A stretch of 64,000 nt of DNA from Planctomycetota bacterium (lineage in GTDB: Bacteria; Planctomycetota; Phycisphaerae; Phycisphaerales; UBA1924). The stretch is from assembly GCA_018242605.1 (NCBI GenBank), contig JAFEBP010000004.1:473655-537654 (forward strand), in the 5' to 3' direction. A program made the translations under genes and the position numbers. The notes under the pieces are model-generated. The model searched no databases. It was not told the origin of the DNA and worked only from the letters and a program-made list of their open reading frames with translations. Shown here piece by piece: positions 1 through 64,000 of this stretch. Every line of letters starts with the position of its first letter. Position 1 is the first letter of the stretch.

Positions 1-2428
1 ACTGCGGATTGGGTTGCTGACCTTGTTGCTGCGCCGCGGTGTCTTTTTGCTGTTGCGCGGAGTTGGAACTGCCGGAAGGTTGCGGCTTGGGTTCGGAACC
101 GGACTGAGCCTTGGGTTGTTCACCTTGCTGCTGTGCAGCGGGGTCTTTCTGCGGTTGCGATGGCTGCGTGGAATCTGGCTTGCCGGAGGGCTGGGGTTGT
201 GGCTTTTGCTCTGAACCCGACGGCGGCTTGGACTGCTGGCCTTGTTGTGGCGCAGCGGGATCTCTTTGTTGTTGCGCGGGCTGAGCGGGATCAGGTTTTC
301 CGGAGGGCTGTGGTTGTGGTTTTTGCTCTGGACCTGACTGCGGCTTGGGCTGCTGGCCCTGCTGGGGCGCGGCGGGGTCTTTTTGTTGTTGAGCGGGTTG
401 AGCGGAATCGGGTTTGCCGGTGGGCTGGGGTTGTGGCTTCTGCTCTGAACCCGACTGCGGCTTGGACTGCTGACCTTGTTGTGGCGCGGCGGGGTCTTTT
501 TGCTGTTGAGCGGGCTGAGCGGGATCGGGTTTACCGGAAGGCTGAGGTTGTGGCTTTTGCTCTGAACCTGACTGCGGCTTGGGCTGCTGGCCCTTCTGGG
601 GCGCAGCGGGATCTTTTTGCTGTTGCGCGGAATCGGGCTTTCCGATAGGCTGGGGCTTCTGTTCGGCGCCGGTCTGCGGCTTGGGTTGCTGCGGCGAGGC
701 GTTCTTCTGCGAGGAGTCGGGTTTGCCGGTCTGTTGGGACGGCTGAGGGGCGTCGGTGTTTCTCTGCGCGGGCTGTTGGTCGGGTTGCTTGGCGCCGGTC
801 TGGTTGGCGGCGGGGTCGGGCTTTGGTTGCGGGGGCGCGGCGTCTTTGGTCGCGGCGTCGGGCTGCTGATCTTGCGGGGGCTGGTCTTTGGTACGGGTTC
901 TGCGCTTGGGGCGTTGAGGCTGGTCGGGGTTGGCGGGCGTGTTGTCTTTGGCCTCGTCGGGCGGCGGGGGCTGGTTCTGCGCTGTGGGCTGGTCCTGATT
1001 CGGGCGCGGCTGCGATTTGGAGCTTGGGGTGTCGCGCTGCGGCTGCGTGGAGTTTTCAGGCCGCGGCGATGGCGGAGTTTTCAACTCTTCCTGAGGGGCG
1101 GAGGGGGGCGTGGACTTTGGAGATTCGGTCTGCGGCTTGGTTGGCTCTGAGGGGGATGGAGGCGAGGAGTCGCGGGGGGATTGGTCTGAGGGCGTGGGCG
1201 GGGACGGGGGCGGGGGCGGGTTGCGGAGTTCTTCGGCGGCTGCGCGGGCGGCCTGGCTGAGTTGGCGGGCATTCTCCTGCGGGAGTTGATTGGAATCACC
1301 GCCCGCGTCGCCGGGGGCATCGGCGGGAGAGGTTTCATCGCTCGCTTTTTCGGGCGGCGCATCGGAGGCATTGGGTTGTTGCGCCGGCGGGGCCTGGGGA
1401 TTCTGCGATGCTTCTTCAACGGGGCTGTTCGACGCGGCGGCGGCGTTCTGGCGTTCGAGGGCATCGGCGAAGCGTTCGAGCTCGGAGGCGAGTTGCTCGC
1501 GTTGCTGAGCGGGGAGAGACTGGATGCGATCGCGGAGGGCCTGGACTTCTTCGGCGGAGGCGGAAAGGTCGCCGCGGGCGAGGGCCTTGGTGAGGTTGGA
1601 CGTGGCGTTCTGGCGGGCCTGGGCGGCCTGAGCGATGCGCTTGCGGGTTTCGTCGGCGAGTTGCTGGCGGTCGCGGGCCTGGCGTTCGAGCGATTGGGCG
1701 ACCCGGGAGACGGCGTCGGAAGCGCGAAGGCGCGTGGATTCGTTTGCGGCTTTGGGTGAGGCGAGTTCGCGTTCGATCTCGCGGAGGGCCTCGGCGTCCT
1801 TTGAAGATTCGGCGGCCTGGGCGGGGAGCGCGTTGGAGGCTTCCTGGATGGCTTGGGCGACGGCGGAGGCTGATTCGGCGGGCAGGGGTGCCGCCGCGGC
1901 GGGCCGGTGGGTGATGACGCGGGTGGGCACCCACTCACCAACCGCGACGGCGATGAGCGCGAGCGTGAAGGCCCAGACCCAGGCGGGGCCACGCCAGGCG
2001 CGGGCGGGGTTGGCGACGACCTTGGCGTTCGCGCTGGCGGCGAGAGACTCGGCGCGAGCGACGGCGAGTTGCGCGAAGCCATCGGCGGGGTTGGATTGGG
2101 AGAGTTCAAGGCCGGTGCGGAGGGCATCGTCGGTCTTGAGGGCCTGATCGAGATCGTGGGCAGCGCGGAGGAGAGAGGGGGCGCGGAGGGTGGTGGCGAC
2201 GAGGCCGCCGATGAAGCCGACGGCGGCGCCGGAGGCGAGCCAGGCCCCCCACTGCTCAAACCACGCGGGGCCGGCCAACGGCCAACCAACGAGGCGTGCG
2301 GCGAGGATTGAGAGAACGCCGGCGGTGATGCCGAGGCTGGTTCCGATGCCGCAGAATCGGGCCGCGACTGCGTGGATTTCGCGGCGTCGGGCTGCACGGA
2401 CTGCGGCGATGGTGCGCGGGGTCTGCAC
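1..2428 (-). CDS. Membrane protein with coiled coil and Pro/Gln-rich repeat tail (3' end outside window)
   Basis: This reading frame stays open from a GTG at 2428 to the left edge (at least 809 residues). An in-frame TAA lies upstream at about 2471-2473, and the GTG is the first plausible start after it. Three hydrophobic segments are visible at about residues 27-50, 60-80 and 149-166. Next comes a long Ala/Glu/Gln-rich, probably coiled-coil stretch (about 175-330), then a Pro/Gln/Lys/Ser-rich tail. The last 220 visible residues carry 39-residue repeats of the type KPDSAQPAQQQKDPAAPQQG. The phrase HDLDQALKTDDALRTGLEL, after the second hydrophobic segment, resembles large membrane proteins found beside MoxR/BatA-type genes in planctomycetes (DUF4175-like); that link is from memory. 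Function is unknown. Frames on the other strand give only low-complexity translations and are shadows. Confidence 0.8.
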   Translation of the reverse strand, partial: MQTPRTIAAVRAARRREIHAVAARFCGIGTSLGITAGVLSILAARLVGWPLAGPAWFEQWGAWLASGAAVGFIGGLVATTLRAPSLLRAAHDLDQALKTDDALRTGLELSQSNPADGFAQLAVARAESLAASANAKVVANPARAWRGPAWVWAFTLALIAVAVGEWVPTRVITHRPAAAAPLPAESASAVAQAIQEASNALPAQAAESSKDAEALREIERELASPKAANESTRLRASDAVSRVAQSLERQARDRQQLADETRKRIAQAAQARQNATSNLTKALARGDLSASAEEVQALRDRIQSLPAQQREQLASELERFADALERQNAAAASNSPVEEASQNPQAPPAQQPNASDAPPEKASDETSPADAPGDAGGDSNQLPQENARQLSQAARAAAEELRNPPPPPSPPTPSDQSPRDSSPPSPSEPTKPQTESPKSTPPSAPQEELKTPPSPRPENSTQPQRDTPSSKSQPRPNQDQPTAQNQPPPPDEAKDNTPANPDQPQRPKRRTRTKDQPPQDQQPDAATKDAAPPQPKPDPAANQTGAKQPDQQPAQRNTDAPQPSQQTGKPDSSQKNASPQQPKPQTGAEQKPQPIGKPDSAQQQKDPAAPQKGQQPKPQSGSEQKPQPQPSGKPDPAQPAQQQKDPAAPQQGQQSKPQSGSEQKPQPQPTGKPDSAQPAQQQKDPAAPQQGQQPKPQSGPEQKPQPQPSGKPDPAQPAQQQRDPAAPQQGQQSKPPSGSEQKPQPQPSGKPDSTQPSQPQKDPAAQQQGEQPKAQSGSEPKPQPSGSSNSAQQQKDTAAQQQGQQPNPQ
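91..675 (-). repeat. 117-bp in-frame tandem repeats inside the Pro/Gln-rich tail
   Basis: Equivalent points recur at 91, 208, 325, 442 and 559, each exactly 117 bp (39 codons) apart. A shorter unit of 102 bp follows, ending at 661. The unit encodes a Gln/Pro/Lys/Ser-rich segment containing QQQKDPAAPQQGQQ and SGSEQKPQPQPSGKPD. Because the period is a multiple of three, the reading frame survives copy-number change. Confidence 0.85.
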
Positions 2429-2509
2429 AGGAAAGGGTAGTGAGGGCCTGGGTGCGTACGAACCCGGGGTTTACCGGGTTCGAAGGGGTGAACGGAAGGG
2501 TCGCCGGGT

Positions 2510-2895
2510 GCGCATGAAGTTTTGGTCGTGTGCGCGTCCGCGAGCGATTTCGGTTATTTGGACTTGGAGGTGTCGGAGGCTCGGGATTCGAGCGGGATTG
2601 CATGCAGGGGCGGGTTTCCCGGGGTGCCGGTACGCATGAACTTTTGGTGGTTTGCGCGGCCGCGTTTGGGTAGGGCTGATTGGCGTCAAAGGCGCCGAAG
2701 GCTCAGGATTCGGGCGGGATTGCGTGCCGAGGTGGACCGCCGCGGGGCGCGGGTGCGTGTGAACTTTTGGTGGCGTGCGCGGCGGCGATGGAACGCGGTT
2801 ATCAGGACATGGACCTGGAAGCGAGGCGATTCGCGATCGATCACAGCCGCTTCGGTTGAAGGATGCGATCAGTGTGAGGGATGAACTTTTGGTCG
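2510..2895. repeat. Intergenic tandem repeat, period about 122 bp, just over three copies
   Basis: The motif ATGAACTTTTGGT (first copy ATGAAGTTTTGGT) ends its ATGAA at 2518, 2640, 2763 and 2885, so the spacing is 122, 123 and 122 bp. Other parts align at the same offset: GGATTCGAGCGGGATTGCATGC near 2584 matches GGATTCGGGCGGGATTGCGTGC near 2706, and CGGTTATTTGGAC near 2552 matches CGGTTATCAGGAC near 2797. Copies are clearly diverged. A 122-bp step would shift any reading frame, so this is unlikely to be coding. It fills most of the gap between the left-edge gene (start 2428, minus) and trpD (start 3079, plus). I see no other feature in that gap. Confidence 0.75.
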
Positions 2896-3078
2896 CATTG
2901 ACGCCGCGTGGCGCGCGGGACGGCCGTGAGGTGCGGGATGTCAAAGAACAACGCCCATCGGTACGCGGCGAAGGGCATGGCGGGTGGTACGCGGGAGTTT
3001 GGGATGGGAACGCGATTTTGTTTGGAAGTGCCGCGGGCGAGCGCACGAACGGGGGTGCTGCCGCTACTGTGCGCCCGC

Positions 3079-4116
3079 ATGGCAGCGGCGGACACGTTAC
3101 ATCGGTTGGTGCACGGAGCACGGCTGAGCGCGGCGGAGGCCGAGGCGATGCTGCGCGAAGTGCTGGCGGGGCGGTGGGAGGATGCGCAGATCGCGGCGGC
3201 GCTGGCGCTCATCCAGATGCGGGGCGTGACGTTCGAGGAACTCACGGGCGGGGCGCGGGCGATGCGGGCGCACGCGACGGCGGTGCCGACGGCGGGGCTG
3301 AGCGGCACGGTGATCGACACTTGCGGCACGGGAGGAGCGGGCAAGACGTTCAACGTGTCGACGGTGGCGGCGATCGTCGCGGCGGCGGCGGCGCCGGGGG
3401 TGGTGAGGGTGGCCAAGCACGGGAACCGGAGCCGGTCGGGGCGGGGATCGGCGGAGGTGCTGTCGGCGCTGGGCGTGAATGTGGACGCGGGGCCGGAGGT
3501 GCAGGCGGCGTGCCTGCGGGAAGCGGGCGTGTGCTTTTGCTTTGCGATTCACCATCATCCGGCGGCGAAGCACGCGGCCCGGGCGCGGAGCGCGCTGGGG
3601 TTCCCCACGATGTTCAACCTCCTGGGGCCGCTGACGAACCCGGCGGGCGCACCGTGCCAACTGATGGGCGTGTTCGCAGAGCGGTACGTGGAGCCGATGG
3701 CCAGGGCGCTTGCGGAACTGGGTTCGACCCGGGCGATGGTGGTTCACGGGCGGGACGGGATGGACGAAATCTCCACCACGGCGCCGACGATCATTGCGCA
3801 CGTGGAAGGGGGCGGGGTCCGCGTGGAGGAGTTCGACGCGGCGGGGCTGGGGATCGCGCGGGCGAGTTTGGAGAGCCTGACCGCGGGCGATCTGTCGCAC
3901 GCGGCGGCGGCGGCGCGGGGGGTGCTGGGCGGGGAGGATGGCCCGATGAGAACGATCGTTGAGCTCAACGCCGCGGCGGCGCTGGTGGTGGGCGGGGGCG
4001 CTGCGGGGCTGGCCGAGGGCATCGACAAAGCCCGAGGGGCGATTGACTCGGGGGCGGCGGCGCGGACGCTGGCGTTACTGGCGCGGGTGTCGAACGGCGG
4101 GGTGAGGACGGCCTGA
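3079..4116 (+). CDS. trpD: Anthranilate phosphoribosyltransferase
   Basis: The enzyme transfers phosphoribose from PRPP to anthranilate in tryptophan biosynthesis. It has 345 residues, the usual length for TrpD. Visible signatures are DTCGTGGAGKTFNVST (PRPP-binding glycine loop), KHGNRS, HHPAAKHAARARSALGFPT, MFNLLGPLTNPA and VVHGRDGMDEIS. I chose ATG 3079 because the protein then begins at the normal N-terminus; the frame is open back to 2908 but that extension looks non-coding. No strong ribosome-binding site is seen. The loop after KHGNRS reads SRSGRGSAEVL, about one residue shorter than the common SVSSKSGSADVL. No other trp gene is adjacent. It is followed by a lipoprotein gene after 51 bp. 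Confidence 0.93.
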   Translation: MAAADTLHRLVHGARLSAAEAEAMLREVLAGRWEDAQIAAALALIQMRGVTFEELTGGARAMRAHATAVPTAGLSGTVIDTCGTGGAGKTFNVSTVAAIVAAAAAPGVVRVAKHGNRSRSGRGSAEVLSALGVNVDAGPEVQAACLREAGVCFCFAIHHHPAAKHAARARSALGFPTMFNLLGPLTNPAGAPCQLMGVFAERYVEPMARALAELGSTRAMVVHGRDGMDEISTTAPTIIAHVEGGGVRVEEFDAAGLGIARASLESLTAGDLSHAAAAARGVLGGEDGPMRTIVELNAAAALVVGGGAAGLAEGIDKARGAIDSGAAARTLALLARVSNGGVRTA

Positions 4117-4167
4117 ATCGTCGTGACGGCGCGGACGGCGGAGGGGGTACGCCGCTACCATATTTGC

Positions 4168-4695
4168 GTGAAACAGCTTCTGCTGATCATCGTCGCGTGC
4201 GGTTTGGTTGGCGCCTGCACCAAGGGCAACAACCGCGTGTACCAGGGCGATATGGCCCCGGACAACCGGTCGCAGCTCAACACCTTCACGGACCGCGGCG
4301 GGGCTCCGCCGCCGACCTCCACCGGCGCTTCGCCCGCGGGGCTGGCACGCAATACGTGGGAGCCGGTGACGGTGCTGGTGCCCTCGGATGGGCTGGCGAG
4401 CAAGCCCTATTACACCAAGCAGCATTTCTATGCGCAGAACACGGCGCGATCGCGGGGCGAGTATCCGACGGCGGTGACGGCCCTGGAGTTGTCGAACGAC
4501 AAGGGCAAGATCTGGCGGGAGACTCTCGAGAGCCCGCTGTGGGCGTTCTGGGATGCGACGCGGATGGTCGGGTGGGACCTGTGGGTGACGCCGGAATGGA
4601 ACGAGCACGTGTACCCGCGGCCGGACTATTGGCGCGCGGCGACGACCACGCAGCGCGTGCCGGACACCCAGGACTCGTCGGAAGCGGCGCGGTGA
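4168..4695 (+). CDS. Small putative lipoprotein
   Basis: This is a 175-residue protein with a GTG start at 4168. It begins VKQLLLIIVACGLVGACTKG: a basic residue, a hydrophobic stretch and a lipobox (LVGAC), so it should be exported, cleaved before the Cys and lipidated. The mature part is polar, with a Pro/Ser/Thr-rich linker followed by an aromatic-rich region (WRETLESPLWAFWDATRMVG). I recognise no family. The stop codon overlaps the GTG start of the following rhodanese gene, so the two are probably co-transcribed with trpD. Confidence 0.75.
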   Translation: MKQLLLIIVACGLVGACTKGNNRVYQGDMAPDNRSQLNTFTDRGGAPPPTSTGASPAGLARNTWEPVTVLVPSDGLASKPYYTKQHFYAQNTARSRGEYPTAVTALELSNDKGKIWRETLESPLWAFWDATRMVGWDLWVTPEWNEHVYPRPDYWRAATTTQRVPDTQDSSEAAR

Positions 4696-5105
4696 GCGGC
4701 GGGCTTGACGAGCGCGGGCTGCCGATCGGCTATCCGTTCAAGAACGAGTACGAGCTCACGCCCCGCGACGTGCGGGAGCGGATGCTCACGGACCCCGCGA
4801 GCGTGCTGTTGATTGATTGCAGAACAGGCGCGGAGTGGGACTTCGTGCACATCGAAGGATCGGTGCACATTCCGCTGGACGAGATCGAACGACGGGCGGA
4901 CGAGGCGGTTCCCGAACATGCGGGCCAGACGGTGGCGGTGATCTGTCATCACGGGGTGCGGTCGATGCGGGCGGCGCTGGCGCTGCGTGCGTTGGGCGTG
5001 CCGCGGGCGATGTCGGTGGCGGGCGGGATCGAGCTGTGGTCGCTGTCGGCGGACCGGGCGGTGCGGCGCTACGACCGAAGCGGCGGGGTGGTGCGGGCTG
5101 TCTGA
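4692..5105 (+). CDS. Rhodanese-like domain protein
   Basis: This is a single rhodanese domain of 137 residues. It shows the usual order: VLLIDCRTGAEWDFVHIEGS, then HIPLDEI, then the active-site loop VICHHGVRSMRAA, in which the Cys is present (CHHGVRS compared with the usual CxxGxRS), then SVAGGIELWS. Such domains move sulfur from thiosulfate or a persulfide donor, or act in signalling; the acceptor here is unknown. The start is GTG 4692, overlapping the stop of the lipoprotein gene. It is the last gene before the convergent terminator at 5266-5297. Confidence 0.85.
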   Translation: MSGGLDERGLPIGYPFKNEYELTPRDVRERMLTDPASVLLIDCRTGAEWDFVHIEGSVHIPLDEIERRADEAVPEHAGQTVAVICHHGVRSMRAALALRALGVPRAMSVAGGIELWSLSADRAVRRYDRSGGVVRAV

Positions 5106-5265
5106 AGCGGGAGGCGTCGGGATTCAAGGATCGTGGCGGAGCCTAACGGCGGCGACGGTTGGCGGAGCCGACGGGCATTGCTGCGCGGCGCACGCGTCGG
5201 GGCGGCGTCTGATCGTGACGATCGGCCAGAGACGGTCGCGCGGGGGCGAATGTTCGATGCGCATG

Positions 5266-5297
5266 AAAAAACCCCCGGGCCATCGCGGCCCGGGGGT
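5266..5297 (-). terminator. Rho-independent terminator of the 708-aa dockerin gene
   Basis: A perfect 10-bp stem (5272-5281 with 5287-5296, CCCCCGGGCC/GGCCCGGGGG) with a 5-nt loop is followed on the minus strand by six T (5266-5271). It lies 55 bp beyond the stop of the minus-strand gene ending at 5352. It could also stop reading from the plus-strand rhodanese gene, although the plus-strand U-tract is weak. Confidence 0.9.
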
Positions 5298-5351
5298 TCT
5301 TGTTGTGACTTACTTCAGACTGAAAGCGGTCTTCAGGCTGAGGTCAGACGA

Positions 5352-7478
5352 TCAGCAACCGCCCGCTTCCCAGAAGGAGAAGAAGGTCTCGACGTCGCCG
5401 TCGGGGCCGCCGTCGAAGTTGACGTCGGAGCAGGTCACTGAGTTCTCCCAGTCGGCGTAGAACGCGGCCACGTCCGCGCCGTCGACGCCGCCGTCACCGT
5501 TGTAGTCGGCGGGGCAGAGGAAGGAGTAGAAGCACGGATCGGTGTTCTCGGTGCAGTCCAGCATGTTGGTGTAGAAGTCGGCCTTGTAGCTGAGGCTGGA
5601 GCCGGAGCCCGAGCGGGTGTGGAAGCGGTCACCGGTGGCGGTGCCGGTCAGCGGGAAGCCGCTGGAGACGAGCCAGTAGTCGCCGGCGCCGAGGAAGCGC
5701 TTGGTCTGGCCGGTGTAGTCGAGCGGAGCGGTGCCGTGGGTACGGGGAGCGCCGTCTCCGGCCGAGATGGAGAAGGCGGGCTGGAAGTAACCAGCGCCCG
5801 CGTTGGCGTCATCGCTGTAAGCGATGGACTGACCGGTGGAATCGAAGATCGTGGCGACGCCGTCGATGACGGGATCGTTCGCGCTGAAGTCGATGTCCAG
5901 GAAGGTGTACGGGGGAGAGATGGGCTGGCAGAGGGTGAACTTGATCGCGTCGGTCTCGTAGCGGGGCAGCACATAGGAAGCCGCGCCGAAGCCGGGGTCA
6001 AGGACCGTGCCGATGTCCTGGCCGCCGCGGAGGACGGGGGACTCGGACGGAGCGAGGGCCGCGCCGTTGACGTTGGTCTTGAAGTTGACGGTGTAGTCGC
6101 CGGTGCCGACCGCGTTGCCCGAGGGGGTCACGCAGTAGGCGGGGCCGAAGGACGAATCCTTCGCGGCGACCGCGAGGACGTAGGGACCTGGGTCAGGGCC
6201 GGTGCCGCCCGCGCCATCGGTGGCGAAGATTTCGCCGTTGTGGCCGTTGCGCTGACGGGCGTCAATGACTTCGGGGCCGTTGCGGTTGCCAACGCCGTAG
6301 GTGAGCAGGTCGTTGGTGCCCGAACCGCCGCCGTCGTCGGTGGGGACGTTGCCGAGGAGGTTGCCGGTGCCGTCGTACAGGGCGATGGCCAGGTCGGCGG
6401 TGGAACCTTCGGTGTCGATGTCAAGGAACTTCAGGGCAGCATCAGAGACATCCGCGCCGGCGGGCAGGGTGAACTTGAAGTACTTCGCCGTGGTGGCGGT
6501 GGCCGAACCGGTGAAGGTGTTGCCAGCGTCGGACAGGGCGAACTCCGGCACCGAGGGGGTCGGGGCGACCGGGTCGGGGGCGGAGCCGTAAAGGAACAGA
6601 TAGAGGGCTCGGCGGTTGGTGCTGGAGCCGAGGCCTTCGTAGGTGGCCGTGGTCGAGCCCGGATCGGCGAAGTTATTCAGACGACCATCGCGAGAGTAGA
6701 AGCCATCGGGGCCACCCGGGAAGAAGGGGCTGCCGGTGGGGACCGTCGCGATGGAGGTATCGTTGAAACGGATACCGTCAGACGCGCCGGGGCAGGGAGC
6801 AACCAAGCCGCGGTAGACCATGCCGACCGAGGCGTTGGGGGTGGTCGCGTCGGTCTCGAGCAGCGTCATCTTGAAGAAGAAGTCGCTGTCGGAGAGGGTG
6901 ACGTCGGCCGGGGTATCGATCGCCGAGGTGAAGAACTGGGCGATGCCGTTCCAGAAGGTGATATAGCCGCGGTACGCGCCGTTGGCGCCGGTGAAGAGGA
7001 ACGTCCTCTGGCTGCCGGGGATTTCGTTGGCGGGGTTGTAGGGCTCGGTCTGGGTGCCGCTGGCGACGGGGCCGGGGGTGTACGCGCCGTCATAGAAGTT
7101 CAGACGGACGGCGAAGGGCACCTGAACCAGGGGCGACCTCGCGCCCGAGGTGGAGACGGCCAGACCGAAGCCCGAGAGGGAGGTCGTGCCGGGGATCACA
7201 CCGATGTTCGAGCCGCCGCAGTACGAGTTGGTGTTCGAACCACCACCGGCCAGGCCCGAACGCCAGTCGCCGCCGCCCGCGGTCGGGGGACCGATGCGGT
7301 AGACGAACTGGTTGGTGGCGCGGGAGCCGTAGCTGGATGCACGCGGGTTGAGCGTGGGCATCGAGATCTGCGGCGTGTTGGGGTCCATCGCATCGTTGAA
7401 CTGCTGCGCCAGCGCGGGGACGGCAATCGCCGACCCGGCCAGTGCGCACAACACTACACACTTCTTCATCATCTTCAT
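5352..7478 (-). CDS. Secreted 708-aa protein with PPC-like domains and C-terminal GC-type dockerin
   Basis: A signal peptide (MKMMKKCVVLCALAGSAIAV, then PALAQ) directs export. AGGAG lies about 8 nt before ATG 7478. The long middle contains beta-rich segments resembling bacterial pre-peptidase C-terminal domains (KYFKFTLPAGADVSDAALK, DLAIALYDGTGNLLG, YVLAVAAK). The C-terminus is the paired calcium-loop module: CPADYNGDGGVDGADV, then SDVNFDGGPDGDVETFF, ending WEAGGC. The second loop lacks one residue compared with other copies here (DGGPDG-DV instead of DGGVDGADV). The next gene at 8169-10226 is a full-length paralogue with the same loop deletion. Substrate or role is unknown; it is probably cell-surface or extracellular. 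Confidence 0.88.
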   Translation of the reverse strand: MKMMKKCVVLCALAGSAIAVPALAQQFNDAMDPNTPQISMPTLNPRASSYGSRATNQFVYRIGPPTAGGGDWRSGLAGGGSNTNSYCGGSNIGVIPGTTSLSGFGLAVSTSGARSPLVQVPFAVRLNFYDGAYTPGPVASGTQTEPYNPANEIPGSQRTFLFTGANGAYRGYITFWNGIAQFFTSAIDTPADVTLSDSDFFFKMTLLETDATTPNASVGMVYRGLVAPCPGASDGIRFNDTSIATVPTGSPFFPGGPDGFYSRDGRLNNFADPGSTTATYEGLGSSTNRRALYLFLYGSAPDPVAPTPSVPEFALSDAGNTFTGSATATTAKYFKFTLPAGADVSDAALKFLDIDTEGSTADLAIALYDGTGNLLGNVPTDDGGGSGTNDLLTYGVGNRNGPEVIDARQRNGHNGEIFATDGAGGTGPDPGPYVLAVAAKDSSFGPAYCVTPSGNAVGTGDYTVNFKTNVNGAALAPSESPVLRGGQDIGTVLDPGFGAASYVLPRYETDAIKFTLCQPISPPYTFLDIDFSANDPVIDGVATIFDSTGQSIAYSDDANAGAGYFQPAFSISAGDGAPRTHGTAPLDYTGQTKRFLGAGDYWLVSSGFPLTGTATGDRFHTRSGSGSSLSYKADFYTNMLDCTENTDPCFYSFLCPADYNGDGGVDGADVAAFYADWENSVTCSDVNFDGGPDGDVETFFSFWEAGGC

Positions 7479-8086
7479 TGAGACACTCCTCTCAAATCAA
7501 GATCTCGCTTGCACAAGCGAGACCGGACTGAGAACGAACACACACTCATGCACCGAGGCACGGCAGAATCGACTTGGGCACACGCGTGAAGACACCTCAC
7601 GCTGAAAGAAATGGGCACCCGGTTAAGCGGGTCAGTCTGAAGAAAAGACCCGCCTTCGCCATGCATCGGCACATCGAACGACACTCTACGAATAGACCCG
7701 TCATCTTTGTGCAAAAACCGCACCGTGGATGCCGGGATGATCCGAACACACAGAGAGGGAAACTCCGGAGACCTTCGCCTGTTGCATGCAATACAGGCGA
7801 AACTCCCCGGAAATATTCCCGAGAAGGCATACCCCCGAGATACTCTCCAGCATACCACCTCATCAGGCAATTGCAAGCCAATTGCGCCGAAGTTTCACGA
7901 ATACCGCACGGATTCCGGGGAGTTTTGAACAACAACGAGTTATCTGCCTATCCGAATCTCGGGGTCTGATTCGTTGTTATTCGGCTCGCGGATTCCCCGA
8001 ACGTGAGCGATGCACTTATAGGACATTCTGGAGATTTGGAGGATTTGCAATCGATGGAAACTCCTCCGACATGGCGGGGGAGGGCG
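7479..8086. other. Long intergenic region upstream of the 708-aa gene
   Basis: About 600 bp lie between the start of the 708-aa gene and the terminator of the next one. The region has lower GC than the genes around it. I find no convincing ORF, RNA gene or clear promoter. The short ORFs on both strands lack ribosome-binding sites and recognisable sequence. It presumably holds the promoter of the 708-aa gene. Confidence 0.5.
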
Positions 8087-8121
8087 AAAAAAAACCCCCG
8101 GATGAGAGCATCATCCGGGGG
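8087..8121 (-). terminator. Rho-independent terminator of the second large dockerin gene
   Basis: A perfect 11-bp stem (8095-8105 with 8111-8121, CCCCCGGATGA/TCATCCGGGGG) with a 5-nt loop is followed on the minus strand by eight T (8087-8094). It lies about 50 bp after the stop at 8169. Confidence 0.92.
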
Positions 8122-8168
8122 CGAGTGTGTTCGCTGAAATGAATGAAGGAGCTGACCGAAACGGGCGA

Positions 8169-10226
8169 TCAGCAGCCGCCGGCTTCCCAGAAGGAGAAGA
8201 AGGTCTCAACGTCGCCATCGGGGCCGCCGTCGAGGTTCACGTCGGAGCAGCCGACGCTGTTCTCCCAATCGGCGTAGAACGCCGCGACATCGCCGCCGTC
8301 GACACCGCCGTCGCCGTTGTAATCGGCGGGGCAGCAGTAGACCAGGGCGCAGGGATCGGAGCTGGGGGAGCAGAGGGTGTTGGTGTACACCGTCACGTTG
8401 TAGGGCAGGCTGTTGGTGACGTTCGCACCGCGGGCGTGGAAGCGGTCGCGGCCGGAGGCGACGGTGAGGGGGCTGTCGGCGGTGCCGAGGTAGTAGTCAC
8501 CGGCAGATAGGAAGCGGCGGGTCTGGCCCATGAAGGGCACGGGGTTGGTGCCGTGCATGCGGGGGGCCGTGAAATCGCCGAAGGAGAGGAGCGGACGGTT
8601 GTACTCCGGTGTGGCGTCGTAGCTGGTGACAACGACGTTGCCGCTGGAGTCAAAGAGCACGGCCGCGTAGTTGGCGACGGCGGCGGAGGCGCTCCAGTCG
8701 AAGTCCATGTACTCGGGGGTGCAGATGTCCTGGCAGACGGTGAACTTGAGGAAGTCGGCTTCGGCGTGCTGGGTGGTGTAGTCGGCCATGTTGGCGCCCG
8801 GGTCAACGATGGTGCCCAGATCGGAGCCACCGCGGAGGAGTGGAGGCACGGAGGCGGCCAGAGCGCCGCCGGAGACGTTGGTCTCGAAGTTCAGGGCATA
8901 GTCGCCGCCGCCGGCCGCGACAGCGCTGATGCAGAACCCGGGGCCGAAGTCGGTGCCGGTGTCGGCGACGGCGACGTAGTAGGGGCCGGGGTTGTTGGCG
9001 CGGCGGATTTCACCGTTGTGACCATCGCGCTGGCGGCCCGCGGCGGCTTCGGGGCCGTCGCGGCGGCCGATGCCGTAGGTGAGCAGATCGTTGGTGCCGC
9101 TCAGGTTGGAGTCGTCATCGGAACCGACGAGACCGACGAGCGCGCCGTTGCTGTCGTACAGAGCGATGGTGGTATCGGCGATCGAACCGTCGGTGGAGAT
9201 GTCCAGGAAGCGGTACGCGGCGTCGCTGACATCGGCGCTGCCGGGGAGGTTGAAGCGCCACCAGTTGACGCCGCCGCTGGCGAGGGTGCCGGTGCGGGAG
9301 TTGCGGCTGGGGAGATCGGCGAGGTTGCCGATGTCGGTGAAGACCGCCGGGGGCGTGGGGGCGGCGGCGATGCCGCGGAGGATCAGGTAGAGCCCTCGCG
9401 GGGTCGTTGCTCCGCGGGCGGGGAAGATCTCGTCTTCCGACGCGGTGGTGGTGGTGTCGTCGTAGCGGCTGAGGAAGCCGTCACGGTTGCCGCCGCCGGC
9501 GGCGTTGTCGGCCCAGCGGTAAATGTCGGAGGAACCGGGGCAGGGGCGACCCGTGGAGCGGAAGATCGGACCGATCACGGGGCTGGGGGCGGACATGTCG
9601 TAGGTGAGGCATTCTTCGACAACGAAGAACGTGGCGGGGACGGAGAGGCCGACGCCTTCAACGGAGAGGTTGAAGGGCAGATAGATGTCGTCGTAGTTGT
9701 TGATATAGCCCGCCGCGGCGCCGCCGGGGGGAACCTGACCGGCTTCGTCGACGCCGGAGAGTTGGAAGGTGCGCTGTCCGATGAAGTTGTTGCGATCAAA
9801 GGCCTCCGGCGGCGGGACGAGCGGTCCGGCGTTGGTGATCTGGGTGATGTCGTAGGGGGGCGTGGTGTAGAACTTGAAGCGGATGGCGTAGGGGACGAAG
9901 GTCGGAGGGTCGGTGGCCGCGCCGTCGCAGCTCACGCAGAAGCCGAGGCCGTTGAGGACGGCGGGGCGACCGATGTTGATGTCGTCGCCGCCCATGTATG
10001 CGCCGCCGCGGCCGGCGAAACCGCCGACGCCGGGGTCACCGAGGCGGTAGACGATCTGCTGGGTATCGCGGCCGGCGTAACCGCCGGGGTTGTTCGCGCG
10101 GACGATCTTGCCGTTGTACCGCACGGGCATGTTGATTTCATCTTGCGCCGCGGCGGAGAGGCACATCGCGGCGCCCGCCGCGGCGATGATGCCGAACTTA
10201 AGAACGGACAGTTTCGCACTCATCAT
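8169..10226 (-). CDS. Secreted 685-aa protein, tandem paralogue of the 708-aa dockerin protein
   Basis: I start it at ATG 10226: AGAGGAG lies about 8 nt upstream and the protein then opens with a normal signal peptide (MMSAKLSVLKFGIIAAAGAA, then MCLSAAAQ). The frame is open to 10304 but that part is not signal-like. The order matches the neighbour at 5352: IVYRLGDPGVGG, a region with QRTFQLSG, PPC-like segments (WWRFNLPGSADVSDAAYRFL, TTIALYDSNGALVGL, NDLLTYGIGRRDGPE) and a C-terminal dockerin pair (CPADYNGDGGVDGGDV, SDVNLDGGPDGDVETFF, WEAGGC). The two genes are a tandem duplication. Function is unknown. Confidence 0.88.
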   Translation of the reverse strand: MMSAKLSVLKFGIIAAAGAAMCLSAAAQDEINMPVRYNGKIVRANNPGGYAGRDTQQIVYRLGDPGVGGFAGRGGAYMGGDDINIGRPAVLNGLGFCVSCDGAATDPPTFVPYAIRFKFYTTPPYDITQITNAGPLVPPPEAFDRNNFIGQRTFQLSGVDEAGQVPPGGAAAGYINNYDDIYLPFNLSVEGVGLSVPATFFVVEECLTYDMSAPSPVIGPIFRSTGRPCPGSSDIYRWADNAAGGGNRDGFLSRYDDTTTTASEDEIFPARGATTPRGLYLILRGIAAAPTPPAVFTDIGNLADLPSRNSRTGTLASGGVNWWRFNLPGSADVSDAAYRFLDISTDGSIADTTIALYDSNGALVGLVGSDDDSNLSGTNDLLTYGIGRRDGPEAAAGRQRDGHNGEIRRANNPGPYYVAVADTGTDFGPGFCISAVAAGGGDYALNFETNVSGGALAASVPPLLRGGSDLGTIVDPGANMADYTTQHAEADFLKFTVCQDICTPEYMDFDWSASAAVANYAAVLFDSSGNVVVTSYDATPEYNRPLLSFGDFTAPRMHGTNPVPFMGQTRRFLSAGDYYLGTADSPLTVASGRDRFHARGANVTNSLPYNVTVYTNTLCSPSSDPCALVYCCPADYNGDGGVDGGDVAAFYADWENSVGCSDVNLDGGPDGDVETFFSFWEAGGC

Positions 10227-10653
10227 AAAAACACTCCTCTTAGAAAACCCGGGCGCACGAGAAGCCCGGACTACCAGGAAGGGGTTTTGGGAGCGGACGG
10301 CCACCGCTACGCCACGACGATTCCGTCCCGCTGCGGAGTGAACCCGCGCGGGCGATCGTCAACAACGCAGAAAAAACAGTGGACTGAAGCACCCACAGAA
10401 CCACCCCGATCGACGGCATCAGACGTTGACACCGCTTCGAAAGCGGCGGGGTGCAGCGCTCGAACGACGAGTCTCGCGGCGGGCAGGCACCCGCAACGAT
10501 TGCGATTCACCCCGTCACCGACAGACACACTGCATTCCAGTCTACCGAACGTTGTGAGGAATGCAAGCCTAATCCGGGCTTTTGGGTCCGAATTTTCTGC
10601 GGGGCGATTTTGGCGGGGTCCGGCGGGGGATGCGGCGCGGGCGATGTGCCCGT
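10227..10653. other. Intergenic region between a dockerin gene and carA
   Basis: These 427 bp hold the upstream region of the 8169-10226 gene and the downstream end of carA. Apart from the AGAGGAG next to ATG 10226, I see no ORF, hairpin with T-run or RNA gene that I would defend. Confidence 0.45.
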
Positions 10654-11862
10654 TCAGCGCTGCGGGGCTCGGGAGCGACGACGGTCGCTCATCGCTGTCA
10701 CGAAGTCATCGAACAAGTAGCTCGCGTCGTGGGGTCCCGGAGAAGCCTCGGGGTGGTATTGCACACAGAACACGGGCTTGTTTTCGAGTCGGAATCCGGC
10801 GAGGGTGTCGTCGTTGAGGTGGCGGTGCGTGGCGACGCCGCCGACTTTGGCAAGAGAAGCGGTGTCGACCGCGAAGCCATGGTTCTGGCTGGTGATCTCG
10901 ACGCGGCCCGATTCTGTGTTGAGAACGGGTTGATTGATGCCGCGGTGACCGAACTTCAGTTTGTAAGTTTTTGCTCCGCAGGCGAGCGCAAGCAACTGAT
11001 GTCCCAAGCATATTCCGAACGTTGGGATTGTCTGATCGGCCGGTTGCGATACAACTTCACGGAGCGTGGCGATGGTCTTCTCAACAGCGGCGGGATCACC
11101 CGGGCCGTTGGAGATGAAGAGACCGTCGACCTGACCGGTTGCGTACAAACGCCTGATTTCCGCGGCGGAAATGTCGTGGGGAACGAGCGTGACCTCGCAG
11201 CCCCGGTCGGCGAGGTTTCGCAATATGTTTGATTTGGCGCCGCAGTCCAGAGCCAGCACCTTGAACTTCGGCCTGGTGGCGTTGGGCTTGAGCGACCAAT
11301 CACCCAGGGTTTCACTCCAAGATGCGTTGGAGGAACACCCGACGAGGGGGACGAGGTTCTGGCCGGCCATGGAGGGCGCGGAGCGGGCCATGTCGACCAG
11401 CTGCGCATCGGTGAGGTCGGCGCGGTCGGTGAGGATGCCGGGGGTGCTGCCGGCGGTGCGGAGTCGCTTCGTGAGGGCGCGGGTATCGACCCATTCGAGG
11501 CCGAGGACGCCGTGGCGGGCGAGGTAGGCATCGAGGGATTCGGTCGCGCGGTAGTTGCTGTGCAACCGGGGGAGCTCGCGGATGATCAGGCCGCTGACCT
11601 GGATCTTTTTGGATTCGACATCTTCGGGGTTGGCGCCGGTATTGCCGATGAGCGGGAAGGTCTGAACGAGGATCTGGCCGGTGTACGAAGGATCGGTGAG
11701 GGATTCCTGGTAGCCGGACATCGCGGTGTTGAAGACGACCTCGGCGCGGGTGGCGAGGTTGCGGTTGACGGCGCCGAAGGCACGGCCGCGGAGGATGGTT
11801 CCGTCGGCGAGGGCGAGGCGGCCGGTGAGCGTGGGAGCGGTGTTCGCGGGGGAGCTTGGCAT
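10654..11862 (-). CDS. carA: Carbamoyl-phosphate synthase small (glutaminase) subunit
   Basis: CarA hydrolyses glutamine and feeds ammonia to the large subunit CarB, making carbamoyl phosphate for pyrimidines and arginine. It has 402 residues, close to the family's usual 380. The N-terminal CPSase_sm domain shows EVVFNTAMSGYQESLTDPSY and GIPTRALTKRLR-like sequence (VDTRALTKRLRTAGS). The C-terminal class I amidotransferase carries SNGPGDP, the nucleophile loop GICLGHQLLALA (Cys285), FGHRGINQPV, SQNHGFAVD, and VQYHPEASPGPHD with the catalytic His370 and Glu372. ATG 11862 gives the expected N-terminus; the frame extends to 12417 but overlaps the divergent transporter. carB is not in the window. 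Confidence 0.95.
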   Translation of the reverse strand: MPSSPANTAPTLTGRLALADGTILRGRAFGAVNRNLATRAEVVFNTAMSGYQESLTDPSYTGQILVQTFPLIGNTGANPEDVESKKIQVSGLIIRELPRLHSNYRATESLDAYLARHGVLGLEWVDTRALTKRLRTAGSTPGILTDRADLTDAQLVDMARSAPSMAGQNLVPLVGCSSNASWSETLGDWSLKPNATRPKFKVLALDCGAKSNILRNLADRGCEVTLVPHDISAAEIRRLYATGQVDGLFISNGPGDPAAVEKTIATLREVVSQPADQTIPTFGICLGHQLLALACGAKTYKLKFGHRGINQPVLNTESGRVEITSQNHGFAVDTASLAKVGGVATHRHLNDDTLAGFRLENKPVFCVQYHPEASPGPHDASYLFDDFVTAMSDRRRSRAPQR

Positions 11863-11916
11863 CAAGGGCGAGTGTAGGAAGGGGCGGGGCGGGAGCGGCC
11901 GTCCATACCCTGCGGG

Positions 11917-13335
11917 ATGGTGAGCGCACTGGGTTTGTGGGTGTCGAAATGGTTCGGGCGGCTGATGCCGGATCCGTTCGTCATCGCGGTGCTGCTGTCG
12001 CTGCTGACGGCGGTGCTGGGGCTGGCGGTGGGCGATTTTCCGGGGCTGGCGTCGCGCGGCATCACGGGCAAGGCGCTGGCGCTGCTGGATTCGTGGGGGA
12101 CGGAGGAGGGGTTGTGGAAGTTCCTGGCGTTCTCGATGCAGATGTGCGTGATCCTGGTGGGCGGGCACGCGCTGGCGAGTGCGCCGGCGGTGCGGCGTCT
12201 GCTGACGGCGCTGGCGGGGTTGCCGCGCGGGACGGCGAGCGGGGCGGGGCTGATCTGCTTCGCGGGGTGCGTGTGCTCGCTGATCAACTGGGGGCTGGGG
12301 CTGATCGCGGGGGCGATCCTGGCGCGTGAGGTGGGCCGCTCGCTGCACGCACGGGGGATCAAATCGCATTATCCATTGCTGGTTGCGGCGGGGTTCGCGG
12401 GGTTCATGGTGTGGCACGGGGGGCTCTCGGGCTCGGCGCCGCTGAGCATGACGAGCCTGGCGAGCGCGGCCAAGGCGCTGCCAGCGGAGACGATCGCGGC
12501 GCTGCGGGCGGCGGGGTACGAGGGGGGCGTGCCGCTGAGCGCGACGGTGTTCTCGCCGGTGAATCTGGTCATCTCGCTGGGGTTGGCGGTGATCATTCCG
12601 CTGTGCGCCGCGGCGATGGCGCCGCGGGATGAAGCGGACATCCGGGAGATGGCGGATGTGGCGCCGGCTGTGATACCGGCGGCGGAGGAGGCTCGCGGCA
12701 CGTCGCCGCGGACGCTGGCGGAACGGCTGGATTCATCGCCGCTGGCGAGCGGGCTGCTGGCGGCGGCGCTGGCGGCCGTGGTGATCCGGTTCGGGGGCTC
12801 GAAAGGGCTGTTGTTCGCGGGGCTCAATGAAGTGAACATGATGATGGTGGCGCTTGGGCTGGTATTGCACGGATCGACGCGGTCGTATCTGGCGGCGGTG
12901 GATGACGCGGCGAAGGGGTGCGGGGGGATCATCCTGCAGTTCCCGCTGTACGGCGGGATCGCGTCGATGCTGGTGGCCTCGGGGTTGGCGAAGCAGATGG
13001 CCGGGGCGCTGGTGGATGTGGGGACGGCGACGACGCTGCCGGCGTACGTGTTCTGGATCGCGTGCCTCCTGAACCTGTTCATTCCGTCGGGCGGCGGGCA
13101 ATGGGCGGTGCAGGGGCCGATCTCGCTGGAGGCGGGGCTGCGGCTGGGGCTTCATCCCGGCGAGATGGTGATGGCGGTGGCGTACGGGGATGAACTGACG
13201 AACATGCTTCAGCCGTTCTGGGCGCTGCCGCTGCTGGCGATCACGGGGGTCAAGGCGCGCGACATCGTGGGCTACACGACGCTGCTCATGCTCGTGGGCG
13301 GGGTGTGGATTACGGCGTGGCTGTTGATCCTGTGA
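11917..13335 (+). CDS. atoE: Short-chain fatty acid transporter (AtoE family)
   Basis: This 472-residue integral membrane protein has about a dozen hydrophobic segments. Family-like stretches include FVIAVLLSLLTAVLGLA, SLINWGLGLIAGAILAREVG, GFMVWHGGLSGSAPLSM, FSPVNLVISL, NLFIPSGGGQWAVQGPI and YGDELTNMLQPFWALPLL. AtoE-family proteins import short-chain fatty acids such as acetoacetate or butyrate. It is divergent from carA (54 bp apart) and its stop lies 9 bp from the convergent glycoside hydrolase gene. The symbol follows the family; the actual substrate is inferred. Confidence 0.9.
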   Translation: MVSALGLWVSKWFGRLMPDPFVIAVLLSLLTAVLGLAVGDFPGLASRGITGKALALLDSWGTEEGLWKFLAFSMQMCVILVGGHALASAPAVRRLLTALAGLPRGTASGAGLICFAGCVCSLINWGLGLIAGAILAREVGRSLHARGIKSHYPLLVAAGFAGFMVWHGGLSGSAPLSMTSLASAAKALPAETIAALRAAGYEGGVPLSATVFSPVNLVISLGLAVIIPLCAAAMAPRDEADIREMADVAPAVIPAAEEARGTSPRTLAERLDSSPLASGLLAAALAAVVIRFGGSKGLLFAGLNEVNMMMVALGLVLHGSTRSYLAAVDDAAKGCGGIILQFPLYGGIASMLVASGLAKQMAGALVDVGTATTLPAYVFWIACLLNLFIPSGGGQWAVQGPISLEAGLRLGLHPGEMVMAVAYGDELTNMLQPFWALPLLAITGVKARDIVGYTTLLMLVGGVWITAWLLIL

Positions 13336-13344
13336 GCGTGCGCG

Positions 13345-15534
13345 TCAGTTCGCGGCGGATTGGATGACGTACCACGAGGAGGAGTGCGCGGGCACGTTGA
13401 CTTCGATGCTCGCCGCGCCGCCGGGGGCGATTGGGACTCGCCAGGCGCGGCCGGATGCGTCGGTGACAAGGGCGTGCTCGGTGAGGCCGGTGTAGTAGAG
13501 GTTGACATCCAGAGAGCGCGTCACGGGCGCGGGCGATGGGTTGTAGACCATCAGCATGCCGCGTTCCTTCAAGGAGGGATTGACGTGGAGGATCCAGTCG
13601 AGGTCGCGGCCGTCGGCGCGGCGGCCGTGGATGATGTCGGACTCGAGGATCGCGCGGTGCTGCTTGAACCACGCGACGCGGCTCTTGACCATGTCGCGCG
13701 TGCGGTCGGTATCGAAGAGGCGCGGGCCCCGGTAGCAGGCCTGCACGCCCGCGCCCAGGAGGTTGGCGAGGCGCCGCTCGTAATGGTCGAGGTGCTCATC
13801 GAGAGGTTCGATGGTGGCCGCGGGACCGCCGCCGTGGTACTGGGTGAGGGGTACGAACATCCAGCCCATGCTGGGTGCCTTGTTCCAGGTGCCGTCGAAG
13901 ATGTTCTGGCGTTCGATGATCTCCTGCTGATCGCGCGGGAGAGACCAGTTGGTCTCGCGATACCCCATGCCGGACTTGCTGGAGCCGCTCAGGAAGTACC
14001 AGTCGGGGACGTTGAGGTAGATGCCGCGGGCGCGGCACCATTGGTAGAAGCCAGTGATGGTGCGCCACTGGGTCCACTGAGAATCTTCCAGGGCGCGGTG
14101 GCCCGGGTGCGAGGCGGAGGCGCAGGCATCGCCGGGGTAGGAGCCGTCGTGTTCGAGCACGTCCATGCCGGTCTTTTCGAAGGCGGCGTAGAGCGTGCGG
14201 AAGTAGTTGTTGCCCCAGTCGGAACCGAGGCAGGGAGAGTTGCCGAAGGCGGCGAACCCGCCGGGCTTTCCGGTGGCGGGGTTGATGACGTCGTTGGCGG
14301 CGTCGATGGAGCGGCTGGCGAGGAGGGAGTAACCGCCCAGGGCGACGCCGCGGGAGTGGGCGTAGTCGCAGAGTTCGCGGAGAGAGGCGAGGTACTTTTC
14401 GTCGGTGTTCTCGATGTTGAAGCCGCTGCCGAAGGTCATGATGACGAGCTCGAAACCGGCTTGGGCGGCCTGATCGATGGACGCTCGCACGTCCTGCGGT
14501 TTGGAGGAAGCGGCGTGGAAGATGAGGGGGTTCTCGAGGACCCAGGGGGCGATGGTGCGGTACATTCGGCGGAGGGCCAGGCCGCGGCGTTCGCGTTCGG
14601 TGGAATCGTGGATGAGTTCGAAGACTCGGAAGGATTCGAAGGCGCCGGCGCGGGGGACGTCGATGGCGGGGCCGAGCGGGGGCGCGCAGGTGAGCATGCA
14701 GGGGGTCTGGCGGTCGTAGTTGACCTGCGTTTCGTAGAGCGGATCGGTGGTCCAGCGGGCGGCGGCGGAATCGAGCGAGGCGTCCATGCCGCCGCCGAAG
14801 GCGTAGTCCGTCTCGGCGTGGAGCATGCGAGGGATCGCGGCGAAATCTGAGGTCTTACCGCCCACCATGGAGCCGGGTTCGACGGCGGCGAGGATTTCCG
14901 CGGCGAAGGAATCGATGCGGATGGTGTGCTCGCTCTGATTGGAAACGGTCATCCACTTGCTGAGCAGCGGGACGCCGTCGTACAACTCGTAGTGGATCGT
15001 GACGGTGACGCCGGTGAGTTCGGGCGCGTCTGCGGGCGGCGCGAAGTCGACTTCAAGTGAGACGCCGGCGGGGGGCCAGTGGGCGGGCTGGGAGAGCCAT
15101 GCCTCGCGTGGCTTCCAGGCGAATCGCTCGGCGGTCTTGCCGACGCGGTGGGCTTTGTACGCGAACGCGTGCGGATCGGCCTGCATCGCATCGAGCCATT
15201 CGGGGAGGAGGTAGTTGTGCACGGGCTGGCCGGTCAGCCCGCCGATGGAGTAAAAGTGTGCGTTGATGGTGACGGTGGCTTCGGGGCGGACGCTGCGCAG
15301 AAGACTTTGGTGGGTGGGAATGGAATCGAGCGCGACGGTGGCCCAGTTGGGAGCGGTGCGGAAGGTGCGACGCACGAGACCGTTGGTGAGCGTCACCTCG
15401 CGGCCGTCGGCAGAAGTTTGCGCTGCGGCCGTGTAAGGCGCGGGGTTGAGAAGCCAATCCGGCGCGGGTTCGGCGGCGGAGAGTGGGCCCGTGAGCGCGA
15501 GGAGGGCGAGCGTAAACCAGTGCCGGATGATCAT
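13345..15534 (-). CDS. Putative secreted glycoside hydrolase (alpha-galactosidase-like TIM barrel)
   Basis: This 729-residue protein has a signal peptide (MIIRHWFTLALLALTGPLSA). The N-terminal half is beta-rich (VTLTNGLVRRTFRTAPNW, SIGGLTGQPVHNYLLPEWL). A barrel-like region follows, with FELVIMTFGSGFNIEN, YSLLASRSID, KTGMDVLEHDGSYPGDACAS, GIYLNVPDWYFLSGSSKSG and MGWMFVPLTQYHGGGPAA. The C-terminus is a small beta domain. The Asp in VLEHDGSYPGD and the Asp in NVPDWYFL lie where clan GH-D enzymes place catalytic acids; this is inference. Unlike most exported proteins here it has no dockerin. It is the last gene of a close minus-strand run after the VOC gene (39 bp gap). Confidence 0.7.
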   Translation of the reverse strand: MIIRHWFTLALLALTGPLSAAEPAPDWLLNPAPYTAAAQTSADGREVTLTNGLVRRTFRTAPNWATVALDSIPTHQSLLRSVRPEATVTINAHFYSIGGLTGQPVHNYLLPEWLDAMQADPHAFAYKAHRVGKTAERFAWKPREAWLSQPAHWPPAGVSLEVDFAPPADAPELTGVTVTIHYELYDGVPLLSKWMTVSNQSEHTIRIDSFAAEILAAVEPGSMVGGKTSDFAAIPRMLHAETDYAFGGGMDASLDSAAARWTTDPLYETQVNYDRQTPCMLTCAPPLGPAIDVPRAGAFESFRVFELIHDSTERERRGLALRRMYRTIAPWVLENPLIFHAASSKPQDVRASIDQAAQAGFELVIMTFGSGFNIENTDEKYLASLRELCDYAHSRGVALGGYSLLASRSIDAANDVINPATGKPGGFAAFGNSPCLGSDWGNNYFRTLYAAFEKTGMDVLEHDGSYPGDACASASHPGHRALEDSQWTQWRTITGFYQWCRARGIYLNVPDWYFLSGSSKSGMGYRETNWSLPRDQQEIIERQNIFDGTWNKAPSMGWMFVPLTQYHGGGPAATIEPLDEHLDHYERRLANLLGAGVQACYRGPRLFDTDRTRDMVKSRVAWFKQHRAILESDIIHGRRADGRDLDWILHVNPSLKERGMLMVYNPSPAPVTRSLDVNLYYTGLTEHALVTDASGRAWRVPIAPGGAASIEVNVPAHSSSWYVIQSAAN

Positions 15535-15573
15535 GTGAAACTCCCGCGACCGGGCGCGTGAATCGGGTGGAGG

Positions 15574-15969
15574 TCAGGCGTCGGGGCGTGGCTGGATGAG
15601 ATCGAAGCGGTTGCCGTACAGGTCTTCAAAGACGGCGACGGTGCCGTAGGGTTCTTGGCGTGGGGGGCCGTGGAAGATGACGCCGCGGGAGCGCATGAGG
15701 TCGTAGTCGCGGGCGAAATCGTCGGTCTGGATGAAGGCCATGACGCGTCCGCCGGTCTGAGCGCCGACGGCCTGCTGCTGCTGGGGGGTGGTGGCGCGGG
15801 CGAGAAGGAACTCGGCGCTGCCCGGACCGGGGCTGACACGGACCCAGCGTTTGGCGTTGCCCATGTCGGTGTCTTCAACGAGAGTGAATCCCAGGGCGTT
15901 CACGTAGAAGGCGAGGGCCTCGTCGTACTCGCGGACCAGGAGCGTCACTTGGGCGATGGATCGGGGCAT
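15574..15969 (-). CDS. VOC (glyoxalase/bleomycin resistance) superfamily protein
   Basis: This 131-residue protein opens MPRSIAQVTLLVREYDEALA and has the VOC fold pattern: FYVNALGFTLVED, WVRVSPGPGSAEFLLA, GGRVMAFIQTDDFARDYDLM, GVIFHGPPRQEPYGTVAVF and DLYGNRFDLIQPRP. The last phrase carries the usual final metal-ligand region (E/D-D-x-x-GN). It may be a metal-dependent lyase or dioxygenase-like enzyme; the substrate is unknown. ATG 15969 lies 5 bp after the histidine kinase stop, so the two are translated from one message. The longer frame (to 16827) overlaps the kinase and is a shadow. Confidence 0.88.
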   Translation of the reverse strand: MPRSIAQVTLLVREYDEALAFYVNALGFTLVEDTDMGNAKRWVRVSPGPGSAEFLLARATTPQQQQAVGAQTGGRVMAFIQTDDFARDYDLMRSRGVIFHGPPRQEPYGTVAVFEDLYGNRFDLIQPRPDA

Positions 15970-15974
15970 GAGCG

Positions 15975-16832
15975 TCAGTCGTTGGCGCGGGAGAGGGTGA
16001 TGACGAAATCGGTGCCTCGGCCGGGCTCGGAATGGAACTCGATGCGGCCGTGGTGCGCGTCGATGAGGCGGCGGGTGGTGGGCAGGCCCAGGCCGGTGCC
16101 GCCGGCCTTGGTGGTGAAGTAGGGCGTAAAGAGCTTGGCACGCACCTCGGGGGAGATACCCGGGCCGGTGTCGATGACGTGGAGGCGCACGACGCGCTCG
16201 CCGCCGGGCTCGGTGGCGGCGTGGGTGCGCAGGATGAGCTCGCGGGGGGCCGTCTCGGGCGCGTTGGCCATGGCCTGCGCGGCGTTGAGCATGAGGTTGA
16301 GGACGGCCTGCTTGAGGAGCGGGACATCGGCGACGATGCGCATGGGTTCCTGCGCGAGTTCGGTGCGCAGGCGCACGCCCTGCTGTTCGGTCTGGGCCTG
16401 GAAGAAGTCGGCGAGTTCTTCGACGATGGTGTTGAGGTCGGCGGGCTTGGGGTCCAGGCGGAGCTCGCCGGCGTAGTTGAGGAAGTCGGTCAGGATGCCG
16501 CGGAGACGTTCGACCTCGCGGCGGAGGGAGCCCAGGCGCTTGGTGAGGCGGGCGCGGACCTCGGGCTCGATGGGGCGGTCGGCGGGGAGTTCGTCGAGTC
16601 CTTCGCCCAGGAGCTGGGCGTTGAGGCCGATGGTGGAGAGGGGGTTCTTGATCTCGTGGGCGAGGCCGCCGGTCATGGCGCCGATCTCGGCGAGGCGTTC
16701 GGCGGCGCGGGCGCGGCGTTCGGCGACGGCGAGGCGCGAAACGGAGCGGCGGATCTGCCAGCGCGCGGCGAGGGCGGCCGCGGCGGCGCCGAGGAGTACA
16801 CCGGAACCGAACATGATGGGGGGCCACTGCAA
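15975..16832 (-). CDS. Sensor histidine kinase
   Basis: This 285-residue protein has one N-terminal membrane helix (about residues 7-25) and no obvious sensor domain. The dimerisation/phosphoacceptor box reads GAMTGGLAHEIKNPLSTIGL (His59). The HATPase_c domain shows the N box NLMLNAAQAM, G1 VIDTGPGISPEV, F box LFTPYFTTKAGGTGLGL, and the end GRIEFHSEPGRGTDFVITL. It should autophosphorylate and pass the phosphate to a response regulator, but no regulator gene is adjacent. Start ATG 16832 lies 21 bp after the cold-shock gene. An alternative ATG at 16814 would also keep the helix. Confidence 0.9.
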   Translation of the reverse strand: MQWPPIMFGSGVLLGAAAAALAARWQIRRSVSRLAVAERRARAAERLAEIGAMTGGLAHEIKNPLSTIGLNAQLLGEGLDELPADRPIEPEVRARLTKRLGSLRREVERLRGILTDFLNYAGELRLDPKPADLNTIVEELADFFQAQTEQQGVRLRTELAQEPMRIVADVPLLKQAVLNLMLNAAQAMANAPETAPRELILRTHAATEPGGERVVRLHVIDTGPGISPEVRAKLFTPYFTTKAGGTGLGLPTTRRLIDAHHGRIEFHSEPGRGTDFVITLSRAND

Positions 16833-16853
16833 GCCGGGCAGTATACCTGCGGG

Positions 16854-17144
16854 TCAGCGTCTGGGTGTGCGCGAGTAGCTCTTCTTGGGAGCGGGGGTGA
16901 CAACCTCGACGCTGGCGGCACGGACGACGCGGGTGGCCTTCCAGCCCTTATCGGTTTTCTCGGCGTCGTACTGGACGCTGGCGCCGTCCTTGAGGACGCG
17001 GAAGCCGTCGCCCTGGATGACCGAAAAGTGTGCGAAGATATCCTGGCCTTCGGGGCCGATGATGAAGCCGAACCCCTTGCGAGGATCGAACCACTTCACG
17101 ACGCCTTCGACACCTTCAAGATGCTGCGCGCCTTGGTCACTCAT
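16854..17144 (-). CDS. Cold-shock domain protein
   Basis: This 96-residue protein has one cold-shock domain and a short basic tail (KKSYSRTPRR). RNP1 is KGFGFI within WFDPRKGFGFIIGPEGQ and RNP2 is DIFAHFSVI. It should bind single-stranded RNA or DNA and act as an RNA chaperone. ATG 17144 has GGGAGG about 7 nt upstream and gives the normal CSD start (EGVEGVVKWF). The frame continues upstream to 17363 but that part is the leader of the transcript. A candidate promoter lies at 17335-17363, giving a long structured 5' leader. Confidence 0.93.
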   Translation of the reverse strand: MSDQGAQHLEGVEGVVKWFDPRKGFGFIIGPEGQDIFAHFSVIQGDGFRVLKDGASVQYDAEKTDKGWKATRVVRAASVEVVTPAPKKSYSRTPRR

Positions 17145-17334
17145 CGCGGACCTCCCGGCTTGCACCGAAACACATTCACGCTGCCCGAGAGGCTGATGCG
17201 AGGAACCACGCACCCCGGTGTTCAGATCGCTCCGCGCGACCACATCACACGCGGGACTGCGCGGTGCGAACGCACCGGCATCAACGAGCCACGACCCCCA
17301 CGCAGCACGACCTGCGTGGTCATAACTCTTACCT

Positions 17335-17363
17335 AGATTACCATGAAGCGTCGTTCGCGTCAA
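17335..17363 (-). promoter_or_regulatory. Candidate sigma-70-type promoter of the cold-shock gene
   Basis: On the minus strand, TTGACG (17363-17358), a 17-nt spacer, and TAATCT (17340-17335) preceded by TGG (TG-n extended -10). The -10 keeps the most conserved T, A and final T. Predicted transcription starts near 17328, giving a leader of about 184 nt. Within the leader, CCACGCAG and CTGCGTGG form a hairpin around 17299-17320. Confidence 0.45.
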
Positions 17364-17406
17364 GATAACTCTGTTCGGCGAGGGGGAAAATTCGGCTTTT
17401 GTCTGC

Positions 17407-17433
17407 TTAAGTGCTTATCATTGCAGCACTTAA
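17407..17433. promoter_or_regulatory. Perfect inverted repeat between MFS and cold-shock genes
   Basis: TTAAGTGC (17407-17414) and GCACTTAA (17426-17433) are perfect inverted repeats separated by 11 nt. The pair lies 46 bp after the MFS stop on the minus strand and about 44 bp upstream of the candidate cold-shock -35. There is no T-run directly after it, so it could be an operator or a weak terminator. Confidence 0.4.
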
Positions 17434-17478
17434 CCACGTGCGGATTCTGGAAGTAGCCGAGACCTGAAAACGCTCACA

Positions 17479-18771
17479 TCAATGCGGGTCGGCCGCTTCT
17501 TCAACTTGCCGATCGCGGAACAGCGCGACGAACGCGACGAGCACGGCGGCGGCAAAAGCGGAGGGGACGATCCAGACCATCTTCCAATCGATGGTGGAGA
17601 CGTCGGCGACCTTGGTGGTGTAGTGAGCGACATGGGTGTTGAACGCCTGAGCTCCCAAGCCAAGTCCCAGACCTTGGGTGAGGAGAACGAGGAAGCCCTG
17701 GGCCTGGCCGCGGAGTTCCTTGGGCGCTTTCTTGTCCACGTAAATGAAGCCGGTGACGAAGAAGAAGTCGTAGCAGATGCCGTGGAGGAGGACGCCGGCC
17801 AGAACAAGGGACTGGCTCTTGTCGGCGGCCGCGGCGGCGAAGATGCTGTAGCGCAGCACCCAGGCAAACATACCGGCGGCGAGCATCCACTTGATGCCCA
17901 GGCGGGCGAAGAAGAAAGGCATCACGACCATGAACAGGATCTCGGACATCTGCCCGAAGGACATGGTGAGTGTGGCGTTCTTGAAACCGGTGAAATCGAC
18001 GTAGTTGCGGGCGAAGGCGTAGTAGCCGGCGAGGGGGATGCAGATGAGGAAGGAGCAGATCGCGAAGACCAGGTAGGGCTTCTGGGCGAGGAGTTTGAGG
18101 GAATCGAGCCCCAGGACTTCACGCGCGGTGACGGCCTTGCCCGCGGCGGGCGGGGGCGTGTGGGGAAGCGTGAAGGAGAAGAGGCCCAGCAGCACGGCGG
18201 CGCCGCCGGCGATGTAGAACTGAAGCGGGGACTTGTCGCCGTCGGCGATCCAGGCGGTGCTCAGGCCGAAGGGCTGGAGGTTTCCGCTCACGACGATGTT
18301 GCCGACGATCCAGCCGATGGTGCCGAAGACGCGCACCAGCGGGAACTGCTTCTGCGGGTCGGACATGTGGTGGAAGCAAAGCGTGTTGGTCAGGCCCAGG
18401 GTCGGCATGTAGCAGAGCATGTGGGCCAGGGCGAGCAGCACGAAGGGGTGGAAGAACGTCTGCGGCGTGGCGGAATCAAGTCCGGTCACGACCTTGGGGA
18501 TCGCCATCAGGAAAAGACCGCCAAGAACATGCATCGCGCCCAGCACGCGCTGGGTCGCGAAGAAGCGGTCGGCGACCATGCCGAGAAAGAAGGGCGAGAT
18601 GACGGCGGCGATGGGGCCGACGGTGTACGCCCAGCCGATGAGACCGTCGATGTGGATGGCTTTCATCCAACCGGTCATCGAAACATACCACGCTCCCCAG
18701 ACGAAAAACTGGAGGAACATCATCACGGAGAGGCGTGGGCCGATCATCGCGTGGGGAGAGTCGTTGGTCAT
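17479..18771 (-). CDS. MFS transporter, nucleoside:H+ symporter-like
   Basis: This 430-residue protein has about 12 membrane segments. The N-terminus RLSVMMFLQFFVWGAWYVSM is typical of the NupG/XapB nucleoside:proton symporter family. Other family-like stretches are SPFFLGMVADRFFATQRVL, TNTLCFHHMSDPQKQFPLVR, VFGTIGWIVGN, AGYYAFARNYVDFTGFKN and HGICYDFFFVTGFIYVDKKA. It likely imports nucleosides or related compounds. It is transcribed towards the cold-shock gene, with 334 bp between them. Confidence 0.88.
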   Translation of the reverse strand: MTNDSPHAMIGPRLSVMMFLQFFVWGAWYVSMTGWMKAIHIDGLIGWAYTVGPIAAVISPFFLGMVADRFFATQRVLGAMHVLGGLFLMAIPKVVTGLDSATPQTFFHPFVLLALAHMLCYMPTLGLTNTLCFHHMSDPQKQFPLVRVFGTIGWIVGNIVVSGNLQPFGLSTAWIADGDKSPLQFYIAGGAAVLLGLFSFTLPHTPPPAAGKAVTAREVLGLDSLKLLAQKPYLVFAICSFLICIPLAGYYAFARNYVDFTGFKNATLTMSFGQMSEILFMVVMPFFFARLGIKWMLAAGMFAWVLRYSIFAAAAADKSQSLVLAGVLLHGICYDFFFVTGFIYVDKKAPKELRGQAQGFLVLLTQGLGLGLGAQAFNTHVAHYTTKVADVSTIDWKMVWIVPSAFAAAVLVAFVALFRDRQVEEAADPH

Positions 18772-18804
18772 GCCCGAGGATACGGCGAGTGAACCCGCGT
18801 CGGC

Positions 18805-20385
18805 TCAGCAACCACCGGCGGTCCAGCGGATGAAGAACGATTCCACATCTGCCCCATCGATACCCCCATCGCTATTGACATCGGACTGCGGGAGCGAATC
18901 GACCCAGGCGAGAAAGAAGGTCTCGACATCGGCGCCGTCGACACCGCCGTCGTGGTTGAAGTCGGCGGGGCAGGAGGGGAAGGTGTATGAGATGGTGGAA
19001 GCGGGGCCCGTCGCACCCCGAGGATCGGAGGGCGTGACGACGCAGCGGAGGGTTTGGCCGTCGACGGCGGTGGACGCGGGGATGGCGTCGGCCTGGCCGG
19101 CGGAGGTGATGCGGCGGACTTCGACGCCGTCGAGCGTCCAGACGTATGTGTAACGGACGATGTCGTAGTCGGGGTCGTCAAGCACGAGCGACGTGTCGAC
19201 GCGGCAGAAGATGACATCTTGTGGTGTTGGAGCCGCGGGGTCGAAGCGCAGCGACGTGAGGGCGGCGGGCGGGCGGTTGAAGTTGGGATCGCGGGTGGCG
19301 CGGACTTCGACCGGTGCGTCGATGGCTTGTGCGCCGTTGATATCGACGCGGATGCGCCAGGTGCCGGCGGTGGTGCCCAGTTCGGCGAGCGTGTAGTACC
19401 AGTACCACCAGGACCAGCGGTAGTACGGGTTGTTGCCGAAGTTGCCGGTGCCGCTGTCGTACGCCTGTGTTCCGTTGGGGCGGATGTAGCGGACGCGCCA
19501 GGTGCTGTTGGCGGGCAGGGCGTTGACGTGCATCCAGAACCAGTGCGGGCGTTCGGCGAAGGCGAGTTGGCCGGTGCGGGGAAGCGCCTGCGGCGGTCCG
19601 GGGACGGTGGAGAGGTCGGTGGGCGTGATGCCGAAATCGAGCAGGCGGAACGTGCGGTCGATGGCGTATTGAGCGGCGAAGCCGCTGGCGCCGGCGCGGC
19701 AGGCGCCGGCGAAGGGCTCGTACACGGCGTTGTTCAGGTTTGTTTCAAAGTGCAGGTGAGGGCCGGTGCTGTAGCCGCTGGAACCAACGAGGCCGAGTTG
19801 CTGACCGGCGCGGACGACCTGACCGAGCGAGACAGCGACGCTTCCGGTGCGCATGTGCCAGTAGTAGGTGTACCGAGCGCCGCCGTGAGAAAGGACCACG
19901 TAGTTGGCGGTGACGTTGGGGCCGGTGGTGTTGTGGTCGGGCTCGCCGTCGTGGCGGTCGACGACGGTGCCGGGGAGTGCCGCGAAGATGGGGACCCCCA
20001 CTTCCTGCTCGCCGAAGCTGCGCAGGCCGTTGTCGTGACCGTTGTGGCCGTCGTACGTGTAATCAGAGCAGTTCCAATCCAGGATGGCGGAAGCGGCGCG
20101 GTTGAGGTCGACGAAGTTGTTCATGAAGTTGTCGCGGTACCAGTTGCCGCCGATGGGGTAGAAGTTGAAGAGGGCGGGGCCGCGGGAGTCGTAGGGCCGC
20201 GGGTGCTCGGCCTCGAAGAGGGCGATGTTGGTCGCAACGCGGGCGTATTCATCGGGAGAGATGCAGTTGGCGTGGGCATCGGCTTGCAGCGGACCGCCGC
20301 CGGCGAGGCCGCCGCCGTCAACGGCTTGGCCACGAGAGAGTGCGCTCGGCAGGCACAACGCGAGCACGATCAGACTGGTTCGCAT
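18805..20385 (-). CDS. Secreted M23-family (LytM) metallopeptidase-like protein with GC-type dockerin
   Basis: This 526-residue protein has a signal peptide (MRTSLIVLALCLPSALSRGQ) and AGGAG about 8 nt before ATG 20385. An M23 domain spans about residues 110-225: YDGHNGHDNG supplies the first His/Asp pair, VVLSHGGARYTYYWHM and GSSGYSTGPHLHFE give the HxH motif (His210, His212). Such enzymes cleave peptidoglycan cross-bridges or act as structural LytM proteins. Beta-rich linker domains follow, then the dockerin pair CPADFNHDGGVDGADV and SDVNSDGGIDGADV, ending WTAGGC. There is no Cys between the two loops. Confidence 0.88.
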   Translation of the reverse strand: MRTSLIVLALCLPSALSRGQAVDGGGLAGGGPLQADAHANCISPDEYARVATNIALFEAEHPRPYDSRGPALFNFYPIGGNWYRDNFMNNFVDLNRAASAILDWNCSDYTYDGHNGHDNGLRSFGEQEVGVPIFAALPGTVVDRHDGEPDHNTTGPNVTANYVVLSHGGARYTYYWHMRTGSVAVSLGQVVRAGQQLGLVGSSGYSTGPHLHFETNLNNAVYEPFAGACRAGASGFAAQYAIDRTFRLLDFGITPTDLSTVPGPPQALPRTGQLAFAERPHWFWMHVNALPANSTWRVRYIRPNGTQAYDSGTGNFGNNPYYRWSWWYWYYTLAELGTTAGTWRIRVDINGAQAIDAPVEVRATRDPNFNRPPAALTSLRFDPAAPTPQDVIFCRVDTSLVLDDPDYDIVRYTYVWTLDGVEVRRITSAGQADAIPASTAVDGQTLRCVVTPSDPRGATGPASTISYTFPSCPADFNHDGGVDGADVETFFLAWVDSLPQSDVNSDGGIDGADVESFFIRWTAGGC

Positions 20386-20620
20386 GCAGGTACTCCTTTG
20401 TCGCGGACAAGCCCGGCTTGAACGAGCGGCGGATAGTACAGCCCGGACACGGCACGGGGCCACCGATGCCGCGCGGTTACGGGGCCGGAGAGAAAGGCGG
20501 GAAGAAGTCTGGGCGGCGCGCGGGGGGCCCGTTGGCGGGTCGACATGGGCTGTTCATCAGAACAGGAGCACAACCGCCGCGGAGCGGCGGCCCACCCAGA
20601 AGGCCCACCCGCACACGGAG

Positions 20621-21412
20621 TCAGACCTCGAACGCCAGTTCAATCAGGCGGGGCAGAATCTCGCCGGAGGGGCCGCGGAGAACGGCGTCGACGCGGGTAG
20701 TGGCGGCGGTGTCGTCTTTGTTCACCTCAACGGTGAATGCGCCCTCTCGGGCGGCCATTTCGACGAATCCCGCGGCGGGGTAGACCACGCTACTGGTGCC
20801 GATGGTGAAGAACAGGTCGGCCTTGGGGGCCAGATCGAAGGCCGCGAGGAGAACGGACTCGGGGAGGGCCTCGCCGAACCAGACGACGTTGGGACGGAGC
20901 AGTGCGCCGGGGTGAAAGGGCGAGGGCGGGGGAAAGCGTTCGAAGGGCGTTGGCTCGGGTTCGAAGGTCTCGCCGGTCTGAACGCAGCGCCATTCGATGA
21001 TCGAGCCGTGCAGTTCAAAGACGCGCTGCGAGCCGGCGCGGTGGTGGAGGCGGTCGACGTTCTGGGTGAAGAGGGCGAAATCGCCGCCGCGGGAAGCGAT
21101 GTGGCGCTCCATCGCGGCCAGCGCGGTGTGTCCGGGGTTGGGTTCGGCGGCGAGGCAGCCCAGGCGTCGCCAGTCGTACCAGCGGGTGACCATCTCGGGG
21201 TTGGCGTCGAAGGCTTCGGGCGTGGCGAGTTTCATGGGATCAAACTCGCGCCACAGGGCCTGCATGTCCTTGGGCATGTCGGCGGCGGTGGCTCCGCGGA
21301 AGGTGCGCAGGCCCGACTCGGCGGAGACTCCAGCGCCGGTGACGACGACGACGCGGCGGGCGACGCGGAGGCGGTCGGCGACGAGGCGGAGGATGTTGGT
21401 CTGGTCGCTCAT
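20621..21412 (-). CDS. Sirtuin (Sir2 family NAD-dependent protein deacylase), without zinc-binding cysteines
   Basis: This 263-residue protein carries the Sir2 signatures: TGAGVSAESGLRTFRG (NAD-binding loop), FTQNVDRLHHRAGS, FELHGS with the catalytic His135, RPNVVWFGEALP and IGTSSVVYPAAGF. The pair Tyr79/Arg82 in RWYDWRRL matches the YxxR pocket of class III sirtuins such as CobB/SIRT5, which remove succinyl or malonyl groups. The region that normally holds four zinc Cys (residues 140-170) has one Cys only (Cys143) and is Pro-rich. The ATG overlaps the TGA of the DUF3052 gene (ATGA), so translation is probably coupled. Confidence 0.9.
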   Translation of the reverse strand: MSDQTNILRLVADRLRVARRVVVVTGAGVSAESGLRTFRGATAADMPKDMQALWREFDPMKLATPEAFDANPEMVTRWYDWRRLGCLAAEPNPGHTALAAMERHIASRGGDFALFTQNVDRLHHRAGSQRVFELHGSIIEWRCVQTGETFEPEPTPFERFPPPSPFHPGALLRPNVVWFGEALPESVLLAAFDLAPKADLFFTIGTSSVVYPAAGFVEMAAREGAFTVEVNKDDTAATTRVDAVLRGPSGEILPRLIELAFEV

Positions 21413-21885
21413 GGCGTGCGTTTCTTTGTGGCGGGGTTTTTGTAGTTATTCGTCGTGGTCTTCGTCGGGGGCGTCGCGGGGGTGCGGTCCTTGAGGCGCT
21501 TCACGAATCGCAGGCCGGACCAGGTGTCGTCGATGGCGCAGACTTTGTTGTCCACGAGGCCCTCGGAGAGGCCGAAGGCGCGGATGTCGTTCTCGTTGAG
21601 GTCGGTGGCGACACCGGAGGTCTTCTTGGGCCACGCGGTCCAGAGGCCTCCGGATTCGCTCAACGAGGCCGCGGCGGTGCGGAAGCGGGATTCACACTCG
21701 CGGGTTGTCTTGGCGAATGCGATGGCGACGTCGAAGGGGCCTTTGCCCCTGGCGGTGAACGTGACGCCGGGGGGAAGGGCGTCGAGCGTGCGCTCGAAGC
21801 CGTCGGGGGCGGCCAGGAGGAGGACGCGGGCGTTTTCCTTGATGCCGAGTTTCTTGGCGAGTGGGGTGTTGGAGTAGCCGGCCAT
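21409..21885 (-). CDS. DUF3052-family protein
   Basis: This 158-residue cytoplasmic protein begins MAGYSNTPLAKKLGIKENAR. Family-like phrases are RVLLLAAPDGFERTLDALP, FDVAIAFAKT, GGLWTAWPKKTSGVATDLNE and GLVDNKVCAIDDTWSGLRFV. The C-terminus is Thr/Lys-rich. Its biochemical role is unknown. ATG 21885 is preferred over the upstream frame to 21957. It overlaps the sirtuin start. Its first 41 codons and 17 bp of leader are repeated at 24798-24939. Confidence 0.82.
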   Translation of the reverse strand: MAGYSNTPLAKKLGIKENARVLLLAAPDGFERTLDALPPGVTFTARGKGPFDVAIAFAKTTRECESRFRTAAASLSESGGLWTAWPKKTSGVATDLNENDIRAFGLSEGLVDNKVCAIDDTWSGLRFVKRLKDRTPATPPTKTTTNNYKNPATKKRTP

Positions 21886-21902
21886 GGGGGATGGTTGGGG
21901 GG
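21761..21902. repeat. 142-bp direct repeat, copy A (5' end of the DUF3052 gene)
   Basis: This segment matches 24798-24939 without indels at a constant offset of 3037 bp, with only a handful of mismatches. It includes the DUF3052 start codon, the next 41 codons and 17 bp upstream. An inverted repeat GATCAAC (21903-21909)/GTTGATC (21922-21928) begins at the upstream edge. Confidence 0.9.
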
Positions 21903-22000
21903 GATCAACGCTCGAGTTTGAGTTGATCACGATTCGGCGCACGAGCGCCTCGGCCATGTGCAGCGATCACGACCTTGGCTCGGGCCACGTCCGCGGACGA

Positions 22001-24496
22001 TCAGCAACCACCGTTCTCCCACGCAATGAAAAACGCGGAGACGTCTGCGCCATCCACGCCGCCGTCCTGGTTCACGTCAGCGAGCGCACCACCGACTTCC
22101 CACGCGACAAAGAAGTCACTCACATCGGCACCATCGACACCGCCATCCTGATTGAAGTCCGCGGCGCAGATAGCGTCTGAAACGGTCAGCATGGCTACTT
22201 CAGAAACGACCTCCCCACACGAATTCTCAACGCGGCAGGAGTACTCACCGACGTCTGTGTCATCGACGCCGTACAGGGTCAGCCAAGGTGTGGTTGCGCC
22301 TTCCGCGACGCTCCCTCCGGGGCGAGGACCGTCGGCAATGGCAACCCCGTTCTGAAGCCACTGAAATGTCAGTGGCGGCGATCCGGAGATAACAGTCTCG
22401 AAGGTGGCAACTCCGCCCCGTCGCGCGGATGATGTCAAAGGCTGTGATTCGACTGTTGGAACTCGTACACGTTGCCATTGGGCGAAGTACGCGGAAGGTC
22501 TTCCGTCTACTGAGACGAATGCGCCGCCGATTGCGAGGCGATCATCAGCCACAGTCATGCTCGCGATATCCAACGGCGCTCCAGGCACTGGAACCCAAGT
22601 GTTGCCGTTGAATCGGGCGAGGCCATAGGCACCGCCGACGCCCGGGAAACTGCCTGCGACGTACAAATCGCCGTCATATCGAACGATGGCGTTGGCACTT
22701 CCGAGCAATCCGGATCCAACTGGTCGCCATGAACTGCCATTCCACACGGCGACCGCCTGTCCCTGATCTGAGCCCTGGAAGCGAAACGCGCCAACGGCGT
22801 ACAACGAGGCACCTTCGGCAAGAAACGCCTTTACGAACAATACCTCGGCGTCGGGGAAGGGTACCCAGCCCAATACCGGGTCTTGGCGCAGAATACGCGG
22901 ACCCGATTGGGTGAAATTGACTGTGAAATTACCGCCCAGCATCGTCGCTCCCAAGTACTCGACGACCGCGGAAGCACCTCCCCGGTAGAAAACTCCTGTG
23001 CGAGGTCGGTTGTCCAGAAACAAGTACTGACCACCCGCGGCCAATGGGATGCCATGGACAATTCCAATCGCCACGCCACGGTTGCCCCCGTCGAGGTAAC
23101 CGCCGCACCAGTTGGTAACGGTAAACCCATCCGTGCACATGACCGGGGCAAAGTAAGTTCCTTCGGGATTCAAGAGCTCACCTGTAATCGCGAGGCCGCC
23201 AGAATATCCGACCATAGCGAGGGGTTCGCCTCCATAATCCACAGCTACCTCTCGCCACGACTCACCGTCCTTGATCACAACGAATGACAGCGGTTCGCTG
23301 CCAACATACGCAAATCTTCCTCCCACGCAGGCACGGTTGTCAAACGTCGCGAGTGTCGTGACCGGTCGATCAAATCCACCGTGGGTTCCGACCATCGTCC
23401 ATCTCGCACTATCCCATCCCCAGACACCAAATCGGAGTTCATAGCCCAGTATCGGGCAGTACATTGTCGCGCCAACCAAGAGCAGCGAACCAGCGGAAGC
23501 CATCGAGTTGAACTCTGACCAAATGTAGTTCGCTTGGGGCTTTCTTGGTCCGAGCCGACTCCAGCCGCTGCCCGTCCATCGTCCCGTGGAAACGTTGCCG
23601 TACTCGACGGCAGTACCAGCACCGACGAGTTGACCATTCCAAACTGCCAAACATCGAATGTCGAGGCCACTTGACGAAGTCGGGATGTGCCCCTGCCAGG
23701 CTGAGCCATTCCACGACGCCAGAAAGCCATACGGAAGACCGTCGATATGCTCAAACGCCCCACCGAAGTAAAGCCGGTCTTGCCAAACAACCATTGAATA
23801 CACAACACGATCAGCGCCCTGACCCATGGGCTGCCACGCGACACCGTCGAATCTGGCCACTCGGTATATCAGGTGGTACAGCGACGCGGAAAAATCACCG
23901 CACGCGTACAACTCGCCGTGATACACGGCGAGCCCACGAACATGTTGATTCAGGCCGTCTCCGAGTTGGTCCCACGCAGTCCCGTTCCATGCCGCGACGC
24001 GAGCGATTGGAACAACCCCGGACGAATCGAAGCTACCGGCGGCAATCACTCTGCCATCGAGCGATGTGATGGCTCGGACCGGACCGCCCGAAAGACCAGC
24101 GCCAACCGGCTGCCACGCGCTGCCATTCCACATCGCAATACCGTGCATCTCTGTCGATCCGGAATGGGTGAAATCACCACCGGCGTACAAGGTTCCGCCG
24201 ATGTCGGCGAAGCACCTGACCGGGCCGTCGAATCCATCGCCCAGCGGCTCCCACTGGTTGTTGCGCAGCACTGCGACCCTGAGCGCGGATGCGCCCGAAA
24301 CGACTGAGAATTCGCCGCCGATGACCGCGGTCGAACTCATGGGACCGGCTCCGTCTGGATCCCATTGCGCAACCGCCGTCACCTGTCCGTTGAATCCTGG
24401 AATCGGACCGACTGTCTCCCACGACTCACACTGCGCAAATACATGCACAATCGCGAACGCAACCGCGCTAAGGAATGAGAGCATTTTCAATGTCAT
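22001..24496 (-). CDS. Secreted kelch-like propeller protein with Ig-like domain and GC-type dockerin
   Basis: This is an 831-residue protein. ATG 24496 has GGAGG 7-8 nt upstream and a signal peptide (MTLKMLSFLSAVAFAIVHVF, then AQC). Most of the protein is a series of about 40-residue repeats of the type WNGSAWQPVGAGLSGGPVRA, alternating with LYAGGDF-like strands, which suggests a beta-propeller. An Ig-like domain follows (FQWLQNGVAIADGPRPGG, GEYSCRVENSCGEVVSEVAM). The end is ICAADFNQDGGVDGADV and LADVNQDGGVDGADV, then WENGGC. Its base composition is visibly less GC-rich than its neighbours and many codons end in A or T. The gene lies wholly between the two DUF3052 5'-end copies. Confidence 0.87.
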   Translation of the reverse strand: MTLKMLSFLSAVAFAIVHVFAQCESWETVGPIPGFNGQVTAVAQWDPDGAGPMSSTAVIGGEFSVVSGASALRVAVLRNNQWEPLGDGFDGPVRCFADIGGTLYAGGDFTHSGSTEMHGIAMWNGSAWQPVGAGLSGGPVRAITSLDGRVIAAGSFDSSGVVPIARVAAWNGTAWDQLGDGLNQHVRGLAVYHGELYACGDFSASLYHLIYRVARFDGVAWQPMGQGADRVVYSMVVWQDRLYFGGAFEHIDGLPYGFLASWNGSAWQGHIPTSSSGLDIRCLAVWNGQLVGAGTAVEYGNVSTGRWTGSGWSRLGPRKPQANYIWSEFNSMASAGSLLLVGATMYCPILGYELRFGVWGWDSARWTMVGTHGGFDRPVTTLATFDNRACVGGRFAYVGSEPLSFVVIKDGESWREVAVDYGGEPLAMVGYSGGLAITGELLNPEGTYFAPVMCTDGFTVTNWCGGYLDGGNRGVAIGIVHGIPLAAGGQYLFLDNRPRTGVFYRGGASAVVEYLGATMLGGNFTVNFTQSGPRILRQDPVLGWVPFPDAEVLFVKAFLAEGASLYAVGAFRFQGSDQGQAVAVWNGSSWRPVGSGLLGSANAIVRYDGDLYVAGSFPGVGGAYGLARFNGNTWVPVPGAPLDIASMTVADDRLAIGGAFVSVDGRPSAYFAQWQRVRVPTVESQPLTSSARRGGVATFETVISGSPPLTFQWLQNGVAIADGPRPGGSVAEGATTPWLTLYGVDDTDVGEYSCRVENSCGEVVSEVAMLTVSDAICAADFNQDGGVDGADVSDFFVAWEVGGALADVNQDGGVDGADVSAFFIAWENGGC

Positions 24497-24797
24497 TTCA
24501 AACCTCCAGTTCGAGCCATTACCGCAGCAAATCCTTCTCCGATTATCCAGTCGTATTTTCAGAGTGTACGCGAAAGACTTGGAGTCGCCACGGAGTGAAT
24601 CCTGCACTGCTGCCAGGAAGAATGCGGTACTGAGGGCGATAACTGAGAACGCTGACCAAGACTGTGTTGCCCGGAGAATGGTCGCGGTGACCGCTCGTCA
24701 CTTCGAAACGACGATCTATTGGGGAAGCGGAGGAGAAAACGAAGTGCTCGGGATAGAACTTCAGACAGGGCATCCGTGCAGGCCAAGGGTCGCGACC

Positions 24798-24939
24798 GTC
24801 ACACCGGAGGGAAGGGCGTCGAGCGTGCGTTCGAAGCCGTCGGGGGCGGACAGGAGGAGGACGCGGGCGTTTTCCTTGATGCCGAGTTTCTTGGCGCGTG
24901 GGGTGTTGGAGTAGCCGGCCATGGGGGATGGTTGGGGGG
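24798..24939 (-). pseudogene. Truncated duplicate of the DUF3052 gene 5' end (repeat copy B)
   Basis: An ATG at 24922 (minus) opens MAGYSNTPRAKKLGIKENAR and continues through LLSAPDGFERTLDALPSG, then loses similarity after about 41 codons (VTVATLGLHGCPV). The match to the intact gene at 21761-21902 includes the leader. It cannot encode a functional DUF3052 protein. The rest of the gap between the dockerin gene (24496) and mmsA (25112) holds no other recognisable gene. Confidence 0.88.
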
Positions 24940-25111
24940 TGCGAGGGTTGGAGTGGGCTGGGCAGACGCCTCTGCGGGAGAAGGCGCCTTGACTTGAACT
25001 TGGACTGCCAACGCGGGGTGTTTCGCCCGCGGAAAGAGCCAGAAGAAGAATGGCCGGGACGGCCAAGCCACGGTGTTCCTAAACTCACGCATCAATACCA
25101 CGGAGAAACAC

Positions 25112-26605
25112 ATGGCTTCCACACCGGCACGAGTCGAGCACGTCATTGGCGGCAAGCGGTCACAGGGCGAGTCGTCGCCGACGCATGCGGTGATCAACCC
25201 CGCGACTGGGCAGCAGATCGCGCAGGTGGAGATGGAGTCAATGCGGGCGGTAGAGAGCGCCGTCGCGGCGGCGTACGAGGCGTTCCCGGCGTGGGCGGCC
25301 ACGCCGGTGGGCGACCGCTGCCAGGTGATGTTCAAGTACAAGAGCGTGCTGGAGCAGCACTTCGAGGAACTGGCGGGGATGATCGTGCAGGAGCACGGCA
25401 AGACCATGGCCGAGGCCCGCGGCGACGTGCGTCGCGGCATCGACTGCGTGGAGTTCGCGTGCTGCGCGCCCACGCTGCTGATGGGGCGGACGCTCCCGCA
25501 GATCGCGGTGAGCAGTTCGTTCTGCCGCACGGAGGACAAGAGCGGGGTGGGGATCGACAGCACGGTGGACCGCGTGCCGCTGGGCGTGTGCGTGGGGATC
25601 ACGCCGTTCAACTTCCCGGTGATGGTGCCGCTGTGGATGTGGCCGATGGCGGTGGCGTGCGGCAACACGTTCATTCTCAAGCCCAGCGAGAAGGTGCCGC
25701 TGAGCGCGGTGCGGGAAGTGGAGCTGGCGCACGAGGCGGGGCTGCCGGCGGGCGTGCTGAACCTCGTGACGGGCGGGCCCAAGGTCGTGGATGCGCTGAT
25801 CACGCACGAGGATGTGCGGGCGGTGTCGTTCGTGGGCTCATCGAAGGTAGCCAAGCACGTGTATGAGACGGCCTCCAAGGCGGGCAAGCGGGCCCAGTGC
25901 ATGGGCGGCGCGAAGAACTACATGGTGATCATGCCGGACGCGAACCGCGGGGCGGTGATCGAGGGCGTGGTGGGCTCGGCGTTCGGCAACAGCGGGCAGA
26001 GGTGCCTGGCGGGGAGCGTGGCGATCGCGGTGGGCGACGCCGCGGAGTGGTTCGTGCCGGCGATGATGGAGGCGGTGAACAAGATCAAGGTCGCGGCGGG
26101 CAACGAGCCGGGCGTGGGCATGGGGCCGGTGATCGACGTGGCGAGCAAGCAGCGGATCCTGGGGTTCATCGAGAGCGGCGTGCAGGACGGGGCGACGCTG
26201 GCGGTGGACGGACGGCGGGCCGACTGCCCGGCGCAGGGCTGCTTCGTCGGGCCGACGATCTTCGATCACGTGCGTCCGGGGATGCGGATCGCGGACGAAG
26301 AGATCTTCGGGCCCGTGCTGAGCGTGATGCGCGAGGACACGCTCGACGCGGCGATCGCGACGCTCAACCGCTCGCGGTACGGCAACATGGGGGTGATCTT
26401 CACGTCCAGCGGCTACTCGGCGCGGCGGTTCAAGAGCCACGCGCAGGCGGGCATGATCGGCATCAACGTCGGCGTGCCGGCGCCGATGGCCGTGTTCCCG
26501 TTCGCGGGGTGGAAGCAGTCGTTCTACGGCGATCTGCACGCCAACGGCGAGGACGCGGTGAAGTTCTACACCGAGAGCAAGGTCGTCGTCACGCGGTGGA
26601 TGTGA
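25112..26605 (+). CDS. mmsA: CoA-acylating methylmalonate-semialdehyde dehydrogenase
   Basis: This 497-residue aldehyde dehydrogenase oxidises methylmalonate or malonate semialdehyde to propionyl- or acetyl-CoA, in valine and thymine/uracil catabolism. Family marks are INPATGQQIAQV, VQEHGKTMAEARGDVRRGID, GITPFNFPVMVPLWMWPMA (Asn of the oxyanion hole), NTFILKPSEKVPLS, CMGGAKNYMVIMPDA and GNSGQRCLAGSVAI with the nucleophile Cys298. The C-terminus AGWKQSFYGDLHANGEDAVK is also MmsA-like. ATG 25112 has GGAG about 8 nt upstream. Its stop is 10 bp from the convergent dihydropyrimidinase gene, which fits a pyrimidine breakdown locus. Confidence 0.94.
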   Translation: MASTPARVEHVIGGKRSQGESSPTHAVINPATGQQIAQVEMESMRAVESAVAAAYEAFPAWAATPVGDRCQVMFKYKSVLEQHFEELAGMIVQEHGKTMAEARGDVRRGIDCVEFACCAPTLLMGRTLPQIAVSSSFCRTEDKSGVGIDSTVDRVPLGVCVGITPFNFPVMVPLWMWPMAVACGNTFILKPSEKVPLSAVREVELAHEAGLPAGVLNLVTGGPKVVDALITHEDVRAVSFVGSSKVAKHVYETASKAGKRAQCMGGAKNYMVIMPDANRGAVIEGVVGSAFGNSGQRCLAGSVAIAVGDAAEWFVPAMMEAVNKIKVAAGNEPGVGMGPVIDVASKQRILGFIESGVQDGATLAVDGRRADCPAQGCFVGPTIFDHVRPGMRIADEEIFGPVLSVMREDTLDAAIATLNRSRYGNMGVIFTSSGYSARRFKSHAQAGMIGINVGVPAPMAVFPFAGWKQSFYGDLHANGEDAVKFYTESKVVVTRWM

Positions 26606-26615
26606 GCGCAGCGCG

Positions 26616-28001
26616 TTACGCGAGCGTGGTTCTGGGCACGAGTCTGCCGGCGCCCATGGCGCCGATGAACTTGCCGTTCTCCGCGACGACGGCGCCGCGG
26701 AGCGTGACGAGCGAGGGGCGGCCCTTGATCTCCCAACCTTCGAACGCGCTGTAATCGGTGGCCATCTGGTGGGTCTTGGCGGAGATGCGGCCCCGGTACG
26801 CGGGGTCGTAGACGACCAGGTCGGCGTCGGCCCCGACGGCGACGGTGCCTTTGGACTTGAGGCCGAAGATGCGGGCGGCGTTGGTGCTGGCGGCGGCGAC
26901 GAACTGGTTGAGTGAGATGCGGCCGGTGCAGACGCCGTGGGTGTACAGCAGGTTCACGCGGTCCTCGACGCTGGGGATGCCGTTGGGGATCTTGGTGAAG
27001 GCGTCCTTGCCCATGACTTTCTGGGTTTCAAAGTCGAACGGGGCGTGATCGGTGGCGACGGTGGAGACTTCGCCGCTGGCGAGGTGGCCCCACATGGCGT
27101 CCAACTGATCGGCGGGGCGCAGCGGCGGGGACATGACGTACTTGGCGCCCTCGAAGCCGTTGATCTCTGTGTATTTGCGGTCGAGCACGAGGTGCGGGAG
27201 GACGACCTCGACGCTGGCCTTGACGCCGCGGGAGATGGCGCAGCGGGCCTCGGCGACAGCCTCGCGGCAGGAGGTGTGGACGACGTAGACGTGCGCGCCG
27301 GTGAGTTCGGCGAAGGTCATGAGGTGGTGAACGCCCTCGGCCTCAACCCGGGGCGGTCGGGAGGGTTCGTGGAACTGGGGGCCGGTCTTGCCCTGAGCGA
27401 GCAGTTGCTTCTGGAGTTCATCGACGAGGGTTTCGTTCTCGCAGTGGGCGGTGACGACGACGCCGAGTTCCTTCGCGAGGCGCAGGGTGTGGAAGAGCTC
27501 GCGGTCGTCGACGCCCAGAGCGCCTTTGTACGCGAGGAAGACCTTGAAGGAGGTGATGCCGCGGCGGACGATCTCGCGGAGCTGCGATTCCGCGGCGGGA
27601 TCGAAGCGGGTGACGCCCATGTGGAACGTAAAGTCGCAGGGGGCGATGCCGGAAGCCTTGGAGAGCCATGTGTCGAAGGCGGCGATGGGCTCGTCGGTCT
27701 TGCCGGGGCAGATCATCTCGATGAGCGTGGTGGTGCCGCCGACGAGGGCGGCGCGGCCTGCGGTCTCCCACGTGTCCTTGGCGTAGGTGCCCATGAAGGG
27801 CAGGTAGATGTGGACGTGGGGATCGATGAAGCCGGGGAAGATGTACTTGCCGGCAGCGTCGATGACGCGGGTGTTGAGGGGGACTGACTTGGGGTCGATG
27901 TGCTTGTCGATGCGGGAGACGGTTTCGCCCTCACAGAGGATGCTGGCCTGGTAGTCGTCCGTGGCGGTGATGATGCGGCCGTTGGTGATGAGGAGGGGCA
28001 T
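26616..28001 (-). CDS. hydA: Dihydropyrimidinase
   Basis: This 461-residue amidohydrolase opens the ring of dihydrouracil or dihydrothymine. The metal motif is FPGFIDPHVHIYLPFMGT (His62, His64). The carboxylated bridging Lys is in SFKVFLAYKGALGVDD (Lys153). Further motifs are VVTAHCENE, VYVVHTSCREAVAEA and STVATDHAPFDFETQKVMGK, plus the C-terminal GTVAVGADADLVVYDP common to this superfamily. The convergent mmsA makes catabolism of pyrimidines via beta-alanine or beta-aminoisobutyrate a reasonable reading. Other cyclic-amide hydrolase activity (hydantoinase) cannot be excluded. Confidence 0.92.
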   Translation of the reverse strand: MPLLITNGRIITATDDYQASILCEGETVSRIDKHIDPKSVPLNTRVIDAAGKYIFPGFIDPHVHIYLPFMGTYAKDTWETAGRAALVGGTTTLIEMICPGKTDEPIAAFDTWLSKASGIAPCDFTFHMGVTRFDPAAESQLREIVRRGITSFKVFLAYKGALGVDDRELFHTLRLAKELGVVVTAHCENETLVDELQKQLLAQGKTGPQFHEPSRPPRVEAEGVHHLMTFAELTGAHVYVVHTSCREAVAEARCAISRGVKASVEVVLPHLVLDRKYTEINGFEGAKYVMSPPLRPADQLDAMWGHLASGEVSTVATDHAPFDFETQKVMGKDAFTKIPNGIPSVEDRVNLLYTHGVCTGRISLNQFVAAASTNAARIFGLKSKGTVAVGADADLVVYDPAYRGRISAKTHQMATDYSAFEGWEIKGRPSLVTLRGAVVAENGKFIGAMGAGRLVPRTTLA

Positions 28002-28359
28002 GCGGTGCGCTCCGGGGGTTTAGAGGGGATGATACGGACGGGCGGGGTGACGGTGCGAAAGAGGCGAGTTCGCGGGCTGAACGAGGCTCGCCTGCGGCGC
28101 CTGCGCAGCGACGCCGGAGGCGTGCGTCACGGAGCCGCCTCGGGTGAGGGCGGAATCCGAAACCTATAGTTTCGCGTATAGGCATCCGTAGCTGCTCGTC
28201 CCAGAGTGTCCTCGGTGCGTGTGTCTGGTAGTAGAGAGTGCTTCATCTTGTTGTGCCGCGGAAAACGCCGCTCGTGGGGCGTCCGCAGTTAGCCGATCTT
28301 TGCCGTGGGGCCGAGTTCGCCCTGTGTTGTCTCGTGCCTTGACCGGTCTTGGAGATTCC
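28002..28359. promoter_or_regulatory. Divergent intergenic region with a CCTATA/TATAGG dyad
   Basis: The 358 bp between dihydropyrimidinase (minus) and the M10 protease (plus) carry the inverted repeat CCTATA (28163-28168), 8 nt, TATAGG (28177-28182). It is AT-rich against the background and could be an operator or overlap a promoter. GGAG at 28351 serves as the ribosome-binding site of the M10 gene. I see no ORF worth naming. Confidence 0.4.
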
Positions 28360-30477
28360 ATGGACTATCGAGCGTCTGATATTCGCTGGGCGGCGGCGTG
28401 TTTGGGCGGGGTTGTGTCGCTTGTGTTGGCGGCCGACCCGTACCAGAACCCGAGCATGCGTCCGGGATACCCGGAGCACAACTACGAGTTTCAGGACCAT
28501 CGGGCGATCTGGGATATTTTCGCAGAGCGGTTGTCGCCGGAACTTCTGAGCAACGACCCGGACTGGCTCGGACGGCCGGCGATGTGCTGGGATGAGAACA
28601 CGCCCTCGGATTCGCCGGCGATCGCGAAGGTGGAGGCGATGATGCGGTCGGGCGGGGGCTACCAGGGGCGGTACAACGTCTCGAACCGCTGGCCGATCGG
28701 CGGGCAGGGCGACGCGATCATGCTGACGTGGAGCTTCGTGCCCGACGGCACCATCGTGGGCGATGACAACGCCGTGGGGGGCGCGGGGGCCAGCGAGATC
28801 TTCAGCCGCATGGACAGCAAGTTCGGAGCGGCGAACCGGCAGGTGTGGATCTCCAAGATCCAGCAGTGCTTTGATCGCTGGTCGGCGCTCACGGGCGTGA
28901 CGTACGTGCGCATCCGGTACAACGGCAACGAGTGGGATGACGGGGCGGCGTGGGGCAACGTGGGGTCGGCGACGCGCGGGGACGTGCGGATCGGCATGAA
29001 GGCGATCGACTCCACGGGGAACATCCTCGCATACAACTACTACCCGGCCGACGGCGGCGACATGGTGCTGGATCGCTGGGAGAGCTGGCAATCCTCCACG
29101 AACAACTACCGCTACCTGCGCAACGTGGTGATGCACGAGCACGGGCACGGCCTGGGGCTGGCGCACGTGTGCCCGCGCGGGACGGACGCCTCCACGTGGA
29201 AGATCATGGAGCCGATCCTGAACACCTCGTTCGACGGCCCGCAGCAGGACGACATCCGGGGCGTGCAGTTTTATTATGGTGATCCGTACGAGATGAACAA
29301 CTCGGTGGATACGGCGACGAACATCGGCGCATTGACGGCGGGGACTGCGCTCACGATGGGGGATGCGCCCGCGCCCACGCCGCCGAACAGTTCGGTGCTG
29401 GCGGTGGAGGGGGCGCTCAAGACTGACTACTTCAAGTTCACGCTTGACCGGCCGCGGCTGGTGGACATCAGTGTGAACCCGGTGGGAACTTCGTACCTGG
29501 CGGGGACGCAGATCGGCAACTGCACGACGGACCCGTACCCCACGGTGGACGCTTTGGGCGCGCTCAACCTGGCGTTTGACGTGCGCAACGACACGAATAC
29601 GGCGGTGTACCGGGTTGTGAACGCCGCGGCGCCGGGGCTGACGGAGGCGACGACGGGGCTGCTGCTCCCGGCGGGCACGAACGTGCTGCGGGTGTACAAC
29701 CCCGGGGGCGGGTCGGCGTCGCAGGAGTACAAGTTCACGCTGCTGGCGCAGACCGTTTCGCTCGCGCCGTCGGCCTCGGACGGGACGATCGGCGACAAGG
29801 TGCGGGTCACGTGGCCGGGCGTGATCACGGACGCGACGGGGTACCAGATTGTCCGCAACGGAACCAACAGCCTGACGGGCGCTGTGCAGGTGGGGCAGGT
29901 GGGGGCCGGGGTGACGCAGTTCGACGACACCACGGCGGCGGTGAACACGACGTACTACTACTGGGTGCGTGCGCAGCAGCCGGGCAACTCCGGGTACCGG
30001 TACATGACGACCGACGGGGACGCGGGGTTCCGTGCGAATCAGTCGCCGGTTGCGAACGCGGGGCCGGACCAGATCGTGTACGACTACGAGCGCGACGGTG
30101 TGGAGCCGGTGACGCTGAACGCCGGCGCGAGCACGGATCCCGACGGCACGATCACGAGCTACGCGTGGAGCGAGAACGCGGCGCCGATCGCGGCCGGGCC
30201 GAGCCCGACAGTGGTGCTGGAAGTGGGCGTTCACACCGTCACGCTGACGGTGACCGACAACGCCAGCGCGACGGCGACGGACACGGTGGTGATCGACGTT
30301 CGCACACCGTGCGCGGCGGATTACAACTCCGACGGCGGCATCGACGGCGGGGATGTGGACGCATTCTTTGCCGACTGGGGCGCGGGGCTGCCGGCGGCGG
30401 ATGTGAACGGCGACGGCGGTGTGGACGGGGCGGATGTGTCGGTGTTCTTTGAGGCGTGGGAGGCGGGGGGGTGTTAA
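28360..30477 (+). CDS. Secreted matrixin-like (M10) metalloprotease with PKD domain and GC-type dockerin
   Basis: This is a 705-residue protein and the only dockerin gene here on the plus strand. ATG 28360 follows GGAG and gives a signal-like N-terminus (RWAAACLGGVVSLVLA). The zinc motif is VVMHEHGHGLGLAHVCP (HExGHxLGLxH, first His at residue 259) with a later Met-turn candidate (WKIMEPI), typical of matrixins. Then come a PPC-like region (DYFKFTLDRPRLVDISV), an FN3-like segment (VTWPGVITDATGYQIVRNG) and a PKD domain (ANAGPDQIVYDYERDGVEPV, STDPDGTITSYAWSE). The dockerin pair is CAADYNSDGGIDGGDV and AADVNGDGGVDGADV, ending WEAGGC. It likely degrades extracellular protein. Confidence 0.9.
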   Translation: MDYRASDIRWAAACLGGVVSLVLAADPYQNPSMRPGYPEHNYEFQDHRAIWDIFAERLSPELLSNDPDWLGRPAMCWDENTPSDSPAIAKVEAMMRSGGGYQGRYNVSNRWPIGGQGDAIMLTWSFVPDGTIVGDDNAVGGAGASEIFSRMDSKFGAANRQVWISKIQQCFDRWSALTGVTYVRIRYNGNEWDDGAAWGNVGSATRGDVRIGMKAIDSTGNILAYNYYPADGGDMVLDRWESWQSSTNNYRYLRNVVMHEHGHGLGLAHVCPRGTDASTWKIMEPILNTSFDGPQQDDIRGVQFYYGDPYEMNNSVDTATNIGALTAGTALTMGDAPAPTPPNSSVLAVEGALKTDYFKFTLDRPRLVDISVNPVGTSYLAGTQIGNCTTDPYPTVDALGALNLAFDVRNDTNTAVYRVVNAAAPGLTEATTGLLLPAGTNVLRVYNPGGGSASQEYKFTLLAQTVSLAPSASDGTIGDKVRVTWPGVITDATGYQIVRNGTNSLTGAVQVGQVGAGVTQFDDTTAAVNTTYYYWVRAQQPGNSGYRYMTTDGDAGFRANQSPVANAGPDQIVYDYERDGVEPVTLNAGASTDPDGTITSYAWSENAAPIAAGPSPTVVLEVGVHTVTLTVTDNASATATDTVVIDVRTPCAADYNSDGGIDGGDVDAFFADWGAGLPAADVNGDGGVDGADVSVFFEAWEAGGC

Positions 30478-30710
30478 AAGGGCTTGATGTGCATCAGCGC
30501 GGTGTGGATCGCGGTCGTGACCCGGGCCGGGGCCGGCTGGTCCGCGGCGGCGACCGGCAGCGGTAGCAGATGACGCAGCGTGTGCACGGCGGTGTGCGCC
30601 ACGGTGAGCTCTATGCCGTTGGACACAGGGTGACGCAGAAACCGCTGCCGCCGAGAGCAATGTCCGGGGTACGCGGTTCGAGCGGCTTCGGCCTTGCGCT
30701 CAGCCGTCAC
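30474..30710 (-). CDS. Doubtful short ORF, possible gene fragment
   Basis: A 78-codon frame ends in IHTALMHIKPF and its TAA overlaps the TAA of the M10 gene on the other strand. Its second half uses strongly GC-ending codons and reads like protein (GIELTVAHTAVHTLRHLLPL), but I recognise no family, see no ribosome-binding site, and the first 25 codons look random. It may be a remnant or chance. It occupies most of the 270-bp gap between two convergent dockerin genes. Confidence 0.2.
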   Translation of the reverse strand: MTAERKAEAARTAYPGHCSRRQRFLRHPVSNGIELTVAHTAVHTLRHLLPLPVAAADQPAPARVTTAIHTALMHIKPF

Positions 30711-30747
30711 TCAAGCGCGGATCGGTCGAAGCTTGGTCACGGGGGGA

Positions 30748-31806
30748 TCACCCGCAGCCGCCCGCCTCCCACGAGGCAAAGAAGGTGTCAACATCTGCGC
30801 CGTCCACGCCGCCGTCGCCGTTCACATCCGCATCGCAGTGCCCCGACTCCCAGCGGAAGAAGTACGCATCGACATCCGAGCCGTCGATGCCTCCGTCCTG
30901 GTTGAAGTCCGCGGGGCAAGCCAGGCACGCGCACAGGCTCAGCGTCGCCGGCTGGCTGGTGGCGGCGCCGCACGCGTTGGTCACCGCGCACCGCACACGC
31001 ACAGACTCGATCTGAGAGTTGCCCTCGGCGGTGGACGCCAGAACGACCAAACTCGCGGTATCGGCTCCGCCGAACGTCAGGCCAAGGGGTTCGTATTCAC
31101 CCTCGGTCGCGTCCAGCCACGACCCCGTGGAGGGATCCTCAAACTGCCACCGGTACGCGAACGGCCCGCTCCCGCCGGGGGTCATCTCGAACACCGCCGA
31201 GCCGCCCTTGCAAGTGGCGGTTGAACTGGGCGCAGAAGCGGTCGCGGCCAGACACGTGGCGAACGCCACTTCCGCGAGCCCGGTGTATGGTGAGGCATTG
31301 TTGTTGTTGGTCGCCCGCACGATGAACTGCACGGATCGAACGCCGGCGATCATGTCGAAGGCGTACGTCTGCGCGGACAGCACGCCGGGGACGCCCACCA
31401 GGTTCGCGTGCGTGGCCAGAACGCTCCCCGCCCCGTCACGCAGCACGAGGTCAAAGCGGGTCACCGCGTAATACGGATTGCTCGCGACCCCGTTGGAACG
31501 ATGGCCCCACATGTGGAAACCGCCCAGGGTCTTGGGAGTAGCAAAGCTAAAGGTGGCCGATTGACCGATGGTCTGCCCGCTGCGGGTGGTCCAGTGATTG
31601 CCCGCCACGTATGTCGCGTGTTCGCTCTCCGGGGTGAATCCCGGCGGAAGCCCCGAGCCGTTGATCGCGTTGGTGACCAGATAAGAGCCGCTGAACTCGC
31701 TCGTCGCGGTCGCCGAGTCCGGCCGTATCAACTGGGCATCCGCCCGGTTGTTCATCCCGGACAACGTCATTGCCGCTGACAACACACTTACGGCTCTCAG
31801 GATCAT
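30748..31806 (-). CDS. Secreted F5/8C-like protein with Ig-like domain and GC-type dockerin
   Basis: This 352-residue protein has a signal-like start (MILRAVSVLSAAMTLSGM). Residues about 28-185 look like a discoidin/F5-8 type C fold (ATSEFSGSYLVTNAINGSGL, GQSATFSFATPKTLGGFHMW, RFDLVLRDGAGSVLATHAN, RSVQFIVRATNNNNASPYTG). An Ig-like domain follows (FAYRWQFEDPSTGSWLDATE, RVRCAVTNACGAATSQPATL). The dockerin is CACLACPADFNQDGGIDGSD plus HCDADVNGDGGVDGADVDTF, ending WEAGGCG (Cys is the penultimate residue). It probably binds carbohydrate or a surface. Confidence 0.86.
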   Translation of the reverse strand: MILRAVSVLSAAMTLSGMNNRADAQLIRPDSATATSEFSGSYLVTNAINGSGLPPGFTPESEHATYVAGNHWTTRSGQTIGQSATFSFATPKTLGGFHMWGHRSNGVASNPYYAVTRFDLVLRDGAGSVLATHANLVGVPGVLSAQTYAFDMIAGVRSVQFIVRATNNNNASPYTGLAEVAFATCLAATASAPSSTATCKGGSAVFEMTPGGSGPFAYRWQFEDPSTGSWLDATEGEYEPLGLTFGGADTASLVVLASTAEGNSQIESVRVRCAVTNACGAATSQPATLSLCACLACPADFNQDGGIDGSDVDAYFFRWESGHCDADVNGDGGVDGADVDTFFASWEAGGCG

Positions 31807-32255
31807 GCGGACCGCCTTTCTGATGAGGACCCCGCGACATGCTACCGGAAGAACGCCCGGAGTTCAAGCGAAAACAAACGCTCCGTCACCTTCAACTTGG
31901 CAGAGGTTCAGAATTATCGGTGGTCACTGTCCACATTCCGGCGTGGATGGGTCGTTATCGCCCGCGTCGCGCGGCACCAATCGCGTCATGTTCGGCCGTG
32001 CGCGGCACCCGGCGCGTTCACACTGGAAGCGCGATGGCCCGACTCGTTCCGCACATATGGATGCATCGCCGTGCGAGCGAGCCTGTGCTTCCGTGGTGTG
32101 AGGTCAACGTGGGAGGCCCGGGCGGTCCATTCCCAGGGCCGAACCGGATGGGCCGTTCGATCGCCGTGGTGCGGCGGACCGCCGAGAGAGGGGCCCGGCG
32201 GCCGGTGGGTGCGAGGGCGGATTTTGCCCAATCTCCGATCCTACTCTCCGGCTCT
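31807..32255. other. Intergenic region upstream of sucD
   Basis: These 449 bp separate two divergent genes and must hold both promoters. The sucD frame stays open through this region, but the translation is not conserved-looking. I find no clear hexamer pair, hairpin or RNA gene. Confidence 0.45.
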
Positions 32256-33236
32256 ATGGCCATACTCGTCAACGCCTCTACTCGCGTCATTTGTCAGGGC
32301 ATCACGGGTTCGTTCGGGGCGGTCCACACGAAGGGCTGCCTTCAATACGGCGGGAACGTCGTGGGCGGCACCACGCCCGGCAAGGGCGGGACGCGGGATG
32401 AGAACGGGCTGCCGGTGTTCGACACCGTGGCGCAGGCCGTGAAGGCGACGGGCGCGGACGCGACGATGATCTTCGTTCCGGCGGCGTTCGCGGGGGACGC
32501 GATCCTGGAAGCCGCGGCGGCGGGCATCAAGGTGATCTGCTGCATCACCGAGGGCGTGCCGGTGCAGGACATGATCCGGGTGCGGGCGATCCTGGACGGG
32601 CTTAACGGCGGGGCGGATGTTCCCGCCGAGCAGCGCAAGTTCCACCTGATCGGGCCCAACTGCCCGGGCGTGATCACACCGGGGCCCAAGACGGGCGCGG
32701 GGACGAGCGCCGCGGACCGGTTCACGAACGCGGGGTGCAAGATCGGGATCATGCCCGGGTACATCCACACGCACGTGAGCCAGTCGAAGCTGGGCAAGAG
32801 CGTGGGCATCGTGTCGCGTTCGGGCACGCTGACGTACGAGGCGGTGTGGCAGACGAGCAACCGCGGGCTGGCGCAGAGCACGTGCGTGGGCATCGGCGGC
32901 GACCCGGTGCGGGGCCTGAACCACGTGGACTGCCTGCGGATGTTCGAGGCGGACGCGGAGACGCACGGCATCCTGCTGATCGGCGAGATCGGGGGAGCCG
33001 ACGAGATCGAGGCGGCGGCGTACATCAAGAAGAACGTGAAGAAGCCGGTGGCGGCGTTCATCGCGGGGCGCACCGCGCCCCCGGGGCGGCGGATGGGACA
33101 CGCGGGCGCGATCATCGGCGGGGCCGATGACACGGCGGACGCCAAGATCAAGGCTCTGCAGGACGCGGGCGTCGCGGTGGCGCTGAGCCCGGCGGACATG
33201 GGCGAGGCCATGATGCGGGCGATGAAGCTCGCGTGA
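32256..33236 (+). CDS. sucD: Succinyl-CoA synthetase alpha subunit
   Basis: In the TCA cycle SucD forms succinate and a nucleoside triphosphate from succinyl-CoA together with SucC. The protein has 326 residues, about 35 more than usual. It opens [20 protein letters not shown]. Motifs include [86 protein letters not shown], and the phosphohistidine loop [20 protein letters not shown]. Extra length comes from inserts after [10 protein letters not shown] and after PGPKTG ([13 protein letters not shown]). sucC is not adjacent, which is unusual. ATG 32256 gives the family start; the upstream frame to 31839 is not conserved-looking. Its TGA overlaps the GTG of the next gene. Confidence 0.93.
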
Positions 33237-34015
33237 GCGGCGCGCGATCCCAACCCGCGCTGACGCGGCATGAGTTGTACGAACTGTGCGTGACCAACGC
33301 GTCGGCGATGGCGCGGTTTGTGCACGCGGTGCACGGGCAGAGCCCCCGGGTGCTGCGCGAGGACTTCTGCGGATCGGCGGCGCTGGCCCGGGCGTGGGCG
33401 GGGGCGTACGGCCCGGCGATCGGTGTGGATCGGGACGGGGAGCCGCTGCGGGCGTGCGCTACGGCGGCGCGTCTGCGGCTGGTAGAGTCCGACGTGATGC
33501 GGGCGAAGGACCGGGCGGACATCATCGCGGCGACAAACTTTCCGCTCGGATACTGGTACACGCGCCAGGGGCTCATCGCGTACCTCAAGCACGCGCGGGC
33601 GTGCCTGAAGCGGCGGGGCGTGTTCGTGGCGGACATGTACGGGGGCGCGGACGCGTTCGTGTGCTCGCGCACGGTGCAGCGGCTGCGGGGGCCCAACGGA
33701 GAAAAGGTGGAGTATGAATGGGAGCAGCGGGAAGCGAACGCGGCGACCGGACGGGTACGGTGCGCGATTCACTTCCGCGTGACGGCGCGGGGGCGGAAGG
33801 TGGCGGTCCTGCGGGATGCGTTCGAGTATGACTGGCGGCTGTGGGGCATCCCGGAGCTCAAGGACGCATACCTGGAGGCGGGCTTCAGAAGCGTTGAAGT
33901 GCACGACCGGCTCGGCGGCGCGGTCGATCACACCGGCGCGCTGCACGTGCGGCCGTTGGATGACGACGAAGCGCTGGACGAGAACTACGTGGTGTACGTG
34001 GTGGGCCGGGTGTAA
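33233..34015 (+). CDS. Class I SAM-dependent methyltransferase-like protein
   Basis: This 260-residue protein has a GTG start overlapping the sucD stop, so it is probably co-translated with it. Residues 40-85 hold the SAM-binding core: [20 protein letters not shown] (motif I), [11 protein letters not shown] (acidic end of beta 2), RLVESDVM. Later [14 protein letters not shown] corresponds to the post-I strands. The C-terminal half is rich in charged and aromatic residues ([20 protein letters not shown]). The substrate is unknown. It converges on the collagen-like gene with 6 bp between stops. Confidence 0.8.
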
Positions 34016-34021
34016 CGCGGT

Positions 34022-35917
34022 TCACTCGCGCGGGGCGGGCATGGCTTCGGACATCATGGGGCCCTGAGCGCGCTTGCGATAGAAGATGCCTTCGACGGCG
34101 TTGCGGCCGACGATCGAGGGGTGCTGCACCTTGCCGCGGTCGGACTGGCCCTTGAGCGTCACGATGGGGGCGCCGTTGGCCTTGACCCAGGCGTCGTCGC
34201 GCACGCCCATGACGGCCCAGGAGACTTCCAGGCCCGGCGTGCCGCCGGCGATGCGGAAGCGGCCCTTGAGTTCGCGCTGTGCGATGTGCAGGTTCGGGGC
34301 CGGACCCCCCACTGCTGTCAGGTGGTATGTCGCGTCGCGGTTGATGGCGTCGAAGTAATCGGGGAGTTCGACCCAGGCTTCGCCGCTCTCATCGAGTTCG
34401 ACGCGGCCGCTGTACATGTTCAGCGGCTCGGGGCCCTCGGCGGAGTAGTGCAGGAGGTACTTGTTGTCCGGGTCGAGAGGGTGATCGATGCGGAAGGACT
34501 TGGTGCCCGAGGCGGCGAAGTTGCCCAGGCAGTAGACGCCGTAACCGCTGGGGCTGTCGGCGGAACCGAGCACGCCGATGTTCTGGCCGCTGGTACCGGT
34601 GGAAGCGCCGAAGACGCCCGCGGCGCCGTCGCTGTTGCTGCTCACGACGCCCCAGACGCCGGTGGTGACGCCGCTGGTGGCCCACGCGCCGCCGTAGACG
34701 GCGGTGGCCTCGTCGGTGCTGCTGTCGACGCGGCCCAGGACTCCGGTGGTGGCACCGGTCTGCGTGGTGGCGTGGCCGACGACACCGGTGCCGCCGGGGC
34801 TGCTGGTCAGGCCCCAGACGCCGTAGGTATCGCCGGAGGAAGAGGTGGCCCAGCCGAGGATGCCGCGGCCGGCGCTGCTCTCGCTCTGGCCCTGCATGCC
34901 GATAGCCTGACCGGAGAGCGCGTTGGCGAGACCGACAACGCCGACGCCGGCGGGGCTGTCGGAACGGCCGAAGACTCCGAACGATGCGCCGGAGGCGGCG
35001 GTGGAGTACATGTACCCCGCGCGCGGTCCGGTGGTTTGGACGTGCAGCGGGTACGAAGGCGTGGTGGTGCCGATGCCGACGTTGCCGGCGTTGTAGAGTG
35101 CGTTGGTGCCGGAGAGTGTGAACGGTGACGCGCCGGCGGGGCCGGTGGCGCCAGCGGGGCCCTGAGCGCCGTTCGCGCCTGCGGGGCCTGTGGGCCCGAT
35201 GGGGCCTTGCGCGCCGTTGGCCCCGGCGGGGCCGGTGGCGCCTTGGGTGCCCGCGGGGCCGGTCAGACCTTGCGGTCCCGCGGGGCCGGCGATGCCTTGG
35301 AGTCCTTGAGGGCCTTGTACTCCTGCGGGGCCTGCGGGCCCGGCGGAACCTGCCGGTCCGGCTGCGCCTGCAGGACCAGCGGGGCCGGCGACACCAGCGG
35401 GGCCCGCGATGCCGGCGGGGCCTTGGGGGCCTGTGAATCCTTGCGGGCCGGGAGTGCCCTGCGGACCGGTGGGTCCGGCGGGTCCGGTGGGGCCTTGCGG
35501 GCCGATGGGGCCCTGAGGGCCGGCGGGGCTGTTGAGCGCGAAGAGCGCATAGCCGACGGCGGTGACGCGCTGGCGCGGGGAGAGGTTCTGGTACGGGCCG
35601 AAGCCGGCGGGCTTGCGGACATCGATCTGCATCCAACGGATATCACCGTTGAACGCGGCGGCTCCGAAATCCAGTTGCACGGTGAAGCGGCCGTTGTCGA
35701 TGGCGACGCTGGGAACGGTGACGGTGATGGAGATCTGGCTCCCGCCGCTCGCGGCGTCGAAGAGGCGGAACTTGAGGTCGGCGATGCCGGTCAGGGGCAC
35801 GCCGTGCTCGCGGAGTTCGCCCTGATAGGTGAGCACGGAGCCCGCGAGGTTCTGCGCGTTGGCAGCGCAGACGACCGCAAGACCGGCACCGACACCCATC
35901 CATGTGGTTTTGAGCAT
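34022..35917 (-). CDS. Secreted collagen-like protein with tail-fibre-like C-terminus
   Basis: This 631-residue protein has a signal peptide ([20 protein letters not shown], then AQ). Residues about 28-130 form a domain shared with the protein at 42666-44048 ([32 protein letters not shown]). Residues 133-264 are 44 uninterrupted Gly-X-Y triplets, rich in GPA, GPQ and GPT, which should form a triple helix. Then come [17 protein letters not shown], as in phage tail-fibre-like proteins, and repeats of the type [19 protein letters not shown]. The C-terminal part includes [20 protein letters not shown]. It has no dockerin. It is probably a fibrous surface or extracellular protein. Confidence 0.88.
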
Positions 35918-36119
35918 GACGACCCTCGGGTTTGGAGCGCGTGTGCGCTCTCGCCGTTATTGGTCGTCTGGAAGTTGGGGCGGGTTGAGCGAAGTTGAAC
36001 GGATGTGACGGGCGCCGCGTCGACGTCGCCGCGATCGGCCACCGTCATGGGGGTGCTTCACGCGGCGTGCGGAGGCGCCGGTTTCCGGGCGGAGCCGGGG
36101 ATCGGACGATAGTTTGGGC

Positions 36120-36791
36120 ATGTCAACCACCGCCCACGCTGCGCGCCCGTACACCACCACGATGAGGTATCACGACCGCGACAGCAAGGCGGCGTACACG
36201 GCGGCGAAGTACGCGCCGATCCTGGGCGGGCGCGTGCTGGACGTGGGGTGCGACATCAAGCGGCTGCTGGAGCACCTGCCCCCCACCGCTTCGTACACGG
36301 GCGTGGACATGAACCCGCGGGCGGACGTGGTGCTCAACCTCGACCGGGACAATCTGCCGTTCGCGGATCGGTCGTTCGATACGGTGCTGTGCACGGACAC
36401 GCTGGAACACATCGAGCGGATCCACGCGATCTTCGACGAACTCTGCCGCGTCGCGGCGGCCCACGTGATCGTCTCGCTCCCCAACCCGTACCGCAACTTT
36501 CTGCTGCAGGCCCAGCGCGGCACGCTGCCGAAACTGCGGCACTACGGGTTGCCGACGCGGCCGCCCGTGGACCGGCACCGCTGGTTCTTCGGCGCCGACG
36601 ATGCGGCGCGGTTCATCAGGGAGCGCGGGGAACTCAACGGCTTCGAGATCAAGCAGTTGGACGTGGACGAGCACGGGCTCGAGCCGCTGTTGACGCCGCA
36701 GGGCGTCGACGTGGCGCTGCCGTGGAACGTACGGGCGGGCACGACTTGGGCGGTGCTGCGGCGCGGGGCCGTTGCGGGCGAAGAGCACTGA
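36120..36791 (+). CDS. SAM-dependent methyltransferase (methyltransferase 11-like)
   Basis: This 223-residue protein starts MSTTAHAARPYTTTMRYHDR. The SAM core is clear: ILGGRVLDVGCDIKRLLEHL (motif I), SYTGVDMNPRADVVLNLDRD, LPFADRSFDTVLCTDTLEHI (post-I and DxLEH motif) and FDELCRVAAAHVIVSLPNPY. Motif I has VGCD in place of the usual VGCGxG. The phrases resemble small-molecule or lipid methyltransferases; the substrate is unknown. It converges on the dockerin gene at 36804. Confidence 0.85.
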   Translation: MSTTAHAARPYTTTMRYHDRDSKAAYTAAKYAPILGGRVLDVGCDIKRLLEHLPPTASYTGVDMNPRADVVLNLDRDNLPFADRSFDTVLCTDTLEHIERIHAIFDELCRVAAAHVIVSLPNPYRNFLLQAQRGTLPKLRHYGLPTRPPVDRHRWFFGADDAARFIRERGELNGFEIKQLDVDEHGLEPLLTPQGVDVALPWNVRAGTTWAVLRRGAVAGEEH

Positions 36792-36803
36792 ATCAACGGG
36801 AGT

Positions 36804-37955
36804 TCAGCAGCGGCCGTCTTCCCACACGCCGAAGAAGTAGTTGACGTCCGACCCGTCGACGCCGCCGTCGAGGTTGACATCGGCATCGCAGTTGCCGACC
36901 TCCCACGAGGCGAAGAAGGCCTGCACGTCCACACCGTCAACGCCGCCGTCCTGATTGAAATCAGCGGGGCAGGCCAGGCATGCGCACAGCGTGAGGGTGG
37001 CGGGGTTGCTGCTCAGCGAGCCGCAGGCGTTGGAGACGGCGCAGCGAACGCGGGCGGTGTGGCCGAGCTGGATCACATCCTGACCGCTGGCGCGGGTGAT
37101 GGTGAGTTGCGGCGTCGCAGCGCCCGAGGCGGAGAATGAGCGATCACCCGGGAGAGAGTTGTCCCCGTTGGTGATGTCGGCCCAGCCGCCGGGTGCGGAG
37201 GGTTCTTCGATCTGCCAGCGATAGGAGATTGTCCCGCCGCCCGCCGCGACAATCGAGAAAGTGCGCGAATCGGCGATGCAGATCGTGCCCGAGGCGGGCT
37301 GCTGCGTAACGCGCAGGACGTTCTGGAAGTTGGCGGCGACTCGGGCGTCGAAGAAGGTGACGCTGCCGTAGTCGTGGGCGCGGACGGCGATGACGTTTTC
37401 ACCTGCGACGAGTGCGGAATCCGGCACGTTGAACACAAAGCGGTCACGCACCGCGCAACCTCCGGAGGTGCGAATACCGCCGGAGACATCGACGCCGTTG
37501 CACCAGACAGAGATGTCGTTATCGATCGCGACGCCGATCTGCACGGAACCGGTGCCGCAGGGGAGCTGCACGCGCAGGCGTGCGACCAGATCCGTGTTGG
37601 AAGGCCAGTTTGTTCTGACGGTGCTGGGGGGAGTGCAGCCGGAGAGGTTTCCGAACGCCGCGGCGCCGGTCGTCCATGCTGAGTCGTTGAAGCCGGGGGC
37701 CTGGAAGCCCGCCTGGCCGCCCCACGCGACGACCTGGTATTTCCAGGAGCTCTGACCGTAGACGATTACATCATCGGCCGAGGCGTGGGCGGCGAAGAGC
37801 GACAGCACCGACACCAGCGGGCCGATCGCTCTCCGCGGAAAGCGCGCCGTCGGCATCCCGGCGTCGCTTCGGATGACCGAGCTTCCGGGTCTGCGCAGAT
37901 CGCGGGCGCCAGACCATGCATCGAACTGCTGGAACGACTGAATAGGTGCGCACAT
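36804..37955 (-). CDS. Secreted jelly-roll protein with Ig-like domain and GC-type dockerin
   Basis: This 383-residue protein starts at ATG 37955, chosen because AAGGAGAGAG lies directly upstream. This leaves an unusually long N-terminus before the hydrophobic segment (RRAIGPLVSVLSLFAAHASA); ATG 37856 would give a standard signal peptide but lacks such a site. Residues about 62-210 resemble a galactose-binding-like jelly roll (VVAWGGQAGFQAPGFNDSAW, VQIGVAIDNDISVWCNGVDV, ENVIAVRAHDYG). An Ig-like domain follows (ISYRWQIEEPSAPGGWADIT, RVRCAVSNACGSLSSNPATL). The dockerin is CACLACPADFNQDGGVDGVD, CDADVNLDGGVDGSDV, ending WEDGRC, a variant of WEAGGC. Confidence 0.85.
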   Translation of the reverse strand: MCAPIQSFQQFDAWSGARDLRRPGSSVIRSDAGMPTARFPRRAIGPLVSVLSLFAAHASADDVIVYGQSSWKYQVVAWGGQAGFQAPGFNDSAWTTGAAAFGNLSGCTPPSTVRTNWPSNTDLVARLRVQLPCGTGSVQIGVAIDNDISVWCNGVDVSGGIRTSGGCAVRDRFVFNVPDSALVAGENVIAVRAHDYGSVTFFDARVAANFQNVLRVTQQPASGTICIADSRTFSIVAAGGGTISYRWQIEEPSAPGGWADITNGDNSLPGDRSFSASGAATPQLTITRASGQDVIQLGHTARVRCAVSNACGSLSSNPATLTLCACLACPADFNQDGGVDGVDVQAFFASWEVGNCDADVNLDGGVDGSDVNYFFGVWEDGRC

Positions 37956-38097
37956 GTCTCTCTCCTTGCATCACGAGCGAGGCCGCCCGGCACCCCCGAC
38001 GAGTGGAGCGACGCGGATCGTGCCCCGAGCGTCGCAAGTTTATGACCCCAGCGCGGGGGCGGCTCCGGATGAATCGTGGAGCCACACGCCAAGGCCG

Positions 38098-38139
38098 AAA
38101 AGCACCGCCGCGGCGCGTGCCTGTTCACGCCGCGGCGGT
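38098..38139 (-). terminator. Rho-independent terminator of the 690-aa dockerin gene
   Basis: A perfect 12-bp stem (38104-38115 with 38128-38139, ACCGCCGCGGCG/CGCCGCGGCGGT) with a 12-nt loop is followed on the minus strand by GCTTTT. It lies about 30 bp after the stop at 38169. Confidence 0.75.
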
Positions 38140-38168
38140 CGAGTGCGACTGGTTGAGGTGTAGTCGGA

Positions 38169-40241
38169 TCAGCAGCCGCCGGCTTCCCAGGCGGTGAAGA
38201 AAGTGGCGACGTCACCGCCGTCGATGCCGCCGTCCAAGTTCACATCCGCGGAGGGGTCGCCGGCCTCCCACGCGGTGAAGAAGGCGTCGACATCGGCGCC
38301 GTCCACGCCGCCATCCTGGTTGAAGTCGGCGGGGCAGGGCGTGCAGTTGGTGAGGCTTAGCGTGGCGGGGTTGCTGGTGGCTGCGCCGCATGGATCGGTC
38401 ACCACGCAGCGGAACTGAAGCCCGGACGCGAGCGGGTTCATGATCTGCAGGAATGCCGAGCCCGATCCCCACACCGTTCCGACGCCGGGGACGACATCAT
38501 CGGTGAGCGGGGTCCAACCTGTGCCGGAGTTGAACTGCCATTGATAGGAGAAGGCGTTGAGCGCCGGGCCGCCGCCGGCGATGACGTAGAAGCTGGCGAT
38601 GTCGTTCGGGCAGACCGCCGCGTCGATGGGGTCCTGCGTGACGGTCGCGGGGTCACACTTCATGGTGACGGTGAGATTGTCGGCGAGGAAGATCACGCCG
38701 TAGTCCTGGCATCGCGGCGGGCGGGAGTCGTAGTGAACCACCGCGCGGTTGAAGCCGGAGGGAACGGTGATGCGGAGGGTGCCGGTGGGGTAGGTGCCGG
38801 GGACGGGCACGGTCGCGGTGTTGGTGCCCACCTGCGCGCCGTCCATGAACGCGGTGACGCGCATCGTGGCCGAGTCGTCGCAGCCGAGTTCCTGGGGCGA
38901 GTACATGATCGAGAAGTCCACGATCGGGAGAGAGAAATCAACGATCAAGTCGGCCGGGAAGACGCTGTTGGGGAAGATGTACAGCCCGGACATCCCCGCG
39001 GGCGCCAGGCCCACCGAGCCCACGGGCTGGATCGAGAAGCCCGACCCGGTCGCGGAGAACGACGCTCCCAGCACATCGGAGATCAAGGAAATCGGGAGCG
39101 AGGTGTGCACCGGGGCGTCGTCAAAGTCGAAGGTCGTTGAGTTGGGCGCGGGCACGAAGACGGCGGTAAGGGTGGTGTCCTGAGAGGCGGGGAACGAGTA
39201 GGTGGCGGAGGTGCTCATCTGGGTGCCGAAGTAGCTCCATTCAGAGAACACGAAGCCCTGGTTGGGCGTCGCCGTCACGGTGACAGTGGATCCTTCGTTG
39301 AAGATGCCGTCGCCGCTCGTCGTTCCGCCGTAGGTCGGGGACGCCGCGGTGATCACGGAATACGCGGGCGTGAAGTTGGCTACCAGTGTGCGGTCGCGCG
39401 TGACTGTGAAGTTGTACTGCGCGTTGGTGCTGACCTGCGTGCCGTTCTCCGTCCAGTTGATGAAGCCGTACCCATGGTTGGCGGTAGCGGAGAGGCTTGC
39501 GTTGGTGCCGCTGGGGTACGCACCCGTGCCGGTGATGGAGCCGGCGCCGACGGGAGCGACATCCGCCGCGATGTTGAACGTGGGCAGACTGGAGGCCATC
39601 AGCGTGAAGACGCAGTCGCCGGAGATGGACGCAAAGCTGCCTCCGGTGCCGCCGACCCTGCGGAAGTGCGATCCGTTACCGCCGGTGCCGCGGGCGATGC
39701 TCCAATCCGGAGGCCAGTAGTAGTTGGGCGTGAGGCCCTGCCATGCGTAGATCTGGACCCAGTACTTGGTGTTCGCCGCGGCCTGGAACGCCGCGGGAAG
39801 GACAAAGTGGTAGTCGTACATGTTGTAGCCACCGGCGATGCCCGCGGGTGTTTCGCCCGCGTTGTTGCCGACCTGGTAGCGGACGAGACGGCCATTGACC
39901 ACGTCGGGCTGAGAGCCCCCGGCGATCGAAGAATAGATCGCGACGGTGAAGTTGTAGACGGGCGAGGTGCCGGCGCCGGAGAGGTAGTTCGTGTAGGCGC
40001 CCCGCCACTGGATCTGGGTGATGGCGGTGTTCGCGGAGAGCGTGAAGGAGTCCCACACGTACTCATCATTATTGAGTCCGTCGGGGGCGTACCACGAAGA
40101 CTTGTACTGCCCGCCCGCGGCATTGGGGGGTTGGGAATAAATGCTCACATCAGCCTGAGCACTCCCAGCGAGCATGGGGAACAACGAAACTACCAACACC
40201 AGCAGATGTGCGGCAATCCGAGCGAACGTGCGGCAGAGCAT
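38169..40241 (-). CDS. Secreted protein with InlB-type repeats, Ig-like region and GC-type dockerin
   Basis: This 690-residue protein has a signal peptide (MLCRTFARIAAHLLVLVVSL) and AGGAG about 8 nt before ATG 40241. The first 200 residues match the protein at 59876-61279 (SSWYAPDGLNNDEYVWDSFT, ITQIQWRGAYTNYL, NNAGETPAGIAGGYNMYDYH, AANTKYWVQIYAWQ). Two divergent InlB B-repeats follow (GSITGTGAYPSGTNASLSAT, FINWTENGTQVSTNAQYNFT; then VFSEWSYFGTQMSTSATYSF). A beta-domain and an Ig-like region (SYQWQFNSGTGWTPLTDDVV) come next. The dockerin is CTPCPADFNQDGGVDGADVD, SADVNLDGGIDGGDVATFF, WEAGGC, without a Cys between the loops. Confidence 0.87.
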   Translation of the reverse strand: MLCRTFARIAAHLLVLVVSLFPMLAGSAQADVSIYSQPPNAAGGQYKSSWYAPDGLNNDEYVWDSFTLSANTAITQIQWRGAYTNYLSGAGTSPVYNFTVAIYSSIAGGSQPDVVNGRLVRYQVGNNAGETPAGIAGGYNMYDYHFVLPAAFQAAANTKYWVQIYAWQGLTPNYYWPPDWSIARGTGGNGSHFRRVGGTGGSFASISGDCVFTLMASSLPTFNIAADVAPVGAGSITGTGAYPSGTNASLSATANHGYGFINWTENGTQVSTNAQYNFTVTRDRTLVANFTPAYSVITAASPTYGGTTSGDGIFNEGSTVTVTATPNQGFVFSEWSYFGTQMSTSATYSFPASQDTTLTAVFVPAPNSTTFDFDDAPVHTSLPISLISDVLGASFSATGSGFSIQPVGSVGLAPAGMSGLYIFPNSVFPADLIVDFSLPIVDFSIMYSPQELGCDDSATMRVTAFMDGAQVGTNTATVPVPGTYPTGTLRITVPSGFNRAVVHYDSRPPRCQDYGVIFLADNLTVTMKCDPATVTQDPIDAAVCPNDIASFYVIAGGGPALNAFSYQWQFNSGTGWTPLTDDVVPGVGTVWGSGSAFLQIMNPLASGLQFRCVVTDPCGAATSNPATLSLTNCTPCPADFNQDGGVDGADVDAFFTAWEAGDPSADVNLDGGIDGGDVATFFTAWEAGGC

Positions 40242-40578
40242 GTGAAGTTCTCCTGAATCACTGGGACTCATTAAGGAGTCGAAGGTCAACAATCTTAATA
40301 CACGATCTCCCGAGAATCGCGTGCGTGACCTGAATTCAGGCGAAATGACACTGAGTCTCAGTTAGGTGGATCGCGGCGGAACCACGCCGCGTTCGCACGC
40401 GGTTCGTGCGAGTTGAAGGAATATCTCCGTGCGGTTTGCGGACGTTTGAGTCTGGTGCTTGCCAAGCATCGGCGGCGAGGAGGAGGACTCGGAAGCGAGC
40501 TGGACAGTCAGGCCTCGCGCGCGGGTCGAGGTGGGCGACGACAAGCGACCATCGCCGCCCGACGCTCGGAAACGCCGC
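40242..40578. promoter_or_regulatory. Upstream region with two phased palindromes
   Basis: The perfect 12-bp palindrome CCTGAATTCAGG (40329-40340) and the 13-bp palindrome ACTGAGTCTCAGT (40350-40362) have centres about 21.5 bp apart, two helical turns. They lie about 90-120 bp upstream of ATG 40241 (minus). They may be operator sites for the 690-aa gene. The remaining bases to 40578 show nothing I recognise. Confidence 0.4.
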
Positions 40579-40995
40579 CTAGCTGCCGAACCGCATCAAC
40601 AGTTCCAGGCAGGCGAACGAGCAGTTCAGGCCGCCGAGCAGCACGACCAACCACACAGCGACCGCGCCAAAGGTGGAGCGACCGCTCGATGATTTGTGCG
40701 CGAGGTAGATCGCGGCCACCGAGGCAGCGCAACCGACCACTACACTGACCAACATCGCCGATTGGTGCTCGCCGCGGGAGAAGGCCGCGGTGGCCCACCT
40801 CGCCATCAAGGCGAAACCCAGGCAGATCAGACCCATGACGAACCAGACTCTTGAGGCGGGAGCCTCGCAGACGGTCTGGGATTGGAGCCCTGATTCGGCT
40901 GCGATGGTCTGAGCCTGATCCGGCGTCGCCGCCTCGATGATCCGGGTGAGCGGAGTTCCGTCCGGGCGAGTGCCCTGCACTTTCCATTGCTTCAT
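40579..40995 (-). CDS. Small membrane protein of unknown function
   Basis: This 138-residue protein opens MKQWKVQGTRPDGTPLTRII, followed by an amphipathic segment (EAATPDQAQTIAAESGLQSQ). Three hydrophobic helices follow: VWFVMGLICLGFALMARWAT, SAMLVSVVVGCAASVAAIYL and FGAVAVWLVVLLGGLNCSFA. The N-terminal 40 residues look like a short soluble domain. GGAGG lies about 6 nt before ATG 40995. I do not recognise a family. Confidence 0.72.
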   Translation of the reverse strand: MKQWKVQGTRPDGTPLTRIIEAATPDQAQTIAAESGLQSQTVCEAPASRVWFVMGLICLGFALMARWATAAFSRGEHQSAMLVSVVVGCAASVAAIYLAHKSSSGRSTFGAVAVWLVVLLGGLNCSFACLELLMRFGS

Positions 40996-41160
40996 GTGGC
41001 CTCCGACGGTGATGAGATGTGCGCGAAAGCGGTATTCGGCTCGGCCGGTCGTGAACGGCCCGCAGCCGCGGCGCACCAGATGTTCATTTCATTGCACGAC
41101 TTGATTCAGGGTCTCCAACCGGAGGATGTACGAGATATGGTCGTGCGCCAGACGATTTCA

Positions 41161-41275
41161 TCAACCTCCCCCCGCCTTCCGGACTTCGAAGACGACATCG
41201 ACATCCGCACCATTGGAAGCCCCATCATGCTTGAGGCTGGTGGGGCATTCGAGGCAGGTGCAGAAGATCGGGGCG
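41161..41275 (-). pseudogene. Decayed GC-type dockerin relic
   Basis: Read on the minus strand this stretch translates as FCTCLECPTSLKHDG, ASNGADVDVVFEV, RKAGGG, then TGA. It aligns with the intact module CACLxCPADFNQDGG-xDGADVDxFFxxWEAGGC: the three leading Cys, DG, GADVD and GG are kept, but PADFN is altered, one of the two loops is missing, and the final Cys is Gly. Upstream to about 41450 another frame reads EYSQSAAKTSPTLQLSSVG, which faintly resembles the Ig-like linker. The relic lies about 250 bp downstream of the astacin gene in the same orientation. No intact gene is present between 40996 and 41522. Confidence 0.6.
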
Positions 41276-41522
41276 GCGGAGTCGTTCGGGATGCAAGGAT
41301 GTTGGTATCGGGAGCGGTTTCCCTGCGACCGGTGACTTCGCGTTCGTTCCAACGGACGACAATTGCAGAGTTGGCGAGGTCTTTGCCGCGCTCTGCGAGT
41401 ATTCCCCGCGGGCGACCATCATCCCGGAAGTGACCCGATAGAGTCGGCACATGATGCTCTCGGCGGTCGGAGATTGAGTGGCACCTCATGGCGGCAGGAG
41501 CGCGACGATCCGGTATTCCGCT

Positions 41523-42572
41523 TCAGTTGCGGATGATGACCGGTCCGTCAAGCGAGCGAAAGGTCATCGGGCGCGTGTAAATACCCGCCCCCGCGTACGT
41601 TCCAGAGTCCACCCACAGAACCCCACCGTTTGGCGCGGCGGATACACCGGAGCCAATTGTCGGGAAGGGCGAGACGAACGTACCCGTGGCGGGATTGCCG
41701 GGCTGAGAAGTGCTCACGAAAACTGTGCCCGGAGGCGGGTACATCGCGGCGATGAGCCGCCGATTCTGTGAACTCAACTGGCTTGCCGAGCCCATCGAGC
41801 ACTGGCGTGCCTGGTTGGGCTGCAGCACTTGGATCATGACGCAGTTGGGATCGGCGCACGAACAGGATCCGCAACGGCTGAACGTGCAGGCCCGGTACGC
41901 CATAATTGAGTCGAAGTCGAAACCGCTGAACCCGCGAGCGCCGCTGGGGATTCCAAAGTCCTGTTCGAACTGCGTTCCGCCATAGTTCTGTTGCAGCACG
42001 GCGACGTAGTTGGCGCGGTCCGGGCGTTGGTGTTCGTGCCAGAGACCCAGCGCGTGGCCGATCTCGTGCAGCGTGATGGCGTAACTCCATGTCAGCGTTC
42101 CGTCGCATGCACCCGACGATGGACACCGACCTATTCGGATCGTGCGGATGCCATTGGCGAAGCCGACCGGGCTACTGCCGCAAACGGTGCCGGGAGGGCA
42201 GTCGGTGCCGGACTCGAATCGCACTCGGGCCGGATCGGCCGGAAAGGCCGGTCGGAAATTGATGGTCGCCGCGCCGGCCCATTCGTTCATGGCGTTGATT
42301 GCCACCTGTTGATTGGCCGCGGACACGTTTGCGTGAAACTCGAACGGGACCACGCCGCCCGGCCACAGGTTCGTCGCCCACGCGCCGCGCGTTTGGAATG
42401 AGCCGGGATCGATCTCACACTTCCAGGGTTCGGTCTCGGGCGGTGGCGAGGGCGGAGCAGGTTCCGCGGCCGCGGCGACGCCGCTGCCGGCAGGCTGCTC
42501 GGCGGTCGCGGGCATCGTCCTGAGCGCGAGAATGAGTGTCGCACAAATAAAGAAAATGCGGTTGAATCTCAC
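41523..42572 (-). CDS. Secreted astacin-like (M12A) metalloprotease, probably C-terminally truncated
   Basis: This 349-residue protein starts at GTG 42572, with AGGAGG upstream and a signal peptide (RFNRIFFICATLILALRTMP). The catalytic motif TLHEIGHALGLWHEHQRPDR (residues 168-187) is the extended zinc site HExxHxxGxxHE of astacins, and the Met-turn is DSIMAY (residues 221-226). The propeptide-like region has PWKCEIDPGSF. After the catalytic domain the chain begins a beta-helix-like segment (GGVLWVDSGTYAGAGIYTRP) and stops abruptly at GPVIIRN. It has no dockerin, although a decayed one lies downstream at 41161-41275, so an ancestral longer protein has probably lost its C-terminus. Confidence 0.85.
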   Translation of the reverse strand: MRFNRIFFICATLILALRTMPATAEQPAGSGVAAAAEPAPPSPPPETEPWKCEIDPGSFQTRGAWATNLWPGGVVPFEFHANVSAANQQVAINAMNEWAGAATINFRPAFPADPARVRFESGTDCPPGTVCGSSPVGFANGIRTIRIGRCPSSGACDGTLTWSYAITLHEIGHALGLWHEHQRPDRANYVAVLQQNYGGTQFEQDFGIPSGARGFSGFDFDSIMAYRACTFSRCGSCSCADPNCVMIQVLQPNQARQCSMGSASQLSSQNRRLIAAMYPPPGTVFVSTSQPGNPATGTFVSPFPTIGSGVSAAPNGGVLWVDSGTYAGAGIYTRPMTFRSLDGPVIIRN

Positions 42573-42665
42573 GGTGATGTTCCTCCTGGTTCGGACGACC
42601 GACCGTGCTGGCGCGGGCCCGTCGGCATCGGCGGCCGCGGCCTGGCACGGCGGTCCGCGGCCCTC

Positions 42666-44048
42666 TTACTGCAAATTGACGAGAACGAGCACCATCCCCG
42701 ACTCCGGGTCCAAGCCCGTCATGGCCTTTCCGATGACCGCGCCGGGGGCTCTCGCTTCGTTCGTGACCTTCATCGCGTGGCCGGGCCGGACGCCCGACGT
42801 CGTGAGCCGGTCACCCGGCTCGATCACGCCCGCAGACGGATCTGCGAAGACCCACACTCGCCCGGTCATCGCCACGGGATGCTCGCCGTCGATTGACGGG
42901 TTGTGGTTACCTTTGCCGAGAATGACGCCTGCATCAAGCCCGTTGGCCCCGCTGATCACTCCGGCGACCTTTCGGTCGTAGGCCGTTGTCGCGACCATGA
43001 GCTTGCCGGGGTTTGTGGGATCGATCGACACGACCATCCCGGGCGCCGTCGGGGTTGCCCGCGAGCCCGGCGCGGCCACCGGGGCGGCGACGTCGAACTT
43101 CTCCGCAAGGTCGGCGCCGCGTATCGTGAGCATGCGGCAGGACAGGTCGAGGACTTCGGTGCGGCCATCGGCGCGGACGCGCAGCGCCTCATCAGGGCCG
43201 GCGACGTTGGCACGGATGAGATCCAGCGTTCCGTCGCTGTTCATGAAGTTGAGCCACACGGTCGCCGGGGCATTGCCCACCGTGGTCGCACCAAATCGCG
43301 CGCTCGAGAAGTTGGGGCTGAAGGGCTGATGCACGTGAAACCTTGAGAGCTGAGGCGCTGGGAGCCCGATGGCCACCCGGATCGGCGCCTCGCCATTCAC
43401 GTGCTGGACAACAAACTCGGTGCTGGCTCCGCTGTCACAACGGAGCATGTCGAACGTCGAGGGGGTGGACGAGTGCCGGTAGTTGATCCATACGGTCGGG
43501 TCCGAGCCGCTGTTTCCATGTATGAATCGCGCCACGGCGGCGCCCGTGCTCGAACTGCTCTGAAACGCGTCGAGCAGCGCAAGAGTCGACCGCTCGCGGT
43601 TCAGGGCCAGACCGCCACTGGAGACCAGGTTGCCCGTCACGGGGATGATCTGCGAACCGGGGGAGTCCCCGTACCGCAGTTGCGTGGCGACCATCGCGTA
43701 CGGGGTCGCCGTCACCTTCTGCCTCGGCAGCATCTCGGTCCCCGCGTACGTGACCGTCCACCACCGATCGGACGCGTTGAACGAACCGGGCGTCACGGGC
43801 ACGGGCGCGGAGAACCGCCCTTCAACCGTCTCGACGCCCGGGACGCTTATGGACTCGACCACAGTCCCGCCCGCCGCCGCGTCATAGATCGTGAAGACCA
43901 GCGTGTGCGTTCCGTTCGGCACTGGCAAGCCGTTCTGGGCCAGAACGCCCTGATAGGTCACGGTGTTCGTGCTAGATTGCGCCAGCGCCGTGCCGGCCCA
44001 GAGGCCGAGGAATGCCGCCCCAATAGATGCGAATGCCCGAATATCCAT
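42666..44048 (-). CDS. Secreted protein with tail-fibre/peptidase G2-like C-terminus
   Basis: This 460-residue protein has AGGAG upstream of ATG 44048 and a signal peptide (MDIRAFASIGAAFLGLWAGT, then ALAQ). The N-terminal 100 residues match the collagen-like protein at 34022 (NTVTYQGVLAQNGLPVPNGT, LVFTIYDAAAGGTVVES, LPRQKVTATPYAMVA). A central beta region follows, then VAGVISGANGLDAGVILGKG, VAMTGRVWVFADPSAGVIEP, GDRLTTSGVRPGHAMKV and GAVIGKAMTGLDPESGMVLV, typical of cell-surface and tail-fibre-like proteins with a peptidase G2-like end. It has no dockerin and no collagen repeat. Function is unknown. Confidence 0.82.
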   Translation of the reverse strand: MDIRAFASIGAAFLGLWAGTALAQSSTNTVTYQGVLAQNGLPVPNGTHTLVFTIYDAAAGGTVVESISVPGVETVEGRFSAPVPVTPGSFNASDRWWTVTYAGTEMLPRQKVTATPYAMVATQLRYGDSPGSQIIPVTGNLVSSGGLALNRERSTLALLDAFQSSSSTGAAVARFIHGNSGSDPTVWINYRHSSTPSTFDMLRCDSGASTEFVVQHVNGEAPIRVAIGLPAPQLSRFHVHQPFSPNFSSARFGATTVGNAPATVWLNFMNSDGTLDLIRANVAGPDEALRVRADGRTEVLDLSCRMLTIRGADLAEKFDVAAPVAAPGSRATPTAPGMVVSIDPTNPGKLMVATTAYDRKVAGVISGANGLDAGVILGKGNHNPSIDGEHPVAMTGRVWVFADPSAGVIEPGDRLTTSGVRPGHAMKVTNEARAPGAVIGKAMTGLDPESGMVLVLVNLQ

Positions 44049-44425
44049 GGCCGATTCTCCTGTAATGGACCCGATCAGGGAGTGGACTGTTCGGAAAGCT
44101 ATCACGATCCGGGTCGGCTTCCGAACTCGGTGCGGGCGCCCCACCCCCGTGGCGTGCTCCACAAGCCCTGTACGCCCCGCGCGGAGCAGTAATCCCGTCG
44201 AACAACTTGCGTCTATGCTCCGTTTTCATCTCGCGACACGCCCGCCGAGATGACTGTTGCTTGCGTCATTCCTCGCCTTTGTCCGGCGTTCAAGATCGGT
44301 AGCTTGCGAAACCGACGGGCCGATGGGCGTGCGACGGTTCACGGTGCGAGTCTATGGTGGAGGGTGTGCCTTCCCGAACGCGGAAAGGACTGCGCAAGCC
44401 GTGCGACTCGGTGGCCGCCCGTTCC
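44049..44425. other. Intergenic region between two secreted-protein genes
   Basis: The 377 bp between the start of the 460-aa gene and the stop of the next dockerin gene (both minus) show no convincing ORF, hairpin with T-run or RNA gene. Only the AGGAG before 44048 is clear. Confidence 0.45.
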
Positions 44426-45619
44426 TCACCCGCACCCTCCCGCCTCCCATGCGGCGAAGAAGGCATCAACATCTGCACCATCGGTGCCGCCGTCGGCGTT
44501 GACGTCGGCGTCGCAGTTGCCGACTTCCCAGCGATCAAAGAAGAAGGAGACATCGGCGCCGTCGATACCACCGTCCTGGTTGAAGTCTGCGGGGCAGGCG
44601 AGGCAGGCGCACACGGTGAGCGTGGCAGCGCGACTCGTTGCCCGGCCGCAGGAGTTTGAGACTTTACAGTCGTATTCAGCTTCATCCGCGTCGGAGACGT
44701 TGGAGATCATGAGCGTGGGTGTGTTTGCGCCCACAATCACCGAGCCGGTGCCGGTAGGCCCATCGGTGAGTGCGATGCCGTGCTGCCTCCATTGGAACGT
44801 GAACGGGCCCGATCCCACGGTGGAGACCTGAAACATCGCGTCGGTGCCGAGGCACGAGAGGGAATCCTGCGGCCCGCTCGCGCCGATCAGTGTGCTCGCG
44901 TTCGCCGAAAGGTGGAGACCGAACAACTCCACCGCACTCGAGCACGTGCTCGCACTGTCGCCGAATATGACGCGGTTCGCAAGGCTGGGGTAGAGGACCG
45001 CGCTGGCCGGAGCGGTCAACACCTCGGTTCCATCGACAAGCACGCGGCCCGTGCCGTTGCGAGCCTCGAGGCGGATCGTGCGCACCGGCCCCGCGATCGC
45101 CATGTGCACCGTCGGCACGGCGGGCTCCTGATCGGTCATGTTGTTGTTCTGGAGCAGGATCGCGTCGGAGCCGAGCCACACGCCAAAGACTCTGCCCGAT
45201 GAATCGATGACCTGGAATCCGTATCCCGCACGCTGACGGCCGAGGCCGCCGACGTCCGGAAGATAATCCGAGGACACGACTCGAATGCGCGTCTCGAGCG
45301 TGAACCCGGAGTCGAATGAAATCGACGCGTCGCCGCGGATCCAGTACTGATCCGGGCCCGCCGCAGTCGGTCCTTGAACGAGCGCACCCCCGATGACGCG
45401 TGGCGCGGGGTTCCCGGGCTCTGCCACAGCCGTCCAGCACTGTGCTTCCGGCAGAGTCCCGAGTGTCGGGTCGTAGCCGAACTCAACCTGCGCCATGGCG
45501 ACATGCGACAGGGCTAGGCTCGCGACGAGCGTGATCGGGCTACTCGCGCCGCGGCCACCAGAACTGCCTGGACTCATCCGAGCGCGGTCGAAGGAGTCAC
45601 ACATCTTCAATACAATCAT
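44426..45619 (-). CDS. Secreted LamG-like protein with Ig-like domain and GC-type dockerin
   Basis: This is a 397-residue protein. AAGGAAGG lies just upstream of ATG 45619. A 45-residue N-terminus ends in a hydrophobic stretch (ITLVASLALSHVAMAQ). Residues about 46-235 resemble a concanavalin-like jelly roll (YWIRGDASISFDSGFTLETR, GYGFQVIDSSGRVFGVWLGS, TIRLEARNGTGRVLVDGTEV). An Ig-like domain follows (FQWRQHGIALTDGPTGTGSV, AEYDCKVSNSCGRATSRAAT). The dockerin is CACLACPADFNQDGGIDGAD, NCDADVNADGGTDGADVDAF, ending WEAGGCG. It lies 52 bp downstream of the HAF-repeat gene. Confidence 0.86.
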   Translation of the reverse strand: MIVLKMCDSFDRARMSPGSSGGRGASSPITLVASLALSHVAMAQVEFGYDPTLGTLPEAQCWTAVAEPGNPAPRVIGGALVQGPTAAGPDQYWIRGDASISFDSGFTLETRIRVVSSDYLPDVGGLGRQRAGYGFQVIDSSGRVFGVWLGSDAILLQNNNMTDQEPAVPTVHMAIAGPVRTIRLEARNGTGRVLVDGTEVLTAPASAVLYPSLANRVIFGDSASTCSSAVELFGLHLSANASTLIGASGPQDSLSCLGTDAMFQVSTVGSGPFTFQWRQHGIALTDGPTGTGSVIVGANTPTLMISNVSDADEAEYDCKVSNSCGRATSRAATLTVCACLACPADFNQDGGIDGADVSFFFDRWEVGNCDADVNADGGTDGADVDAFFAAWEAGGCG

Positions 45620-45671
45620 CGCCTTCCTTTCACACCGGTAAGTATCGTCCCAGAAGACACCCGTTCGCGGC

Positions 45672-47246
45672 TCACCCGCACCCGCCCGCCTCCCACGCCG
45701 CATAGAACGAGTCCACGTCCGCTCCGTCCACGCCGCCGTCGCCATTGACGTCGGCGTCGCAGTGGCCCTGCTCCCACGCGCCGAAGAAGCCATCCACATC
45801 GGTCCCGTCGATCCCGCCGTCCTGGTTGAAGTCCGCGGGGCAGGCGAGGCAGGCGCACACCGCCAGCGTCGCAGCGTCGCTCGTGATCTGACCGCACGGG
45901 TTAGTGATCATGCAGTCGTACATCCCGGCGTCCTGCGGAGCGGCGTTCGCGATGGTGAGCGTGGCGGTGGTCGCGCCGCTGATGATGGACCCGTGCGTAG
46001 TCTCGCCGTCAGTGATGGGTACGCCGTTGACGCGCCACCGAAACAACAGATGACCTGTTCCGCCGCCTCCGGCCCGGGCCGTGATGCCGACTTCTCCCGC
46101 GACGCACACCGAAGTCGACGATGGCTCACTCAACATGCGGGGCGGCACGAAGCAGGGCACATACGCGACGAACGCTTCGGTGTTCCCGGCCGGGTTGATG
46201 CCGCGACCTACCACGTGGGTGCCGTCGCCGCTGAGTCTTCTTGCCAGAGTCAGGCGCCAGCCCGAGAGGTCCACCCCGAACTGTCCTGAGAGAACCGACC
46301 TGAGCGACCGCATGCCGTTGGTCGAATCCCAGACGAACGCCTCTTGGCCCGCCGCCGTAGTGCCGCGGCCGACAACGATCGTGCCGTCATCGGTCACCCC
46401 GCTGGCGAGGCTGTTGTACGCGCCGCCGGGAAGATCGCCCAAAGACATCCAGACGCCGTTCTGCCAGCGACCGGCTTCCTCGCTCGTGGTCTGCGACGCT
46501 TCGGTGTTCACAACTCCAACAACAACAGACCCGTCCGCGTTTGCGTCGTAGCCATCACTGAGCGACAATCCGCCGGGCAGATCTCCCATTCCGATGGCCG
46601 GGCCGTTTTCGATCCATCGACAAGCTTCGTAAAGGGAATAGCCGGGCGAGATCCTTCGGCCCACGGCGACCAGGCCGTCCGCCGAAACACCTGTAACGGC
46701 AGTATCGCCCGAGTTGGCGAGTGGTGTGCTCACGCCATTGAAATGACGGATGGCCTGATATCCAGCCCCGCCGGTGCACCAACCGACGGCGATGTTTCCA
46801 TCGAAACTCACATCGGTCAACGCGGACCCAGCGCTGTAAGTTGCCGTGGGGGGCACGACCCGCAGGCCGTCGGGTCGCCAGATTACTCCACGAACGTTTG
46901 GGTGGACACCGACAGTGCCGACGATGACCACACCGTCCCCGCTCACAGCCGATGCGCTTCCCTGCGAGTACCCGGAGGGCTTGTCGAGAACGACTGCTAC
47001 ACCATCGCGCCATACGACCGGTTGCAATCCCACACTATCGGACCCGAGTCCGACCACCGTTCGGCCGTCTGCGCTGAGATTGCTCGCTTCGCTGTAAAAG
47101 GCACCTCCAGCCAGATCGCCGAGAGCAACGAACGATGCAGGCTGCGCGAACGCGGCCCCCGACGCGACCATCGCGCCGACTAACACCCACGGTGTTGAGC
47201 CACCCCGTCCATTAATCTTCTTGTCGCTCATTGCCTTCGACCTCAT
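45672..47246 (-). CDS. Secreted HAF-repeat protein with Ig-like domain and GC-type dockerin
   Basis: This is a 524-residue protein. AGGAG lies about 7 nt before ATG 47246, with a signal peptide (STPWVLVGAMVASGAAFAQP). It carries about seven HAF-type propeller blades of the pattern LGDLPGGAYNSLASGVTDDG, TIVVGRG, EAFVWDS, for example ALGDLAGGAFYSEASNLSAD and GDLPGGLSLSDGYDANADGS. An Ig-like domain follows (FRWRVNGVPITDGETTHGSI, GMYDCMITNPCGQITSDAAT). The dockerin is CACLACPADFNQDGGIDGTD, HCDADVNGDGGVDGADVDSF, ending WEAGGCG. It is divergent from the sigma-factor gene (160 bp apart), which makes it a candidate target of that sigma factor. Confidence 0.88.
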   Translation of the reverse strand: MRSKAMSDKKINGRGGSTPWVLVGAMVASGAAFAQPASFVALGDLAGGAFYSEASNLSADGRTVVGLGSDSVGLQPVVWRDGVAVVLDKPSGYSQGSASAVSGDGVVIVGTVGVHPNVRGVIWRPDGLRVVPPTATYSAGSALTDVSFDGNIAVGWCTGGAGYQAIRHFNGVSTPLANSGDTAVTGVSADGLVAVGRRISPGYSLYEACRWIENGPAIGMGDLPGGLSLSDGYDANADGSVVVGVVNTEASQTTSEEAGRWQNGVWMSLGDLPGGAYNSLASGVTDDGTIVVGRGTTAAGQEAFVWDSTNGMRSLRSVLSGQFGVDLSGWRLTLARRLSGDGTHVVGRGINPAGNTEAFVAYVPCFVPPRMLSEPSSTSVCVAGEVGITARAGGGGTGHLLFRWRVNGVPITDGETTHGSIISGATTATLTIANAAPQDAGMYDCMITNPCGQITSDAATLAVCACLACPADFNQDGGIDGTDVDGFFGAWEQGHCDADVNGDGGVDGADVDSFYAAWEAGGCG

Positions 47247-47406
47247 GTTTGGTACTCCTGGAGGAATTGCCCCGTCTCTGCCTCGGCGCGGTGGTTCGGT
47301 CGGCTGCAACCCGGCGCCCGAATCAGCCCTCATTCCCGCTTCCACGCTCCTTGCATACGTTCACCCCGTCCCCACCCCGCCACGTCCCAGCGAAATTGCG
47401 TTCCAG

Positions 47407-47988
47407 ATGTATACCCCCGACCCCAGCCCGACTCCCGGCAGCATCACAAGCCTGGTGAACGCGCTCGGTCAGACCGCGGATTCCGAGCGGGAGGCGTTGA
47501 TTCCTCGCGTGTACGACGTTCTTCGGCAGATCGCGCAGGGGTGGGCCGGGCACGGGCGGGCCGGGGGGGTTCCGGCGACCGAGTTGGTCCATGAGGCGTA
47601 TGTCAAGCTGTTCGGGAAGGGGCCGGTGGAGTGGGAGAACCGGGCTCACTTCTTTGGGGCCGCGGCTCGGGCGATGCAACAGATTCTGGTGGACCTGTCC
47701 AGGCGCGAAGACGTGCGGAGGCGGCACGCGCCGACCTTGGCGGCGGCGACCGAGGATGGAGCGGCTTCGCTCACCTGGGAGAACCTGGCGGCGCTCTCGG
47801 AAGCGGTCAACAGCCTGGAGCGGACCGACCCGGTGCTCGCGGAGATTGTCCGGCTGCGATTCTTCGCGGGGTTAACAGAAGAACAGGCGTCGCTGGCGTG
47901 CGGGATGCCGCTGCGCACGCTGCAACGGAAATGGAAGGTGGCGCGAGGGTGGCTGCTGCTGCGTATGGAAGGTGAGCGGGGGGTTTGA
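47407..47988 (+). CDS. ECF-type RNA polymerase sigma factor (planctomycete Sig-70_X6-like)
   Basis: This 193-residue protein starts at ATG 47407. Region 2 shows LIPRVYDVLRQIAQGW, ATELVHEAYVKLFGKG, WENRAHFFGAAARAMQQILV and DLSRREDVRRRHAPTL, the pattern of the planctomycete/acidobacterial ECF group found beside kinases (TIGR02999). Region 4 is LERTDPVLAEIVRLRFFAGL, TEEQASLACGMPLRTLQRKW, a helix-turn-helix for the -35 element. No anti-sigma factor is adjacent. The Ser/Thr kinase 95 bp downstream is its likely partner, since such pairs are known in this phylum. A long upstream frame to 47221 overlaps the divergent gene and is not used. Confidence 0.9.
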   Translation: MYTPDPSPTPGSITSLVNALGQTADSEREALIPRVYDVLRQIAQGWAGHGRAGGVPATELVHEAYVKLFGKGPVEWENRAHFFGAAARAMQQILVDLSRREDVRRRHAPTLAAATEDGAASLTWENLAALSEAVNSLERTDPVLAEIVRLRFFAGLTEEQASLACGMPLRTLQRKWKVARGWLLLRMEGERGV

Positions 47989-48083
47989 ACGCGAGCCCGC
48001 GCGGGGATGTGCCGGCGCCTGGACTGATACCGTGTCAATGTCGGTCACGGGCTTCAGGAAGGTGAGGGAGTGGTTGGTACGCA

Positions 48084-50561
48084 ATGACGCCGGAATCCGG
48101 TTCAAAGCCTGAGTTCACTCGGACGGCGTGGGAACGTGCCGCGGAAGTCGACCGCGAGCGTGCCGCGCTCGCGATGGCGGAAGCGGCGATAGACATCGAT
48201 CCCGCGGCCCGCGACTCATGGCTGGATTCGGCGTGCGCCGGGTCCACCGATTTGCGTGACCGCGTTCGGCGGCTGTTGGAGGCGTGCGAACAGGCGGAGC
48301 GGATGGGGGATGGACTGGTTCTGCCCCCGCTCGCTCCGCCGCGGCTTTCGGCAACGCTTCACACTCCCTTGGAGGGTGTTCCGACAGAACGACGCGGCAC
48401 GCGCTTCGCGATCGGCGAGCGGGTCGGAAGATACCGCATCGAGCGGTTCGTCGCGGCGGGCGGGATGGGCGAGGTGTATGAAGCACGCGACGAGGGGCTG
48501 GGACGGCGCGTGGCGATCAAGGTTGTCGCTTCCACCACGTCCGCCGCTCGCTCGAAGAGGTTCGAGTTCGAGGCGGCGCTGATGGCACGATTGGAGCACC
48601 CTGGCATCGCGCGACTCTACGAATGGGCCGAGTGCGACAGGGATGACCGGGCCACCGGGTACATCGCGATGGAGTTCGTGGACGGCGTGCCGCTCACGCA
48701 AGCCGCGGCGGCGATGGCGGATGTGGGAGACCGCGCGGCGTTGTGCCTTCAGTTGTGCGAGGCGGTGGAGTACGCGCATTCGCGAGGGGTGATCCACCGC
48801 GATCTCAAGCCCGCGAACATTCTCGTGGACGGATCCGGCTGCGTGCGTGTGCTGGATTTCGGCATCGGCAGTCTGCTGGATCCGGCGCAGCGGTCGAACC
48901 TGTCGCGGACGGATGGATCTCCGCGTCCGGGGACGCTGGCGTACATGAGCCCCGAGCAGTTGCGGGGCGGCGCGGACAGCATCTCCACTCTGAGCGACCT
49001 GTACTCGCTGGGGTTGGTGCTGTACGAGGTGTTCGCTGGGCGGCCGGCGTTTTCGTTCACGGATACGCCGATCGACGCGGCGATCCGGGCGGTCCTGGAC
49101 AACGATCCGCCCGCGCTGGGGAGTGTGAACACTGCGTGCCGGGGGGATCTGGAGGCGATCGTGTCGGCGGCCATCCGCAAGGAGCCCGCGGCACGCTATC
49201 AATCGGTCGCGGCGTTGGCGCAGGATCTCGCCCGATTCCGTCGGGGCGAAGCGGTGCTGGTGCGGCGGCCGGGCATCGGGGAACGTGCGCGGAGGTTCGT
49301 GCGGCGACATCGGGTGCTGAGCGCCACGCTCGCGGCGGCGGCGGTTGCGCTGGCCGCGGGGCTCAGCGTGGCGGCGGTTCAATACCAGCGCGCGATCGAC
49401 GCGGAGCGTGAGGCGGAGAGACGATTGAATGAGGCTCGGTCACTGGCGAAGACGCTGCTGTTTGATTTCAGCGCGGCGGTGTCGAAGTTGCAGGGCTCGG
49501 CGCCGCTGCGGGCGATGCTCGCTGAACGCGCGATGGCCGCGTTGGAGCCCCTGGCGGCGGGCACGGCGGATCCGGAGTTGCTCATGTATCTGGCGGAGGG
49601 GTACACGCGACTAGCCATGGTGCTGGGGGTGCCGGGCGGCTCGCACGTTGATCAGTTTGATCGCGCCGCGGAGACTCTGGAGGCCGCGGAGTCTCTGGGA
49701 ACGCGAGCCGCGGGGGCGAGACCGAACGATTCGCGGGCGTGGATGGTGCTGGGTGCTGTTCACACGGCGAAGGCCGGTGCCGCAGGGCCCGCGGACTACT
49801 CCAAGTGCCTGCAAGCCGCGACCGAGTGCTACCGCAAGGCGTTCCAACTGCGCGGCTCACGCGTAGACACTCCGGAAGGCAAGCAAGCGGCCGAACGCGT
49901 GGCGTTCTTGGCGGGACACCTGGCGGCCGCCATCTCCGAAACCGATCAGCAGGTGCGGGAGTTCCAGAGTTCGTTCGATCTGTACGACAACCTGATCGAG
50001 CAGTACCCCGGTGAGAAACTGTTCGTGCAGTCGAGGGCAATCGTGCTGAGGAGCTACGGATCTCTGCTGTGCAAATCCCGGCCGGCCGAGGCGAGATCTT
50101 CGCTGTCACGGGCCGCCGAGGATTTCGAGGGGCTCCTCGCGGCGGACCCCAACGACTACTCGAGCGTTCGCCACCTTGCTCGTTGCCGAGTCGACCTGGC
50201 GGACCTTCTGAGCGACGAAGGGCGACACACCGAAGCGATTGCCCTCATGGACCTCGCCGCGGGACTGGTCGAAGAGCGGTCGAGGGGCGATCCGACCGAC
50301 ACGCTCAAGCGTGACGACCGGTTCGACTCGGAGATCTGGCGTTCCCTGCCGCGGCTGCGGGCGGCGAGGTCGGACCTGCTCCCGCGTGAGCAGCGGGCTC
50401 GGTGGGCGGCGGACTCGCGTTCGAGACTTGAGGCAGCGCTGGTTGAGATGAAGGAACAGAGGGCGGATGTATCGCCGCGTGATGGCATTCGACGGCGACG
50501 TTTGGAGGAATCGCTCGCGGATGCGAGGGCGGCGGAACGCGAGTTGGGGGCGCCGGAATAG
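48084..50561 (+). CDS. Transmembrane Ser/Thr protein kinase with TPR-like extracytoplasmic region
   Basis: This 825-residue protein has an N-terminal helical region (DIDPAARDSWLDSACAGSTD) common before such kinases. The kinase domain is residues 116-390: glycine loop FVAAGGMGEVYEARD, VAIKVV (Lys146), catalytic loop VIHRDLKPANILV (Asp240), DFG at 258-260, activation end GTLAYMSPEQLRGG. A membrane helix is at about 411-433 (VLSATLAAAAVALAAGLSVA). The following 390 residues are helical and TPR-like (AAGARPNDSRAWMVLGAVHT, LAADPNDYSSVRHLARCRVD). It probably senses something outside the membrane and phosphorylates proteins, perhaps the ECF sigma factor encoded just upstream (inferred). Confidence 0.92.
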   Translation: MTPESGSKPEFTRTAWERAAEVDRERAALAMAEAAIDIDPAARDSWLDSACAGSTDLRDRVRRLLEACEQAERMGDGLVLPPLAPPRLSATLHTPLEGVPTERRGTRFAIGERVGRYRIERFVAAGGMGEVYEARDEGLGRRVAIKVVASTTSAARSKRFEFEAALMARLEHPGIARLYEWAECDRDDRATGYIAMEFVDGVPLTQAAAAMADVGDRAALCLQLCEAVEYAHSRGVIHRDLKPANILVDGSGCVRVLDFGIGSLLDPAQRSNLSRTDGSPRPGTLAYMSPEQLRGGADSISTLSDLYSLGLVLYEVFAGRPAFSFTDTPIDAAIRAVLDNDPPALGSVNTACRGDLEAIVSAAIRKEPAARYQSVAALAQDLARFRRGEAVLVRRPGIGERARRFVRRHRVLSATLAAAAVALAAGLSVAAVQYQRAIDAEREAERRLNEARSLAKTLLFDFSAAVSKLQGSAPLRAMLAERAMAALEPLAAGTADPELLMYLAEGYTRLAMVLGVPGGSHVDQFDRAAETLEAAESLGTRAAGARPNDSRAWMVLGAVHTAKAGAAGPADYSKCLQAATECYRKAFQLRGSRVDTPEGKQAAERVAFLAGHLAAAISETDQQVREFQSSFDLYDNLIEQYPGEKLFVQSRAIVLRSYGSLLCKSRPAEARSSLSRAAEDFEGLLAADPNDYSSVRHLARCRVDLADLLSDEGRHTEAIALMDLAAGLVEERSRGDPTDTLKRDDRFDSEIWRSLPRLRAARSDLLPREQRARWAADSRSRLEAALVEMKEQRADVSPRDGIRRRRLEESLADARAAERELGAPE

Positions 50562-50584
50562 CGAGCTCGCTATTCTCCTGCTGC

Positions 50585-50950
50585 ATGGGCGTTGTGATAA
50601 TTCTGCTTTGCGTGGTTGTTTCTGGCGTGGGGCTGCTGACGGCGGTGGTCACGGCGTCGCGGCATGGCCGGCGGGGATTGGCGGGCGCGTGCGGCGCGGC
50701 GCTGGGGAGCGTGCTGGTGTGGGCGTGGGTGTCCTTGTATGTCGGGACCGCCGAGCGGGTCTGGACGGCGCGGAGCGTGGCGCCGTGGGGGCTCGCATGC
50801 ACCGGCGCCGTCGGATGCGCGCTGCTTGCGTGGGGAATCGTTGTGATGCGGCGACGCGTGCCGGGTCGCTACGACTGCCCACGTTGCGGATACGACTGCA
50901 AAGGGGTAGATCGATGCCCCGAGTGCGGCGGCGGCACGGCGGGGCGATGA
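50585..50950 (+). CDS. Small membrane protein with C-terminal zinc ribbon
   Basis: This 121-residue protein has three hydrophobic segments (VVIILLCVVVSGVGLLTAVV, GSVLVWAWVSLYVGTA, GLACTGAVGCALLAWGIVVM). A cytoplasmic-type zinc ribbon RYDCPRCGYDCKGVDRCPEC follows at about residues 95-114, with four Cys in two CxxC pairs. The motif CPxCGYDLxG...CPECG is frequent in planctomycete membrane proteins of unknown role. It lies 23 bp after the kinase gene, so it is probably in the same transcript, and converges on a dockerin gene. Confidence 0.8.
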   Translation: MGVVIILLCVVVSGVGLLTAVVTASRHGRRGLAGACGAALGSVLVWAWVSLYVGTAERVWTARSVAPWGLACTGAVGCALLAWGIVVMRRRVPGRYDCPRCGYDCKGVDRCPECGGGTAGR

Positions 50951-50977
50951 ATCTGTTTGAACGCGCAGATCAGATCC

Positions 50978-52273
50978 TCAACAGCCGCCCGCCTCCCAAG
51001 CTGCGAAGAAGACCCCAACGTCCGCGCCATCGACGCCTCCGTCCTGGTTGACATCCGCGTCGCAGTTGCCGCCGGACCACGCGGCGAAGAAGGCCTGTGC
51101 ATCGGTGCCGTCGATGCCGCCGTCCTCGTTGAAGTCGGCGGGGCAGTCGAGGCAGGCGCAGATGGTGAGGGTGGCGGGGTTGCTGGTGGTGCCGCCGCAG
51201 GAGCTCGTGACGATGCAGCGGAAGCGTGTGAAGTGGCCGAGCCCGATCGCCTCGTCGCCCATCGCGGGCCCGAGTTGGAGTTGGGCGAGTTGAGATCCGA
51301 CCGCACTGAATGTGCGTCCGCCCGATATGGCGTTGACACCCTCGTTGACATCGGCCCAGCCCCCCACCGCCGCGGTGTCCTCCACCTGCCAGCGGTGATT
51401 GAACGGCCCGGCCCCCACGGCGCTCACAACAAAGGTGGGAGACCCGGCGCGGCACGTCGAGGTGGAGGCGGGCTGGGAGCACACATACGGCGAAGGGCAG
51501 AGTTCGGGCAGCGTCGCGCCGCTGAACCACTGCGTGAGCGACCCGTGCTCACCATGGCCGCTCAGATCCGTGACGGTGGTCGCGCCGCGCGGTTCACTGA
51601 AGTTGAGGAGCAGGAGCGTGTTCGCGTCGGTGGCAAGGTCGCCCTGGGGAGGGCTGAAGTTGGCTGAGTAACGAGCGACGTTCGAGATTCGCAGCGTGTC
51701 GATGAAGCCGATGAAACCGCCGCTGAAGATGCCCTCGGTGCGGCGGATGGCGCCCACCGCGGCGACCGCCGCGCCGCCGGTGGCGTTGCTCACCGAGCCG
51801 GAACTGCTCCGGGAGCCCACGAGCACACCGTCCAGGTACATGCGTTCCTGGTTTGTGTCCTTGACGTAGGCGATGTGATGCCAGGCACAGGTCGTGACCG
51901 TCCGGTTGATGACCAGGGGGTTCGGGGAAGCGACCGGCCAGGCGTACCCGTACAGGGATGTCGGCGCGACGATGAGCGTCTTGTCCTCGCCCGCGGCGAG
52001 ATGCTCGTTCCATACGCGAGCGCCTGCCGGCGAGCTGGGGAGCAGGAGGATCCGAGTTTCGTACGTAGCGGTCGTTCCCAAAACCGTCGCGCCCGGCAGG
52101 CGGATGGTGTCGGTGTTGCGGCTAAAGAACGCGACCTGCGCGACTGCGGAGGAACTCAGAACCGCGCAGGCGATGGCACCGCGGACGAGCCAGACGGCTC
52201 GCGTGCGCGTCGGACCCGGCCCGCGATGATGCGGCGTTCTGGTGGCTGACATGTTTCCGTTCAGCGGCGACAT
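50978..52273 (-). CDS. Secreted LamG-domain protein with Ig-like domain and GC-type dockerin
   Basis: This is a 431-residue protein. GAGGAGAG lies just before ATG 52273. A basic N-terminus precedes the hydrophobic segment (AVWLVRGAIACAVLSSSAVA, then Q). Residues about 46-245 are LamG-like: TYETRILLLPSS, TTCAWHHIAYVKDTNQERMY, LDGVLVGSRSSSGSV, GFIGFIDTLRISNVARYSAN. An Ig-like domain follows (NHRWQVEDTAAVGGWADVNE, FRCIVTSSCGGTTSNPATLT). The dockerin is CACLDCPADFNEDGGIDGTD, NCDADVNQDGGVDGADVGVF, ending WEAGGC. It is the last of eight dockerin genes that follow one another on the minus strand (62316 down to 50978). Confidence 0.87.
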   Translation of the reverse strand: MSPLNGNMSATRTPHHRGPGPTRTRAVWLVRGAIACAVLSSSAVAQVAFFSRNTDTIRLPGATVLGTTATYETRILLLPSSPAGARVWNEHLAAGEDKTLIVAPTSLYGYAWPVASPNPLVINRTVTTCAWHHIAYVKDTNQERMYLDGVLVGSRSSSGSVSNATGGAAVAAVGAIRRTEGIFSGGFIGFIDTLRISNVARYSANFSPPQGDLATDANTLLLLNFSEPRGATTVTDLSGHGEHGSLTQWFSGATLPELCPSPYVCSQPASTSTCRAGSPTFVVSAVGAGPFNHRWQVEDTAAVGGWADVNEGVNAISGGRTFSAVGSQLAQLQLGPAMGDEAIGLGHFTRFRCIVTSSCGGTTSNPATLTICACLDCPADFNEDGGIDGTDAQAFFAAWSGGNCDADVNQDGGVDGADVGVFFAAWEAGGC

Positions 52274-52384
52274 CTCTCTCTCCTCATTTGAATATGCTCG
52301 GACTGATCAGGCGAGAACATCGAGCCCGCAAGGGCAGCCAGAGGCTCCAGGACATTGGCGAGGCTGGAGCATCCGGGTGCGAAG

Positions 52385-53497
52385 TCAACACCCTCCGGCC
52401 TCCCACGCCGCGAAGAAGACGTCAACATCAGCGCCGTCCACGCCGCCGTCCTGATTGACATCGGCCGCGGGGTCGCCCGCTTCCCAGGACGCAAAGAAGA
52501 CATCCACATCGGAGCCGTCGATGCCGCCGTCGAGATTGAAGTCGGCGGGGCAGTACGTCGCGAACTCCACGATGTACCCGTTGGCGTCCGCCGGGCGGCC
52601 GTTCGCCGCGGCCAGGTCATCCCAATGACCCGCGGAATCCCAGAACACCAGGCGGTCTTCGTTGATGCCCTGGAAGAACTGACGATCGTCATTGGGCTCC
52701 GCGGGGTACCAGTTGGTCCAAGACCAGGGTTCGCTGTCCGCCCAAATCCAGCCACCCGCCGGCTCGGGGGCGCCCGGCGCCTGAACACCTCCGAGCCACA
52801 GGCCTCGCCGCGCCCCCAGATGATCGACAATGAAAGCTTGTTCATCCGCGGACGTGATGGAGGCCAATGTGCCGCTCACCAAGCCGAAGGTCATCGATCG
52901 GGCCGCGGCGTCGGCATCGAACCAGTTGATACCCGCGTCCGCATCGACCCGCAGATATCCGTGACCGTTCGCGGGGTTCACGATCGGCGCCAAGGGCACA
53001 TCGAACTCAACGAGCAAGCCCCGGACACTCCCGGTATTCAGCGCTCCCGCGGCGTCGTTCCAACGTCCATCGCCGCTCCATGTGATGAGGCGGTCTTCGT
53101 TTAAGCCTTGAAAGTACCCGCGGGCATCGTTGGGCTCACTGCCGAACCAGTTCGTGAAGGCCCAGGGCTCGCCGGTGATCCAGCTCCATCCGCCGCCGGG
53201 CTCGGGCGCGTTGGCGGCCTGCACGCCGCCGAGCCAGAGCCCCGACAGATCCACGCCGCGAAGGGTTGCAAGGACCGCTTCCATCTCTTTCGCCGATGTG
53301 ATTGTTGCCAAATGGCCGGTGACGCCGCCGAATGAGCGCGCCTCGGCCTGTGCCCGAGCGGCATCCCACACGATGCCGCCGGAAAGCACCACTTCGTAGT
53401 AATGGCCGTTGACGTAGCAATACTTCGGGCTGCCATCGGCCGCGCCGCAGGCGAGTGCCGCGAACAGGGGACAGAACATGCGAACGAGACGCGCCAT
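52385..53497 (-). CDS. Secreted protein with two C-type lectin-like domains and GC-type dockerin
   Basis: This is a 370-residue protein. ATG 53497 follows GAGGGA and gives a signal peptide (MARLVRMFCPLFAALACGAA). Two C-type lectin-like domains follow. The first has YYEVVLSGGIVWDAARAQAE, LATITSAKEME, GLWLGGVQAANAPEPGGGWS and NWFGSEPND. The second has YLRVDADAGINWFDADAAAR, LASITSADEQAFI, WLGGVQAPGAPEPAGGWIWA and NWYPAEPND. Both keep WLGG, EPND and a WND/WDD motif, consistent with calcium-dependent glycan binding. The dockerin is YCPADFNLDGGIDGSDVDVF, AADVNQDGGVDGADVDVF, WEAGGC, with no Cys between the loops and no Ig-like linker. Confidence 0.9.
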   Translation of the reverse strand: MARLVRMFCPLFAALACGAADGSPKYCYVNGHYYEVVLSGGIVWDAARAQAEARSFGGVTGHLATITSAKEMEAVLATLRGVDLSGLWLGGVQAANAPEPGGGWSWITGEPWAFTNWFGSEPNDARGYFQGLNEDRLITWSGDGRWNDAAGALNTGSVRGLLVEFDVPLAPIVNPANGHGYLRVDADAGINWFDADAAARSMTFGLVSGTLASITSADEQAFIVDHLGARRGLWLGGVQAPGAPEPAGGWIWADSEPWSWTNWYPAEPNDDRQFFQGINEDRLVFWDSAGHWDDLAAANGRPADANGYIVEFATYCPADFNLDGGIDGSDVDVFFASWEAGDPAADVNQDGGVDGADVDVFFAAWEAGGC

Positions 53498-53670
53498 GAG
53501 TGATTCCCTCGACATGAGTGTTGCACGGAGGAACGAATGTTCCGCTCCGTCGTGTGCCAGCAAGAATGAACGATAGGGATTGACACGATTCACACCCAAC
53601 CGCTCGATAGTCTGATAAGACTACAACGTGTCGCCGTCGCAATCTGAGTGTGCCGCTCACGCTCACCGCC

Positions 53671-55608
53671 TCAACAACCGCCATTCTCCCAAGCGGCAAA
53701 GAACACATCGACATCGCCCCCGTCAACACCGCCGTCCTGGTTCACGTCGGCGTCGCATTGTCCGACCTCCCAGCGGTCGAAGAACGCGCTGACATCGGTG
53801 CCGTCGATTCCGCCGTCCTGGTTGAAATCGGCGGGGCAGTCGAGGCAGGCGCAGACGGTGAGGGTGGCCTCGCTGCTCGTGGTGACGCTGGACGCGTTGG
53901 AGACGATGCAGCGGATGTTGATGTTCCCGCCGATGCCCCAGAGCACGCGGGCCTGCATCGGGGTCGCGGTGGAACCGGTGACGTCGAGCGCGGGCTGGCC
54001 GCTGTACAAGTTGACGCCCTCGCGCAGGTCAGACCATCCCGCGGCGGGCGCGGGTTGCCACTGCCAGCGGTACGCGAACGGGCCCGCGCCCGTGGCGCCG
54101 ATGGAGAACGTCGCCGTGGCGCCCAGGCAGACAGTGACCGAGCCGGGCTGGCTCAGGATGACGGGCGCGCTGTTGGAGGTGCCGGGCGTGATCGTCCGGA
54201 GTTGCCAGTCGTTCGCGGTGATGTTGGTGTCCACGCCGTCGGGGAAGCGCGAGTAACCGAGGTTGGCGGTGACGTTGTCGTCGGCGGGTATGACGGGAAG
54301 AGGCGTGCCCTCGACCAACCCGGCCATCGCGCCTTCGTAGCAGAACGAGTCAATGACTTCTCCCGAGGGCAGGAAGCGGATGAGCAGGCCGTCGGGAGCG
54401 CCGTTCTGGATGTAATCCTGCGTCGCGGCGACGCGCTGGTTGACGTTCGGCACGCTCGACCCGGTCGTCGAGATGACGTAATACCCGTTGGTGGGCACGG
54501 CCCCGGTCAGGTTGATCGTGGAGTAGATCGTGTTGTTGGCCCCGTTCCAGAGCTCGATGGAGTACTGGGTCAGATCGAGCTGGCCGCCGGAGAGGTTCTT
54601 GAGCTCGATGAACTCGGCGGTGTCGGTCCCCGGCTGGTCGTAGTCGATCTCGTTGATGACGACCTTCGCGGCCTTGTAGTCCTCGGCGCAGTTGTCGCCG
54701 AAGGTGCGCAGGAACCCGGTGCCGGGGTAGCGATAGGTCGTCCCGTTGCTGCTGACGAACTCGAAGTAGTAGCTGCGGCAGGCGTTGGTCTTGAGCTGCG
54801 TGGCCTTGTACGTGCCCCGCGCGGCGGTGCCGAGATACGGGGTCATCAACTGTGCAACGCCGTCGACAAAGACCATCGCCGAACGTGGCGGTTGATTGGA
54901 CGCGTCGTAGAAGTTCGCGAGGAAGTCAAGCGTGGTCGGCCGAACAAGGTGCGAGCCCGAGTGCAGCGGACCGCACGCGGGCGGCAGCGTGCACGAGCCC
55001 TGGAAATCCATCACCCAGAAGTTGCGCAGCGATCCGGTGCTGGCGAGGGCGTAGCCGCAGCCCAGCGTGGTGGGTATGGGGCTGAGCATGATCTGACGAT
55101 GAACATCGGATGTGTGGTCGGCGGGGTACGGGGGGGAGAACGATTCGGTCAGAAGCAGGTTGAAGGCCGGAAGGGGGTCGCTGGTGCTGGATCCCGAAAC
55201 GAGTTCGTTGAACAGACCGCAGAGGCCCGCCGCGGCGGCGCGGGAGGCCCAGGGTGTGCCGCTACAGGAGCTGTGCGTGGGGATCGATGTGGGGCAGCCG
55301 GTGGCGATGCTGGAGGTGAAGTTGTGGGCGAACGCGCCCGCCGCGGCGTCCCACGTGAGGGGCGAGACTGACGGGTAGGTCTGCATGATCGTGCTGTTGC
55401 CGATCACGGTGGTGGCGTATGAGGCGGGCGAGATGCGTGCGGCGTTGCCGAGCACATGGAAGATGCGTTCCTGGTATCCCGGCACACCGTTGACCGGAAC
55501 GCCCAGGCTCGGGCAGCTCTGCGCCCGGGCCGGCGCCGCGATCGCCGCGGCGAAGAGCGTGATGGATACCGAACACCCGCGTGAAGGACGGAGAGCATGG
55601 AAGAACAT
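53671..55608 (-). CDS. Secreted CAP/SCP-like and lamin-tail protein with Ig-like domain and GC-type dockerin
   Basis: This is a 645-residue protein. GAGGTGA lies before ATG 55608, with a signal peptide (CSVSITLFAAAIAAPARAQS). Residues about 45-205 resemble a CAP/SCP domain (RIFHVLGNAARISPASYATT, PLTWDAAAGAFAHNFTSSIA, VHRQIMLSPIPTTLGCGYAL, FWVMDFQG). Then comes a lamin-tail domain (KVVINEIDYDQPGTDTAEFI, ELKNLSGGQLDLTQYSIELW, NGYYVISTTGSSVP, PDGLLIRFLPSGEVIDSFCY). An Ig-like domain and the dockerin CACLDCPADFNQDGGIDGTD, QCDADVNQDGGVDGGDVDVF, WENGGC finish it. CAP domains bind lipids or act as proteases; the role here is unknown. Confidence 0.87.
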   Translation of the reverse strand: MFFHALRPSRGCSVSITLFAAAIAAPARAQSCPSLGVPVNGVPGYQERIFHVLGNAARISPASYATTVIGNSTIMQTYPSVSPLTWDAAAGAFAHNFTSSIATGCPTSIPTHSSCSGTPWASRAAAAGLCGLFNELVSGSSTSDPLPAFNLLLTESFSPPYPADHTSDVHRQIMLSPIPTTLGCGYALASTGSLRNFWVMDFQGSCTLPPACGPLHSGSHLVRPTTLDFLANFYDASNQPPRSAMVFVDGVAQLMTPYLGTAARGTYKATQLKTNACRSYYFEFVSSNGTTYRYPGTGFLRTFGDNCAEDYKAAKVVINEIDYDQPGTDTAEFIELKNLSGGQLDLTQYSIELWNGANNTIYSTINLTGAVPTNGYYVISTTGSSVPNVNQRVAATQDYIQNGAPDGLLIRFLPSGEVIDSFCYEGAMAGLVEGTPLPVIPADDNVTANLGYSRFPDGVDTNITANDWQLRTITPGTSNSAPVILSQPGSVTVCLGATATFSIGATGAGPFAYRWQWQPAPAAGWSDLREGVNLYSGQPALDVTGSTATPMQARVLWGIGGNINIRCIVSNASSVTTSSEATLTVCACLDCPADFNQDGGIDGTDVSAFFDRWEVGQCDADVNQDGGVDGGDVDVFFAAWENGGC

Positions 55609-55836
55609 GGGCGGATCACCTCACAACGAACACGAATTGCGCCAGTGAAACCGGCGCGATGCCAAGAAGCGGCGAAACAGCGGGCCGGGTGAGCTGGCCC
55701 CCGACCGATCGGGACAGTGTACCTGAATCTGATAGCGGCCGCAAGATCAGACGAGACGATTGGCGGGATTGGTCAGGGTCGCGGATTGGCGGCGGTGGAG
55801 CTGCGGCTTATCGGGCGGAGCCGTCCGGCGTGCGAT

Positions 55837-56571
55837 TCAACAGCCACCCGCTTCCCACGCGGCGAAGAAATCAGAGACATCGCCGCCATCGACGCCGCCG
55901 TCGGCGTTCACATCAGCACAAGCGCTCCCGGATTCCCACACCGCGAAGAAGTCGCCCACATCGGCGCCATCGATGCCGCCGTCCTGGTTGAAGTCCGCGG
56001 GGCAGCCCGGGCCCAGGTCGGTCATGGAAATGTCATCGAGGTAGAAGTCGTTGGGGAATCGCGAGGTGTTCAGGTCGTCGATGATGATGACGGCGCTGGG
56101 AGCGTCGGCCACCCACGTGGACTGCGACTGACTCCAGATGCGGGTCTGCTCCGCGAGCGTCATCGCGCTTCCTACCTGCACGCCGTTCACTTTGAGGCGA
56201 AGAATCGCTGGGCCACCCGCGACGGCCGTGCATCCCCAGAACGACAGGCGGTAAGAGTGCCCCGGGCACACCGCGACGGTTTGCGACCAGACTCGCAGGT
56301 TGGGGGTGAGCGATCCGTTGACCACCATCATGAGCACGCTGCCCGTGCTGACCGGGGGCGGGTTGACAAACGATCCGTTGAACGTGTTGCCAACCGCTCG
56401 GACGGTGTATTGCCCCTCGCAGCAGTTACCGCCCGAGGAATACGCGTAGTCACTGACAAAGCCGGTGTTTCCGGATTCGAAGTTGCCGTTGACGATGAGG
56501 TTCTGGCCAAGGGCGGCGCCCGAGGCACAGAGGGCGAGCATACACGCGGCCATGCAGTTCAGACGGTTCAT
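55837..56571 (-). CDS. Secreted CBM-like protein with GC-type dockerin
   Basis: This 244-residue protein starts at ATG 56571 with a signal peptide (MNRLNCMAACMLALCASGAA, then LGQ). AAGGAA lies about 9 nt upstream. Residues about 23-180 form one jelly-roll domain typical of carbohydrate-binding modules (NLIVNGNFESGNTGFVSDYA, VCPGHSYRLSFWGCTAVAGG, PAILRLKVNGVQVGSAMTL, VIIIDDLNTSRFPNDFYLDD). There is no Ig-like linker. The dockerin is GCPADFNQDGGIDGADVGDF, SACADVNADGGVDGGDVSDF, WEAGGC. It is the shortest dockerin protein in the window. Confidence 0.86.
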   Translation of the reverse strand: MNRLNCMAACMLALCASGAALGQNLIVNGNFESGNTGFVSDYAYSSGGNCCEGQYTVRAVGNTFNGSFVNPPPVSTGSVLMMVVNGSLTPNLRVWSQTVAVCPGHSYRLSFWGCTAVAGGPAILRLKVNGVQVGSAMTLAEQTRIWSQSQSTWVADAPSAVIIIDDLNTSRFPNDFYLDDISMTDLGPGCPADFNQDGGIDGADVGDFFAVWESGSACADVNADGGVDGGDVSDFFAAWEAGGC

Positions 56572-56600
56572 CACGATGGTTCCTTCCGGTTTAACACTGA

Positions 56601-57731
56601 TCAACACCCGCCCGCTTCCCAAGCTCCGTAGAACGATGAAACGTCGCTGCCGTCGATGCCGCCGTCGGCGTTGGCATCAGCGTCGCAGTGGCCCGACTCC
56701 CAGGAAGCGAAGAAGTCGGAAACGTCGGTCCCGTCGATCCCGCCATCGAGATTGAAATCCGCGGGGCACGCCAGACAGGCGCACACCGTGAGCGTCGCGG
56801 GCTGTGTCACCATCTGCCCGCAGGGGCCGGTGGCGATGCACCGAAGGCGCGGTTGGTTGCACGGCGCCGGGGCGCGGCGGAGATCCTCGCTGATCGTGAG
56901 GTTCACGGTTCCCGGAGAATCGAAAGTGGCGGACCCAATAGGGAGCCCACCGCATGTGGTGCCCGAGGGTTCCAGGTTCTTCCACCCACCGGGTGCGGCC
57001 TCGTCCTCGATCTGCCACTGATACGTCAACGGGCCGGTGCCCGCCGCTTCGGTCGCGAGAGTGACAGTTTCGGTGGGGCAGGATGTGATCGAGACAGGCT
57101 GGAGACTGATCGTCGGCGTGACACAGGTCGCCGTGTAGAAACGGCCGAAGTACTCGTCATCGCACGTGCCGCCCATCTCCCGTACTTCGAAACGATCGAA
57201 GGCGACGGGGCTGATGACACCAACGAACGCGGCGGTGTCGTCCGGACGGTTGTAGTCAAAGGAAGCTACAGCGACGCCCGCGCGGCGGAGTGTGACCCGA
57301 AACGTTGAGTTGGCGCACGGACAACCGACCGAGCAGGGGTTGTACCGGACTGTCACCGTGGTGGGCTCGGCAAAGTCAAAGCCCACGGCGCTGAGAAGCC
57401 CGTCGAACTGCGCGTTGAGATTTTCGGGACCGTCGATCGCGATGTCGTTGCCGGGGACCAGCGTGGTCCAGTCCGGGCCGACGAGCGGGTGGTTGCCCGA
57501 GCCAATCCACAGCCCGCTGCTGGGCGAGGAGACCGAGAGTGTGATGCCGCCGAGCGAATAGGACGCGTTGACTCCTCCGGGGAGTTGGCCCAGGTTCGGC
57601 CACTCGGGACCCGCCTGGGCTTGCGACGCGGCGAGAAAGGCGCTGCGGTCGGAGAAGACCGAGAGTTGAGCGTGAGCGGTGGCCGCGAGCATGATCGCCG
57701 CGACGGCCGATCGGGTGATGTGGCCGAACAT
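56601..57731 (-). CDS. Secreted beta-sandwich protein with Ig-like domain and GC-type dockerin
   Basis: This is a 376-residue protein. ATG 57731 has GGAGG about 9 nt upstream and a signal peptide (MFGHITRSAVAAIMLAATAH, then AQ). Residues about 22-200 resemble a planctomycete extracellular beta domain (LSVFSDRSAFLAASQAQAGP, LNAQFDGLLSAVGFDFAEPT, VASFDYNRPDDTAAFVGVIS, FDRFEVREMGG). An Ig-like domain follows (TYQWQIEDEAAPGGWKNLEP, RLRCIATGPCGQMVTQPATL). The dockerin is CACLACPADFNLDGGIDGTD, HCDADANADGGIDGSDVSSF, WEAGGC; in its second loop Asn replaces the usual position of Val (DADANADGG). Function is unknown. Only 29 bp separate it from the 55837 gene. Confidence 0.85.
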   Translation of the reverse strand: MFGHITRSAVAAIMLAATAHAQLSVFSDRSAFLAASQAQAGPEWPNLGQLPGGVNASYSLGGITLSVSSPSSGLWIGSGNHPLVGPDWTTLVPGNDIAIDGPENLNAQFDGLLSAVGFDFAEPTTVTVRYNPCSVGCPCANSTFRVTLRRAGVAVASFDYNRPDDTAAFVGVISPVAFDRFEVREMGGTCDDEYFGRFYTATCVTPTISLQPVSITSCPTETVTLATEAAGTGPLTYQWQIEDEAAPGGWKNLEPSGTTCGGLPIGSATFDSPGTVNLTISEDLRRAPAPCNQPRLRCIATGPCGQMVTQPATLTVCACLACPADFNLDGGIDGTDVSDFFASWESGHCDADANADGGIDGSDVSSFYGAWEAGGC

Positions 57732-57897
57732 ATCTCTTGCCTCCGCTGAGTGCCGCGCGACGCGGGGCGGGCTCAGGCGCATGATGGTACGCGCGGTGGC
57801 ACGAACGTCTTCCAGGATCAACCTCACGTTCAGGCGTGCAACGCCCGAGAATGCGCGCGCCTCAGTCGGTCAGTTCGCGGGAGGCAGCGATACGCAG

Positions 57898-57943
57898 AAA
57901 AACGGCGCTCGCGCCGGCCTCGGAGTGGCCGGCACGAGCGCCG
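57898..57943 (-). terminator. Rho-independent terminator of the double-Ig dockerin gene
   Basis: A long stem (57903-57911 with 57935-57943, CGGCGCTCG/CGAGCGCCG, then one C-A mismatch, then 57913-57919 with 57927-57933, GCCGGCC/GGCCGGC) with a 7-nt loop is followed on the minus strand by five T (57898-57902). It lies about 40 bp after the stop at 57985. Confidence 0.9.
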
Positions 57944-57984
57944 CGATGATGCATGAAGCCTGCGGGTCCCAACAGCAACGACGG

Positions 57985-59565
57985 TCAGCAGCCGCCGTTT
58001 TCCCACGCGGTAAAGAACGTGGCCACATCGCCACCATCGATACCGCCGTCCTGGTTGGTGTCGGCATCGCACGAGGCGCCCTGCCAGTGCTGGAAGAAGG
58101 CCGCGACATCTGACCCGTCGACGCCGCCGTCCAGATTGAAGTCGGCAGGGCAGGCGAGGTACGCGCATCCGGCGACGGTCAGAGAGGCGGGGTCGCTGTA
58201 CACGCTGGTGTAAGCGTTGAAGATCTCCGCCGTGTAATCGCCCGCGTCGGCGGGGGTCACGTTGCGGATCGTGAGGGTGCTGGACATGCCGCCGGACCCC
58301 ATCGAGATCTCGTAGTGGGGGTATTCGGGCACGATCGGCACGCCGTTGTGCGTCCACTCGTAGTGCGGTGCGATCATGGTGTCCGCCACCACGGTGAACC
58401 TGACGGTGGCGCCCGCATCCACCGAATCCGACTCGGGTTGGGTGTCGATCGCGAGCGGTACATCAACGCTCAGCATCGCCGCGTGGGACGCGACGAACCC
58501 GCAGTCATCGGTGACGATGCAGACGTACGCACCGGCGCTGGACAGGACGATCGGGTCGATGTTGATGTCGGGCTGATCTTCGCCCTCGAGATCAACGCCC
58601 TCGTGTTGCCACTGGTAGTTGAGACGCCCACCGCTGGGGTGAGCTGTCGCGGCGACCGAGAACTCGGCGCGGCCGTCGTACGGCGCCACAACGTCCTGCG
58701 GCTGGGCCGTGATGACGGGCAGGTAGGCGGCCGAGCAGTTCGTTCCCTGGGAAATCTGCGCTGTCAGAACTGTCCCGATGAGCGGGCCGGGCGCATCGGT
58801 CCATTCGCCGCCGACCTGGCGCGGCACGTTCGCGAAGACGGCGTACGAGACGACCTCGCTCTCGGTGTCGCCCGGGTTGGGCGCGGGTTCCTCGGTGATC
58901 AGCGGCACGCCGAACAGGAGCTCTTCGACGTCCATCGGCGTTGAGCCGGTGATGAGCGGGTCGTTGGGCATGAGTTCCTCGAGGGCGACCTGACGCTGAG
59001 CCACGGTCACACGCCGCTCCACCCAGATCAGCCGGCCGAGGGGATCGACGTTTCGGACCGTCTCACGGATCACGTCACGCCCGCCGGTGTGAACCAGTTC
59101 CACCGTGATCTGTGGGAACGCCAGCGGCGGCGGGGGCGGCGGCGGAGGGGGCGGGGGCGGCGGCGGCGGGTCGTTGGGGTTTACGACCGTGCCAGGAATC
59201 CACCGGAAACGCTGCGCGGTGATGGGGTGGCGGTTCTGGAGCGAGACGCCGAAGTGCTCGATGATGTTGGAGTGCGTCGCGCGGGTTGGGCGCGAATATA
59301 CGAGGCGGATGCCGGTGTTGCCGGGCAGGGCCGTGATGGTCGGCGAGCCGTAGTTGGGGTTGCGGTACGTGTGATAGACATCCTCGGGCTGTGGGCCGTC
59401 GAGTTCGATCTCGAACTCGTTGCAATCGCCGCCCGTGTTGTTCGGGCAGTCGAAGTTGCCCAGGCCGCCGATGATGACGACGCCGGCGAGGGACTGGCCG
59501 GCCGCGAGCGTGAGGCACGCCGCGGCGGTTGCCAGTGTGAGCAAACGCGAGATACTCATTCTCAT
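57985..59565 (-). CDS. Secreted poly-proline and double-Ig protein with GC-type dockerin
   Basis: This is a 526-residue protein. TTGGAG lies about 7 nt before ATG 59565, with a signal peptide (MSISRLLTLATAAACLTLAA). A first domain (GGLGNFDCPNNTGGDCNEFE, RFRWIPGTVVNPND) is followed by an uninterrupted run of about 15 Pro near residue 145. Next is a second domain (VELVHTGGRDVIRETVRNVD), then two Ig-like domains (NYQWQHEGVDLEGEDQPDIN; HYEWTHNGVPIVPEYPHYEI, GDYTAEIFNAYTSVYSDPAS). The dockerin is CAYLACPADFNLDGGVDGSD, SCDADTNQDGGIDGGDVATF, WENGGC. The polyproline run comes from a GGC/GGG-rich tract at 59129-59170. Function is unknown. Confidence 0.86.
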   Translation of the reverse strand: MRMSISRLLTLATAAACLTLAAGQSLAGVVIIGGLGNFDCPNNTGGDCNEFEIELDGPQPEDVYHTYRNPNYGSPTITALPGNTGIRLVYSRPTRATHSNIIEHFGVSLQNRHPITAQRFRWIPGTVVNPNDPPPPPPPPPPPPPPPLAFPQITVELVHTGGRDVIRETVRNVDPLGRLIWVERRVTVAQRQVALEELMPNDPLITGSTPMDVEELLFGVPLITEEPAPNPGDTESEVVSYAVFANVPRQVGGEWTDAPGPLIGTVLTAQISQGTNCSAAYLPVITAQPQDVVAPYDGRAEFSVAATAHPSGGRLNYQWQHEGVDLEGEDQPDINIDPIVLSSAGAYVCIVTDDCGFVASHAAMLSVDVPLAIDTQPESDSVDAGATVRFTVVADTMIAPHYEWTHNGVPIVPEYPHYEISMGSGGMSSTLTIRNVTPADAGDYTAEIFNAYTSVYSDPASLTVAGCAYLACPADFNLDGGVDGSDVAAFFQHWQGASCDADTNQDGGIDGGDVATFFTAWENGGC

Positions 59566-59875
59566 TTCGATTCTCCAAGAGATGGTCGGCCCCGACCATT
59601 GCCGGCGACGCACGAGGTCGCCGTTCATTCACTTGATCGCCGCCAACACCGGGGATCATGCCCGGCCTGAGTATGAGCGGGCGGAGTTGAGGCAGATACG
59701 CGGTGCGACAAAATAAAATGTGAACTCGGCGCGATGAATACGAGGCGTGCGTGAACCGCGACATCGCGGTGCGACTCGTCGCGGCCCATGGTTCTTTCCA
59801 CAAGTCGTCACTCGCCGGCGCACTCGTTACGACCGCGCGACCGGGCGCGGGCAGTTCAGGGCCAACTGCGACCGA

Positions 59876-61279
59876 TCAACAACCGCCCGCTTCCCACGCG
59901 ATGAAGAACGTGGCCACGTCGCCGCCGTCGACACCGCCGTCGATGTTGACATCCGCCGCCGCGTCACCGGCCTCCCACACAAGGAAGAAGGCCTCGACGT
60001 CAGCGCCGTCGATGCCCCCGTCCTGGTTGAAATCCGCGGGGCAGGGCGTGCAGGTGTTGACGGTGACCATCGCCGCGGCGCTGGTCACGGCCGAGCAGGG
60101 GTTACGCACCACGCACACGTAGGAGCCCTGGTCAGCGGGCTGGGCGTTGACGACGCTGAGCATCGGGGCGGTGACTCCGGAAACGATCGAACCGTTCGCG
60201 GTTGGACCATCGCTCAGCGCGACTCCGTCTTTCTTCCACTGGTAAGAGAGCGGGCCGTTGCCCGCGCCGGTCAAAAGCGTGAATGTGTCGCCTGCGCACG
60301 AAGACGCGGCGGTCGGGCTAGACGTGACCGTCGGGCCGCCGAACGTGACTGTCAGCGTCGCGCCCGATGTTGTCGAAGGGCCGCAGGCGTTTGAGATGAC
60401 GCAGTCGTAGGTGCCAACATCGGCCCAGTATGAGGCGTTGGAGATCGTGAGCGTCGCGGTGGTCGCCCCGGAAATCGTGGCTCCCCCACCGTGACCGCCG
60501 CCGTTAGGTCCGTCGAACACGGCGTTGCCGTTCAATCGCCAGCGGTAGGAAAATGGGCCGGTGCCGGTCGCGGCGGCTGAGAAGACGGCGGTCGTGGCGT
60601 TGGCACATCCAACGATTGCCGCCGGGTTGAGCGTGATGGTGGGCGCGGAGCACGAAGAGGTGGTTCCGACGAGTGTGAACGCCACATCGCCCGTCCCGAA
60701 TACATAGCGGTAGTCGCCCACCGCCGCGGGGACGCGGGCGAAGTGCGAGCCATTGCCGCCGGTAGCGGTGGAGAGCCCCCAGGTGGGCCAACTGCTCTGC
60801 CACGCGATGATCTGCAACCAGTATCGCGTGTTCGCCGCGGCGAGGAAGGGACGGGCGAGCGTGTAGTGATAGTCGTACATCGCGGTGCCGCCGAACGTGC
60901 CCGCGGGCGTTTCCCCGGCGTTGCCGTCCACCGTGAAGTGGGCCAGGGGCCCGGGGTACAGGAATCCCAGGTCCGGCTGCGTGCCCGCGGGGATGGAGGC
61001 ATAGATCGCGACCTCGAAACTGACGATGTTGCGTGCGCCGCCCGCGTACCCGCCGCGCCAGCGGATCTCGTTGATCGTGCCGGCGACGGGCAGTTCGAAC
61101 GCGTCCCAGATGAACTCGTCGTAGTTGCTGCCGTCGGGGTCCCAGTATGCGGACGTGACGGTCGTGCCCGCGCCGGTGGGAGGCTGGACGAACAGGACAT
61201 CCGCCCGGGCGAGGCCGCAGAGCAAGAGGGCCGCAAGACAGAGAACCAACACCGGGAATCCGATCAAACGAGTGCGCAT
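59876..61279 (-). CDS. Secreted protein with two Ig-like domains and GC-type dockerin (paralogue of the 690-aa protein)
   Basis: This is a 467-residue protein. ATG 61279 has AGGA about 9 nt upstream and a signal peptide (MRTRLIGFPVLVLCLAALLL, then CGLARA). The first 200 residues match the protein at 38169-40241 (SAYWDPDGSNYDEFIWDAFE, INEIRWRGGYAGGARN, GNAGETPAGTFGGTAMYDYH, AANTRYWLQIIAWQ). The rest differs: two Ig-like domains (FSYRWRLNGNAVFDGPNGGG, YDCVISNACGPSTTSGATLT; then SYQWKKDGVALSDGPTANGS, GSYVCVVRNPCSAVTSAAAM). The dockerin is CTPCPADFNQDGGIDGADVE, AADVNIDGGVDGGDVATFF, WEAGGC, without a Cys between the loops. It shows domain exchange downstream of a shared N-terminus. Confidence 0.87.
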   Translation of the reverse strand: MRTRLIGFPVLVLCLAALLLCGLARADVLFVQPPTGAGTTVTSAYWDPDGSNYDEFIWDAFELPVAGTINEIRWRGGYAGGARNIVSFEVAIYASIPAGTQPDLGFLYPGPLAHFTVDGNAGETPAGTFGGTAMYDYHYTLARPFLAAANTRYWLQIIAWQSSWPTWGLSTATGGNGSHFARVPAAVGDYRYVFGTGDVAFTLVGTTSSCSAPTITLNPAAIVGCANATTAVFSAAATGTGPFSYRWRLNGNAVFDGPNGGGHGGGATISGATTATLTISNASYWADVGTYDCVISNACGPSTTSGATLTVTFGGPTVTSSPTAASSCAGDTFTLLTGAGNGPLSYQWKKDGVALSDGPTANGSIVSGVTAPMLSVVNAQPADQGSYVCVVRNPCSAVTSAAAMVTVNTCTPCPADFNQDGGIDGADVEAFFLVWEAGDAAADVNIDGGVDGGDVATFFIAWEAGGC

Positions 61280-61410
61280 GGTCAATGTTCCTGTATGAAC
61301 TGACGACTCAGCCCATCAGGAGACGATTGAGCGGGTGATTAATACATCTGTTTATCCACTATTATGTACGACGGGGCGAGCCTCCGAACATTCGCCGACC
61401 AGGCCGGTGC

Positions 61411-62316
61411 TCATCCGCAACCGCCCGCTTCCCACGCCGCGAAGAAGGTGGCCACATCGGCCCCGTCCACGCCGCCGTCGAAGTTGACGTCCGCGGAAGA
61501 GTCGCCCACTTCCCACGCGGCGAAGAACGCGTCGACGTCGGAGCCGTCCACGCCGCCATCCTGGTTGAAGTCCGCGGGGCACGGTGAACAATCGTGTACC
61601 CGCAGCGTTCCGGCGGGAGCCACAACGGAATCGCAGCCGTTGGCCACGATACAGCTGTAGTCGCCGGCGTCCGAGTCCGTGATGCTGTAGATGTTCAGCG
61701 TCGCATCGGTAACGCCGCTGACACGGCCCGGCTCCTCCTCCACCGCGACGCCGTCTTTGAGCCACTGATACAGGTAAGGCCCGTGACCGCTGCCGACTGC
61801 CTCAAATGATGTTGCCGCTCCCAGACAGACATTCTCGGTCACGCCAAACGCGACAGCGCTCAGGTCACCGTCGCTGCACAAGGTGACCGTGCCGCCCCAA
61901 CCCGCGAGAATTCCTGCGTTGCAACCGCCCTCTCGGCCCAGGGCGTGGATTTCAATTGTGTGTACTCCCGGGCTCACCGGGCCGACGTCAACGAGCGGGC
62001 TGCTCTCGCCCGGCGCCAGGAAGCCGGTTGAGAAGGCGAACAGGCCGTCGACGTAGAAGTCCATGGAAACATCAGAGCAATGGGTGCCCGCGGCCTGCAT
62101 GGCCAGCGAAAGGACCCCGGCGCTGTATTCATCGAAAGTCACCACGGTGCCGCAATCCTGCCCCGTTGCGAAGCACTCCGCGCTGACCGGTACCGAAGTG
62201 CAGCATACCTGCGCGCTCGACGCAGCGGCGAATGAAACCACCCCGAACGGGACGAGCAACGCGCGGGCACGCCATCCGGCGCGGATTGACCGATTCAAGC
62301 GAGTCTTCGTCGACAT
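61411..62316 (-). CDS. Secreted Cys-rich protein with Ig-like domain and GC-type dockerin
   Basis: This is a 301-residue protein. AGGAG lies about 6 nt before ATG 62316. A basic N-terminus precedes a hydrophobic segment (ALLVPFGVVSFAAASSAQ). The N-terminal domain is Cys-rich and compact (VCCTSVPVSAECFATGQDCG, MQAAGTHCSDVSMDFYVDGL, VHTIEIHALGREGGCNAGIL). An Ig-like domain follows (YLYQWLKDGVAVEEEPGRVS, GDYSCIVANGCDSVVAPAGT). The dockerin is CSPCPADFNQDGGVDGSDVD, SADVNFDGGVDGADVATFF, ending WEAGGCG. It is the first gene of the eight-gene minus-strand dockerin run. Function is unknown. Confidence 0.85.
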   Translation of the reverse strand: MSTKTRLNRSIRAGWRARALLVPFGVVSFAAASSAQVCCTSVPVSAECFATGQDCGTVVTFDEYSAGVLSLAMQAAGTHCSDVSMDFYVDGLFAFSTGFLAPGESSPLVDVGPVSPGVHTIEIHALGREGGCNAGILAGWGGTVTLCSDGDLSAVAFGVTENVCLGAATSFEAVGSGHGPYLYQWLKDGVAVEEEPGRVSGVTDATLNIYSITDSDAGDYSCIVANGCDSVVAPAGTLRVHDCSPCPADFNQDGGVDGSDVDAFFAAWEVGDSSADVNFDGGVDGADVATFFAAWEAGGCG

Positions 62317-62620
62317 GGTGCACTCCTGATTCGCGATGCCATTGAACAACCGCCCCCGCGGAGCGGATGCATCCATGTTACCGAAATCCGAACGCGGTGC
62401 AAGCCTTATTGATGCAAAGCCTGCTCAGCATGCAAAGCCCGCTCCGCGGCCCGCGCTCGCCGAGGACACTGCGGCGCAGAACGGGGCCGGTTGGGAGTCT
62501 GGTTGTGCCGGAGGGACCGAGCGGGCTTCACGCCACCCCGCCTGCGAGATTGCGCGGGTCGATCACGGAACCGGATCGTGCGTCGGCGGGATTCCGCACG
62601 CGGGTCGAGAGCCGCCTGTG
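62317..62620. other. Start of the divergent intergenic region before the multihaem cytochrome gene
   Basis: These bases lie upstream of both the minus-strand dockerin gene and the plus-strand cytochrome gene. They are GC-rich and show no ORF, hairpin with T-run or RNA gene that I would defend. The possible control sites are further right, at 62621-62723. Confidence 0.4.
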
Positions 62621-62638
62621 TGTATATATGGATATACA
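62621..62638. promoter_or_regulatory. Perfect AT-rich palindrome upstream of the multihaem cytochrome gene
   Basis: TGTATAT (62621-62627), ATGG, ATATACA (62632-62638) is a perfect 7-4-7 dyad in otherwise GC-rich DNA, about 235 bp upstream of ATG 62872. It is followed by an AT-rich stretch to 62690. It looks like a repressor or activator site; the protein is unknown. Confidence 0.45.
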
Positions 62639-62706
62639 TCTACTCAATACACCGTTTTATGTTCAAAAAAACGCTGTTTTTGGCCGTGGCGCCCCGGCGG
62701 CAACTC

Positions 62707-62723
62707 TTGAGACTGAGTATCAA
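62707..62723. promoter_or_regulatory. Fur-like near-perfect palindrome upstream of the multihaem cytochrome gene
   Basis: TTGAGACTGAGTATCAA is an 8-1-8 dyad with 7 of 8 pairs matched. Its layout resembles 7-1-7 sites of the Fur family (TGAxAxT-n-AxTxTCA). It lies about 150 bp before ATG 62872. The identification is tentative. Confidence 0.35.
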
Positions 62724-62871
62724 CTACGCTGGAATCGCGAATTATCTGCGGGCTTCGGAACTAAACGCGTGCCCGCGCACTCCTACTGAGTGACGCGGCG
62801 ATGTCCGGCGCCGCCTGAGCTTCTCGTGCGCTCAGCCGTTCAAGACCATCAAACCCGGACTGGAGCCGATC

Positions 62872-64000
62872 ATGGGACAGGGAAGAAAACGTCGGATCGC
62901 CGCATTGGCCGTGGCTGTCGTCGCGGCGGCCACGCTGGGAGCGGGCGTGCTGCTGGGCATGCGGGCCCCCGAACTGACGGGCACGCACATCGTCGTGGGG
63001 TACAACGACCTGGGAATGCACTGCATGCAGAGTGACTTCTCGCAGATGATGATCTTGCCGCCGTACAACACCCTTCACGCGCAGGTCATCCGGCGCGGCA
63101 TCGAGCCGGAAATCGTGCAGGGCGGCGACGCGACGGTGACGTTCGAACTGCCCACCAACACGCACTCCGCCGACAAGTGCAACTTCTGGTCCTTCGCGCC
63201 GCAACTGCTGGGCGCCAATGTGCCGCCGGACATGGGCGTCGCCGGCTTCGGGATGAGCGGAACGATGGCGTACAAGACGGCCCGTCAGGACTTCGAGGCG
63301 ACGGGCATCCCCGTCACGCCCGTGGACGATGACGGGCGGGAGAACCCCTACCCGCTGGCGCTGATCACGGCGAAGAACAGTTCGGGAACCGTCATCGCGC
63401 AGACGCAGGCGGTGGTGCCGGTCTCGTGGGAGATGTCCTGCAACCTGTGCCACAACACGCCGGGCGAATCGACCGCCACCAACATACTCAAGGCCCACGA
63501 CCGCCTCCACGGCACGCAGCTCGAGCAGCACCAGCCGGTGATGTGCGCCTCGTGCCACTCCGACAACGCGCTGGGAGCGCCGGGCCAGCCGGGCGTGCCC
63601 AGCCTGTCCGCCGCGATGCACACGGCGCACGCGCCGCGGATGAACATGATCACGATGGCCAACGACTGCTACGCCTGCCACCCGGGAGTGCGGACCGACT
63701 GCCTGCGCGACGTACACTCCGAGCGCGGCATGACCTGCAACGACTGCCACGGTTCGATGGCGGCGGTGGGCGCCGCGACGCGACGCCCCTGGCTTGATGA
63801 ACCACGCTGCGACAGTTGCCACCAGCGGCAGGGATTCCAGTTCGAGCAGCCCGGCACGCTCTACAGGAACTCCGTGGGCCACAAGGGCGTTCAGTGCATG
63901 ACGTGCCACGGCAGCCCGCACGCCATGGGCCCGGCCCGCACAGCGGCGGACAACGCACAGGCCATCCGGCTCCAAGGCCACTCGGGCAAGATCAACGACT
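62872..64000 (+). CDS. Multihaem c-type cytochrome (3' end outside window)
   Basis: The frame is open from ATG 62872 (GGAG upstream) to the right edge, at least 376 residues. The N-terminus is a basic signal or anchor sequence (RKRRIAALAVAVVAAATLGA, then GVLLGM). A beta-type region follows (HIVVGYNDLGMHCMQSDFSQ, GDATVTFELPTNTHSADKCN). Then come six CxxCH haem sites: CNLCH, CASCH, CYACH, CNDCH, CDSCH and CMTCH. It should be exported and carry electrons, in the periplasm or at the surface. The phrase GMTCNDCHGSM and the spacing of sites resemble nitrite-reductase-related or decahaem families, but I cannot assign one. No dockerin is visible because the gene is cut. Confidence 0.9.
   Translation, partial: MGQGRKRRIAALAVAVVAAATLGAGVLLGMRAPELTGTHIVVGYNDLGMHCMQSDFSQMMILPPYNTLHAQVIRRGIEPEIVQGGDATVTFELPTNTHSADKCNFWSFAPQLLGANVPPDMGVAGFGMSGTMAYKTARQDFEATGIPVTPVDDDGRENPYPLALITAKNSSGTVIAQTQAVVPVSWEMSCNLCHNTPGESTATNILKAHDRLHGTQLEQHQPVMCASCHSDNALGAPGQPGVPSLSAAMHTAHAPRMNMITMANDCYACHPGVRTDCLRDVHSERGMTCNDCHGSMAAVGAATRRPWLDEPRCDSCHQRQGFQFEQPGTLYRNSVGHKGVQCMTCHGSPHAMGPARTAADNAQAIRLQGHSGKIND

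Follow-up and report, generated by a model that had tools for sequence, protein, structure and literature searches.

How did a gene of clearly lower GC content than its surroundings come to lie between two direct copies of the start of another gene? The locus was analysed within a window of 64,000 nucleotides, the whole stretch of DNA to which the positions below refer. Its features, in order, are as follows.

20621..21412, minus strand: Sir2-family deacylase gene, downstream of the DUF3052-like gene (PF02146, E=1.5e-37)
21409..21885, minus strand: intact DUF3052-like gene, 158 aa, 59–62% identity to its best homologues in other genomes
21761..21902, minus strand: copy A of the repeat, a 17-nt leader plus the first 41 codons of the intact DUF3052-like gene; keeps L9
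21903..21928, no strand: inverted repeat GATCAAC-12 nt-GTTGATC at the edge of the insert; weak fold (z -1.9)
21903..24797, no strand: segment between the copies, 2895 bp, the probable insert; GC 0.588 against 0.66 around it
22001..24496, minus strand: gene for an 831-aa, probably secreted protein with beta-propeller-like repeats, an Ig-like domain (680–768) and a GC-type dockerin (777–829)
24798..24939, minus strand: copy B of the repeat, a dead 5' fragment leading into a truncated frame of 53 codons; L9R, A25S, P39S and an early stop
25112..26605, plus strand: mmsA-type methylmalonate-semialdehyde dehydrogenase gene, divergent from copy B (TIGR01722, 580 bits)

The direct repeat

The original prediction described a 142-bp segment present twice in the same orientation, free of indels and with few mismatches, and this is what the alignment gives: copies A and B run in the same direction and align without a gap, with 6 mismatches in 142 bp (21761–21902 and 24798–24939). 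With the ragged edge included, the match extends over 146 bp (21757–21902 and 24794–24939; 95.2% identity, 7 mismatches). Four of the seven mismatches fall within the first 15 bp, at the edge corresponding to codons 39 to 43 (P=0.003 at this fixed width, 0.02 after allowing for a scan over edge widths), leaving a well-conserved core of approximately 131 bp with 3 mismatches (97.7% identity). Beyond the core, the joint at this edge is an imperfect match of 11 out of 14 bp. The outer edge of the repeat is sharp and is located 17 nt before the ATG. The full-length repeat occurs at these two places only in the whole 4.98-Mb assembly, the next best pieces being 26 and 34 bp, and a match of this kind has an E of about 1e-61; a chance origin of the pair is excluded. 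The divergence of the copies (2.3% for the core, up to 4.2%) and the decay of one of them make the event, predicted to be recent, only moderately so.

Copy A forms the beginning of the intact 158-aa gene. The name DUF3052 given to it originally stands in so far as the gene is real and its product is a member of a widespread family, as found by a homologue search of GTDB contigs, but the Pfam DUF3052 match of the protein is below threshold (E 0.11). The gene is adjacent to or near a Sir2 gene in the relatives L060, L062, L119, L133 and L136, and the recurrence of this pairing in several relatives indicates that the pair is old. Copy B retains the 41 codons of the repeat in a frame that stops after 53 codons, and 3 of the 6 differences in 142 bp are protein-altering. 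Residue 9 is leucine in all 93 homologues checked; in copy B it is replaced by arginine. Between the copies, Ka is not significantly different from Ks (3 replacement and 3 silent changes, P=0.18), and these counts do not separate relaxed from ordinary constraint, so that the assignment of copy B rests on L9R and the truncation. Judged by these two features, copy B is a dead, decaying relic.

The enclosed segment and its dockerin gene

The 831-aa dockerin gene is the single long gene in the segment. Its product has a signal-like start, as read from the sequence, and a profile search gives matches to PF07679 and PF12768. It resembles the GC-type dockerin domain-anchored proteins (NCBIfam NF041540) in its C-terminal dockerin, which ends in FFIAWENGGC, and in the Ig-like domain that precedes it, but differs from them in scoring 26.5 bits (E=6e-6) against a cut-off of 29 bits and in having a GC3 far below that of the other members sampled in this genome. 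The conserved motif of the dockerin end is common to paralogues, with 73–84% identity to genes about 40 kb away. The genome contains 225 matches to the 831-aa protein; among the matches listed, most cover the Ig and dockerin parts. A search of the genome (87% complete) for the cohesin partner gave no PF00963 match. Taken together, the number of matches and the lack of a cohesin hit indicate that the dockerin genes are a native repertoire, unlike a classical cellulosome in appearance. At the DNA level, the segment matches other places in the genome only at dockerin-coding 3' ends, the closest relatives of the 3' end being on the same contig, and its non-coding edges have no meaningful match elsewhere.

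As predicted, the dockerin gene is clearly less GC-rich than its surroundings: its GC content is 0.59 and that of the window 0.66. A 301-bp stretch upstream of the gene is lower still (0.545). The gene has a GC3 of 0.62, below that of every other among the 118 dockerin genes sampled in approximately 0.86 Mb (mean 0.83, sd 0.06). The depression spans the whole gene and includes the dockerin end (0.68 against 0.82 in the others). The codon-usage distance, the second measure of composition, is high but not extreme, ranking only 12th of 180 long genes. The gene was originally called foreign; this has to be qualified, as the gene is a GC3 outlier of its family but the family itself is native, with well over a hundred members. 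The GC3 and codon pattern fits a lower-GC donor and falls short of proof. On compositional grounds, the gene was probably acquired from a related donor of lower GC content.

Further groups of dockerin genes were noted. Genes of the GC type, roughly a dozen or more and mainly on the minus strand, follow one another across 36804–62376 of the window. In L187 (6524–12493), a tandem pair of dockerin genes, of 898 and 894 aa, has starts and ends that are 95% identical in DNA, and the middles are not reported at 85% identity or above; the pattern suggests that the ends were converted or that the middles change fast. In L192, two genes have dockerin-coding 3' ends (6364–6535 and 9603–9774), 3 kb from each other, that share 96.5% identity over 172 bp, possibly by recent module exchange.

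The junction in relatives

The DUF3052-like, mmsA and Sir2 genes were searched for in 21–61 genomes each, and the DUF3052-like gene was never seen beside mmsA. On GTDB contigs searched with the DUF3052-like gene, the flanks were likewise never adjacent. Three genomes of the same genus lack the DUF3052-like gene, and in G001 (2 contigs) the distance from Sir2 to mmsA is about 460 kb. As the flanks are adjacent in no relative searched, the junction is specific to this species or lineage among those sampled. Neither an empty site nor the arrangement of a donor was found among the genomes searched; with no DUF3052-like gene next to mmsA in any of them there is no empty site for comparison, and insertion is therefore unproven.

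Search for signs of a mobile element

The insert carries neither a transposase gene, in agreement with the original prediction, nor the terminal inverted repeats by which a transposon or IS would be recognised. The inverted repeat noted at copy A is real and abuts it on the insert side, but nothing marks it as a transposon end: no partner of GATCAAC/GTTGATC was seen at the other end of the insert, the GATCAAC-12-GTTGATC arrangement is unique in the window and in all sampled DNA searched, and its fold is weak. It was rejected as such an end. No site-specific recombinase was found in the insert or the window, all nine PF00589 matches being elsewhere in the genome. A phage origin of the cargo (no match) and a plasmid origin (only distant plasmid-borne Hymenobacter matches, about 26% identical) were also rejected. 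A promoter scan gave no sigma-70-like site, with 1.3 expected by chance.

Two other small repeats lie in the window. A short dispersed motif, GGCCGGGACGGCCAAGCCACGGTG, is located upstream of mmsA (about 25040–25075) and is also present on C11 and C28 and, closely spaced, on C5. An overlapping tandem repeat with a period of about 234 bp and 86% identity spans 98–630.

Other low-GC stretches bracketed by repeats

The scan for repeats covered 2.05 Mb, taken as stretches of the genome. It gave 47 low-copy local repeats, all direct and none inverted, most of them paralogous genes or tandem arrays. Removal of these left five non-paralogous repeats (at least 87% identity, 100–181 bp; screened partly by eye and not blind), the present locus included. 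The DNA enclosed has a GC content of 0.516–0.601 in all five; 3% of random 2.5-kb windows have a GC content of 0.60 or less. The other four are the following.

C27:275082/277610 (G000:C27:275082-277790; L203 83-2791): 181-bp direct repeat, 95%, of the end of an AAA-type ATPase gene
C5:1008/2631: repeat bracketing a low-GC stretch
C5:208219/209827: repeat bracketing a low-GC stretch, with several local copies
C5:322435/323672: repeat bracketing a low-GC stretch, enclosing the body of the gene itself

The 2.3-kb low-GC interior at C27:275082 contains fragments of at least two transposases (DDE_Tnp_1 and DDE_3). At two of these four loci a repeat boundary and a gene boundary coincide or lie no more than 14 nt apart: the repeat at C27:275082-275262 terminates on a stop codon and that at C5:322435 begins 14 nt before an ATG. 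An ABC-transporter-like repeat of 61 bp at C27:371918 was left out, since it is probably a Walker A sequence shared by paralogues. We regard the set as a lead rather than a result, since the inspection was not blind, C5:208219 is multi-copy and a decayed tandem gene may account for C5:322435.

Origin of the arrangement

Insertion with duplication of flanking sequence, as originally proposed, is the best-supported reading, given the outlying GC3, a junction present in no relative searched, the relic nature of copy B and the similar loci, although it is unproven. We infer both the direction (insertion rather than copying of a fragment) and the mechanism. Specifically, we see about an even chance that approximately 2.9 kb with the lower-GC dockerin gene was inserted by one-sided, homology-assisted illegitimate recombination. 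The donor would be a related cell with a dockerin gene upstream of the same DUF3052-like gene. Incoming DNA would pair by homology inside the DUF3052-like gene, and its other end would be joined without real homology near codon 40 of the resident copy, at the imperfect 14-bp match GAnCGTnACnCCGG. The outcome would be the addition of about 2.9 kb between the DUF3052-like/Sir2 pair and mmsA, with a duplicate gene start left on the far side. Copy A would be the start of the gene now used, and copy B the former start of the resident gene, still beside mmsA. Donor and resident flanks would diverge at the outer edge, located 17 nt ahead of the ATG; the homologous part would stop at the gene end because the neighbours differ there between the two genomes. 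The repeats that end at or near gene ends at two of the other loci fit this expectation. With a one-sided homologous event and an illegitimate joint combined in this way, a single new joint suffices to explain the anatomy.

Homology-facilitated illegitimate recombination is known in the naturally competent bacteria Streptococcus pneumoniae, Acinetobacter baylyi and Pseudomonas stutzeri (PMC2884548). Like it, the present locus lacks a transposase; on the proposed reading it would also have homology on one side and a short match or none on the other, the imperfect 14-bp match being the candidate joint. It differs in being additive, with a 142-bp duplication, instead of a replacement or deletion. 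This difference counts against the insertion reading, as an additive outcome with duplication requires two copies of the locus to be present when it happens. The genome encodes a ComEC/Rec2-type DNA-uptake protein.

The main rival reverses the direction. The dockerin gene would already have occupied its place between mmsA and the DUF3052-like gene, and the copying, to a site approximately 3 kb upstream, would have been limited to the 142-bp start, for example by templated insertion during break repair. Copy B is indeed short and dead, the dockerin family is native with the closest DNA relatives of the 3' end on the same contig, and the direct orientation of all 47 low-copy local repeats is also in its favour. 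It requires two new joints, however, and leaves unexplained both the low-GC interior, here and at the other loci, and the stop of the repeat 17 nt before the ATG. We consider it possible, if doubtful.

Duplication of a gene end, with one copy intact and the other broken, is the usual outcome of site-specific integration. An element bearing its own copy of the 5' end could have entered the gene in the manner of an attachment site, its integrase since lost or acting in trans. The present locus shares with gene-end-duplicating integrative elements an intact gene on one side, a broken end on the other and direct orientation, and the nine tyrosine-recombinase matches elsewhere in the genome also speak for this reading. 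The present loci nevertheless lack an integrase, the window as well as the insert being free of recombinases; the target is different at each, with no relation in sequence; and the cargo has neither a phage match nor a close plasmid one. Integration of this kind is very unlikely. Marginally less probable again is a widely staggered break, in which fill-in and end joining around a captured fragment would leave a long target duplication. Direct repeats around an insert are the product expected, but Ku was found in none of 11 genomes (this one, 87% complete, and 10 relatives; the Bacillus subtilis positive control was found), which disfavours such end joining. An assembly chimera joining two strains at a shared gene start is the least credible of all: although the assembly is a metagenome-like bin of 32 contigs with 86.6% completeness and no strain replicate, copies differing at 6–7 sites would not be joined by long exact overlaps, and the decay of copy B is real and affects an invariant residue.

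Implications

Whether the gene was inserted or the fragment copied, the relic start region now lies upstream of the dockerin gene. The leader that the DUF3052-like/Sir2 pair has in common with the relic copy is only 17 nt long, and transcription of the pair probably starts in the insert or comes from read-through. Taken alone, the locus is an ordinary genome rearrangement; a few scars of similar shape are present in the same genome. The broader proposal, that the lineage repeatedly gains low-GC genes by additive recombination without a transposase, each insert accompanied by a 100–180 bp duplicate of a gene end, is speculative and rather unlikely; such a route could feed the dockerin repertoire. 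The locus looks like the gain of a gene without a mobile element, and its scar can still be read. Should scars of this kind prove common in the lineage, they would offer a way to date and trace the assembly of its many secreted dockerin proteins.
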